Positions 1 through 41,872 of a stretch of DNA of 41,872 nucleotides are shown one piece after another. The notes under the pieces were generated by a model that was not told the origin of the DNA, did not search any database, and saw only the letters and a program-made list of their open reading frames with translations. Both the position numbers and the translations under genes were made by a program. Numbering within the stretch: position 1 is the first letter of the stretch; each line of letters starts with the position of its first letter. This stretch comes from Dehalococcoidales bacterium (lineage in GTDB: Bacteria; Chloroflexota; Dehalococcoidia; Dehalococcoidales; UBA5760): assembly GCA_021161775.1 (NCBI GenBank), contig JAGGZY010000022.1, forward strand, positions 1 to 41,872. The letters run 5' to 3'.

Positions 1-242
1 CCCTCGGGACTCAAATACATTATGTGGAGGGCATAGTAGTTGGCATACTCGGGGTAGAGCCCGTAAATGGCAAATCCCCCTCCTAAGCCATTACCCCGGT
101 CATGCATATTAGTAATTGCTCGAATAATCCCTTCTCCAGAGAACCTCTTTCCCATGGTATCCATCACCCCAAATATAGAACAGGCATCATGAACCTTACT
201 GTCATTATAGGGGTTGTTAATTTGATTAAGTTGTCGCATCAT
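1..242 (-). CDS. Class II glutamine amidotransferase of split glutamate synthase (partial)
   Basis: This is the amino-terminal 80 residues of a class II (Ntn-type) glutamine amidotransferase; the rest lies beyond the left edge. I translated it by hand because it is absent from the ORF track. It contains DACSIFGVMD, with the likely nucleophile Cys near residue 21, then FSGEGIIRAI and MHDRGNGLGGGFAIYG, typical of the stand-alone amidotransferase subunit of archaeal-type glutamate synthases, which releases ammonia from glutamine. The Cys must be N-terminal to act, so the roughly 20 residues before it are probably a propeptide that is removed (inference, as in some PurF proteins). Two adjacent ATG codons (242 and 239) are possible starts. 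It begins 20 bp after the oxidoreductase gene in the same operon. Confidence 0.8.
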   Translation of the reverse strand, partial: MMRQLNQINNPYNDSKVHDACSIFGVMDTMGKRFSGEGIIRAITNMHDRGNGLGGGFAIYGLYPEYANYYALHIMYLSPE

Positions 243-261
243 CTTGGCCCCACAATAATCA

Positions 262-1558
262 CTATTTTAATGGTATTTCCAGACGAGTCCGCCATACTTC
301 CTCGGGCAAGGAGATAATGCCAAAATCATCGGCGATAAGACTTTCCTTGAAACTGCTGGCATTTACCCTGTCCTTGAGCAGGCTGAAAATGATGCCCGAT
401 TTCTCAATATCACCTGCCAAAATCATCCCGACCACTACCCCATCCTTGAGGATAACCTTTCTATAGTTAAACATAGTTAAACCCGCTTCGTTGGCTAAGA
501 ACCTCGTAGCTATCATCAGCCGGAATTAGTATTCCTGCTGAGACAATATTTAACCCGAAGTAGTTCATTGCGTTCATTGATGTTCCCCCGGGGTATTCGG
601 TGATTCTCCCTGCCATATTAAGTCCGGCTATCCTTCCCCCCAGATAGGCATTGGGCCAGATTGGGGTTAGGCGGTTCTCTTGGTAGACCAGGTCATAGGC
701 TTCAGCAACATCACCGCTGGCATAGACATCAGGGTTACTTGTTGTCATATAGCGGTCAACTACTATCCCGCGATTGGTGGTTACCCCGGTTCCCGAAACC
801 AGCTCACTGCGGGGACGAACCCCGATAGCCATGGCTACCATATCACACGGAATCCGAGTGCCATCGTTCAGAGTAACCTGACTTACGGTATCATCTCCCT
901 TAGAGCGACTGTTTATCTTGGTTACGGTATGCCCAGTAATAACCTTAACCCCGTTCTGAATAAGGGTGGCTTCAGCTATTACTGACATTTCATCATCAAG
1001 GATAGCATTTAGGATGTGTTCCTTCATCTCTACCACGGTAACCTCAACCCCTTGCTCCACCAAGGCGGCAGTCAAGCTAGTCCCAATCAATCCACCCCCG
1101 ATAATCACTGCCTTGGTTTGGTTACTGACGAACTGGTCAATTGCCTTGGCATCATCAAGGGTGATAAAGGGGAAGACCCCCTTTTTAGTTATCCCGTCTA
1201 CCCGGGGAATGATAGGTGAGCCGCCGGTGGCGAGCAGTAGTTTTTGCCATTGGATTTCTTGCCCGTCCTCCAGTCTAACGGTGTGATTAGCTATATCCAG
1301 ATGGGTTACCTTATTGCCGAGTCGGGTCTGGATATTATTCTTCGGATAGAAATCAGTCGGGCGATATAGCATCTTCTCTAGGGGGTATCCCTCAGCCAGA
1401 TACTTGGCGATAAGCGGCCGTGAATAGACGGGGTAGGATTCATCGGAGATGATGAGTATGGTCCCGGTTTTGTCTACCTCTCGTATTGCCTCGGCAGCCC
1501 CGATACCCCCGGCTGAATTTCCGATGAGCAGATATTTTACTTTGGTCGCATTTTTCAT
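262..1558 (-). pseudogene. NAD(P)/FAD-dependent oxidoreductase, frameshifted by a 10-bp tandem duplication
   Basis: This is a pyridine nucleotide-disulfide oxidoreductase of the nitrite-reductase/rubredoxin-reductase type. An N-terminal FAD-binding GNSAGGIGAAEAI is followed by an NAD(P)-binding GGGLIG near residue 155 and the second FAD motif DVYASGDVAEA. It would supply electrons to the split glutamate synthase encoded around it (inference from context). As read, the frame stops after 363 residues, and the missing C-terminal part (FNYRKVILKDG onward) lies in the frame listed as ORF 262-516. A perfect 10-bp duplication at 463-482 causes the break. Removing one copy gives one open frame of 428 residues, a normal family length. 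The start overlaps the hisH stop (ATGA), implying translational coupling. It may be a true mutation or an assembly artefact. Confidence 0.85.
463..482. repeat. Perfect 10-bp tandem duplication that breaks the oxidoreductase frame
   Basis: The unit ATAGTTAAAC occurs twice in immediate succession on the plus strand. Ten is not a multiple of three, so the second copy shifts the leftward reading frame and creates a TAA at 467-469. Removing one copy joins SQRSGFNY directly to RKVILKDG, the expected continuation. Confidence 0.9.
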
Positions 1559-2187
1559 TGTTTTTGTTCCTGGTAGTGGCTGTTTAGCGCTAGCTTAATG
1601 AAATTGTCATACATCCTGAGTCCAAATTCCCCGCTTTTCTCGGGGTGGAATTGGGTGGCAATCAGGTTTCCTTTAGCGATAGCACTACAGAAGGGGATGC
1701 CATATTCGGTTTCCCCGGCTACCAGCGATTTATCATCAGGGGCAGCGTAATAGCTATGTACAAAATAGAAGTTGGCATTATCTGGTATCCCCTCGAAAAT
1801 GGGGTGAGCTAGTCTCTGGGCTACCTGATTCCACCCCATGTGAGGAATTTTCAGTCCCGCTGGTAGCCTTTTTACCCGTCCGGGAAAGATGTTGAGACAC
1901 TCGTGCCAGCCGCCCTCTTCTGTGCCGGTAAATAGAATCTGTAACCCGATACATACTCCGAAAAAGGGGTGCCCTTCAGCAATAATCCGGCGAATCGGTT
2001 TAGTCAGCCCCAGTTTCTTTAAATTCTCCATGGTATCAGTGGCGGCGCCAACCCCGGGCAGGATAACTGCCTGAGCCTTAATCACCTCATCGGGACGATT
2101 GGTTACCTGGGGCTGATAGCCCAGTCTGGTGATGGCATTAACCACACTGCGTAGATTACCGGCTCCATAATCAACGATGGCAATCAT
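1555..2187 (-). CDS. hisH: Imidazole glycerol phosphate synthase glutaminase subunit HisH
   Basis: HisH is a class I glutamine amidotransferase that feeds ammonia to HisF in histidine biosynthesis. The 210-residue length is normal. The start IVDYGAGNLRSV is diagnostic, and the catalytic triad is visible as Cys79 in FFGVCIGLQ with His181 and Glu183 in FHPEKS. The oxyanion-strand motif PGVGA also fits. The gene overlaps its neighbours by 4 bp on both sides (ATGA), so it is co-translated with the ferredoxin-like gene and the oxidoreductase rather than with other his genes. HisH is the best call from the sequence; recruitment as an extra glutaminase for the glutamate synthase is a less likely alternative suggested by context only. 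Confidence 0.9.
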   Translation of the reverse strand: MIAIVDYGAGNLRSVVNAITRLGYQPQVTNRPDEVIKAQAVILPGVGAATDTMENLKKLGLTKPIRRIIAEGHPFFGVCIGLQILFTGTEEGGWHECLNIFPGRVKRLPAGLKIPHMGWNQVAQRLAHPIFEGIPDNANFYFVHSYYAAPDDKSLVAGETEYGIPFCSAIAKGNLIATQFHPEKSGEFGLRMYDNFIKLALNSHYQEQKQ

Positions 2188-2663
2188 GATGCCTCTCTCT
2201 TTAGTTGAAGTTGGGGGATAATACTATCTTCCTCAACATAGGTCAGTGCTTCATTAGGGCAATTCTCCACGCAGGCAGGTATCTCTCGTCCCTTGCACAG
2301 GTCGCATTTGGCTATCTTCCCCTGATATAAATCCTGTCGGATAACACTGTACGGGCAAGCCAGCATACATGTCCAGCAACCGGCACAGCGGTCAATATCC
2401 ACGGTAACAATGCCGGTATCAGGGTCTCTCTGCAAGGCTCCCGTAAGGCAGGCATATACACACGGGGATTCATCACAGTGGCGGCACTGCACCGCAAAAG
2501 AGATAGGCTCCCGCTGCTCAACCGAGAGGCGAGATACTGGTTGGGGATATTCCCTTTTGAATACCTTAATCAGGTCCTTTGACTGAGAGTGCTCTAGCTG
2601 ACAATATACTTCACAGAGACCACACCCAATACAGACCGACTCGTTAATCTGGATCCGTTTCAT
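2184..2663 (-). CDS. 4Fe-4S ferredoxin-type electron transfer protein (four clusters)
   Basis: This 159-residue protein has four cysteine groups like the iron-sulfur subunits of the DMSO-reductase/formate-dehydrogenase family: CIGCGLCEVYC (residues 11-21), CRHCDESPCVYAC, CAGCWTCMLAC and CDLCKGREIPACVENC. Each can bind a [4Fe-4S] cluster, so it is a cytoplasmic electron carrier with no signal peptide or membrane segment. It is the first gene of the leftward operon and probably carries electrons between the FAD oxidoreductase and the glutamate synthase domain (inference from position). It overlaps hisH by 4 bp. The promoter region it shares with the divergent NrpR-like gene suggests nitrogen control. 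Confidence 0.85.
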   Translation of the reverse strand: MKRIQINESVCIGCGLCEVYCQLEHSQSKDLIKVFKREYPQPVSRLSVEQREPISFAVQCRHCDESPCVYACLTGALQRDPDTGIVTVDIDRCAGCWTCMLACPYSVIRQDLYQGKIAKCDLCKGREIPACVENCPNEALTYVEEDSIIPQLQLKREAS

Positions 2664-2694
2664 TATGGCTTACCCTGTCTTTTCGATAGCTACT

Positions 2695-2720
2695 GTAACG
2701 GCACACGGTTACCGTATACC
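2695..2720. promoter_or_regulatory. Candidate NrpR-type operator at the leftward operon start
   Basis: GGTTACCGTATACC (2707-2720) is one base away from the archaeal NrpR consensus GGTA-N6-TACC. It overlaps a second arrangement, GTAAC-N8-GTTAC (2695-2712). Both sit at the predicted transcription start of the leftward operon, where a bound repressor would block initiation. Assignment to the adjacent regulator is inference. Confidence 0.45.
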
Positions 2721-2727
2721 CTTGAAC

Positions 2728-2757
2728 ACTGTAACCACATTAATGCCAGTATGTCAA
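2728..2757 (-). promoter_or_regulatory. Predicted promoter of the leftward glutamate synthase operon
   Basis: On the minus strand a perfect TTGACA (plus-strand 2752-2757) is followed after 18 bp by TACAGT (2728-2733). Transcription would start near 2721, next to the inverted repeats at 2695-2720. The match is by eye. Confidence 0.55.
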
Positions 2758-2846
2758 CATTACGATTTAATTATATGCTGTTGGGTCGGGAATGACAAGT
2801 TGGATGGCCCGCTTTCCTATCTGTTAGGTTAATCTGGGTGAGGGGC

Positions 2847-2876
2847 TTGTATGGATAGATGGGCTTGTGGTATAAC
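2847..2876 (+). promoter_or_regulatory. Predicted promoter of the nrpR-like gene
   Basis: TTGTAT (2847-2852) and TATAAC (2871-2876) are separated by 18 bp and lie 33 bp before the ATG. The -10 fits well and the -35 moderately. Confidence 0.45.
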
Positions 2877-2879
2877 TAG

Positions 2880-2891
2880 GTAAACGGTTAC
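2880..2891. promoter_or_regulatory. Candidate operator GTAA-N4-TTAC before the nrpR-like gene
   Basis: GTAAACGGTTAC is an inverted repeat with GTAA/TTAC arms immediately downstream of the predicted -10. It shares its half-site with the repeat at 2695-2712, so one protein could bind both and autoregulate. This is inference. Confidence 0.4.
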
Positions 2892-2908
2892 TGCTTGAGG
2901 AGATAGTT

Positions 2909-3901
2909 ATGGGATTTGAGAATCAAGGAGTGAAGAGAAAGGTGCTGGCTATCCTGAGGGTATTGGCTGATTCTTCGGAGGTATTAGGAGCCAGGGTTAT
3001 TGCCCGCCGTCTGAAAGACCTGGGGGTAGGATTGGGGGAGAGGGCGGTAAGGTATCATCTCAAACTGATGGATGAGCGGGGGCTAACCCGGCTGGAGGGC
3101 AGGGATGGCCGTCTGATTACGGAGTTAGGAATTGAAGAGCTAAATAGCGCTTTGGTCAGGGATAAGGTTGGCTTTAGTATCTCTCGAATTGAGATGCTTG
3201 CCTTTCGTACCGATTTTGATTGGGATAAGCGGGCTGGTTTGATTCCGATTAACCTGTCCTTTTTCCCCAAGGAGAGATTCAGACAGGCATTAAGGATAAT
3301 GGAGCCGGTTTTTACTGCCGGGCTTTGCGTTAGCGATTTAGTTGCTATGGCCGATGAGGGGGAGACCTTTAACGGGTTAATTATTCCGCAGGGCAAGGTA
3401 GCCTTAGCTACTGTCTGCAGTATTGCGATAAATGGTGCCTTGCTTAAAGCGGGGGTTCCGATGGATTCAAGGTTCGGTGGCATTCTGCAGATGCGAAATC
3501 GTCAGCCGCTTCGCTTTGTGGAGCTGATTCACTATGCTGGTTCGTCGCTAGACCCCTCGGAGGTATTCATCAGGGCTAAAATGACCTCGGTAGCTGAGGT
3601 AGCCAGCAGTGGTAACGGAAGGCTACTGGCTAATTTTCGTGAGATACCTGCCTTGTGTCAGCCCATTGCTAACGAGGTGGTAGCCAAACTTGAGGAAGCC
3701 GGGCTGAGAGGGCTGATGGTGATGGGGAATACCAGTGAGCCGGTATGTGAAGTCCCGGTGGAGCTTAATCGACTGGGTATGGTGCTCATTGGTGGTTTAA
3801 ACCCGGTGGCGGCAGTTGAAGAAGCCGGTATTGAGGTTGAGACTCACGCGATGAGCACAGTTATGGAATACCGAGACCTGCTCCCTTTTAGCAAGCTGTG
3901 A
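2909..3901 (+). CDS. nrpR: NrpR-like transcriptional regulator (winged HTH + one DUF128/NrpR domain)
   Basis: NrpR represses nitrogen-assimilation genes in methanogenic archaea and is released by 2-oxoglutarate; related proteins occur in a few bacteria. The 330-residue protein has an N-terminal winged helix-turn-helix (residues 8-75, including IARRLKDLGVGLGERAVRYH) and a single NrpR domain of about 250 residues, ending with the repeat-like HAMSTVMEYRDLLPF. One effector domain corresponds to the shorter NrpRI-type architecture, not the two-domain form. It starts with ATG after GAGGAG. The glutamate synthase domain gene follows after 40 bp, and the other glutamate synthase genes diverge upstream, so these are the likely targets. 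The DNA-binding role is from the family; the operators are predicted. Confidence 0.82.
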   Translation: MGFENQGVKRKVLAILRVLADSSEVLGARVIARRLKDLGVGLGERAVRYHLKLMDERGLTRLEGRDGRLITELGIEELNSALVRDKVGFSISRIEMLAFRTDFDWDKRAGLIPINLSFFPKERFRQALRIMEPVFTAGLCVSDLVAMADEGETFNGLIIPQGKVALATVCSIAINGALLKAGVPMDSRFGGILQMRNRQPLRFVELIHYAGSSLDPSEVFIRAKMTSVAEVASSGNGRLLANFREIPALCQPIANEVVAKLEEAGLRGLMVMGNTSEPVCEVPVELNRLGMVLIGGLNPVAAVEEAGIEVETHAMSTVMEYRDLLPFSKL

Positions 3902-3941
3902 GGGGAGATAAACCTAAAATTAACTAAAGGAGAGTTAGAGA

Positions 3942-5534
3942 ATGAACTTACAACGCCCAAATTCAAATGATGCTACCCGGACCACCAATCGTTCCAAGAG
4001 TGTCGTTCCGATGAGCGGCCTCTGTACCCGCTGTATTGATGGCTGCACCGGAAACTGCGAGGTATTCAAGGCTACCTTCCGGGGGCGGGAACTAATCTAT
4101 CCGGGGCCGTTCGGTGAAATTACTGCCGGGGGCGATAAAGACTATCCCGTTGATTATTCACACTTTAATATCCAGGGATATGCCTTAGGTGCCAGAGGGC
4201 TGCCGGCCGGTGTTACCGGTAATCCCGATACAGCGACCTTTCCCATTGTCAACACTGAGACAGAATATGGCTGGGATATTAAGGTCAGGATGAAGGTGCC
4301 CATCTTTACCGGTGCCCTCGGTTCTACCGAGATAGCCCGTAAGAACTGGGAACATTTTGCTGTTGGGGCGGCCATCAGTGGGATTACTTTGGTCTGTGGC
4401 GAAAATGTTTGCGGCATTGACCCTCAGCTTGAGCTTGATTCCAATGGTAAGGTAGCTTTAGCACCCGATATGGACCGTCGTATTGAGGTCTACCGGCGCT
4501 ATCATCGGGGATATGGCGAAATGCTGGTCCAGATGAATGTAGAGGATACCAGATTGGGAGTTGCTGAGTATGTCAGGAAGAAGCATGGCCTGGACACTAT
4601 TGAGTTAAAGTGGGGGCAGGGGGCGAAATGTATTGGCGGAGAGATTAAGATTGGTAGTCTAGAGCGGGCATTAGAACTCCAGAAACGCGGCTATATTATT
4701 ACCCCTGACCCGTCAAACCCGGTTAGTCAGGCGGCCTTTAAGGATGGAGCGATTAAGGAATTTGAGCGCCACAGCCGTCTTGGTTTTATTGATGAGGAGG
4801 CTTTTTATACTGAGGTTCAGCGATTAAGAGACCTGGGATTTAAACGCATTACCCTGAAAACTGGCGCTTACGGTCTGCGTGAGTTGGCGATGGCAATCAA
4901 GTGGAGTTCTAAAGCTAAGATTGATCTACTAACTATAGATGGTGCCCCTGGGGGAACCGGGATGAGCCCTTGGCGAATGATGGAAGAATGGGGTATGCCC
5001 AGTCTATATCTACATGCAGCGGCTTACGAATTTTGTCGGGAGTTAGCTGATAGAGGTGAACGGGTTCCCGATATTGCCTTTGCTGGTGGGTTCAGTAGTG
5101 AAGATGGTGTGTTCAAAGCGCTGGCGCTGGGGGCTCCCTTTACCAAGGCAGTATGTATGGGACGGGCGCTGATGATTCCGGGTATAGTGGGGAAGAATAT
5201 TCAGCAGTGGCTTAAGGATGGTAAGTTACCCCGAACGGTCAGTCAATTTGGCTCAACCCAGGAAGAAATTTTCGTCTGCTACGAGGAGGTCAAGGATATA
5301 GTCGGCGCTGATGAAATGAAGAACATCCCGCTGGGGGCGTTGGGAATCTACAGCTACAGTGACAAGATTCGGATAGGATTGCAGCAATTAATGGCTGGAG
5401 CCAGGTGTTTCAGTGTCCCGGCAATTACCCGGAGTGAGCTTATGTCACTAACCGAAGAATGCGCTAGAGCTACTGGGATACCCTATCTGATGGATGCCTA
5501 CCGGGAAGAAGCAATGCAGGTGCTTAGGGGTTAA
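3942..5534 (+). CDS. Glutamate synthase FMN/Fe-S domain protein (archaeal-type, split GOGAT)
   Basis: This protein corresponds to the central FMN-binding domain of glutamate synthase, which joins ammonia and 2-oxoglutarate to form glutamate. Its 530 residues start with a cysteine cluster CTRCIDGCTGNC (C28, C31, C35, C39) likely to hold an Fe-S centre. The TIM-barrel FMN domain follows, with GQGAKCIGGEI, TIDGAPGGTGMSPWRM and DIAFAGGFSSEDGVFKALALGA. The amidotransferase is encoded separately in the divergent operon, as in archaeal and GlxD-type split enzymes. RBS AAAGGAG precedes the ATG. It sits 40 bp after the nrpR-like gene, probably in one transcript. A related FMN-binding glutamate-synthase-like activity on another substrate cannot be excluded. 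Confidence 0.85.
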   Translation: MNLQRPNSNDATRTTNRSKSVVPMSGLCTRCIDGCTGNCEVFKATFRGRELIYPGPFGEITAGGDKDYPVDYSHFNIQGYALGARGLPAGVTGNPDTATFPIVNTETEYGWDIKVRMKVPIFTGALGSTEIARKNWEHFAVGAAISGITLVCGENVCGIDPQLELDSNGKVALAPDMDRRIEVYRRYHRGYGEMLVQMNVEDTRLGVAEYVRKKHGLDTIELKWGQGAKCIGGEIKIGSLERALELQKRGYIITPDPSNPVSQAAFKDGAIKEFERHSRLGFIDEEAFYTEVQRLRDLGFKRITLKTGAYGLRELAMAIKWSSKAKIDLLTIDGAPGGTGMSPWRMMEEWGMPSLYLHAAAYEFCRELADRGERVPDIAFAGGFSSEDGVFKALALGAPFTKAVCMGRALMIPGIVGKNIQQWLKDGKLPRTVSQFGSTQEEIFVCYEEVKDIVGADEMKNIPLGALGIYSYSDKIRIGLQQLMAGARCFSVPAITRSELMSLTEECARATGIPYLMDAYREEAMQVLRG

Positions 5535-5653
5535 ATCTGATATAGTTAGAAGACATAACTTAATGTAACACCACCCGGGACAGACTATGTTTTAGGGAGA
5601 ACATTGGTTATTCCCTGAGACTAGAGTTAAGGTAAGTTAGTTTATGCCTCTGT

Positions 5654-7258
5654 TTAGACATACCCTTCTTTTAGAACCGGATGCTTGACTGGTGATGCCG
5701 AGAACTCTTTCTCTAAAAGCTGCTGTTGTTTTGTGGTGATGCGAGGGTCTATTTTAGTGTTTTTAATCTTCTCGTAGACCTTGCGGAAATGATATCCCTG
5801 AGCAGCCATAGTGATGGCTAATGGGAAAAGGCGAGGTGTTTTCCGCAGGGTGGAGAAAAACAGCTTCCAGTATTGCAGGCGGGCATTGTCTTTAACCCCT
5901 AAGTAGAAGGAGGTTTTTATCAACGATAGAACCTTATGGAAGCGAATTTTAGGTCCATGGAGAAGCTTCTCGTTAGGCCTATATTCCTTGAGGAAGTTGT
6001 TAATCCGTTCGTAGTAGTTCTTGGGGGCGTAGATGGCATGTAAAACCTGCCGATAGCCATTAACCAGCACCTCAAAGTTCATCTTGGGGATGATATTGGT
6101 ACTGCCGTCGGTATTATCCCCGGTGCTGTCGAGTATCAATCGGTTCTCCTCCTTCAGCCGATACCACAGTTTGGTTTCGGGAGGAGCCATCAGCAATCCA
6201 ACCATAGCAGTTACGATGTTACTTTTTTGAATAAAATTAATCTGGCTCTTGAAGATAGAGATAGGGTCGTGGTCAAAACCGACGATAAAGCCCCCCATTA
6301 CCTGAAAGCCATGGTTCTGTAGTTTTCTGACTGAGCCTACCAGGTCACGCTTCTTATTGGCGAACTTGTTACACTCAGTTAGACTCTCTTCATTGGGGCT
6401 CTCGATACCCACGAACACGTTGTCAAACCCGGCGTCGGACATCAGTTGCATCAGATTTTCGTCATCCGCCAGATTTACTGAGGATTCGGTGAGGAACTTG
6501 AACGGGTATTTCTTCGCTTCCTGCCACTTAATTATTGCCGGCAGGGTATCAGCTTTTAGTTTTTTCTTGTTACCGATGAAGTTATCATCCACGAAGAAGA
6601 CACTGCCTCGGTAACCCTGATTATAAATGGCTTCCAGTTCAGCGATTATCTGGTCTCGGGTTTTGGTACGGGGGACATGCCCATCAATAACGACAATATC
6701 GCAGAACTCACAGTCAAAGGGGCAACCTCGCGAGTATTGGACGGTAACCTGGGCATATTTATTGATATCAAGCAGGGAATATAAGGGGGTGGGAGTCTGG
6801 GTTATATCGGCTCTCGCCTCGGTTTGGTAGAGGGGTTTAGGACAACCCCGCCTCAAGTCTTCTAGAAATGGAGGCAGGGTAAGCTCTCCCTCATTACGGA
6901 TAATATAGTCAAAATCGCTATCAGCGTAGTTGAATAACCCATACCCAGTGGTAAACAGGGGGCCGCCGGCAACTACCTTGGTATTAAATTTCTTACATCG
7001 GGCGGCTACTTCAAGAGCTGATTTCTGCTGCACCACCATCGCGCTGATAAACACATAGTCAGCCCATTTGATATCGTCATCGGTCAGCTTGGCGATGTTC
7101 ATATCAATAAATCGCTTCTCCCAGTCGGTGGGGAGCATCGCAGCAACAGTTATTGGGCCAAGGGGGGTATTCAGCGCCTTTTTCGGGGTGAATTTCAGGG
7201 CATATTTAAAGCTCCAGAAGGTATCGGGATAGTACGGATAAACAAGCAGTACTTTCAA
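5654..7258 (-). CDS. B12-binding radical SAM protein, HpnP/DUF4070-like
   Basis: This 534-residue class B radical SAM enzyme has an N-terminal cobalamin-binding domain (about 1-135, with VVAGGPLFTTG), then the radical SAM cluster motif CPFDCEFC (C179, C183, C186), then a C-terminal DUF4070-type domain. The layout and motifs such as MKVLLVYPYYPDTFWSF, NTPLGPITVAAMLP and GCPFDCEFCDI resemble HpnP, the hopanoid C-2 methylase. Such enzymes methylate unactivated carbons using SAM and B12. No hopanoid gene is visible nearby, so the substrate is unknown and HpnP function should not be assumed. The gene stands alone, convergent with the glutamate synthase gene and divergent from the phosphofructokinase gene. 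Confidence 0.75.
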   Translation of the reverse strand: MKVLLVYPYYPDTFWSFKYALKFTPKKALNTPLGPITVAAMLPTDWEKRFIDMNIAKLTDDDIKWADYVFISAMVVQQKSALEVAARCKKFNTKVVAGGPLFTTGYGLFNYADSDFDYIIRNEGELTLPPFLEDLRRGCPKPLYQTEARADITQTPTPLYSLLDINKYAQVTVQYSRGCPFDCEFCDIVVIDGHVPRTKTRDQIIAELEAIYNQGYRGSVFFVDDNFIGNKKKLKADTLPAIIKWQEAKKYPFKFLTESSVNLADDENLMQLMSDAGFDNVFVGIESPNEESLTECNKFANKKRDLVGSVRKLQNHGFQVMGGFIVGFDHDPISIFKSQINFIQKSNIVTAMVGLLMAPPETKLWYRLKEENRLILDSTGDNTDGSTNIIPKMNFEVLVNGYRQVLHAIYAPKNYYERINNFLKEYRPNEKLLHGPKIRFHKVLSLIKTSFYLGVKDNARLQYWKLFFSTLRKTPRLFPLAITMAAQGYHFRKVYEKIKNTKIDPRITTKQQQLLEKEFSASPVKHPVLKEGYV

Positions 7259-7299
7259 AGTTATTACTCCTCGATTACTGAGATATATTATTACCTTTT

Positions 7300-7328
7300 A
7301 ATTTACCTAAAATCTACCGATAAGTCAA
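7300..7328 (-). promoter_or_regulatory. Predicted promoter of the radical SAM gene
   Basis: On the minus strand TTGACT (plus 7323-7328) and TAAATT (7300-7305) are separated by 17 bp, about 40 bp before the start codon. Confidence 0.5.
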
Positions 7329-7347
7329 GTCTAGAGGGCGTCGGGTG

Positions 7348-7376
7348 TTGAGGAAATCCGGGGGTAAGAGTAAAAT
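7348..7376 (+). promoter_or_regulatory. Predicted promoter of pfkA-fba
   Basis: TTGAGG (7348-7353) and TAAAAT (7371-7376) are separated by 17 bp. Transcription would start near 7384, downstream of the ORF-track start at 7345, which supports the GTG start at 7408. Confidence 0.45.
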
Positions 7377-7407
7377 AAAGATTAACCTCGCTGAGAGGAG
7401 GTGGCCA

Positions 7408-8466
7408 GTGGGTCATCAGAAAAGGATTGGTATTCTAACTGGGGGAGGAGACTGCCCCGGTCTTAATGCGGCTATCAGGGCGGTTGTGCAAACGGCAATC
7501 CCGATGGGGTATGAGGTAATTGGGATTCGTAATGCCTGGGAAGGCTTCATTAATAATGAGAATGAGATACTGGACAGCAATAATACCACTGGAATTATTG
7601 AAAGAGGAGGGACTATTCTGGGAACCTCTCGTGTTAGCCCCTTCAGAATTGAAGGGGGACCGCAACAGGTTGGTGATGGGTTTAATAAGCTGGGTCTAGA
7701 GGCACTGGTGGTTCTCGGCGGGGAGGGCACCCTGAGTTTAACCAGCCGATTAGCTGATATGGGACTTTCCATAGTAGGTATCCCGAAAACCATCGATAAT
7801 GATGTCCGAGAGACTGATTACACCATCGGGTTTCAGACTGCTGTCCAGATTGCTGCTGATGCCCTGGATAGGCTTCGCTCCACAGCGGAAAGCCACCATC
7901 GGGTAATGCTTCTTGAGGTGATGGGACGTCAGGCAGGCTGGATTGCTACCTACGCTGGGATGGCTAACGGGGCGGATGCTATCCTGATTCCTGAGGTTCC
8001 TCTGGATGAGGGGAAGATTGAGGAACTTTGTCAGATGTTAGAGGCAAGAAAGCGGCGGGGGAGAAATTTCAGTATTATCGTGGTGGCTGAAGGAACTAAA
8101 TGGGAAGATAAGCCAGTGCTGAGGAGAGGTGTTGATATAACTCAGCAGGGAGAAACATATAGAATAGAAGGTCTGGGGGGAATAGCCAGGATTCTGGGGG
8201 AGGTTATTGGGAGGAGAACTGGGCTAGAGACCAGAGTCTCCTCTCTGGACTACATACAGCGGGGTGGAACCCCAGTGGCTTACGATCGGAATCTGGCGAT
8301 AGCCTTCGGGGTAAGGGCTACTGAACTAGTTAAACAGAAAAGGTATGGGGAGATGGTGGCACTGAAAGGGAAGGCTATTACTAGCGTCCCGTTGTCGAAG
8401 GTGGCTAATGGGGTAAAGACAGTAGATATGAATATCTATGAAGTAGCCGCCAGATTTTTTGGTTAG
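7408..8466 (+). CDS. pfkA: 6-phosphofructokinase (group III type, probably ATP-dependent)
   Basis: The enzyme phosphorylates fructose 6-phosphate to fructose 1,6-bisphosphate in glycolysis. I chose GTG 7408, giving 352 residues, because AGGAGG lies 6 bp upstream; the longer ORF-track start at 7345 adds an unconserved 21-residue leader. Visible motifs are GILTGGGDCPGLNAAIR at the N-terminus, GGEGT (104-108), the catalytic PKTIDND (126-132) and MGRQAGW. Gly at the position of E. coli Gly104 favours ATP over pyrophosphate, while Lys in PKTIDND is common to PPi and group III enzymes. The GGEGT/PKTIDND pair matches the group III ATP enzymes known from actinomycetes. The aldolase gene follows after 10 bp, so consecutive glycolytic steps are co-expressed. 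Confidence 0.9.
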   Translation: MGHQKRIGILTGGGDCPGLNAAIRAVVQTAIPMGYEVIGIRNAWEGFINNENEILDSNNTTGIIERGGTILGTSRVSPFRIEGGPQQVGDGFNKLGLEALVVLGGEGTLSLTSRLADMGLSIVGIPKTIDNDVRETDYTIGFQTAVQIAADALDRLRSTAESHHRVMLLEVMGRQAGWIATYAGMANGADAILIPEVPLDEGKIEELCQMLEARKRRGRNFSIIVVAEGTKWEDKPVLRRGVDITQQGETYRIEGLGGIARILGEVIGRRTGLETRVSSLDYIQRGGTPVAYDRNLAIAFGVRATELVKQKRYGEMVALKGKAITSVPLSKVANGVKTVDMNIYEVAARFFG

Positions 8467-8476
8467 GAGATAACTA

Positions 8477-9322
8477 GTGGAACAGGAATTAACCGAACGC
8501 CAAAACCGGATTGTCCCCGGGGGAAGGGCAATGATATTAGCCTATGACCATGGTTTGGAGCATGGTCCCCGTGATTTTATAGCCAACCCCCTAAGCAGTA
8601 ATCTGGAGTATATTCTGGACATAGCTGGGCGAGGGGGATTTACCGGGATAGTATTGCATGCCGGACTGGCTGAAAAATACCAATCCCAGATTCAGAGCTC
8701 CGGGGTCCCCCTGATTCTCAAGCTGAACGGGACATCAGAACTTTATACCGAGGGAGACCCTTATTCCCCCCAGCTCTATTCGGTAGAGGATGCTTTGGCA
8801 CTGGGGGCAGCGGCGGTGGGATATACTGCCTATTCGGGGTCAAAATATGAGGCTCAGATGCATCGCGAATTCGCTAAGATAATCAGGGAAGCCCATAATA
8901 AAGGACTCCCGGTAATCGGCTGGATGTATCCCCGAGGTAAGTCCCTGTTTAATGAAAAATCGTCTTCAAAGACCCTGAAGATAGCTCAGGAAGAGCAACG
9001 AAAAACCGGTTTAGCTATTGATGAAGCCCCGTCGGTGGTTGCCTATGGAGCCAGAATAGGAATGGAGTTAGGTGCCGATGTGGTCAAGATTAAATACACC
9101 GGCAGTCAGGAGAGCTTCCGGCGGGTAGTCCACTCCGCTTTTCCCACCAGGGTGGTTATGTCCGGGGGACCAGCGACCAATACCGATGAGGAATTCCTCT
9201 ACCGGGTAAGGGATATCTTAGTCGCTGGGGCGGCTGGGGTAGCGGTAGGCAGAAATGTCTGGCAACGGAGTGACCCGCTGATTATCTGTCAGCAGCTACA
9301 TCATATTATCTTTGGTGATTAA
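8477..9322 (+). CDS. Class I fructose-bisphosphate aldolase, archaeal (DhnA/FbaB) type
   Basis: This 281-residue protein belongs to the archaeal-type class I aldolases (DhnA family), which cleave fructose 1,6-bisphosphate through a Schiff base with lysine. Asp24 lies in ILAYDHGLEHGP, and the probable Schiff-base lysine lies in DVVKIKYTG (Lys204 or Lys206). The phosphate-binding motifs VMSGGP and AGVAVGRNVWQ are in the C-terminal half. The GTG start is served by AGGAG overlapping the pfkA stop codon. The close spacing to pfkA suggests one transcript. Close paralogues make other products (for example 2-amino-3,7-dideoxy-heptulosonate synthase), but the pfkA context supports the glycolytic or gluconeogenic role. 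Confidence 0.85.
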   Translation: MEQELTERQNRIVPGGRAMILAYDHGLEHGPRDFIANPLSSNLEYILDIAGRGGFTGIVLHAGLAEKYQSQIQSSGVPLILKLNGTSELYTEGDPYSPQLYSVEDALALGAAAVGYTAYSGSKYEAQMHREFAKIIREAHNKGLPVIGWMYPRGKSLFNEKSSSKTLKIAQEEQRKTGLAIDEAPSVVAYGARIGMELGADVVKIKYTGSQESFRRVVHSAFPTRVVMSGGPATNTDEEFLYRVRDILVAGAAGVAVGRNVWQRSDPLIICQQLHHIIFGD

Positions 9323-9353
9323 TCAGTATATTGGGTGGGGGGATAAGGAAGGA

Positions 9354-9385
9354 TTGACAGCTGGTAGAAGGTGTAATAATATAAT
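9354..9385 (+). promoter_or_regulatory. Strong predicted promoter of the mod operon leader
   Basis: Perfect TTGACA (9354-9359) is followed by TAATAT after 17 bp (9377-9382), overlapping a perfect TATAAT (9380-9385) at 20 bp. Transcription from about 9390 would leave a leader of roughly 225 nt. Confidence 0.65.
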
Positions 9386-9394
9386 AGCAAATTA

Positions 9395-9505
9395 AAGATG
9401 TTTCCCGAGCCTGTTCTTCTAAAGGGATTGCCAATGAAGACTGGCCGTTAGGGTATCGTTAGAAATGATGATGCCTCCTGTGTTTGGAAAGGGGAGCCGT
9501 ATTAA
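9395..9505 (+). ncRNA. Molybdenum cofactor (Moco) riboswitch
   Basis: The leader contains GGGATTGCCA (9424-9433) and then GCCTCCTGTGTTTGGAAAGG (9473-9492), closely matching the conserved core of the moco RNA motif as remembered from the E. coli moaA leader. A short AU-rich hairpin (ATCGTT-AGAA-AATGAT type, 9454-9470) separates the two and resembles stem P3; its presence argues for the molybdenum rather than the tungsten (Tuco) variant. It lies upstream of a molybdate-type ABC transporter, a known regulon for this class. A terminator follows, so cofactor binding would be expected to stop transcription. The outer boundaries are approximate. Confidence 0.75.
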
Positions 9506-9521
9506 AAGTAATCGAGTTCTT

Positions 9522-9549
9522 AGGCACCTCTTTGAGGTGTCTATTTTTT
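9522..9549 (+). terminator. Intrinsic terminator of the riboswitch expression platform
   Basis: AGGCACCTC-TTT-GAGGTGTCT forms a 9-bp stem (one G-U pair) with a 3-nt loop, followed at once by ATTTTTT. It lies between the aptamer and the modA RBS, so it is an attenuator rather than the end of a gene. Confidence 0.85.
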
Positions 9550-9560
9550 GTGTAGATGTT

Positions 9561-9609
9561 CCTCCTTGAAGTGGAGCTCTTGCTTACTCAGGTAATTTTT
9601 TTAAGGAGG
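9561..9609 (+). promoter_or_regulatory. Possible anti-Shine-Dalgarno element and modA RBS
   Basis: CCTCCTT (9561-9567) is perfectly complementary to the modA Shine-Dalgarno AAGGAGG (9603-9609), 35 nt downstream. Pairing would hide the RBS in messages that read past the terminator. The complementarity is seen directly; function is inference. Confidence 0.35.
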
Positions 9610-9616
9610 TACTGAT

Positions 9617-10411
9617 TTGAAGAAGAGAATAATTTCTCTAGTCGGTGTTCTGGCGGTGGTTATCTCCCTGGTGGTGGGGGTAGTGGGGTGTGCTTCCCAG
9701 CCCCATCAGGAAACATCGATTATGGTCTACTGTGGGGCAGGAATGAAAAAACCAATGGATGAGATTGGTGAGCTGTTCCAGCAGCAATACGGCACTGAGG
9801 TTCAGTATAATTACGCTGGTTCTGATACCCTGTTAAGTCAGATGGAGCTTACCAGGAAGGGCGATGTCTATATACCCGGTGCTACGATGTATATTGATAA
9901 GGCTAGAGAGAAGGGACTTATCGATTATGAGCAACGGGTAGCTTATCATATACCGGTGATCGCGGTTCCGGAAGGAAATCCAGCTAATATAACCTGTTTG
10001 GATGGCCTTACCAAGCCCGGGGTAAAGGTTATTCTGGGGGATGCCAAGGTGGCGGCATGCGGCAAAATGGCTAAGAAGATACTGGAGAAAAAGGGAATTT
10101 TTGATGCTGTGGAGCCGAATGTTGTTGCTTACCGCGACACAGCAAGTAAGCTGGTGGTTGATATGTGTATGGGAACTGCTGAGGTAACCATAAATTGGCA
10201 GGCTTCATTTGTCGGGACCGAGGATAAAACGGATCTCATTGAGATACCCCGGGAGCAGAATATCATCAAGATAATCCCGATAGGCACGACTACCTTTTCC
10301 GAGCGCCAGAAGGTGGCGAAAGAGTTTGTTGATTTCTGTGCCTCTGACCAGGGAAAGGCTATCTTCAATAAGCATGGCTTTACTGCCTATCCCAGCCCTA
10401 AGTATGAATAA
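9617..10411 (+). CDS. modA: Molybdate/tungstate ABC transporter substrate-binding lipoprotein
   Basis: This 264-residue protein is the extracytoplasmic binding component that captures molybdate or tungstate. It begins with a lipoprotein signal: KKR, a hydrophobic stretch, and a lipobox VVGC with the lipidated Cys25. The ModA fold is shown by IMVYCGAGMKKPMDEIGELF, YAGSDTLLSQMELTRKGDVY and a C-terminal FVDFCASDQGKAIFNKHGF. The TTG start is 7 bp after AAGGAGG. It heads modA-modB-modC behind a Moco riboswitch, which supports molybdate as substrate; sequence alone cannot distinguish tungstate (WtpA/TupA-type). Confidence 0.85.
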   Translation: MKKRIISLVGVLAVVISLVVGVVGCASQPHQETSIMVYCGAGMKKPMDEIGELFQQQYGTEVQYNYAGSDTLLSQMELTRKGDVYIPGATMYIDKAREKGLIDYEQRVAYHIPVIAVPEGNPANITCLDGLTKPGVKVILGDAKVAACGKMAKKILEKKGIFDAVEPNVVAYRDTASKLVVDMCMGTAEVTINWQASFVGTEDKTDLIEIPREQNIIKIIPIGTTTFSERQKVAKEFVDFCASDQGKAIFNKHGFTAYPSPKYE

Positions 10412-10427
10412 CTATGTCTGGACATAG
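10412..10427 (+). repeat. Inverted repeat between modA and modB
   Basis: CTATGTC-TG-GACATAG is a perfect 7-bp inverted repeat starting at the base after the modA stop codon. There is no T-run, so it is not an intrinsic terminator. It could protect the 3' end of modA mRNA and favour the binding protein over the permease (inference). Confidence 0.5.
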
Positions 10428-10465
10428 CCGGGACAGACCTGGCAGATAGCGGGGTAGATAGATAC

Positions 10466-11275
10466 ATGTTACATGGGTTTAGTAAACCGAGGGGAACAAG
10501 ATTTAGAGTTATTACGCTGGGTTTTGGTGTTGCGCTGGCTATCTTTATCATATCCGTGCTCATCGGCGTGATTACCCACACTACGCCGCTGGCTTTTGTT
10601 CATAGCCTGGCCTCTAAAGAGATACACTTTGCCATCGGCTTGAGTTTAGTAACATCGGTTATCTCTACTATTTGGTGTATTGTGGTCGCTGTGCCGGCAG
10701 CATATTCCCTGGCTAGGGGTAATTTCCGCGGCAAGAGTTTGCTTAATGCGATACTGGATATGCCGCTGGCACTCCCTCCTCTGGTAGCTGGGGTTGGTTT
10801 ACTGATACTATTTGGGACAACAGCCTTTGGTAGTGAACTCGCTAAAGTCGGACTGGCATTTGTTTTCACTCCCAAAGGTATCGTTCTCGCCCAGTTCTTC
10901 GTGAATGTGCCATTTATGTTCCGGATAATGAGATCTACATTTCAGGGGATAAATCCCCGGTATGAATATGTGGCGCAGACACTGGGTTGCACTGAAGCGC
11001 AGACCTTCTGGCGGGTAACTATGCCGATGTCGAAGAATGGCTTGATGGCGGGGTCGATTATTACCTGGTGTAGAGGGATAGGTGAGTTTGGGGCAGCACT
11101 GATGGTGGCTGGAGCTACCAGAATGAAAACAGAGACTCTGCCCATCTTGCTATACCTGAATATGTCCTGTGGTGAATTGCCGTTAGCTATCGCCGCAGCG
11201 ACTATTCTGATTATCATATCGCTGGTATCGCTGTTTATCTTTGAAAAGTTTGGTGGTGCGGCTCGGGTATTCTAA
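10466..11275 (+). CDS. modB: Molybdate/tungstate ABC transporter permease
   Basis: This 269-residue membrane protein has about five to six hydrophobic helices and the permease EAA loop, YVAQTLGCTEAQTFWRVTMPM, which contacts the ATPase. The segment MPLALPPLVAGVGLLILFG is typical of ModB/WtpB-type permeases. It transports the oxyanion across the cytoplasmic membrane with ModA and ModC. The ATG start has only a weak upstream GGGG, consistent with lower expression than modA. A 54-bp gap with a hairpin separates it from modA, and modC follows after 10 bp. Confidence 0.88.
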   Translation: MLHGFSKPRGTRFRVITLGFGVALAIFIISVLIGVITHTTPLAFVHSLASKEIHFAIGLSLVTSVISTIWCIVVAVPAAYSLARGNFRGKSLLNAILDMPLALPPLVAGVGLLILFGTTAFGSELAKVGLAFVFTPKGIVLAQFFVNVPFMFRIMRSTFQGINPRYEYVAQTLGCTEAQTFWRVTMPMSKNGLMAGSIITWCRGIGEFGAALMVAGATRMKTETLPILLYLNMSCGELPLAIAAATILIIISLVSLFIFEKFGGAARVF

Positions 11276-11285
11276 GGGAATCAGA

Positions 11286-12332
11286 ATGATTAAAATCGAG
11301 CATATATCCAAGGATTTGGGGGAGTTTTTTCTTAAGGATGTGTCCCTTGATATCAACGATGGCGAGTATTTTATGCTATTGGGGCCCACCGGAGCCGGAA
11401 AAACAATTCTGCTGGAGACAATCGCTGGTATCTACCATCCCGACAAGGGTAGGATTATCCTCAACGGACGCGATATCACTAACCTCCCGCCGCGGGGCAG
11501 AAATATCGGTATGGTCTATCAGGACTATATGTTGTTTCCCTACCTGACGGTGGAAAAGAATATCCGATTTGGGCTAAGGTCAAAGAAGATTGCTGAAGCA
11601 GAGGTCAGCCGCCGGGTCGATGAACTGGCTAGTCTGCTGGGTATCTCCCATCTGCTCCATCGCTATTCGGGAACTATGAGTGGTGGTGAACAACAACGAG
11701 TGGCTATCGCCCGTGCCTTAATCATGGAGCCGGAGATATTACTCTTGGATGAGCCATTAAGCGCCCTGGATAATGAAACCAGGGGCCGATTGCGGGAAGA
11801 GCTGCGCAAAATTCATTCCCTGACCCAAACTACCATGATTCATGTTACCCATAGCTTTGACGAAGCCTTCATGCTGGGTAATCAGATGGCGATAATGAAT
11901 CAAGGGGGGGTTGTCCAGGTAGGTGAGCCCAGTGAGGTGTTCAGAAAACCCAATTCTAGATTCGCTGCTGACTTTCTGGGGGTCACTAACCTATTTCGAG
12001 GAGAAGCCACCATTGAAAATGGTATTTCCTATATCAGTGTAAATGGGGTAAAAATGGTATCCTCAATTCCCAAGTCAGGACCAGTTTATGTTTCAATCAG
12101 GCCTGAAGACATCCTCGTCTCCCTTAAACCAATTGACTCCAGTGCCCGGAATTCCTTTGCTGGCAACATTGAGGGTATTGCTGATAATGGGGTTGTCATC
12201 AAGGTTACGGTAAATGTCGGGGTTCCCTTTATTGTGGTAATTACCCGGCGTTCGTTTGACGATTTGCATCTGGAAAATGGTATGTTGGTATATATAACCT
12301 TTAAGGCATCAGCCGTCCATATCTTTAGCTAG
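11286..12332 (+). CDS. modC: Molybdate/tungstate ABC transporter ATP-binding protein
   Basis: The ATPase drives molybdate or tungstate import. The 348-residue protein has Walker A GPTGAGKT (33-40), signature MSGGEQQRVAIARAL (131-145), Walker B ILLLDEP (151-157), a switch His in MIHVTHSFDEA, and a C-terminal TOBE-like oxyanion-sensing domain from about residue 235. I chose ATG 11286, 8 bp after AAGGGA, over the ORF-track start at 11241, which would overlap modB by 35 bp. It is the last gene of the operon; a tRNA promoter begins 6 bp after its stop. Confidence 0.9.
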   Translation: MIKIEHISKDLGEFFLKDVSLDINDGEYFMLLGPTGAGKTILLETIAGIYHPDKGRIILNGRDITNLPPRGRNIGMVYQDYMLFPYLTVEKNIRFGLRSKKIAEAEVSRRVDELASLLGISHLLHRYSGTMSGGEQQRVAIARALIMEPEILLLDEPLSALDNETRGRLREELRKIHSLTQTTMIHVTHSFDEAFMLGNQMAIMNQGGVVQVGEPSEVFRKPNSRFAADFLGVTNLFRGEATIENGISYISVNGVKMVSSIPKSGPVYVSIRPEDILVSLKPIDSSARNSFAGNIEGIADNGVVIKVTVNVGVPFIVVITRRSFDDLHLENGMLVYITFKASAVHIFS

Positions 12333-12337
12333 TCGGA

Positions 12338-12367
12338 TTGACAGTCTTACCTGAATTATGCTATATT
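12338..12367 (+). promoter_or_regulatory. Promoter of the tRNA gene
   Basis: Perfect TTGACA (12338-12343) and TATATT (12362-12367) are separated by 18 bp; the tRNA begins 11 bp after the -10. Confidence 0.7.
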
Positions 12368-12378
12368 TTCTGCCTGAT

Positions 12379-12450
12379 GGCAACGTAGCTCAGTGGCAGA
12401 GCAGGGGACTCATAAGCCCTTGGTCGCTGGTTCAAATCCAGCCGTTGCCA
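12379..12450 (+). tRNA. tRNA with CAU anticodon, probably elongator tRNA-Met (or tRNA-Ile2)
   Basis: The 72-nt cloverleaf folds clearly: acceptor GGCAACG/CGTTGCC, D arm GCTC-AGTGGCA-GAGC, anticodon loop CTCATAA (anticodon CAT), and T arm GCTGG-TTCAAAT-CCAGC. A normal G1-C72 pair rules against the initiator tRNA, which usually has a mismatch there. The lowest anticodon-stem position is an A-G mismatch. CCA is not encoded (the discriminator A is followed by CTA). A CAU tRNA modified to lysidine would read Ile AUA, which cannot be told from sequence alone. It has its own promoter. Confidence 0.9.
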
Positions 12451-12517
12451 CTAATTTTGGTTTAGATATTTCTTTATTGTACCGTAATAGTTATCTTTCA
12501 TCCCTCCTTTGAGATTA

Positions 12518-12547
12518 TTGACAGGGGTTATCGGTTGAGAGTATAAA
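12518..12547 (+). promoter_or_regulatory. Predicted promoter of the small lipoprotein gene
   Basis: Perfect TTGACA (12518-12523) and TATAAA (12542-12547) are separated by 18 bp, 23 bp before the ATG. Confidence 0.65.
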
Positions 12548-12570
12548 GGGTTAGTCTTAGGGGAGTAACT

Positions 12571-12954
12571 ATGGGTAAGGTGACTCGTCGGCTTTTAGTT
12601 ACGGCTCTGTCTCTGGTGGTGGTGTTTATGGTGGGGTGTTTTGTGCCGATTTCCTATGAGAGGACAAAGACGGCTATATCCCCGGGGGAGGTTTTTCGGA
12701 TAAGCATTAATGTAGCCGAGGATGAGGTTCTGCAGGGTAGTTGGGTTGCTGATGAGGACATTGTTGGCTCTTATATCCGCCCCGATAGCACCAAGCTGTC
12801 CTGGACATTGCCATCTACGGAGCATACTTTTCTTATTAGGGGCGAGGGAAATTCCGGCTCGTATGTTTTCTATTTCCGTAATTCGGGGGACGAAGCGGGT
12901 ATCCTAAAGTTTCGCTACCGGATTAGGCAAGCGGTGGAGAACAACCAGCCATAG
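12571..12954 (+). CDS. Small secreted lipoprotein of unknown function, beta-sandwich-like
   Basis: I do not recognise this 127-residue protein's family with confidence. It has a basic start (KVTRR), a hydrophobic segment and a lipobox MVGC with Cys23, so it is a predicted lipoprotein anchored outside the membrane. The mature part of about 105 residues has alternating beta-type segments, and GSYVFYFRNSGDEAGILKFRYRI resembles the GOLD/emp24-like sandwich (weak resemblance). It has its own promoter and an RBS GGGGAG 5 bp before the ATG, and appears monocistronic between the tRNA and the dUTPase-like gene. Confidence 0.7.
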   Translation: MGKVTRRLLVTALSLVVVFMVGCFVPISYERTKTAISPGEVFRISINVAEDEVLQGSWVADEDIVGSYIRPDSTKLSWTLPSTEHTFLIRGEGNSGSYVFYFRNSGDEAGILKFRYRIRQAVENNQP

Positions 12955-13042
12955 ATATAATATCAGTGACCTTTCCTCAATATGGTAGTGGTAGGGATTT
13001 CTGACTGTTGTTTAGGGCTATCTCGGCACTGCAGGATTACCA

Positions 13043-13051
13043 TGGTATAAT
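13043..13051 (+). promoter_or_regulatory. Extended -10 promoter of the dUTPase-like gene
   Basis: TGGTATAAT is a perfect extended -10 element (TG-N-TATAAT) about 30 bp before the start codon; no good -35 is visible. Confidence 0.5.
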
Positions 13052-13079
13052 TGTATAGCCGGCGGGAGAATTATTGGTA

Positions 13080-13595
13080 ATGTCAGTCGTTTTATCTAAG
13101 GATGATATCTATCGGTTATTGGAACGGGAGCTACCTCTGGTGGAAGGCTATATTAGCCTTGAGGAGCAGGTGCAATCTAATGGGGTTGACCTGACTATTG
13201 GTGAGATAGCATTGCTTCAGTCGTCGGGCAAGATAACGGTTAGTAATGCTGAGCGGCGGTTGCCTGATTTAGCCCCCCTGGTGTTTGACGGGCTGGGCTT
13301 TATTGACCTGATGCCAGGGAGTTACCTTATTACCTATAATGAGATTGTCCATCTGCCTCGGGATATTATGGCCTTGGGCACTCCCCGCTCAAGTTTGCTT
13401 CGCTGCGGGGTTACGGTGCATACGGCGGTGTGGGATGCTGGGTATAGCGGTCGCTCTCAATCCCTGATGGTAGTCGGTAACCCCCAGGGGTTTCGTTTGC
13501 AGAAGAATGCCAGGGTTATGCAGCTCGTTTTTTTACGTTTAACCGGGGAAACCGAAGGCTATCAGGGAATCTATCAGCACGAGAATATTGATTAA
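13080..13595 (+). CDS. dUTPase/dCTP deaminase superfamily protein
   Basis: The 171-residue protein has the trimeric dUTPase/dCTP-deaminase fold. Motifs seen are QSNGVDLTIGE, LPRDIMALGTPRSSLLRCGV and WDAGYSGRSQSLMVVGNPQGF. The first corresponds to the strand after the substrate helix, the second to the RSS motif and the third to the region around the catalytic site. Where dCTP deaminases have a catalytic Glu (LEF or LEL), this protein has SLMVV, so dUTP hydrolysis or another nucleotide activity is more likely than deamination (inference). I prefer ATG 13080; TTG 13074 is closer to the GGGAG RBS and is possible. It is monocistronic, before the ribosomal superoperon. Confidence 0.7.
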   Translation: MSVVLSKDDIYRLLERELPLVEGYISLEEQVQSNGVDLTIGEIALLQSSGKITVSNAERRLPDLAPLVFDGLGFIDLMPGSYLITYNEIVHLPRDIMALGTPRSSLLRCGVTVHTAVWDAGYSGRSQSLMVVGNPQGFRLQKNARVMQLVFLRLTGETEGYQGIYQHENID

Positions 13596-13640
13596 TCCTA
13601 GCCCCGCTCTGTGGCGGATAAAGCCTTACTGGTTGTTCTG

Positions 13641-13669
13641 TTGACATTCAATCGCTAGCTGTGTTAGAC
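13641..13669 (+). promoter_or_regulatory. Predicted main promoter of the ribosomal superoperon
   Basis: Perfect TTGACA (13641-13646) is followed after 17 bp by TTAGAC (13664-13669), or TAGACT at 18 bp. It lies about 120 bp upstream of rpsL, leaving a structured leader. Confidence 0.6.
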
Positions 13670-13689
13670 TTAGTCGTCAGTGGACATTA

Positions 13690-13764
13690 TCACTGAGTTG
13701 GTGATAGATTAGGCTTCGAACTTTTAGTGTTGGTATCTAGATGGATGAGCCTCGGCTCATCCAT
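13690..13764 (+). promoter_or_regulatory. Structured leader of the str operon: two hairpins
   Basis: Two inverted repeats lie between the promoter and rpsL. The first is TATCAC-N7-GTGATA (13690-13708). The second is a perfect 10-bp hairpin ATGGATGAGC-CTCG-GCTCATCCAT (13741-13764), with no T-run, 27 bp before the TTG start. Such a leader could bind a ribosomal protein for feedback control; this is inference. Confidence 0.45.
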
Positions 13765-13791
13765 TAAAATTGTGGGGAGAGGGAAAAGACC

Positions 13792-14223
13792 TTGCCAACG
13801 GTTAATCAATTAGTCCGTAAAGGGCGGAAGAAGACGGCTCGAAAAGCCAAGGCGCCGGCATTGCGTCTTAACTATAATACCTTGAAGAACAAAAAGGTGG
13901 AGGTGAGTGGGTCTCCCCAGAAGCGAGGGGTTTGCATCTATGTTAAGACAGCTACCCCCAAAAAACCTAACTCAGCACTGCGGAAGATAGCTAAGGTGAG
14001 GCTGACTAACGGGATGGAGGTGCTGGCTTATATCCCCGGTGAAGGACATGACTTACAGGAACACTCGGTGGTGCTGATTCGGGGTGGTCGAGTGAGGGAT
14101 TTACCCGGGGTTCGTTATCATATTATCCGGGGGACATTGGATACCACTGGAGTAGTTAATCGCCATCAGGGTCGTAGTAAGTATGGCAGCAAGCGAGCTA
14201 AGGGAACGGTGGGGGTTACCTAG
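13792..14223 (+). CDS. rpsL: 30S ribosomal protein S12
   Basis: S12 is a decoding-centre protein of the small subunit. The sequence [32 protein letters not shown] and [17 protein letters not shown] is unmistakable. At 143 residues it has the insertion before SPQKRGVC that is usual outside proteobacteria. Residue Arg102 in [13 protein letters not shown] stands where E. coli has Lys87, a position at which Lys-to-Arg change gives streptomycin resistance in several bacteria. The start is TTG, preceded by a purine-rich GGGGAGAGGG. It is the first gene of the superoperon. Confidence 0.98.
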
Positions 14224-14237
14224 GTTAAGGAGGCAAG

Positions 14238-14708
14238 ATGCCAAGGCGGGCTCGGGTTATTAAACGAAGATTACTTCCTGACGCTAAGTATAATAGCTTA
14301 GTGGTATCGCAGTTGATTAATAGATTGATGCTTAAGGGTAAAAAGAGCACTGCGGAGAGATTTATCTATGATGCCTTTCGTCTTATCGAGCAGCGGGAGT
14401 CGAGAGAGCCAGTGGCTGTTCTGGAAGAAGCCTTAAAAAGAGCGACCCCTCTGCTTGAGGTTAAGCCGCGCCGGGTAGGTGGGGCTACATATCAGGTACC
14501 GATAGAGGTTCAACCGGAGCGCGGTCTGTCGCTGGCATTGCGCTGGTTAGCCAAGGCAGCCAGGGCGAGAACGGGTAGATCTATGGCCGAGAGATTGGCA
14601 GCGGAGCTTAGTGATGCTGCTAAGGGGCAGGGGGTGGCGGTTAAAAGGCGTGATGATACTCATAAAATGGCTGAAGCCAATCGGGCTTTTGCTCATTATA
14701 GGTGGTAA
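14238..14708 (+). CDS. rpsG: 30S ribosomal protein S7
   Basis: S7 nucleates assembly of the 30S head and binds the 3' domain of 16S rRNA. The 156-residue protein begins PRRARVIKRRLLPDAKYNS and ends HKMAEANRAFAHYRW, both family hallmarks. An AAGGAGG 5-6 bp upstream of the ATG gives strong initiation, and it lies 14 bp after rpsL. In E. coli S7 represses its own operon by binding between rpsL and rpsG; the short gap here leaves little room for that structure. Confidence 0.98.
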   Translation: MPRRARVIKRRLLPDAKYNSLVVSQLINRLMLKGKKSTAERFIYDAFRLIEQRESREPVAVLEEALKRATPLLEVKPRRVGGATYQVPIEVQPERGLSLALRWLAKAARARTGRSMAERLAAELSDAAKGQGVAVKRRDDTHKMAEANRAFAHYRW

Positions 14709-14785
14709 TAGGATTAGTGACTAATAGTTCTGGTATTTTAGCTGAGCATTCGAAGCCTGTCAAAGGTAGGGTAGAGGATAGAGTG

Positions 14786-16860
14786 ATGTCGAGAAGTTTC
14801 CCGTTAGATTGTATACGAAATATAGCTATCATGCTCATATTGATGCTGGTAAAACTACGGTTACCGAGAGGGTGCTGTATTATACTGGGCGTACCTACAA
14901 GATTGGCGAGGTTCATGAGGGAACGGCGGTGATGGACTGGATGGAGCAGGAGAGGGCGAGAGGCATTACGATTACTGCCGCGGCTACCACCTGCTACTGG
15001 CAGGAGCATCGTATAAATATTATTGATACCCCGGGTCACGTGGATTTTACGGCTGAGGTTGAGCGTAGTCTCCGGGTGCTAGATGGTGGGGTGGTCGTCT
15101 TTGATGCTGTTGCCGGGGTAGAGGCTCAGTCAGAGGTGGTGTGGCGACAGGCTAATCGATACCATGTGCCGCGAATCTGTTTCATCAATAAGATGGATAG
15201 GATTGGGGCTGACTTTAATCGGACACTAGTGATGATTGAACAACGATTAAAGACCAATCCCTTGCCGGTGCAATTGCCGTTGGGTAGTGAAGCGTCGTTT
15301 AGGGGGGTCATTGACCTCGTGGAGAACAAGGCGTGGCATTTTGATGCCGACCCGACCTCGGAACCGCGGTTGATAGCTATTCCCGAGTCGGAGCAGGCAA
15401 GATGTAGCCAGTTTCGTGGGATGTTAATTGAAAAATTAGCTGAAGTTGATGATGATATTATGCTTGCTTATCTTAATGGCGAGGATATTACCCCCGCTGA
15501 GCTAAAACTGGCCTTAAGGAGAGCGACCCTGGCAAATAAGGTGGTGCCTATTCTCTGTGGTTCTGCGCTGCGGAATAAGGGGATTCGTCCCTTGCTTGAT
15601 GCCGTGGTGGACTATCTACCGTCGCCATTAGATATGCCGCCGATAAGGGCGACTAACACCAAGACGGGTGCTGAGATTGCCCGCTCTGCCAAGGATGATA
15701 CCCCCTTCTCAGCGCTGGCATTTAAGGTGGTTGCTGACCCCTTTATGGGGCGGTTAGTTTACCTGAGGGTATATTCGGGGGTGGTGCGAGCTGGGGTTCA
15801 GGTGCTTAATGCCACTCGGGGTAAGAAGGAGCGTATCGGGAGGCTACTATTGATGCATGCCAATCATCGTGAGGAGATAGCCGAGGCCGATACGGGGGCT
15901 ATTGTGGCGGCAATAGGGCTTAAGAATACCTTTACCGGGGATACCCTGTGTCAGGGTTCGCCTCCGATATTACTGGAGACAATTACCTTTCCCGAACCGG
16001 TAGTTTCAATTGCTATTGAGCCCAAAACCCGAGTGGATAATGATAGGATTGGGGAATCCCTCCACAAATTGGCTGAGGAGGACCCCACCTTTAAGGTGGA
16101 TTACAATAAGGAGACTGGTCAGACGGTTATCTCAGGTATGGGGGAGCTTCATCTTGAAGTGTTGGTGGGTCGGTTACTCAGTGAATTTAATGTTGGGGCT
16201 AAGGTGGGTAAGCCGTGGGTGGCCTATAAGGAAACCATAACTGTACCAGTGAAAACAGAGGGTAAATTCGCTCGACAAAGCGGAGGACATGGTCAATATG
16301 GTGATGTCTGGATTGAGCTTGAACCTATGGAGCGAGGTCGTGGCTTTCAGTTCGTTAATGCTCTGAAGGGTGGGGTAATACCCAAGCAGTATATCCCGGC
16401 GATAGAGGCGGGGATTAAGGAGGCGATGGGGACTGGGGTGGTGGCTGGCTACCCAGTGGTTGATATCAAGGTAACCCTTTATGATGGTAGTTATCATGAG
16501 GTTGACTCTTCCGATATAGCCTTTAAGATGGCGGGCTCAATAGCTCTGAAGAGCGGGGTTAATAAAGCTAACCCGGTGCTACTGGAGCCGGTGATGAAGC
16601 TGGAGATAGTCACCCCTGAGGAGTTCCTCGGGGATATAATCGGTGATATTAATTCGCGGCGAGGGCATATTGAGGCTATCGAAACCCACAGTGGAACGAA
16701 TATCATTCGTTCTCTAGTACCACTAGCAGAGATGTTTGGTTATACTACCGACCTTAGGTCATTAACTCAGGGTAGGGCTACCCATTCGATGAGATTCTAT
16801 AACTATCAGGTGTTGCCTCCGGTGTTAGCCGAGAAGATTAAGGCTACGGAGAGGAAATGA
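14786..16860 (+). CDS. fusA: Elongation factor G, with a single-base deletion near codon 17 as read
   Basis: EF-G is the GTPase that moves tRNA and mRNA through the ribosome. The true start is ATG 14786 (RBS AGAGGA), giving [16 protein letters not shown], after which the frame breaks. The remaining 680 residues ([45 protein letters not shown], and EF-G domains II-V) are in another frame, which the ORF track starts artificially at 14809. Adding one base after 14833 (ATCATG-GCTCAT in place of ATCATGCTCAT) restores [12 protein letters not shown] and a normal 691-residue EF-G. EF-G is essential, so a sequencing or assembly error, or a second fusA elsewhere, is more likely than a dead gene. Confidence 0.93.
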
Positions 16861-16905
16861 GTTATTATGGTAATTTGGCTAATTAGTCTTCTGGGGTATT
16901 AAGTT

Positions 16906-17214
16906 ATGTCCAAGCAACAGGTTCGTATTAAGTTAAAGGGCTTCGACCACAAGCTGCTTGATCTCTCGGCGCTGCAGATAGTAGAGGCGGTGGAGCGGAC
17001 AGGGGCAGTAGTCAGTGGGCCGGTGCCACTACCGACGCGGGTGGAAAAGTTCAGTGTTATTCGCTCCCCGTTTACCGATAAGGATTCTCAGGAGCAATTT
17101 GAGATTCGCACTCACAAGCGCCTGATTGATATTATCGAAACAACTTCTAAAACGGTAGATGCTCTGGCTAAGTTAAGTCTCCCTTCAGGGGTGGGTATTG
17201 ATATAAAATTATAA
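16906..17214 (+). CDS. rpsJ: 30S ribosomal protein S10
   Basis: S10 is a 30S head protein that also acts in transcription antitermination with NusB. The 102-residue sequence contains [14 protein letters not shown]-type residues at the start ([13 protein letters not shown]), [19 protein letters not shown], and [12 protein letters not shown], all characteristic. The ATG follows a weak GGGG rather than a strong RBS. It lies 45 bp after fusA, where many bacteria carry tuf; tuf is absent. Confidence 0.98.
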
Positions 17215-17233
17215 GGATTATGAGAAAATAGCT

Positions 17234-17857
17234 ATGATTTCCGGGATTATCGGTAAAAAATTAGGAATGACTCAGGTGTTCAGAGATGATGGCCGGGCGG
17301 GGGCAGTAACGGCTATTGAGGCTGGTCCGTGCGCCGTGATTCAGATTAAAACAGTAGCCAGCGACGGCTATAATGCCCTTCAGCTTGGCTTTGGTAGATC
17401 AAAACGACTCAACTCGGTGAGGAAGGGGCACCTCAAGGGATTAGGTGAATTTAGGTATCTTCGGGAGTTCCGAGTGGATGATGTTGGGGATGTTCAGGTA
17501 GGTGATAAGGTCGATGTTAGCCTGTTTAAGACAGGGGATATGGTTGATGTTATCGGGGTATCCAAAGGCAAGGGTTTTGCGGGGGTGGTTAAGCGCTATC
17601 ATTTCAAGGGTGGTCCTAAGACACATGGGCAATCAGACCGGCATCGTGCCCCTGGTTCTATCGGAGCCTGCGCTTCCCCGGGCAGGGTGTTTAAGGGGAC
17701 GCGGATGGGGGGGCGTATGGGAAACCAGCGGGTTACAGTGCGTTGCCTGGAGGTGTTTACTGCTGACCCGGAGCGTAATCTGCTTTTAGTTAAGGGAGCC
17801 GTACCGGGAGCGAGAAATGGACTATTGTTAGTCAGGAAATCAACTGGGAGAGGATAG
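17234..17857 (+). CDS. rplC: 50S ribosomal protein L3
   Basis: L3 is an early-assembly protein near the peptidyl transferase centre. The 207-residue sequence starts MISGIIGKKLGMTQVF and contains FKGGPKTHGQSDRHRAPGSI and GRMGNQRVTV, the loop reaching the catalytic centre. There is an ATG start with only a weak purine stretch upstream. It lies between rpsJ (19-bp gap) and rplD (3-bp gap). Confidence 0.98.
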   Translation: MISGIIGKKLGMTQVFRDDGRAGAVTAIEAGPCAVIQIKTVASDGYNALQLGFGRSKRLNSVRKGHLKGLGEFRYLREFRVDDVGDVQVGDKVDVSLFKTGDMVDVIGVSKGKGFAGVVKRYHFKGGPKTHGQSDRHRAPGSIGACASPGRVFKGTRMGGRMGNQRVTVRCLEVFTADPERNLLLVKGAVPGARNGLLLVRKSTGRG

Positions 17858-17860
17858 TGG

Positions 17861-18508
17861 GTGCAGATTCCAGTTTATAGTGTTACCGGAGAGGTAGTGA
17901 GAAATATTGATGTTAGCGACCAGCTGTTTGGGGTGCCGTTTAACGAGGCGGTGGTGCATCAGGCGATGGTGAGACAGTGGGCAAATACTCGCCAGGGGAT
18001 AGCTAACACTAAGACCCGCGGTGAGGTTACCGGCAGTAGGCGTAAGCTATTTCGGCAGAAACACACTGGTAATGCTCGCGCTGGCAGTGCTAAATCACCG
18101 TTGCGCCGGGGGGGTGGCGTTTGTTTCGGTCCCCGCCCGAGGGATTATTCTCAGGCGATGCCGAAGAAGATGCGTCGTCTGGCGCTAAAGTGTCTGCTCT
18201 CAGTGAAAGCCAGGGATGGCGAACTGAAGGTTTTGGAATCGTTTGAATTGGAAAAGCCTAAAACCCGGGAGATGGTGGGTATTCTTGCTGCCCTGGGGAT
18301 AGCTTCATCAACCCTTATTGTGACCGGTAGCGCTGACAGTAATGTGATTAAATCGGCGCGCAATCTACCTGAGGTTAGAACATTACCTGCCGATCTGATT
18401 AATGTGGTTGATATTCTTTCGCATAAGGTGCTACTAATGACCGAGCCGGCAGTGCGTCGGGCAGAACAGTTGTGGGGGTCTAAGGTAGCTGTGAGGGAGG
18501 AACGATGA
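17861..18508 (+). CDS. rplD: 50S ribosomal protein L4
   Basis: L4 binds 23S rRNA and its loop lines the exit tunnel. In E. coli it also represses the S10 operon. The 215-residue sequence shows PFNEAVVHQAMVRQWANTRQG, TKTRGEVTGSRRKLFRQKHTGNARAG-type tunnel loop residues, and GGGVCFGPRPRDYSQAMPKKMRR. It has a GTG start after GAGAGGA and overlaps rplW by 4 bp. Confidence 0.98.
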   Translation: MQIPVYSVTGEVVRNIDVSDQLFGVPFNEAVVHQAMVRQWANTRQGIANTKTRGEVTGSRRKLFRQKHTGNARAGSAKSPLRRGGGVCFGPRPRDYSQAMPKKMRRLALKCLLSVKARDGELKVLESFELEKPKTREMVGILAALGIASSTLIVTGSADSNVIKSARNLPEVRTLPADLINVVDILSHKVLLMTEPAVRRAEQLWGSKVAVREER

Positions 18509-18789
18509 ATCCTTATCAGGTGTTACGCCGGTCGTTAATTACTGAGAAGGGGACTAACCTTCAAGCCTTGGGTAAATATGCCTTTGTGGTGACAGAGGGG
18601 GCGAATAAAGGCCAGATTAAGCAGGCGGTAGAGAAGGCATTTGAGGTTAGGGTAACCTCGGTTAATGTAATTTCGGTGCCGGGTAAGAGGCGAGCGATGG
18701 GGGGGAGACGGGTCTTAGCCCCGTCGTGGAAGAAGGCGATAGTAACCCTCCAGCCCGGTGACAGTATTCAATTCTTTGAGGGTATTTAG
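18505..18789 (+). CDS. rplW: 50S ribosomal protein L23
   Basis: L23 sits at the tunnel exit and docks trigger factor, SRP and SecYEG. The 94-residue protein has RRSLITEKGTNLQALGKYAF and AVEKAFEVRVTSVNVISVPGK. The ATG start overlaps the end of rplD, with GGGAGGAACG upstream. rplB follows after 21 bp. Confidence 0.97.
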   Translation: MNPYQVLRRSLITEKGTNLQALGKYAFVVTEGANKGQIKQAVEKAFEVRVTSVNVISVPGKRRAMGGRRVLAPSWKKAIVTLQPGDSIQFFEGI

Positions 18790-18810
18790 ATTATGAGGGG
18801 TAAAAGTTAA

Positions 18811-19641
18811 GTGGGACTGAAGATATATCGTCCGACCTCTCCCGGTAGGCGGGAGATGAGTGGGGCTACTTTTGAGGAGATAACCAAGTCTAAACCGGAA
18901 AGGGCATTGCTCCAACCACTTAGAAAACGAGGTGGACGCAATAACCAGGGGAGAATAACGGTTCGCCATCGTGGGGGGGGTGCCAAACGGAGACTTCGGG
19001 TTATTGATTTCAGACGGGATAAATTTGGTATTCCGGGAAGGGTAGCGGCGATAGAGTATGACCCTAACCGTTCGGCAAATATTGCCCTTATCTACTATGC
19101 CGATGGTGAAAAGCGTTACATACTGGCTCCATTAGGTCTTGCGGTAGGAGATACAATAAAGTCGGGTGATGATGCTGAAATAGCCGCTGGTAATACCTTA
19201 CCGCTAAGTTCGATTCCTAACGGGACAGTTATTCATAATATTGAATTAAGCAGGGGAAAAGGGGGGCAGTTGGTGCGAAGTGCTGGGGTGGTGGCGCAAC
19301 TGATGGCTAAAGAGGGTGAGTACGCTCTGGTTAGGTTACCATCCGGCGAGATGAGACGGATTCGTAGTGAGTGTTTAGCTACCATCGGACAGGTAGGAAA
19401 TCTCGACCATCGAGGTATCAAGTTGGGTAAGGCGGGCCGCAAGCGATGGCTGGGATGGCGTCCTACGGTGAGGGGTTCGGCGATGAACCCGAATGACCAT
19501 CCTCATGGTGGTGGGGAAGGAAGGTCGCCGGTAGGTATGCCCGGACCCAAAACACCTTGGGGTAAGCCGGCGTTAGGTTATAAAACCCGTAAGCCTCAAG
19601 CCTCGGACAGAATGATTGTTAAACGTCGGGGAAGTAAGTAA
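18811..19641 (+). CDS. rplB: 50S ribosomal protein L2
   Basis: L2 is needed for subunit joining and peptidyl transfer. The 276-residue length is standard. Conserved stretches include [42 protein letters not shown] and [21 protein letters not shown] with the histidine near the catalytic centre. The start is GTG; upstream purines (GAGGGGTAAAAG) give a moderate RBS. Confidence 0.98.
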
Positions 19642-19653
19642 AGGTGGAAATAG

Positions 19654-19941
19654 ATGTCAAGGTCAACTAAAAAGGGCCCCGCGGTTGATGCTAAATTGAT
19701 GAAGAAGGTAGATGCGCTTATCCGCTCTGACCAGAAAGCAGTAATCAAGACTTGGGCACGTTCATCGACTATCCTTCCCGAAATGGTAGGGTTGACTATT
19801 GGGGTACATAACGGTAGGAGGCATGTGCCTATCTTTATCACCGAGAATATGGTGGGGCATAAGCTGGGTGAGTTTGCCTTAACCCGGACATTCAGGGGAC
19901 ATGTTGCTAGAGCTGAAAAAACCACCCAGATAAGAAGATAA
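19654..19941 (+). CDS. rpsS: 30S ribosomal protein S19
   Basis: S19 forms a head complex with S13. The 95-residue protein reads [36 protein letters not shown], and [17 protein letters not shown], all typical. It has an ATG start after AGGTGG and an 8-bp gap to rplV. Confidence 0.98.
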
Positions 19942-19949
19942 GGGATGAT

Positions 19950-20294
19950 ATGGAAGTAAGAGCGGTAGCAAAAAATGTACGGGTAACCCCGCGTAAGTTG
20001 CGCCCCTTGGTAAATATGGTGCGGGGTAGGAAAGCGGATGAAGCATTGACTCTGCTCAGGTTTGCTCCTACGCCAAAGGCTCGGGTGCTGGCTAAGGTGA
20101 TAAAATCAGCGGTGGCTAATGCCGAGAACAATTTTCAGATGTCTTCGTATTTGAGGATTGTACATATATACGTTGACGAAGGGAAAACGGCGAAGAGGTT
20201 TTACTCTCGTTCGCGGGGGCAAGTCAGCCCTATCCTCAAGCGTTCTAGTCATATTACGGTGGTTGTCGCCGAGGAGGAAGAAATTGGGGCGTAA
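19950..20294 (+). CDS. rplV: 50S ribosomal protein L22
   Basis: L22 contacts all 23S rRNA domains, and its hairpin forms part of the exit tunnel where macrolides bind. The 114-residue sequence has VRVTPRKLRPLVNMVRGRKADEAL-type residues, KSAVANAENN, and SRSRGQVSPILKRSSHITVVV. The ATG start is 8 bp after rpsS. Its end overlaps the rpsC start by 11 bp. Confidence 0.97.
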   Translation: MEVRAVAKNVRVTPRKLRPLVNMVRGRKADEALTLLRFAPTPKARVLAKVIKSAVANAENNFQMSSYLRIVHIYVDEGKTAKRFYSRSRGQVSPILKRSSHITVVVAEEEEIGA

Positions 20295-21147
20295 GGTTCA
20301 TCCCATCGGTTTCAGGGTGGGTATTATACGAGATTGGGAAGCTAAATGGTATACTGACAAGCATTACGTGAAGTTTTTACAGGAAGACCTGAAGATTCGG
20401 CAGGCGATTGGGTCTAAGTATGCTGACGCTGGCATCTCTCTGGTGGAGATAAACCGTCAGGGGGACAGGGTGCTGGTGGATATTCATACCGCTCGCCCTG
20501 GGGTGGTTATCGGGCGAGGTGGGCAGCGGGTTGATGAGATGAGGCAGTACCTGGAAGGCCTTACCGGAGATAAGATACAGCTTAATATTAAGGAAATCAG
20601 GCAGATTGAGCTTGATGCTCACTTGGTAGCCAAGTCAGTGGCGGAGCAGCTTGAGCGTCGTATTGCTTATCGAAGAGCAATGAAACAAGCCCTCTTTCGT
20701 ACCATTCAGGCAGGGGCTAAAGGGATGAGAATTTATTGTGCCGGCAGATTGGGTGGTGCTGAGATAGCGCGTTGTGAAGTATTGCATCAGGGGCAAGTAC
20801 CCCTGCATCGGATACGAGCTGATATTGATTATGGTACCGCCGAGGCACATACCACTTTTGGTCGGATTGGGGTCAAGGTATGGATATATAAAGGAGATAT
20901 TCTCCCTGAGCTTCAGGTAGCGGAGGTTGAGGAGGTGGTACCGATGGTGGAGGTGGCGGTTAGTGAAAAGGCAGAGCTGGAACCTACCGCGGTGGCAGTT
21001 AGTGAAAAGGCAGTGTTAGCTCCAGCTGAAGAGGCAGTCAAGCCGACTGAGGAGCTGGTAGAGAAGCCAGTAAAGAAGACGATCAAGAAAATAGAGACCA
21101 AGAGTGCTACCCCTGGAGAATTGAAGGAGCCAGATGCTACAACCTAA
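20284..21147 (+). CDS. rpsC: 30S ribosomal protein S3 with an extended acidic C-terminal tail
   Basis: S3 helps form the mRNA entry channel and has helicase activity there. I placed the start at TTG 20284, giving [21 protein letters not shown], 6 bp after AGGAGG; the ORF-track start at 20158 adds 42 spurious residues. The 287-residue protein has the KH domain ([18 protein letters not shown]) and the C-terminal domain ([17 protein letters not shown]). About 75 extra residues rich in E, V, K, A and P follow, with a duplicated VAVSEKA segment. The tail is unusual in sequence but does not interrupt the core. Confidence 0.96.
20953..21013 (+). repeat. Imperfect direct repeat within the rpsC tail
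   Basis: A 22-bp unit, GTGGCGGTTAGTGAAAAGGC followed by AG, recurs 39 bp later with one mismatch. The spacing is 13 codons, so the repeat keeps frame and duplicates VAVSEKA in the S3 tail. Confidence 0.8.
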
Positions 21148-21565
21148 ACGAGTAAAATATCGTAAGTCTCACAAGGGGCATCGTCGAGGAAAGGCACAGG
21201 CGGGGAATACTGTAGTCTTTGGCGATTTTGGATTGCAGGCATTAGAGTGTGTTTGGCTTACTAGTCGTCAGATTGAGGCGGCACGGCGGGCGATGACCCG
21301 CTATGTTCGTCGTGGTGGTAAGGTGTGGATACGCATTTTCCCGGATAAACCGGTGACGACAAAGCCAGCGGAGACCCGTATGGGGTCCGGTAAGGGAGCA
21401 GTGGATCACTGGGTGGTGGTAGTTAAACCGGGGAGGATTCTGTTTGAGATGGAGGGGGTTAGTGAGGAGGTTGCCCGAGGGGCAATGCGGCTAGCCGCTT
21501 ATAAGTTGCCTATTGAAACCAGGTTTGTGACTAGAGAGGTTAGCGCGGGGGTAACGACTAAGTGA
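21134..21565 (+). CDS. rplP: 50S ribosomal protein L16
   Basis: L16 lies near the A-site finger and helps position tRNA. The 143-residue protein has [15 protein letters not shown], the arginine-rich segment [20 protein letters not shown], and [21 protein letters not shown]. The ATG overlaps the end of rpsC by 14 bp, suggesting coupled translation. Confidence 0.98.
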
Positions 21566-21583
21566 ACAGGGAGTTATTGAGAT

Positions 21584-21802
21584 TTGAAGGTTGAAGAGAT
21601 TAGGGTCCTTGGTGCTGAGGAAATAAACAAGCGATTGGATGAGGCTTATGCGAAGCTATTCAAGCTGCGTCTTCAGTCAGCGACTAAGCAATTAACCAAT
21701 CATCGAGAAATTCCACAGGCGAAGAGGAATATTTCTCGCCTCAAAACGATATTGAGAGAGAAGGAGCTAGGTATAAGGCAGGTTCAGGATTATGGAGGGT
21801 AA
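21584..21802 (+). CDS. rpmC: 50S ribosomal protein L29
   Basis: L29 sits by the tunnel exit beside L23. The 72-residue protein is mostly helical, with [27 protein letters not shown]-type residues and [17 protein letters not shown]. The start is TTG, 11 bp after AGGGAG, a long spacing. It overlaps rpsQ by 11 bp. Confidence 0.95.
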
Positions 21803-22073
21803 GGCTAAGGTTAGGTTGGGTCGAGTGTTAAGCAATCGGATGGATAAAACAGTGGTGGTGGGGGTGATGACATTTCGGCATCATCCGCTGTATAAGAAGA
21901 GGATTAATCGACTGACTAAGTATAAGGCTCATGATGAAAATAATGAGTGTGGTGTGGGGGATATGGTCAGGATAGTTGAGACTCGCCCTCTATCACGACA
22001 AAAGCGGTGGCGGGTGGTGGAGATAGTAACCAAGGGCGTAGTGATTGAGGTTCAGCCTAAGGAGGCAAGCTGA
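21792..22073 (+). CDS. rpsQ: 30S ribosomal protein S17
   Basis: S17 is a primary 16S rRNA-binding OB-fold protein. The 93-residue sequence shows [35 protein letters not shown] and [21 protein letters not shown]. The ATG is inside the end of rpmC. rplN follows after 22 bp. Confidence 0.97.
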
Positions 22074-22095
22074 AATTGCTTGGGGATAGAGAGGA

Positions 22096-22461
22096 ATGAT
22101 TCAATCAGAAACCAGACTTAAAATAGCGGATAATACCGGTGCCCGGCAGATTTTGTGTATTAACGTACCCGGGAACACTGGGAAATATGCCCGGGTAGGG
22201 GATGTTATTGTGGCTACGGTTAAGCGGGCAACCCCCGGGGGAATGGTAAAAAGGGGGGATGTAGTCAGGGCGGTTATCGTTCGTACCACCCGGCAGTATC
22301 GCCGTGGCGATGGTTCTTATATTAAGTTTGATGAGAATGCGGCGGTAATCCTTACGGATAAGGACAATCCTAAAGGAACCCGGATATTCGGGCCGGTAGC
22401 CAGAGAGTTGAGGGATAAGAATTTTACCAAGATTATATCACTAGCCCCTGAGGTATTGTGA
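22096..22461 (+). CDS. rplN: 50S ribosomal protein L14
   Basis: L14 binds 23S rRNA at the subunit interface. The 121-residue protein has [36 protein letters not shown] and [23 protein letters not shown]-type signature residues. It has an ATG start after GAGAGGA, and rplX begins 1 bp after its stop. Confidence 0.98.
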
Positions 22462-22462
22462 G

Positions 22463-22780
22463 ATGGCGATGAAGATTAGAAAGGATGATAATGTGTTAGT
22501 TATCGCCGGCAAAGATAAGGGTAAGAAGGGTAAGGTGCGTTTCGTTTATCCTGAGGATGGATTGCTGATAGTTGAGGGGGCTAATTTTATTAAGAAACAT
22601 GCCCGACCGACGGGTCAGGCAAAGCAGGCGGGCATAATAGAGCGAGAGGCGCCAATCCATGTGTCAGATGTGATGCTGATTTGCACCCAGTGTAATCGCC
22701 CCACTCGGATTGGTTTCCGGTTTCTGGAGGATGGAAAGAAGGTTCGTATTTGCCGTTCCTGTCATGAGGTGATTGATTAG
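22463..22780 (+). CDS. rplX: 50S ribosomal protein L24 with a zinc-ribbon-like Cys4 segment
   Basis: L24 is an assembly-initiator protein with a KOW motif (DNVLVIAGKDKGKKGKVRFV). The 105-residue protein also has CTQCNRPTRIGF and RICRSCHE near its C-terminus, a CxxC pair arrangement that can bind zinc. It starts with ATG 22463; MAMKIRK leaves a second ATG two codons later as an alternative. rplE begins immediately after the stop. Confidence 0.96.
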   Translation: MAMKIRKDDNVLVIAGKDKGKKGKVRFVYPEDGLLIVEGANFIKKHARPTGQAKQAGIIEREAPIHVSDVMLICTQCNRPTRIGFRFLEDGKKVRICRSCHEVID

Positions 22781-23326
22781 ATGTCGTCGCTCAGGGAGAG
22801 ATACCGAAAAGAGGTTATCCCCAAGCTGATGAAGCTTTATGGGTATCAGAATATAATGCAGGTGCCACGGTTGGAGAAGGTGGTGCTTAATATCGGGTTG
22901 GGTAAGGAATCTATCCAGAATGCCAAGGTACTGGAGGCAGCAGAGGCTGATTTAGTGGCTATCTCAGGACAGCACCCGGTAATTACCCGAGCTAAGAAAT
23001 CTATTGCCTCGTTCAAGTTGAGGGCGGGAATGCCCATTGGGTTAAAGGTAACCCTAAGGGGAGAGCGAATGTATGATTTCTTCGATAAGCTGGTGAATGC
23101 TGTCTTGCCCCGGGTGCGTGAGTTTCAAGGGGTTCCCCGGGATGCCTTTGACAACCGGGGTAATTATACCTTAGGGCTTAAGGAGCAGATTGCCTTTCCT
23201 GAAATAGAATATGATAAGATAGACAAAGTGCGGGGGTTAGAAATTTCAATTGTGACCACCGCTAATACTGATGAGGAAGGCAGACAGTTACTCGGGTTGT
23301 TAGGAATGCCTTTCAGTATGGATTGA
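22781..23326 (+). CDS. rplE: 50S ribosomal protein L5
   Basis: L5 binds 5S rRNA in the central protuberance. The 181-residue protein has [35 protein letters not shown] and [20 protein letters not shown], diagnostic for the family. The ATG directly follows the rplX stop, with the RBS (GAGGTGA) inside rplX. Confidence 0.98.
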
Positions 23327-23339
23327 GTAAGGGATGTAG

Positions 23340-23525
23340 ATGGCTAAAAAATCAATGATTGTGAAATCACAGCGTACCCCTAAGCATCAGGTACAGCAAC
23401 GCAATCGGTGTTACTTGTGTGGTCGGCCTCGTGCCTATATGCGTCGGTTTGGCTTGTGTCGTATCTGTTTTCGCAAATTTGCTCTGGCTGGCCAGATCCC
23501 CGGGGTGAGAAAATCGAGCTGGTAA
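23340..23525 (+). CDS. rpsZ: 30S ribosomal protein S14, zinc-binding (type Z)
   Basis: This is the short, 61-residue, zinc-binding S14. The four cysteines are in CYLCG and CRICF, and the end [17 protein letters not shown] is typical. It sits in the 30S head. The ATG is preceded by AAGGGATG, 13 bp after rplE. An unusually long 126-bp gap follows before rpsH. Confidence 0.97.
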
Positions 23526-23651
23526 CTGGTAGAGGCATTGCCTCACTGAAAGCTGGGTTTGGCTCCGCTGGATGAGGCTAAGAGGGAACTTAACCGAGAT
23601 TTTTAGGTTTAATTAAATGTTATATGATAGGTATAAACTGAGGAGGTATTG
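23526..23651 (+). other. Gap between rpsZ and rpsH: small hairpin and AT-rich stretch
   Basis: This is the longest gap inside the spc part of the superoperon. It has a short inverted repeat GAGGC-ATT-GCCTC (23533-23545), then an AT-rich run (TTTAATTAAATGTTATATG) and TATAAA before the rpsH RBS AGGAGG. It could be an internal promoter or processing site; no convincing -35/-10 pair stands out. Confidence 0.4.
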
Positions 23652-24050
23652 GTGACTGTTTCTGATCCTATAGCTGATATGCTTACCCGAATACGTAATG
23701 CTACTACGGCTAGGCATGATTCTGTATCCATGCCGGCCTCGAGAATGAAGCTAGCTATTACCAAGATTCTTAAAGCAGAGGGGTTTATTAGCGATTATAG
23801 TGTGTTCCGGGATAAGGCACATCAAGTAATCAAGATCTATCTCAAGTATGATACTGATAATCAGCCAATCATTTCTGGTCTGGAACGGGTAAGTAAGCCG
23901 GGATTGAGGCTATATGCCGGGCGAGGGGAAATCCCCCGTGTTTATGGTGGTTTGGGTATTGCTATCGTGTCGACATCTAAGGGGGTAATGGTGGGACATC
24001 AAGCCTGGCGTCAGGGGATTGGTGGCGAACTATTATGCTATGTGTGGTAG
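23652..24050 (+). CDS. rpsH: 30S ribosomal protein S8
   Basis: S8 is a primary 16S rRNA binder and in E. coli represses the spc operon. I chose GTG 23652, 5 bp after AGGAGG, giving 132 residues starting [19 protein letters not shown] 23649 would be only 2 bp from the [22 protein letters not shown] and GGELLCYVW at the C-terminus are family hallmarks. Confidence 0.97.
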
Positions 24051-24071
24051 TTTGATAGAGGAGAAGTAGAT

Positions 24072-24623
24072 ATGTCCAGAGTAGGACGGATGCCAATAAT
24101 AGTGCCTGATGGGGTAGTAGTAACCATCGGGCAGGATAATGAGGTAACTGTAGTTGGGCCTAAAGGGGAACTGCGGCGTCGTTTTAATCCTGATATGAGA
24201 ATTACCTTAAATGATAGTAGTCTGGTAGTATCCCGACCTAGCGATGGTAAGCAACATCGTTCCCTACACGGGCTAACCCGAAGTCTGCTGGCGAGCATGG
24301 TACAAGGGGTATCCGCTGGCTTTGAGAAGAATCTGGATATAGTGGGGGTGGGGTACCGAGTAGAGAAGGCCGGAGGTAATCTGCTCCTTCGTATTGGTTT
24401 TTCCCATACAGTAGAGGTGCTGCCATTACCTGGGGTGGCTCTGGATGTTGAGGGGGCAAATCGTATTAAGGTAACTGGGATTGACAAACAGGTAGTGGGG
24501 GAGATGGCGGCTGAGATTAGGGCGATACGCCCCCCGGATGCCTATAAGGGTAAAGGGATTAGATATGCTGGAGAGCGGGTTCAGCTGAAACCAGGCAAGG
24601 GTAAACAGGGCAGCATTGCTTGA
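24072..24623 (+). CDS. rplF: 50S ribosomal protein L6
   Basis: L6 lies near the factor-binding site. The 183-residue protein starts MSRVGRMPIIVPDGVVVTI and has GVSAGFEKNLDIVGVGYRVE and the conserved end GIRYAGERVQLKPGKG. It has an ATG start after GAGGAG, 21 bp downstream of rpsH. Confidence 0.98.
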   Translation: MSRVGRMPIIVPDGVVVTIGQDNEVTVVGPKGELRRRFNPDMRITLNDSSLVVSRPSDGKQHRSLHGLTRSLLASMVQGVSAGFEKNLDIVGVGYRVEKAGGNLLLRIGFSHTVEVLPLPGVALDVEGANRIKVTGIDKQVVGEMAAEIRAIRPPDAYKGKGIRYAGERVQLKPGKGKQGSIA

Positions 24624-24653
24624 AGATAAATAAGGTAGTAGGTAAAAGGGATA

Positions 24654-25019
24654 ATGAGTGAAATTGTACCAAGGGTAGCCCGTTACCGTCGGCATAGCCG
24701 AGTTAGGACCAGGGTAAGTGGTATTGCTAGTAAGCCGCGGCTGTGTGTTTTTCGTAGTCTGAATCATATCTATGCTCAGGTCATTGATGACCGGCGAGGG
24801 CATACCTTGACCTATGCTTCAACCCTTGACCCTGAGATAAGGGATGATATGACGGGTAAGGCAAAGCGGGATAGGGCAGGACTGGTAGGTTCTCTGGTGG
24901 CGAAACGAGCGATGCGTCAGGGGATAACTAAGGTAGTTTTTGACCGTGGTGGGTACAAATATCACGGGCGAGTTAAGGCGTTGGCGGAGGCGGCACGGCA
25001 GAAAGGATTGAAATTTTGA
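24654..25019 (+). CDS. rplR: 50S ribosomal protein L18
   Basis: L18 binds 5S rRNA with L5. The 121-residue protein has [32 protein letters not shown] and [21 protein letters not shown]-type C-terminal residues. It has an ATG start with moderate upstream purines. rpsE follows after 17 bp. Confidence 0.97.
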
Positions 25020-25036
25020 GGAAGGTGGTTAGCTAG

Positions 25037-25561
25037 GTGAAGGAGTTGGTAAGCCGAATAGACCCTTCGGAACTGGTGCTAAGTGACAAGCTGGTTAATA
25101 TTAATCGAGTATCCAAGGTAGTGAAAGGTGGCAAGCGGATGAGTTTTAGTGCTCTGATGGTGGTTGGTGATGGTAATGGATATGTTGGTGTTGGCACCGG
25201 TAAGGCTAAGGAAGTCCCCCTTGCAATTAGTAAAGCTAGTACTAATGCCAAGAGAAATCTGATTAGAGTACCGATGAAGGGGGCGACTATTCCCCATCAG
25301 ATAAAGGTTAAATTTGGAGCTGCGGTGGTATTATTAAAACCGGCGGCACCGGGTACCGGGATTATTGCTGGTAGTAGTATCCGGGCGGTAATGGAATCGG
25401 CTGGCATTAAGGATATTTTAACTAAGTCGCTGGGTAGCTCTAATCGCGTTAATATGGCTAAGGCGACCATACTGGCTCTTAAGCAGTTGAGAGACCCGGA
25501 GGCGGTATTAGCTAAGCGTAAGCCGGTGTTTAATGTTGAGGAGATGGTAGTCAGTGAGTAG
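25037..25561 (+). CDS. rpsE: 30S ribosomal protein S5
   Basis: S5 contributes to decoding accuracy and the mRNA entry pore. The 174-residue protein has [55 protein letters not shown] and [12 protein letters not shown]. It has a GTG start after GAAGGTGG, and its end overlaps rpmD by 8 bp. Confidence 0.98.
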
Positions 25562-25739
25562 GTTACGGGTTATTTGGATTAAAAGCGATATTGGCTATTG
25601 TCGTGATCAGAAGCGAACCCTTAGGGCTCTGGGCTTACATCGGCTAAACCAGGGGGTGGTTCATAATGATTCCGCCGCGGTGCGGGGTATGATTACTAAG
25701 GTAAGGCATCTGGTCAGGGTGGAGGAGGCTGAATCGTGA
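25554..25739 (+). CDS. rpmD: 50S ribosomal protein L30
   Basis: L30 is a small 50S protein missing from some bacteria but present here. The 61-residue sequence [23 protein letters not shown] and [14 protein letters not shown] fits the family. The GTG start overlaps rpsE, and the stop overlaps the rplO start (GTGA). Confidence 0.95.
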
Positions 25740-26203
25740 GACAGGATGAGCTCTCGCCAGCCCCGGGTTCGAAGCAGGGTCGGAAACGAGTAGGGCGGGG
25801 TAATGGCAGTGGCTACGGCACCTATTCGGGACGGGGTTGTAAGGGGCAGAAGTCCCGTTCGGGTTTCAGTCTGATGCCTGGTTTTGAAGGGGGTCAGCTT
25901 CCTCTGATTAGGCGCTTGCCGCGGAAACGAGGTTTCACCAATATCTTCCGGACAAATTATAGTGTGGTCGGGGTGAGTAAGCTTAACCGATTTGAGGCGG
26001 GGAGTGAAGTAACCCCGGAGAAATTGGTGGCGGCAAGGATAGTAAAGTCATTACGGTACCCAATTAAAATTCTGGCTGATGGTGAGATTAATCGTCCCCT
26101 TTCGGTAAAGGCAGACCGATTCTCGGCGGCAGCTAAGGCTAAGATTGAGAAGGCAGGGGGTACCGTGAAGGAGATTGGGCATGCGGCAGAGACAGACCAG
26201 TAG
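25736..26203 (+). CDS. rplO: 50S ribosomal protein L15
   Basis: L15 is a late-assembly 50S protein. The 155-residue protein begins with the glycine-rich [19 protein letters not shown] and includes [19 protein letters not shown]. The start is GTG, overlapping rpmD by 4 bp. The secY start lies 23 bp inside its 3' end. Confidence 0.97.
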
Positions 26204-27509
26204 TCGGCCGCGCCTGTTTCAGGCGTTGTTAGATGCTATTCGCTTGCCTGATCTGAGACGTCGGATTCTGTTTACTATTGGGATATTGGTGGCGTTTCGT
26301 TTTGTGGCTCATGTGCCATTGCCTGGGGTAGACCCTGAAGCCCTGAGGCAATTCTTCGATAGCAACGCGATGATGGGGATGCTAGATATGTTCAGCGGGG
26401 GGGCGATGCGAAATTTCAGCGTGGCTGCGATGGGGGTTTATCCCTATATTACCGCTTCCATTATTATGATGCTGCTTACCCCGGTGATACCCAAACTGCA
26501 GGCTATTGCTGAGGAGGGAGAGGCAGGTAGAAATCGGATTAATCAGATTACCCACTGGTTGACGATTCCGATGGCGGGGATTGCTAGTTACGGACAGTTA
26601 GTTCTACTCCAGCGTGAGGGGATAGTGAGTAGTGTTCATGGTTTGCCCCTGGCGGCAATGATTATTACGATGATAGCCGGAACGATGTTCCTCGTCTGGC
26701 TAGGGGAGCTGATTACTGAATATGGTATTGGTAATGGGATATCAATAATAATCTTTGGCGGCATTGTCGCTCGATTCTCCACGCTGTTGGGGCAGGGTGC
26801 CCTGGCAGTAAGCGGGGGACAGACAGGGGGACTGGTAGCTTATATTATCATTGCCTTAATTACTATCGCGGTGATTGTGGTCTTTACTGAGGCACACCGA
26901 CGCATCCCGGTGCAGTATGCTCGCAGTACCTTTCGTGGCGGGCGGATGTATAAACAGGCTGGTTCGAGCCATATCCCACTCCGGGTGAATACGGCAGGAA
27001 TGATACCCCTTATTTTTGCGATGTCTGTAGTGCTGTTCCCGGGGATGATAGCCAGCTATTTTGCGGCTCCGACCGGGGCTGACCCTAACCTGGCGAATAG
27101 TATTATGAATGTGTTTGATCCTCGGGCACCAATGCCAATAGGGCTGGTTTACTGGGGGCTTTACTTTGGGCTAACTATTGCTTTTACCTTCTTTTATACT
27201 ATGGTGGTTTTTCAACAGCAGGACCTGCCGGGTGCTTTACAACGGCAGGGTGGATTTATCCCTGGGATTCGTCCTGGAAAACGTACTGAGGAGTATCTCA
27301 ATCAGGTTATCAAGCGTATTACCTGGGCGGGAGCGCTGTTTCTGGCGGTAGTAGCCATAATACCATTTCTCGCCAGGGAGAGTACTGGTGTTCAGGTGAT
27401 ACAGCTGTCCAGTATGGGACTACTTATCGTGGTAGGGGTGGTCTTAGATACGATGAAGCAGATGGAAGCGCAGTTGACGATGCGTCGCTACGAAGGCTTT
27501 ATTAAGTAG
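26181..27509 (+). CDS. secY: Protein translocase subunit SecY
   Basis: SecY is the channel of the general secretion machinery in the cytoplasmic membrane. The 442-residue protein has about ten transmembrane helices and SecY signatures: FVAHVPLPGVD, GVYPYITASIIMMLL and the ribosome-binding loop RRIPVQYARS. I chose ATG 26181, 7 bp after AAGGAG; the ORF-track start at 26175 has an extra two codons. It overlaps rplO, so it is translationally coupled to ribosomal proteins. Confidence 0.97.
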   Translation: MRQRQTSSRPRLFQALLDAIRLPDLRRRILFTIGILVAFRFVAHVPLPGVDPEALRQFFDSNAMMGMLDMFSGGAMRNFSVAAMGVYPYITASIIMMLLTPVIPKLQAIAEEGEAGRNRINQITHWLTIPMAGIASYGQLVLLQREGIVSSVHGLPLAAMIITMIAGTMFLVWLGELITEYGIGNGISIIIFGGIVARFSTLLGQGALAVSGGQTGGLVAYIIIALITIAVIVVFTEAHRRIPVQYARSTFRGGRMYKQAGSSHIPLRVNTAGMIPLIFAMSVVLFPGMIASYFAAPTGADPNLANSIMNVFDPRAPMPIGLVYWGLYFGLTIAFTFFYTMVVFQQQDLPGALQRQGGFIPGIRPGKRTEEYLNQVIKRITWAGALFLAVVAIIPFLARESTGVQVIQLSSMGLLIVVGVVLDTMKQMEAQLTMRRYEGFIK

Positions 27510-27517
27510 GTGGATTC

Positions 27518-28177
27518 ATGAATATTATTCTATTAGGTGCCCCCGGGGCAGGCAAAGGAACTCAGGCGGCTTATGTTGCTAAGAGGTTAAACCTGGCGTA
27601 CATTGCTACCGGCGACCTGTTTCGGAAAGCCGTCGAGCAGGGTACCGAGCTGGGGAAACAGGCCAAGTATTATATGGAAGAGGGAAAGTTATGCCCTGAT
27701 GAGATAACCATCGGGATGCTTCTGGAGCGTTTGGCAAACCCTGATTGCCAAACGGGGGTAGTTTTTGATGGCTTTCCCCGGAACCTGAATCAGGCTGAGG
27801 CATTGGATAAGGCGTTAGCTCAGCAGTCTCAGGGGATAGATAAGGTGGTGTATATCAAAGTGTCGGAAGAGGAATTACTCCGGCGGTTGAGCGGACGTTG
27901 GGTCTGTCGTAACTGTCAGGCGCCGTATCATATTACTGACTTCCCTCCTCAGATTCAGGGGAGATGTGACAAGTGTGGTGGTGAGTTATACCAACGTCCT
28001 GATGATGCTACCCCTACGGTTAAGAAGCGGTTAAAGGTGTATCTTGCCGCTACTGCTCCTCTTATTGACTATTATACCAGGTTAGGTAAGCTGGTCGAGG
28101 TAGATGGGGAAGGGAAAGCTGAGAAGGTAGCCAAGAGGATAATTAAGGCGTTGGGTAAGGGAGATGCGGTTAGTTGA
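27518..28177 (+). CDS. adk: Adenylate kinase with zinc-binding LID
   Basis: Adenylate kinase interconverts ATP + AMP and 2 ADP. The 219-residue protein has the P-loop GAPGAGKGTQA, the AMP-binding ATGDLFRKA and DGFPRNLNQAEAL, and a long LID in which CRNC and CDKC can bind zinc. It has an ATG start 8 bp after secY. Its stop overlaps the TTG start of map. Confidence 0.97.
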   Translation: MNIILLGAPGAGKGTQAAYVAKRLNLAYIATGDLFRKAVEQGTELGKQAKYYMEEGKLCPDEITIGMLLERLANPDCQTGVVFDGFPRNLNQAEALDKALAQQSQGIDKVVYIKVSEEELLRRLSGRWVCRNCQAPYHITDFPPQIQGRCDKCGGELYQRPDDATPTVKKRLKVYLAATAPLIDYYTRLGKLVEVDGEGKAEKVAKRIIKALGKGDAVS

Positions 28178-28923
28178 GTATTATTATTAAGTCAGACCGG
28201 GAGATTGCTATTATGCGACAAACAGGTCGGATAGTAGCCACAGTGCTGGAGATACTGAAGGAGCAGCTACAGCCAGGGATGAAGACCAGGGAATTGGATA
28301 TTATTACTGCTAGAGAGCTAAAGAGGTTAGGGGCTAAATCATCCTCCAAGGGTTATCAGGGGTTTCCCGCTAATCTCTGTGTGTCGGTAAATGACGAGAT
28401 AGTTCATGGTATCCCTGGGGAGCGGAGGTTAATTGAGGGTGATATTGTGTCCCTTGACCTGACGGCGGTGGTTGATGGTTTTCAGGGTGATTCAGCAATA
28501 ACGGTGGGGGTAGGTGAGGTTAGCCCTCCGGCGAGGTTGCTTATGGAAGTAACCCGGGAGGCGTTGTACGCTGGTATTGCTAAGGCTCGCTCTGGAGGGA
28601 GGTTGGGGGATATCTCGGCGGCTGTTCAGGGTTATGTTGAACCGAGGGGCTACTCTGTGGTTCGTGAATATACTGGCCATGGTATTGGTCGGCAGATGCA
28701 TGAGGACCCTCAGATACCTAATTTTGGTCTGCCGGGCACTGGGCCAATGTTAAGAAAGGGGATGACGCTGGCTATAGAGCCAATGGTAAATATCGGTGAT
28801 TGGCGGACTCGGGTTGGTGATGACTACTGGACGGTTAGCACTGCTGATGGCAGTCTTTCGGCCCACTTTGAACATACCATTGCCATTACTGATGGTGAAC
28901 CAGAGATACTTACTGTTGTCTAG
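28174..28923 (+). CDS. map: Methionine aminopeptidase, type I
   Basis: It removes N-terminal methionine from nascent proteins. The 249-residue protein shows the metal-binding residues in SLDLTAVVDGFQGDSAITVGVG (Asp pair), GHGIGRQMHEDP (His), LAIEPMVNIG (Glu) and FEHTIAITDGEPEIL (Glu). The start is TTG overlapping the adk stop (TTGA). infA follows after 11 bp. Confidence 0.96.
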   Translation: MSIIIKSDREIAIMRQTGRIVATVLEILKEQLQPGMKTRELDIITARELKRLGAKSSSKGYQGFPANLCVSVNDEIVHGIPGERRLIEGDIVSLDLTAVVDGFQGDSAITVGVGEVSPPARLLMEVTREALYAGIAKARSGGRLGDISAAVQGYVEPRGYSVVREYTGHGIGRQMHEDPQIPNFGLPGTGPMLRKGMTLAIEPMVNIGDWRTRVGDDYWTVSTADGSLSAHFEHTIAITDGEPEILTVV

Positions 28924-28934
28924 CGAGGTAATGG

Positions 28935-29156
28935 ATGCCTAAGAAGGAGGCTATTGAGGTTGAGGGGGTAGTGGTGGAGCCGCTGCCTAATGCGATGTTT
29001 CGGGTAAAGTTACCTAATGGGCATTTGGTGCTGGCTCATATCTCAGGTAAGATAAGGATGCACTATATTAGAATACTACCCGGGGATAAGGTGTTAATCG
29101 AGCTTTCTCCTTATGACCTGACTCGGGGTAGAATTACATATCGGTTAAAGCAATAA
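28935..29156 (+). CDS. infA: Translation initiation factor IF-1
   Basis: IF-1 blocks the A site during initiation. The 73-residue OB-fold protein reads [39 protein letters not shown] and [17 protein letters not shown], all characteristic. It has an ATG start after GCGAGGTA. rpmJ follows after 18 bp. Confidence 0.98.
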
Positions 29157-29174
29157 ACAGGTAGGGATTTATTG

Positions 29175-29288
29175 ATGAAGGTAAGAGCTTCAGTTAAGGT
29201 TAGATGTGAGAAATGTCGGATAGTAAAGCGGCGGGGGGTGATTAGAGTTATTTGCCCTAATCACCGGCACAAGCAGCGGCAGGGATGA
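29175..29288 (+). CDS. rpmJ: 50S ribosomal protein L36 (zinc-binding form)
   Basis: The ORF track omits this 37-residue gene because it is short. Translation gives [20 protein letters not shown], then [17 protein letters not shown], the complete L36 with the Cys3His zinc ligands (CEKC, C, H). It has an ATG start with GTAGGGA upstream. It sits in the expected place between infA and rpsM. Confidence 0.97.
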
Positions 29289-29316
29289 GTATCTATATTA
29301 GTAAGGGGGTAGCTTA

Positions 29317-29706
29317 ATGCCACGTATAGCTGGGGTAGATATACCACGGAGCAAGCAGATATGGGTTGCCCTGCAGTATATTTATGGTATTGGGACTACG
29401 TCGAGCCGGAAGATTCTGGCTCAAGCGGGTATTAATGCTGATACCAAGGCGGATAGTCTTACCGAGGATGAGATTAATCGGCTTCGGGAGATTATTGATA
29501 AGGAATATCGGGTTGAGGGTGACCTCAGAAAAGAGGTTAATCTTAATATCAAGCGGCTGGTGGAGATTGGTAGCTATCGGGGTACCCGGCACCGTCGTGG
29601 TCTACCTGCCCGGGGGCAGCGAACTCGAACTAACGCTCGTGCCCGACGTGGTTCCAAACAGACGGTAGCTGGCCGAGGTAAGAAGCGTGGGGCTACCAAG
29701 AAGTAG
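29317..29706 (+). CDS. rpsM: 30S ribosomal protein S13
   Basis: S13 contacts P-site tRNA and the large subunit. The 129-residue protein has ARIAGVDIP-type residues ([19 protein letters not shown]), [14 protein letters not shown] and [20 protein letters not shown]. The ATG follows GGGGGTA. rpsK follows after 34 bp. Confidence 0.98.
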
Positions 29707-29740
29707 TCTGGCTTAGATGGTTAATAAATAGGAGGCAATA

Positions 29741-30133
29741 ATGGCCGAGAGGAAGCGAGCCAAAGGGAGAAGACGGGAGCGGAAGTCGGTCCCGGTAGGT
29801 AAGGCTTATATTCAGTCAACATTTAATAATACTATTGTAACCCTCACTGACCCTGAGGGGAATGTCGTTGCCTGGGCAAGCTCAGGGACGGCTGGTTTTA
29901 AGGGCTCTCGCAAGGGGACTCCCTATGCGGCACAATTGGCGGCTCGTGATGCGGCACGAAAGGCAATGGACCATGGCTTGCGCCAGATAGAAGTTTATGT
30001 TAAAGGTCCGGGTAGTGGGAGGGAGGCAGCGATTCGTTCTCTGCAAAGCTCAGGCCTTTATGTTACCACTATCAGAGATGTGACCCCCATCCCCCATAAT
30101 GGGTGTCGCCCTCCCAAGCGAAGACGGGTGTAG
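29741..30133 (+). CDS. rpsK: 30S ribosomal protein S11
   Basis: S11 lies on the platform near the mRNA exit. The 130-residue protein has [38 protein letters not shown] and [19 protein letters not shown], all family signatures. The ATG comes 6 bp after AGGAGGC. Confidence 0.98.
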
Positions 30134-30141
30134 AGGATAAA

Positions 30142-30768
30142 ATGGCAAGATATATCGGAGCAGTGTGTCGACTATGTCGCCGTAGCGGCGAGAAATTGAT
30201 GCTTAAGGGGGATAGGTGTTTTACCCCCAAGTGTGCTATGGAGAAGCGGGCGAAGCCACCGGGACCTCCGCCGGCGAGGCGGCGGCGAATCTCCGACCGT
30301 GGTCTCCAGTTAAGAGAGAAGCAGAAAGCCCGTTACACCTACGGGATTCTGGAGAGGCAATTCCGGCGGATTTTTGCTCAGGCAGAAAGGATGTCGGGTA
30401 TTACTGGAGAGAACCTGGTGGTGCTGCTGGAGAGGCGGCTGGATAACATCGTTTACCGGCTGGGGTTTGGTGATTCCCGGTCTCAAGCTCGTCAGATAGT
30501 CTGTCACGGGCACATTCTGCTCAACGGACGTAAAACCGATATCCCTTCCTGTTTGGTTAAGGAGGGGGATACTATTAGTTGGCGAGAAAGCAGTACCAAG
30601 TCCGAGTATTATAAACGATTGGTGAAAACTATTGACGCCAAGATGGTTCCCCGTTGGCTGAGTCTGGATAAGTCGAATCTGGTGGGACGAGTAGTATCAC
30701 TGCCTACCCCGGAGGAGATTGAGGCTAAATTTGAAGGCAAAACTATAGTTGAATACTATTCACGATAA
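30142..30768 (+). CDS. rpsD: 30S ribosomal protein S4 (zinc-finger type)
   Basis: S4 starts 30S assembly and in E. coli represses the alpha operon. I chose ATG 30142 ([18 protein letters not shown]), 208 residues; the ORF-track start at 30103 adds 13 unconserved residues inside rpsK. The N-terminus has a Cys4 zinc finger (CRLC, RCFTPKC). The S4 RNA-binding domain ([29 protein letters not shown]) is intact. Confidence 0.97.
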
Positions 30769-30792
30769 GTTAGTTAATGAGGAGGGATTGTT

Positions 30793-31782
30793 TTGTCTCG
30801 CCTAGCGATGCCGAAACCGAATATTGAGTGTGTTGAGAGTAGACAGGACTTCGGGAAGTTTCTGGCGGAGCCTTTGGAGAAGGGCTTCGGGGTTACCCTG
30901 GGTAATTCCTTGAGGAGGGTGTTACTCAGTTATCTTCCTGGAGCTGCCGTAACCGCAATTAGGATTGAAGGGATTCAGCACGAGTTTGCAGCTATCCCCG
31001 GGGTGAAGGAGGATGTTACCGAGTTTATCCTTAATGTTAAGGAGCTGAGGCTTAAACCCCTTTCTGGTCAATCGGGCAAGTTGGTGCTGGATGTGGATAA
31101 GGAGGGTGAGGTTTATGCGGCTGATATTAAGTCCTCAACTGATTTTGAGATTGCTAACCCCGAACTCTATTTAGTCACGATGGATTCGCTCGATGCCCGG
31201 CTCCATGTCGAATTTGATGTGGAGATAGGCGAAGGTTACCGAGATGCCGGGCTTGGTGATAACCTGTCCATTGGGGATATCCCTGTGGATGCTATCTTTA
31301 CCCCGGTACGGAAGGTTAATTTTACTACTGAGCCTATCCATGTGGTGGGTCAGGAGGCTAGTCGCGAGCGGTTGTGTCTGGAGGTATGGACCGATGGTAC
31401 CATATCATCGGTTGATGCGGTTAGCCGTAGTGCCAGTATCCTGGTGGAGCAGTTGACCCCATTTGTTAATTGTGCTCAGGTGGTCCGTAAAGAGGAGGCG
31501 GCGCAGGTAGTGCGTCTATCCATCCCTGAAGAATTATACAATATGCCAGTGGATAAGCTGAATTTGTCAGCGCGGACGATGAATTGCCTGAGGCGAGGCA
31601 GTATTGATACCGTGGGCCAGATTATGGCTAAGGGGGGAAAAGGATTAATGGCACTGAGGAATTTCGGACGGCGGTCCAGGCAAGAGGTAGAAGAGCATCT
31701 TCAGGAGTTAGGTCTGTCGCTTATCTCTCCAGCAGAAGATGTTACGAAGCCAGCTGAGGAGGGTAGCCAAGATGAGGCATAA
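30793..31782 (+). CDS. rpoA: DNA-directed RNA polymerase subunit alpha
   Basis: The alpha subunit starts RNA polymerase assembly through its N-terminal domain and contacts UP elements and activators with its C-terminal domain. The 329-residue protein has [20 protein letters not shown], the CTD with [20 protein letters not shown], and a short acidic tail. The start is TTG 7 bp after GGAGGG. Its end overlaps the rplQ start by 11 bp. Confidence 0.97.
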
Positions 31783-32125
31783 AGTAGTCGGGGGGAAACT
31801 GGGTAGACCTTCAGGACACCGCCGGGCAATGTGTCGTAATCTAGTAACCGACTTTCTAGGCTATGAAAAGATTACTACCACTGAGGCTAGAGCCAGAGAG
31901 GTGCGTCGGTTAGCAGAGAAGATGATTACTTTGGGGAAGAAAGGTAGTCTTCCGGCGCGACGTCAGGCGTTAGCCTTTATTCTGGATGAAAGGGTGGTAG
32001 ATAAAGTATTTACCGACCTGGCTCCGAGATATGCCGAGCGCCATGGGGGATATACCCGGATGGTTAAGTTAGGACCTCGGTCGGGTGATGGAGCGGCGAT
32101 GGTTCAGCTCCAGTTAGTAGAGTAG
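31772..32125 (+). CDS. rplQ: 50S ribosomal protein L17
   Basis: L17 lies at the tunnel exit side of the 50S. I chose ATG 31772 ([20 protein letters not shown]), 117 residues, 8 bp after AGGAGGG; the ORF-track start at 31739 lies within rpo[21 protein letters not shown] and [17 protein letters not shown] complete the match. Confidence 0.97.
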
Positions 32126-32153
32126 CGGGTTAACCAGCTTAACCGGGGTCGCT

Positions 32154-32921
32154 ATGATTGTGTTGGTTGTTGAGTATAATGGGGCACACTATCACGGCTC
32201 TCAATGGCAGGCTAACCTGCCGACTATTCAGGGGGAGATAGAAAGTGCCGTGGGGAAGCTTACTGGGGAGTCAAGTCGGGTAGCCCTGGCCAGTCGTACC
32301 GATGCTGGGGTTCATGCCCGGGGGCAGGTGGCTAGTTTCAGAACTAAATCGGCGTTTGGTTTAGGGACCTTTGTTAACGGACTGAATTATTATCTGCCCT
32401 GGGATATTGCGGTTAAGGTAGCATATCGGAAGGGGGATTCCTTTAATGTTCGCCGTGACGCTTGTAGTCGCTGGTATAGTTACGCTATGTTGAATAGCTC
32501 GACCCGGTCTCCCCTTCGGGATGGCTTTGTCTACCTGGTCAAAGGGGCTCTGGATGTTGAAATAATGAACCGGGGGTGTCAACCCCTTATCGGTAAGCAT
32601 GATTTTGCCTCGTTTACCAGTGGGATGGGTGACGAGATAACCAGTACCGTACGGAATGTCTATCAGGCTGAGGTGGTGCGTCGGGGAGAACTGGTAATGT
32701 TTAATATGGTGGCAAATGCCTTTCTGCCGCATCAGGTGCGGAATACTGTCGGTTGGTTAATTAGATTGGGGTTGGGAAAAGTGAATCTTAGCCAGATTAA
32801 TGATATAATGAAACTTAGGAAACATGGAATGGCAGGACCAATGGCGCCGGCGGGTGGTTTATGTTTAAGGCAGGTAAACTACCCCACCCCGTTAGGAGAG
32901 GAGACTAGTGAAAACCTATAG
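32154..32921 (+). CDS. truA: tRNA pseudouridine synthase A
   Basis: TruA converts uridines 38-40 in the anticodon arm of tRNAs to pseudouridine. The 255-residue protein has the catalytic Asp in [29 protein letters not shown] near the start, and [20 protein letters not shown]-type C-terminal residues. It has an ATG start with weak upstream GGGG. It overlaps rplM by 14 bp, so it is part of the superoperon. Confidence 0.97.
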
Positions 32922-33333
32922 CCCTAAGGCGGGTGAAACTAAGCGTGAATGGCATATTATTGATGCCTCAGATAGGGTGCTGGGTCGATTGGCTACTGAG
33001 GTCGCTCGGCTACTGATGGGGAAACACAAGCCGTCCTTTAGCCGTAGTCTGGATGTTGGTGATTCAGTGGTGGTTATCAATGCGGATAAGGTTCGGGTCA
33101 CCGGGAATAAACTCAAGCAGAAGCTCTACTATCGGCATTCCGGCTACCCTGGGGGGCTGAAGAGCGTTACCCTGGAGAAATTAATGCAGACCTACCCTAC
33201 CCGGGCTATTGAGTATGCCGTCAAGGGAATGTTACCCCATAACCGATTGGGTAATCAGATGATTAAAAGGCTGAGGGTGTATGTTGGGGATAGTCACCCT
33301 CACCAGGCTCAGGTTAAGGTTACCTCAGCCTAG
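32908..33333 (+). CDS. rplM: 50S ribosomal protein L13
   Basis: L13 is an early-assembly 50S protein. The 141-residue protein has [39 protein letters not shown] and [19 protein letters not shown]. The GTG start overlaps the end of truA, with GGAGAGGAG upstream. rpsI follows after 26 bp. Confidence 0.98.
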
Positions 33334-33359
33334 ATTGTATAAATAAGAATAGGGTTAAT

Positions 33360-33755
33360 ATGGAAAAGCAGGCTTACTTTTATGGGACGGGCAAACGCAA
33401 GACGGCTATTGCCTGTGTAAGGTTGGTGCCGGGAAGTGGCTCAATCTTGGTCAATAATGTGCCTTATGATGAGCATTTTACTCGCCTTGAGCATCAACGG
33501 ACGATACTTCAACCGCTAGTGGTTACCGAGAATATCGGTAAGTATGATGCTATAATCAAGGTAACTGGTGGTGGTGTATCGGGGCAGGCAGGTGCTATCG
33601 CTCACGGTATCTCGCGGGCTCTGTTAGTAGCTGATGAGGGACTTAGGCCGATGCTACACCAGAACAAGCTGCTTACCCGAGACTCTCGGGTCAAGGAACG
33701 AAAGAAGGCCGGTCTCAAGCGGGCGCGTAAGGCACCTCAGTACACCAAGCGGTAA
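33360..33755 (+). CDS. rpsI: 30S ribosomal protein S9
   Basis: S9 extends a tail to P-site tRNA. The 131-residue protein has YGTGKRKTAIACVRLVPGSG, VSGQAGAIAHGISRALL and the conserved end KKAGLKRARKAPQYTKR. It has an ATG start with AGGGTTAAT upstream. It ends the superoperon; only 4 bp separate its stop from the stop of the convergent gene, and no terminator hairpin is present between them. Confidence 0.98.
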   Translation: MEKQAYFYGTGKRKTAIACVRLVPGSGSILVNNVPYDEHFTRLEHQRTILQPLVVTENIGKYDAIIKVTGGGVSGQAGAIAHGISRALLVADEGLRPMLHQNKLLTRDSRVKERKKAGLKRARKAPQYTKR

Positions 33756-33759
33756 GGTT

Positions 33760-34155
33760 TTAACTCAGCCTCCAGTCCTTATACCCTTGCTGCATAATGG
33801 CGATATACTCCGGTGAGGGTTTGGTTTCTTCAATCTGCGGGGTATAGATATAGGTAATGGCTTCCACCGGCTCCCTATCTTCATTATTGACGATAACCTT
33901 TAATCGCCGGTAGTTAGTGCCTTCAAATTTATCTAATTGTCTCAGGTCAGCTTCGGAGACCTCATAGATGCCACCCCTGACCTTACCCCCTCTAAATGAC
34001 CTGATAGTGGCAATCCCGCCCCGCCATCTCCTTGACCAACCAACGAAGGCTAATCGATAATTATGCAAGATAGCGATAAACCTGGGTTGACTATTCGGGC
34101 AGCGCTTTTGCATCTGGTTCCGATTTAAATTTGAGCCGTAGGCAAAGTAGTACAT
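33760..34155 (-). CDS. Gamma-glutamylcyclotransferase-like (AIG2/GGCT family) protein
   Basis: This 131-residue protein has the GGCT fold hallmark YYFAYGSNL at its start and a probable catalytic Glu in LDKFEGTNYRR. Family members cyclise gamma-glutamyl amines or amino acids to pyroglutamate; the substrate here is unknown. The ATG immediately follows the stop of the upstream isomerase gene, with AGGAGG inside that gene, so the two are translated together. It is the last gene of the leftward run. Confidence 0.85.
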   Translation of the reverse strand: MYYFAYGSNLNRNQMQKRCPNSQPRFIAILHNYRLAFVGWSRRWRGGIATIRSFRGGKVRGGIYEVSEADLRQLDKFEGTNYRRLKVIVNNEDREPVEAITYIYTPQIEETKPSPEYIAIMQQGYKDWRLS

Positions 34156-35232
34156 TTATTCCTCCTGATGTTGAGCCAGTTGCTGTTTGAGAAATTCAAT
34201 GTTTTTTACTGGGGAGGGGTCAATCTGGTGTAGCATTGCCAGATAGTAGCTAACATAGTCCCCGAAGAGTATCAGGCTCATCATTTGCCCTAACGGGCTA
34301 TTACCAATGCCAGCCACGGTTTGATAGGCCACTTCGGCTTGCTCTAAGAGTTGGCGGGTTATCTGGTAGCGAAGCTGGATTCGCCGGGGCAGTTGGGTTG
34401 GTTGGAGCATAATCACGATTATCTTGCTGGCAAGCTCTGGAGGGAACTGGTAGCCGACAATGGCGTTATGATTAAGCTCGGGAAATACCTCGTAGAATGC
34501 CCAGGCTTTGCTGTTTTCGTTAAATTGGGTCTTCCAGCGGTGAGCTACCTCAGCGGCTAAGCCACCGCCGTAGATTACCGGCAGGTGATTGTGGAGCTGA
34601 GTAGCCAGTTGCTTGGCTAGGTTTGCTGAGCTGGGTACCGTGGCATCTATTCTGGTTAGTAGTTGCTCGAGGGTAGGTATCATTTCACTGATGTCTCTCG
34701 ATTTATCCGTTATAAAACCGAGCCTTTGTAGAAAACAGAGGATGGGGATAAAGCTAAACGGTAGGGTTGCCCGTACTTGTCCCCGGTAGTTAAACTTGAA
34801 GGTAGGAATATTCTCCGACTCAGCCATTGCCTCAAGCTGACCGCCATTGGTCATCACCAGTTTTTTGGCTCTGGTGTTAGTCGCTTGCCGGAACAAGGAC
34901 AGGATTTCCTCGGTGTTTCCTGAGTAGCTGGAGAAGATAACCAGGGTGTTATCGTTGACCATAGCGGGCAATCTATAGTTACCATAGACTATAACCGGTA
35001 TGCTTGCTTCATCCCTTACCAGACTCCCCGCCAGGGTGCCGCCGATAGCTGAAGCCCCCATCCCGAAGATAATCATCCTATCAATCTGACAGTAATTCGG
35101 GGGCAGGTTAAAATCTATCGCCCTCTGCCAGGCCCGCTGACAGAGCTGCGGCACCTCACTAAGGTTGGATAGCATATTATCCGGGTCGTATTGGCTAAAT
35201 AGCTGAGGGTCATCCAGATTAGGATTATTCAT
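34156..35232 (-). CDS. Bifunctional phosphoglucose/phosphomannose isomerase
   Basis: This 358-residue SIS-domain enzyme interconverts glucose 6-phosphate or mannose 6-phosphate with fructose 6-phosphate. The sugar-phosphate binding motifs FGMGASAIGGTLAGSL and VIFSSYSGNTEEILSLF identify the family first known from archaea. A second SIS half with YGGGLAAEVAHRWKTQFNEN-type residues follows, with ELNHNAIVGY containing the likely base. The ATG overlaps the end of the mutase gene by 8 bp, linking glucose, mannose and fructose phosphates in one operon. Confidence 0.9.
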   Translation of the reverse strand: MNNPNLDDPQLFSQYDPDNMLSNLSEVPQLCQRAWQRAIDFNLPPNYCQIDRMIIFGMGASAIGGTLAGSLVRDEASIPVIVYGNYRLPAMVNDNTLVIFSSYSGNTEEILSLFRQATNTRAKKLVMTNGGQLEAMAESENIPTFKFNYRGQVRATLPFSFIPILCFLQRLGFITDKSRDISEMIPTLEQLLTRIDATVPSSANLAKQLATQLHNHLPVIYGGGLAAEVAHRWKTQFNENSKAWAFYEVFPELNHNAIVGYQFPPELASKIIVIMLQPTQLPRRIQLRYQITRQLLEQAEVAYQTVAGIGNSPLGQMMSLILFGDYVSYYLAMLHQIDPSPVKNIEFLKQQLAQHQEE

Positions 35233-36646
35233 TAACCAGCTCCTGAGCCAGCGTTACCAGTTTTTCAGCACGACTTAGGGTATTACCCTCGGCATAGATA
35301 CGCAGTATCGGTTCAGTCCCCGAGAACCTGATAAGCAACCACGAATTATCAGCAAAAGTAAATCTGAAGCCATCCGTGGTATCCATAGCAACTACCTTAA
35401 CCCCATCGAGAGACCCTGGCGAATACTCTTTGACCCGCTGGGTGATAGCCTGACGCTCATCTTTATTAAACTCTATATCCTGACGCTGGTAATAGTGGGG
35501 GCCAACCCGGCTATAGAGATAGCTAATAAGCTCGGAAGGGGTTTTACCGGTTCTAGCCATCAGGTCAAGAAGGTAGAGACCTGCCAGAATGCCATCCCGC
35601 TCCGGTATATGCCCTCTAAAGCCATAGCCGCCACTCTCCTCACCGCCGATAAGTGCCTTGTTCTTTAGCATTACCGGGGCGACATACTTAAAGCCGACCC
35701 GGGTTTCGTAGACGGGCACCTTAAAGAGCTCGCCCAGTCGGTAAGCCATACTGGTCATCGTAACTGTTTTAACAATGGGCCCTCGCTCCCCCCGTATCTC
35801 CAGCAGATAGAGGCAGAGCAGGGCAAAGGTGTGGAGGGGGCTGATAAAGGTACCATTCTCATCAATTATTCCCAGGCGGTCGGCATCACCATCGGTCGCT
35901 AGTCCAATGCTGGCGTGTTGCCGTTTAACGGTAGCCGAGAGCTTAGCCAGATTAACTGCAATTGGCTCCGGCCGAATGCCAGGGAAGAGGGGATTGGGTT
36001 TATTATTTATCTCGGTTATTTTTATAGTCCCGCCGCCAAGCAGTTTTTTGAAGTAGCCGCTCCCGGCACCATACATCGGGTCGGTAACTACCTTTAAGTT
36101 GGACTGGCGTAGCTTATTTACATCAACTAGGCTAGTTAACTGCTGATAGTAAGCGGGATAGGGAGCGAGGTATTCTACCAGCCCTGTTTCTAGGGCTTGA
36201 GCCAGAGGTAGCTGTTTTATCTTCCCCTCACTCCGAATACGGGCAATATTTGCCTCTAACTTCTCGGTTACCTCGGGTGAAGCACTACAACCCAACTTAG
36301 TCTTAAACTTAAACCCGTTCCAGTTAGCTGGGTTATGACTGGCAGTAATGATAATACCGCCTCCTGCCTGCTGGTTAACCACAGCAAAGCTGGTAACCGG
36401 GGTAGGGATTGGCTTAGAACTAAGGTATACCTTAACCTTGTTACCGGCAATTACCTCAGCAGTGGCTGAGGCGAAGTCCTTAGAGCCAAACCGGGTATCG
36501 TAGCCGATAACTAATCCCTTGCTGGCAAGACCGGCATCTTGTAGATAGTCGGCTACTGCTTGGGCACATAGCCGAACATTATCAAAGGTAAAATCCTGGG
36601 CAATAATGGCTCGCCAGCCATCGGTGCCAAATCTAATCGGGTTCAT
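35225..36646 (-). CDS. Phosphoglucomutase/phosphomannomutase (alpha-D-phosphohexomutase)
   Basis: The enzyme moves phosphate between C1 and C6 of hexoses. The 473-residue protein has all four loops: phosphoserine loop TASHNP (Ser103), metal loop DGDADR (252-257), sugar loop GGEESGGYGF, and phosphate loop RFSGTEPILR. GEESGG is compatible with glucose and mannose, so specificity is open. It has an ATG start 6 bp after AGGGAGG. It probably supplies sugar 1-phosphates for cell-surface glycans, with the isomerase gene next to it. Confidence 0.92.
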   Translation of the reverse strand: MNPIRFGTDGWRAIIAQDFTFDNVRLCAQAVADYLQDAGLASKGLVIGYDTRFGSKDFASATAEVIAGNKVKVYLSSKPIPTPVTSFAVVNQQAGGGIIITASHNPANWNGFKFKTKLGCSASPEVTEKLEANIARIRSEGKIKQLPLAQALETGLVEYLAPYPAYYQQLTSLVDVNKLRQSNLKVVTDPMYGAGSGYFKKLLGGGTIKITEINNKPNPLFPGIRPEPIAVNLAKLSATVKRQHASIGLATDGDADRLGIIDENGTFISPLHTFALLCLYLLEIRGERGPIVKTVTMTSMAYRLGELFKVPVYETRVGFKYVAPVMLKNKALIGGEESGGYGFRGHIPERDGILAGLYLLDLMARTGKTPSELISYLYSRVGPHYYQRQDIEFNKDERQAITQRVKEYSPGSLDGVKVVAMDTTDGFRFTFADNSWLLIRFSGTEPILRIYAEGNTLSRAEKLVTLAQELVNE

Positions 36647-36809
36647 TTAATGCCTCCCTTCAGAAACCAGATGCCGAGAACAAGTAAATTTCCCTGAGAA
36701 GGATGAAAGCCATATAGCTAGCTGCTTATTAGAACAAGTCCGGCAAAGATAAACAGGTAACTTACTAGCTACTCCTTGGTGGTTAGTACCTTTAGTTTTA
36801 GTCCTTTTA

Positions 36810-38021
36810 CTACTTTCCCAGTGCCTCAGCTCTTAGAATTTTGGCTTTATCGGTCTTTTCCCAGGGGAAATTAATGTCCTCCTGACCGAAGTGCCCGTAG
36901 CAGGCAGTAGGTTGGTAGATAGGGCGACGCAGGTCAAGAGCTTGAATAATTGCCCCTGGTCTGAGGTCGAAGTGTTTATTAATCAGGCTAGTGATAACCT
37001 CCTGGCCAACCTTAGCCGTGTCGAAGGTTTCAATAGAGACCGATAGCGGGTGAGCAACGCCAATAACATAGGCAATCTGAATCTCAATACGCTCAGCAAG
37101 CCCGGCAGCAACGATATTCTTGGCGATATAGCGAGCGGCGTAAGCCGCCGAGCGGTCAACCTTGGTAGGGTCCTTACCCGAAAAGGCACCACCGCCGTGT
37201 CGCGCCAGACTACCGTAGGTATCAACCAAAATCTTACGTCCGGTGAAACCGGTATCTGAGACTGGTCCACCAATGACAAATCGGCCAGTAGCATTGACAT
37301 AGAATTCCGTTTTATTGTCCAGTAGTGAGGTGGGAATCACCGGCTTAATGACATGTTTAATGATGTCCTGTTCAATCTGGTCGTGACTGATACCTTGGTT
37401 ATGCTGAGCCCCGATTACCACATTAGCTATCCGTTGGGGAATCCCGTTGTGATATTCCACGGTTACCTGTGATTTCCCATCGGGGCGAAGGTAGGGTAGG
37501 GTTTTATCCTTTCTTACCTGAGCTAGGCGACGACATAGTTTATGAGCTAGGGAGATAGGCATTGGCATCAGCTCCGGGGTTTCATTACAGGCAAAGCCAA
37601 CCATCATTCCCTGGTCGCCAGCTCCAATTCTATCCAGCTCACTAGCGGTCGCGTTGGCTTTTGTCTCCAGTGATTTATCTACTCCCAGGGCGATATCAGC
37701 TGATTGCTCATTAATGGAAACCATCACCCCGCAGGAGCGGTAATCAAAACCGTATTCGGGACGGGTATAGCCAATGTCACGAACCACCCTCCTGACTACT
37801 TTAGGGATACTGATATAACAATCAGTGGTAATCTCGCCCATAACGATAATCATTCCGTTGGTTATGGCGGTTTCACAGGCTACCCTGGCGTAGGGGTCTT
37901 TAGCCAGAAATTTGTCCAGAATAGCATCGGATATTTGGTCGCACATCTTATCGGGATGACCCTCGGTAACTGACTCCGAAGTCATCAAGTAGACGGGGGT
38001 ATTTTTAAAACTGGTGGTCAT
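36810..38021 (-). CDS. metK: S-adenosylmethionine synthetase
   Basis: MetK makes SAM from methionine and ATP. The 403-residue protein has [32 protein letters not shown] and [19 protein letters not shown], the catalytic and metal-binding motifs of bacterial MATs. The ATG follows GAGGAGAG. It is 15 bp downstream of ahcY, so the enzymes that make SAM and recycle its demethylated product are co-expressed. No SAM riboswitch is visible in the short gap. Confidence 0.97.
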
Positions 38022-38036
38022 TTTTCTCTCCTCTTA

Positions 38037-39305
38037 CTAAGTTCCTTCCTGCCAACTGTTAAGGTATTCGGTTTGTTCTGGGGTTAGGCTATCAATATCA
38101 ATCCCCATTGATTTAAGTTTTAATCGGGCTATCTCCTTATCAATCTCTTCAGGCACTGGATAAACCTTGCTCTTGAGCTGACTACCGTGTTTTGCCAGAT
38201 ATTCCAGAGATAGAGCCTGGTTGGCAAAGCTCATATCCATAACACTGGCTGGGTGGCCCTCAGCGGCAGCTAAATTAATTAGTCTTCCCTCTCCCAACAG
38301 ACACAAGCGGCGTCCGTCCTCCATAGTGTATTCGTCAATGAAGGGCCTTACTCGTCGCTTATTGTGGGCGAGTTCCTCTAGCGCCGTAAGGTTAATCTCG
38401 ACATTAAAATGTCCGCTATTAGCCAGTATCGCTCCATCTTTCATAACCTGAAAATGGGCTTTATCGAGGACACTCTTATCCCCGGCAATAGTAATGAAGA
38501 TATCCCCTAATTTCGCTGCCTCCATTATCGGCATCACCCGGTAGCCATCCATTATTGCCTCCAGGGCACGGGTGGGGTCTACCTCGGTGATAATTACCTG
38601 TGAACCCATCCCTCTAGCCCTCAAGGCGATACCATGTCCGCACCAACCGTAACCACAGATAACCACTGTTTTACCTGCCCACAGGTAGTTAGTGGCTCGG
38701 GTAATGCCATCAATAGTACTCTGGCCGGTGCCGTAGCGGTTGTCAAAGAGGTATTTGGTCGAGGCATCGTTTACGGCGATAATGGGATACTGTTGCTCTC
38801 CGGATTTCTCCAGACTGCGTAGTCTGATAACCCCGGTGGTAGTTTCCTCGGTACCACCGAGAACGCCTTTGAGTAGCTTCCGCCGTTTGGTATGCAAGGT
38901 AGTAACCAGGTCAGCCCCATCATCGGCGGTAAGCTGGGGCTTATTATCCAGGGCAGCATTGATATGCCGGTAGTAGGTCGTTTCATCCTCTCCCTTGATA
39001 GCGAAGGTGGAGATGTTATACTCTGTTACTAGCGCGGCGGTAACATCATCTTGAGTGCTGAGAGGGTTAGAAGCACAGAGAGCAATATTAGCTCCGCCCT
39101 CCTTTAGGGTTAACATCAGATTGGCGGTTTCGGTGGTAACATGCAAGCACGCCGAAATATGAATGTCTTTTAGGGGCCTTTCTCGGGTAAACCTTTCCTT
39201 GATTAGCTTTACTACCGGCATCTCACGAGCCGCCCACTCTATCCGCTGTTTACCTAGGCTAGCTAGAGAAGGGTCTTTAATATCATAGTTTTCAATTGAG
39301 GTCAT
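38037..39305 (-). CDS. ahcY: Adenosylhomocysteinase
   Basis: The enzyme hydrolyses S-adenosylhomocysteine to adenosine and homocysteine, relieving inhibition of methyltransferases. The 422-residue protein has [19 protein letters not shown], the NAD-binding Rossmann motif [17 protein letters not shown] and [10 protein letters not shown]. It is of the shorter archaeal-like length. The AAAGGAG lies about 14 bp from the ATG, a long spacing, with an in-frame stop between, so no earlier start is possible. Confidence 0.96.
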
Positions 39306-39331
39306 TGATTATTCTGTCGCTCCTTTAGTAA

Positions 39332-40219
39332 TTAATTTTTGATTCTGTCTTTGTCTAATTGTCTAAACCGCTCAGCAACCCAGTCAGGTATATCCATGGC
39401 ACCCATAAGCATCGGTTTCTGATGACAATCACTACCCCCGGTCATCATCAGTCGGTGGCTTCGGGCAAACTCAATATAGTGGGCAGTGGTCCTTAAGTCG
39501 TGTCTTGAATGCCAGCACTCAACGCCATCAATATATTCTAGCATATAATCGGCGATAATTTTTGTCTGCTGGTCTAAATCCCGGGTTAGGCTTATCAAAG
39601 ATGTTCCATTGGGGTCGTTAGGGTGAGCGTGAATAAGAACCCCGCCCGCATCCCTGATTAGTGCTGAGGCTTTAGCCAGCGACAGGGGATACTTGGGAAC
39701 ATTACATTTCACCAGGTATCTAGCAAAGGCTTCCGTCTTGTCCTTAACAATTCCCTTCCCTATCAGGTAGTTGGCAATGTGGGGACGTCCCAAGACACCG
39801 TCAACGCTAGCCTGTATTTTTTTAATATCCTCCTCAGTAAATCGGGGAATATTCTCCTTATCAAATTCAGCATTCAGTTTATCGAGTATCTGGTAAGCTC
39901 TTGTCTCACGGTATTGCTTGATGAGCTTGAGCTTGTCCTTCAGGGCTTGGTTGTTGATGTCGTAGTGATAACCCAGAAAATCCAGTGAGACTGGCTTCGC
40001 CTCAGGATAGGGGAAGGTTACATTCAATTCTACCCCGGTAATATAGGCGATACCCCACTCTTTAGCCAGAGTGATGGCTCTTTCCTGACAATCAATGTTG
40101 TCGTGGTCGGTGGTTGACATTAAATCGATGTGTCTCTTTTTAGCCTCCCGAAAGACCTCCTCAATAGGCAGATTACCGTCAGAACAGGTCTGGGTATGGA
40201 TATGCAGGTCTATCTTCAT
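39332..40219 (-). CDS. PHP-domain phosphoesterase (RnaAM/TrpH-like)
   Basis: This 295-residue metal-dependent phosphoesterase of the PHP superfamily has DLHIHTQTCSDG at the start, STTDHDN, an ITGVELN glutamate, LIHAHPND and MTGGSDCH as metal ligands. Relatives hydrolyse 3',5'-nucleotides or 5' ends of short RNAs. I chose ATG 40219, 6 bp after AAGGA; the ORF-track start at 40252 lies inside the upstream kinase gene. It lies between the kinase and the ahcY-metK pair; a link to nucleotide turnover is only a guess. Confidence 0.85.
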   Translation of the reverse strand: MKIDLHIHTQTCSDGNLPIEEVFREAKKRHIDLMSTTDHDNIDCQERAITLAKEWGIAYITGVELNVTFPYPEAKPVSLDFLGYHYDINNQALKDKLKLIKQYRETRAYQILDKLNAEFDKENIPRFTEEDIKKIQASVDGVLGRPHIANYLIGKGIVKDKTEAFARYLVKCNVPKYPLSLAKASALIRDAGGVLIHAHPNDPNGTSLISLTRDLDQQTKIIADYMLEYIDGVECWHSRHDLRTTAHYIEFARSHRLMMTGGSDCHQKPMLMGAMDIPDWVAERFRQLDKDRIKN

Positions 40220-40221
40220 AC

Positions 40222-40824
40222 TCATTCCTTGACTGAGCCAGTGATATACCAATCTTGGGGGAGGTCGTCGCGGGTATCGACAATCAGGTGAAGGATACTC
40301 AGGTTAGGGTAGGAATTTTTTAAGTCGCCTAAATCCACCGCTTCAAATTGCTTCTGGTTATTGAGGTAAGCCTGCTCGGTCAGGGCATTAGATACGTAAT
40401 CTTCCCTGGACCGTTCCCGAATTCGCCTAATGGCTATCTCCTGAGGGCAGTCGGTCTGCAGGATAACCAACCTCCGATTGTATTTAGCGGCGATGGCGGC
40501 TGCCTGTTTTCTTAACGACTGGGTAACAAAGGTAGCGTCAAGTATCACCTCGCTGCCCTTCTCCAGGGTTTCATCCGCCTGCCTAAACATCTCATCATAA
40601 ACCAATTTCCGCTTGTCCATATTTGAGGCGACCTTCTCATCAAAGATATCCTCATTTTTGAGCATCTTTTTTCGGATGATATCAGTTCGAAGAATAGGAT
40701 AGCCCTTAATCCTGGAGACTTCTCTAGTTGTCCCGGTCTTCACAGTACAGGGGAGGCCACAGGCAATAAGCAAAAAACCCGAACCCAGCTCGGTTTCGAT
40801 GAATTTTCTAAACGGCTCTCTCAA
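40222..40824 (-). CDS. Small P-loop kinase (COG0645-like) with an atypical Walker A
   Basis: This 200-residue protein resembles the predicted kinase COG0645/AAA_33, often adjacent or fused to an aminoglycoside-phosphotransferase-like domain (COG2187). The P-loop is LIACGLPCTVKT (about 20-30), with Val where the usual GxGK[ST] has Gly before the Lys. Then come RTDIIRKKM, NMDKRKLVYDEMFRQADETL and VILDATFVTQSLRKQA, which look like the substrate and Walker B regions. The TTG start is 8 bp after GGAGG. Its stop overlaps the RBS region of the PHP gene. Its substrate is unknown. Confidence 0.75.
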   Translation of the reverse strand: MREPFRKFIETELGSGFLLIACGLPCTVKTGTTREVSRIKGYPILRTDIIRKKMLKNEDIFDEKVASNMDKRKLVYDEMFRQADETLEKGSEVILDATFVTQSLRKQAAAIAAKYNRRLVILQTDCPQEIAIRRIRERSREDYVSNALTEQAYLNNQKQFEAVDLGDLKNSYPNLSILHLIVDTRDDLPQDWYITGSVKE

Positions 40825-40863
40825 TTTATTCGCCTCCCCCTATTTTTGTGTGTTTGCGTTAAT

Positions 40864-40899
40864 GTCGCCAAAGGTGAGAAACACCAGTCTAGCGCGACA
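40864..40899. repeat. Nested inverted repeat beside the inserted gene
   Basis: Outer arms TGTCGC/GCGACA (40864-40869, 40894-40899) enclose an inner hairpin GGTG-AGAAA-CACC (40873-40885). It lies between the nuclease-like gene and the kinase gene. There is no T-run directly after it in the direction of transcription, so a simple terminator is doubtful. Confidence 0.55.
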
Positions 40900-40915
40900 A
40901 AGCCTAATAATGCCT

Positions 40916-41581
40916 CTAGGTTACGCTGCAACCGCTGACATGGACTCTCATTGGAGTGTTCCACCAATAGTCTCCAATTTGTTTCCAATCAAACACCAGA
41001 TGGCAACCTGGCGTCAAAACGTCCGAAACTGCCTTACCTCCATACTCTACATCTCTTAGATGTTGTAACTTAGGAATTACATAACCACGATGTGTTTTAC
41101 ACTCGATATTTGTAGTGTACCTACTAGACTCCTTGACATAGGCTTCTTCGTTAACTGCACATATAAAGAATCCTTCGGGTACCTTGAGCCCATTAAAGTT
41201 GCCTTTCTTTACAATCCTCCACAGCCGATACAAATCCCAGTAAATTTGACCTCTACGATGGGTTTGATTCGTATGCGCAGTTACACGTTGTGGAAGTTTA
41301 AATTCGAATGCAACGCCTCTCTCATATTTCACACCGCTAAAAGTAACTAACAAATCTAAAAACTTATCTTTGCCCCTTTTAATTTCCTCATCAAAAATAT
41401 CGTATTCAAAATAGAATTTCGGTTTATTCTCCGGGCTAGTATCACTAAATAAGTGCTCAAGTTCTAAGGCAAAATGAAAAACAAGTCCTCTTTCACTATT
41501 CAGCTTGAGCCTGACATCATCTGCTAAGTGGTCGGCAAGGTTTTTCCACGCTTTTTCAACGAGTTGTTTAATTGACTCCAT
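40916..41581 (-). CDS. Putative PD-(D/E)XK nuclease-fold protein of unknown function
   Basis: I do not recognise a named family. With ATG 41581 (5 bp after AGGGAGG, preferred to the ORF-track 41617) the protein has 221 residues. The N-terminal half has a restriction-nuclease-like pattern: NSERGLVFHFALELEHLF (Glu30 in a helix), DKFLDLLVTF (Asp76) and GVAFEFKLPQ (Glu93-x-Lys95), as in the PD-(D/E)XK fold. No HTH or membrane segment is seen. Its DNA is visibly richer in A and T than its neighbours. It lies between two kinase genes that normally occur together, suggesting insertion. Nuclease activity is a prediction. Confidence 0.6.
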   Translation of the reverse strand: MESIKQLVEKAWKNLADHLADDVRLKLNSERGLVFHFALELEHLFSDTSPENKPKFYFEYDIFDEEIKRGKDKFLDLLVTFSGVKYERGVAFEFKLPQRVTAHTNQTHRRGQIYWDLYRLWRIVKKGNFNGLKVPEGFFICAVNEEAYVKESSRYTTNIECKTHRGYVIPKLQHLRDVEYGGKAVSDVLTPGCHLVFDWKQIGDYWWNTPMRVHVSGCSVT

Positions 41582-41630
41582 ATAGTCCTCCCTGTCGTTT
41601 CCCCTAACCCCATTCATTTTGCCCCATTTC

Positions 41631-41872
41631 TTATATTATATACGATTCGGCAAGCTCAAAATAGCCTTTAGTATTGGTCAGGGTGGTTGCCTTTTCCTCC
41701 GCTGAAATATAGGGGTCATCAAGCTGGAAACAACCCACCTTGCCCCGCACATAAGCCCGATAGCATTTATAGAAGTTAAGCAGGCTCAGCAATTCTTTAT
41801 CCTGACTCTCGTCTACATAGGCATTGATGAAGCTATGGGACAGGTCAGCCCGCCGGTAGTGGTCGAGGTCCA
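41631..41872 (-). CDS. Aminoglycoside-phosphotransferase-like kinase, C-terminus (partial)
   Basis: The last 79 residues of a gene entering from the right edge are visible; it is absent from the ORF track. It contains DLDHYRRADLSHSFINAYVD, LLSLLNFYKCYRAYVRGKV and a final GYFELAESYII, which match the C-terminal part of COG2187 (APH-family) proteins. In many bacteria this domain is fused to, or directly before, a COG0645-type kinase like that at 40222-40824. The stop TAA is at 41631-41633. The catalytic part is outside the window, so activity cannot be judged. Confidence 0.65.
   Translation of the reverse strand, partial: DLDHYRRADLSHSFINAYVDESQDKELLSLLNFYKCYRAYVRGKVGCFQLDDPYISAEEKATTLTNTKGYFELAESYII

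Follow-up and report, generated by a model that had tools for sequence, protein, structure and literature searches.

A P3-less RF01055 riboswitch with attenuator anatomy upstream of a molybdate/tungstate-type ABC importer operon in a Dehalococcoidales bacterium

Introduction

The leader of a three-gene ABC importer operon in a Dehalococcoidales bacterium (GCA_021161775.1) raises the question of which metal cofactor it may sense and how it may control metal uptake. The operon lies on contig JAGGZY010000022.1, positions 1 to 41,872 of which were analyzed and are referred to here as the window. A preliminary description of this DNA had proposed a molybdenum cofactor (Moco) riboswitch that regulates a molybdate transporter by attenuation.

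The Moco RNA motif family was described by Regulski et al. in 2008 (PMC2408646). In that set 58 of 176 RNAs have no P3 stem, and these were proposed to form a tungsten cofactor type (Tuco or WCo). Tungsten-related genes were found in 17 of the 19 organisms with P3-less RNAs. The E. coli RNA lost its regulatory function when P3 was removed and did not switch specificity. Terminator-type expression platforms were described as well, and in Pelobacter carbinolicus a P3-less RNA precedes a predicted molybdate transporter (PMC2408646). The tungsten cofactor riboswitch has been listed in later reviews on the basis of the 2008 work (PMC9971707, PMC10043782). In Dehalogenimonas, Moco riboswitches located 5' of moaA/moaC were reported in a 2026 paper (PMC13390414). 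Tungsten cofactor sensing by P3-less RNAs has been proposed since 2008, and we found neither a direct test nor a demonstration of binding in the literature, which gives the locus its value as a test case. Within this already published riboswitch family the locus itself is unexceptional, and the family is frequent in the lineage; what changes with respect to the preliminary description is the sub-type.

Results and Discussion

Identity and fold of the aptamer

A cmscan of the whole window against Rfam identified RF01055 at positions 9391-9510 of the forward strand with 74.5 bits (gathering cut-off 36, E = 2.4e-16) as the sole riboswitch. A scan of the local stretch returned the same match (E = 2e-18) and no other family. 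The match covers the full model (positions 1-135), and the leader precedes a molybdenum/tungsten-type importer (9617-12332). The Moco-motif segments described earlier are thus recovered by the covariance model, with an aptamer start four bases before the position 9395 given at that time. The following elements of the leader were assigned, with the aptamer helices taken from the model alignment mapped to the window:

9354-9382, forward strand: promoter-like sequence TTGACA-17-TAATAT just 5' of the aptamer, 10 of 12 consensus matches
9391-9510, forward strand: RF01055 aptamer of the P3-less sub-type, identified by cmscan and covariation in 35 relatives
9401-9406, forward strand: 5' strand of P1 (UUUCCC), partner 9491-9496
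9409-9445, forward strand: P2 stem, 9409-9419 with 9436-9445, with a degenerate inner stem and a receptor-like loop, supported by covariation
9446-9449, forward strand: junction at the expected site of P3, whose columns are deleted in the model alignment
9451-9476, forward strand: P4 hairpin with GAAA tetraloop, 9451-9461 with 9466-9476, supported by covariation
9477-9487, forward strand: P5, two pairs, 9477-9478 with 9486-9487
9489-9498, forward strand: 5' strand of the predicted antiterminator, AAGGGGAGCC, overlapping the 3' strand of P1 (9491-9496)
9521-9549, forward strand: intrinsic terminator, 10-bp stem 9521-9543 followed by U6 at 9544-9549, hairpin -13.8 kcal/mol

The promoter-like site is weak evidence taken alone, as 8 such sites were found against 5.9 expected.

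In the alignment to the family model the GGCC end of P2 is followed by few nucleotides and then by the AGGG of P4. The P3 stem between P2 and P4, which marks the Moco sub-type, is therefore absent, and the remaining core is kept as in the proposed tungsten cofactor sub-type. A P3-like hairpin had been described in this leader. Since the model alignment deletes P3 and joins P2 to P4 by few nucleotides, this hairpin is P4, the GAAA-capped stem at 9451-9476.

Conservation of the fold was analyzed by aligning 35 P3-less relatives of the same order, with 500 shuffles as the reference. Standard pairs occupy 84.7% of the helix cells compared to 75.8% after shuffling, and 155 cells are changed on both sides compared to 68.9, with 26 pairs showing changes on both sides. 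None of the 500 shuffles reached the observed value for pairing, for pairs with double changes or for doubly changed cells. As a control, sliding the partners by 1-3 columns reduced pairing to 40-50%. P1 is 93.8% paired with both sides changed in 5 of its 6 pairs, and P4 is 94.8% paired with both sides changed in 7 of 11. The outermost three-pair extension of the model P1 is unsupported in these relatives (38% paired), and P5 shows no double changes among them. Neither outcome named beforehand as contrary to the preliminary description, a missing covariance-model match or a lack of conserved pairing among relatives, was thus observed. The stretch is almost certainly a genuine RF01055 riboswitch with the anatomy of an attenuator.

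Terminator, antiterminator and direction of the switch

The terminator of the preliminary description is present, with its stem at 9521-9543 and the U6 tract ending at 9549. Its 5' arm and loop, GGCACCUCUU (9523-9532), can pair with AAGGGGAGCC (9489-9498), in letters AAGGGG-A-GCC with GGC-A-CCUCUU. This antiterminator shares positions 9491-9496 with P1 and 9523-9532 with the terminator, and its predicted duplex energy is -12.8 kcal/mol compared to -10.6 kcal/mol for P1. The three competing structures are predicted to be similarly stable. In folding predictions the antiterminator is part of the lowest-energy structure when the transcript ends at 9532, and longer transcripts go over to the terminator.

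A terminator lies at most 25 nt from the aptamer end in 67 of the 109 RF01055 matches of the order. In these 67 leaders the duplex between the 3' strand of P1 and the terminator arm has a mean energy of -10.1 kcal/mol, compared to -7.8 kcal/mol with dinucleotide-shuffled arms (Wilcoxon p = 5.5e-10). For the window leader alone the comparison with shuffled arms is not significant (p = 0.145). Shuffled arms were used in place of terminators swapped between genomes. In the swap test of antiterminator specificity 502 of 10,000 permutations were equally good, and it is uninformative because AAGGAG and CUCCUU are common to nearly all leaders. In two leaders, both from one genus, AAAGAG with CUCUUU replaces AAGGAG with CUCCUU.

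These predictions suggest the following mechanism. With little ligand, AAGGGGAGCC would pair with GGCACCUCUU, the polymerase would read through and the importer would be made. With ligand bound, P1 (9401-9406 with 9491-9496) would be held, the terminator (9521-9543 and U6) would form and the operon would be switched off. Because P1 competes with the antiterminator, a ligand that holds P1 is predicted to cause termination. Judged from folding and comparison, the element is very likely an OFF switch, and we infer that the antiterminator acts in this way in vivo. The attenuation design proposed earlier is supported; the assignment of Moco as its ligand, in contrast, does not find support, since P3-less RNAs are tied to the tungsten cofactor by the published set (PMC2408646) and by the contexts of the enzyme genes and moaA in the order.

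The RNA resembles the E. coli moaA RNA (RF01055) in P1, P2, the GAAA-looped P4 and P5, and a repression design based on the 3' strand of P1, as in that RNA, is predicted here. In the E. coli RNA, however, P3 is present and the ribosome-binding site is masked, whereas the window RNA is devoid of P3 and an intrinsic terminator follows it. With the proposed Tuco/WCo RNAs it shares the absence of P3, the terminator-type platform and a context of importer or tungsten enzyme genes.

The importer operon

The terminator is followed by three genes in the order binding protein, permease and ATPase (9617-12332, forward strand):

9617-10411, forward strand: divergent ModA-like substrate-binding lipoprotein with a TTG start, PF13531, TIGR01256 (modA) 88.3 bits (cut-off 62.5)
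10466-11275, forward strand: ABC permease of molybdate/tungstate/sulfate type, TIGR01581 251 bits (cut-off 210)
11286-12332, forward strand: ABC ATPase of the WtpC type with TOBE domain (PF03459), NF040840 (tungstate_WtpC) 479 bits (cut-off 440)

The operon has the binding protein, permease and ATPase layout common to WtpABC, TupABC and ModABC. However, neither all mod models nor all wtp models reach their cut-offs. On the mod side the binding protein passes, the permease just misses (modB 182.1 bits, cut-off 182.6) and the ATPase fails (modC 228 bits, cut-off 285). On the wtp side the ATPase passes as a WtpC equivalog, while the permease (WtpB 163.6 bits, cut-off 340) and the binding protein (WtpA 21.6 bits, cut-off 355) fail. 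In comparison with the proposed Tuco RNAs, the binding protein here is a divergent ModA relative and not TupA or WtpA, for which the Pelobacter carbinolicus case may be compared. The importer is of the group-6 oxyanion (molybdate/tungstate) type and not plainly ModABC. Control of an oxyanion ABC importer by the leader, as the preliminary description had it, agrees with this gene content; its designation as a molybdate transporter is unproven, given the WtpC-equivalog ATPase and the divergent binding protein.

The nearest relative found for the binding protein is archaeal (Ca. Methanolliviera, 69-70% identity), followed by proteins of Methanococcoides and Actinomycetota. Within the class the closest relatives are found in genomes G317 (61% identity) and G168 (59%). 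Relatives in the PDB are molybdate-binding proteins by name, with low similarity. In the alignment CGAGM stands where E. coli-type ModA has AASL, and a Trp lies near the usual Tyr. For binding proteins of this kind, annotation as 'modA' does not by itself imply molybdate as the substrate.

Elsewhere in the window, an NrpR-type regulator with HTH_12 and NRD1_2 domains is encoded at 2909-3901. Regulators of this type are best known from archaea.

The host genome

The host genome (0.93 Mb, 98.9% complete) carries two further RF01055 copies. The copy at C3:8155-8274 is P3-less and precedes an aldehyde:ferredoxin oxidoreductase (AOR) gene. The other (C17:1642-1778) has P3 and lies before a SAM methyltransferase gene, followed by a FecCD permease gene cut by the contig end. 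This second copy lies in locus L004 (854-1778 and 5-550; G000:C17), and the methyltransferase is of class I. The genes for molybdenum/tungsten enzymes in this genome comprise one AOR and two molybdopterin oxidoreductases, one of the formate dehydrogenase type, and moaA is present. Tungsten-related genes thus accompany the P3-less RNAs here, namely the AOR behind the other P3-less copy and the WtpC-type ATPase. A second dedicated molybdenum/tungsten binding protein was not found in the host genome, nor was a Peripla_BP_2 protein; its second SBP_bac_11 match is PstS-like and adjoins phosphate-type permeases.

Distribution of P3 and gene contexts in the order

RF01055 was detected in 68 of the 101 genomes of the order. 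The earlier remark that this class is known chiefly from other phyla describes the 2008 list fairly; in this lineage, however, the motif is frequent. The 109 matches in these 68 genomes were classified from a MAFFT alignment, because simple pattern matching did not work for many of the sequences, and comprise 77 P3-less and 32 P3-bearing RNAs. The P2-P4 junction is cleanly bimodal, with 4-5 nt in the P3-less and at least 17 nt in the P3-bearing RNAs.

Enzyme genes are divided between the two types. P3-less RNAs precede moaA in 12 cases and tungsten-type AOR genes in 5 cases (4 genomes), and P3-bearing RNAs in none. Genes of the DMSO reductase type (5 cases) and a xanthine dehydrogenase-type gene (1 case) are located only behind P3-bearing RNAs. 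Counted by genome, AOR and moaA against the molybdenum-type enzymes give a Fisher p of 1.3e-5 and AOR alone gives 0.005; these values overstate the evidence because the AOR cases represent two families, the DMSO reductase cases two and the xanthine dehydrogenase case one. Three genomes of one genus (G024, G054 and G082) have both arrangements, with AOR behind P3-less and DMSO reductase-type genes behind P3-bearing RNAs.

Importers are found behind both types: TupA behind 35 P3-less and 6 P3-bearing RNAs, WtpA behind 12 and 3, and ModA-like proteins behind 2 and 7. Relatives of the window binding protein follow P3-less RNAs in L085, L143 and G168:C39 and P3-bearing RNAs in G317:C18 and G168:C70. 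In an early view the aptamer-associated members of the CGAGM clade (window, L085 and L143) had P3-less RNAs and canonical ModA had P3-bearing ones. As a predictor of RNA type, however, the type of binding protein is broken by G317 and one G168 copy. The two G168 copies are L159 (G168:C70:2433-3398), behind a P3-bearing aptamer and with one in-frame TAG reported, and L153 (G168:C39:287-1370), behind a P3-less aptamer.

Per genome, the presence of AOR is weakly associated with P3-less RNAs (43/60 compared to 20/41, p = 0.023), and this association was not relied on because genome completeness and kinship confound it. The genus-mate G005 is an exception, with AOR present and all RNAs P3-bearing.

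The probable ligand

As the window RNA has no P3, its likeliest signal is the tungsten cofactor and not the molybdenum cofactor. Taken together, we consider it probable that this P3-less RF01055 riboswitch shuts off a group-6 oxyanion importer by attenuation in response to the tungsten cofactor (tungstopterin). This agrees with the position of the only AOR of the host behind a P3-less copy, with the WtpC-equivalog ATPase and with the occurrence of AOR and moaA behind P3-less and of molybdenum-type enzymes behind P3-bearing RNAs only. TupA and WtpA importers and relatives of the binding protein itself behind both types, as well as G005, speak against it, and so do the loss of control in the E. 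coli RNA without P3 (PMC2408646) and the small number of independent families behind the enzyme division. If tungstopterin is the ligand, the loop would be a feedback control of tungstate uptake, which would serve, among others, the single aldehyde:ferredoxin oxidoreductase of the genome.

The same riboswitch and attenuator could instead sense the molybdenum cofactor, with P3 as a dispensable peripheral stem and an operon that imports molybdate. The score of the binding protein above the curated modA cut-off, the molybdate-binding names of its PDB relatives, the occurrence of one importer family behind both RNA types and the host formate dehydrogenase-type genes, which may use molybdenum, would fit this. 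It is nevertheless unlikely in view of the strict division of the enzyme genes, the WtpC-type ATPase, the almost complete segregation seen in the 2008 set (PMC2408646) and the presence of both RNA types in the host genome.

An aptamer which does not discriminate and accepts either metal cofactor, so that the total amount of cofactor regulates the one dedicated group-6 importer that was found, is still less probable. A single such importer in a genome with both AOR and formate dehydrogenase-type genes and the interchangeable importer contexts are in line with it, but the P3-bearing host copy before the methyltransferase and FecCD permease would then be redundant, and the enzyme genes segregate strictly. 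A leader without regulatory role, decayed or similar to the motif by chance, in which motif-like sequence adjoins the terminator of the upstream aldolase-type gene, is very improbable: the terminator does lie downstream of this gene, but about 200 nt beyond its stop at 9322, the score of 74.5 bits exceeds the cut-off of 36, the P1-P2-P4-P5 core is intact, and the order aptamer, terminator, importer recurs across the order with covarying helices.

Returning to the tungsten cofactor as ligand, it may tentatively be suggested that the P3-less RNA is a true sensor of this cofactor and that the operon encodes a tungstate importer with a modA-labelled binding protein of the CGAGM clade unlike TupA and WtpA. 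If so, genomes of this lineage with both RNA types would run separate feedback loops for molybdenum and tungsten, and the pair of G168 binding proteins, one per RNA type, would offer a natural way to test what was proposed in 2008. For the question of P3, useful genomes are G024, G054 and G082 with both enzyme arrangements and G168 with paralogous binding proteins behind both RNA types.

Further arrangements of the aptamer

In the genus-mate G002 two tandem P3-less aptamers (L071:3275-3585; G002:C18:9474-9784) precede a gene whose exported product has about 820 aa. This protein belongs to no clear Pfam family; its homologue in G008, which gave one weak SdrD_B match, is located behind a single P3-less aptamer (L070; G008:C21:28043-28162). 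In genome G090 a P3-bearing and a P3-less aptamer are oriented divergently at a distance of 128 nt (L051; G090:C139:1197-1585). Each is followed by a gene for a small protein whose domain is PF00174-like and of the molybdopterin-binding type, and the P3-less side runs on into a FecCD permease, an ATPase and a FecB-type protein. The same genome has a P3-less aptamer 5' of a gene for a 739-aa radical SAM protein (L067:849-3391; G090:C80). One Coriobacteriia genome has a P3-less RF01055 aptamer before the gene for a relative of the window binding protein (L143:3379-3462 and 3775-3896), and a c-di-GMP-II-GAG riboswitch is located nearby on the opposite strand.
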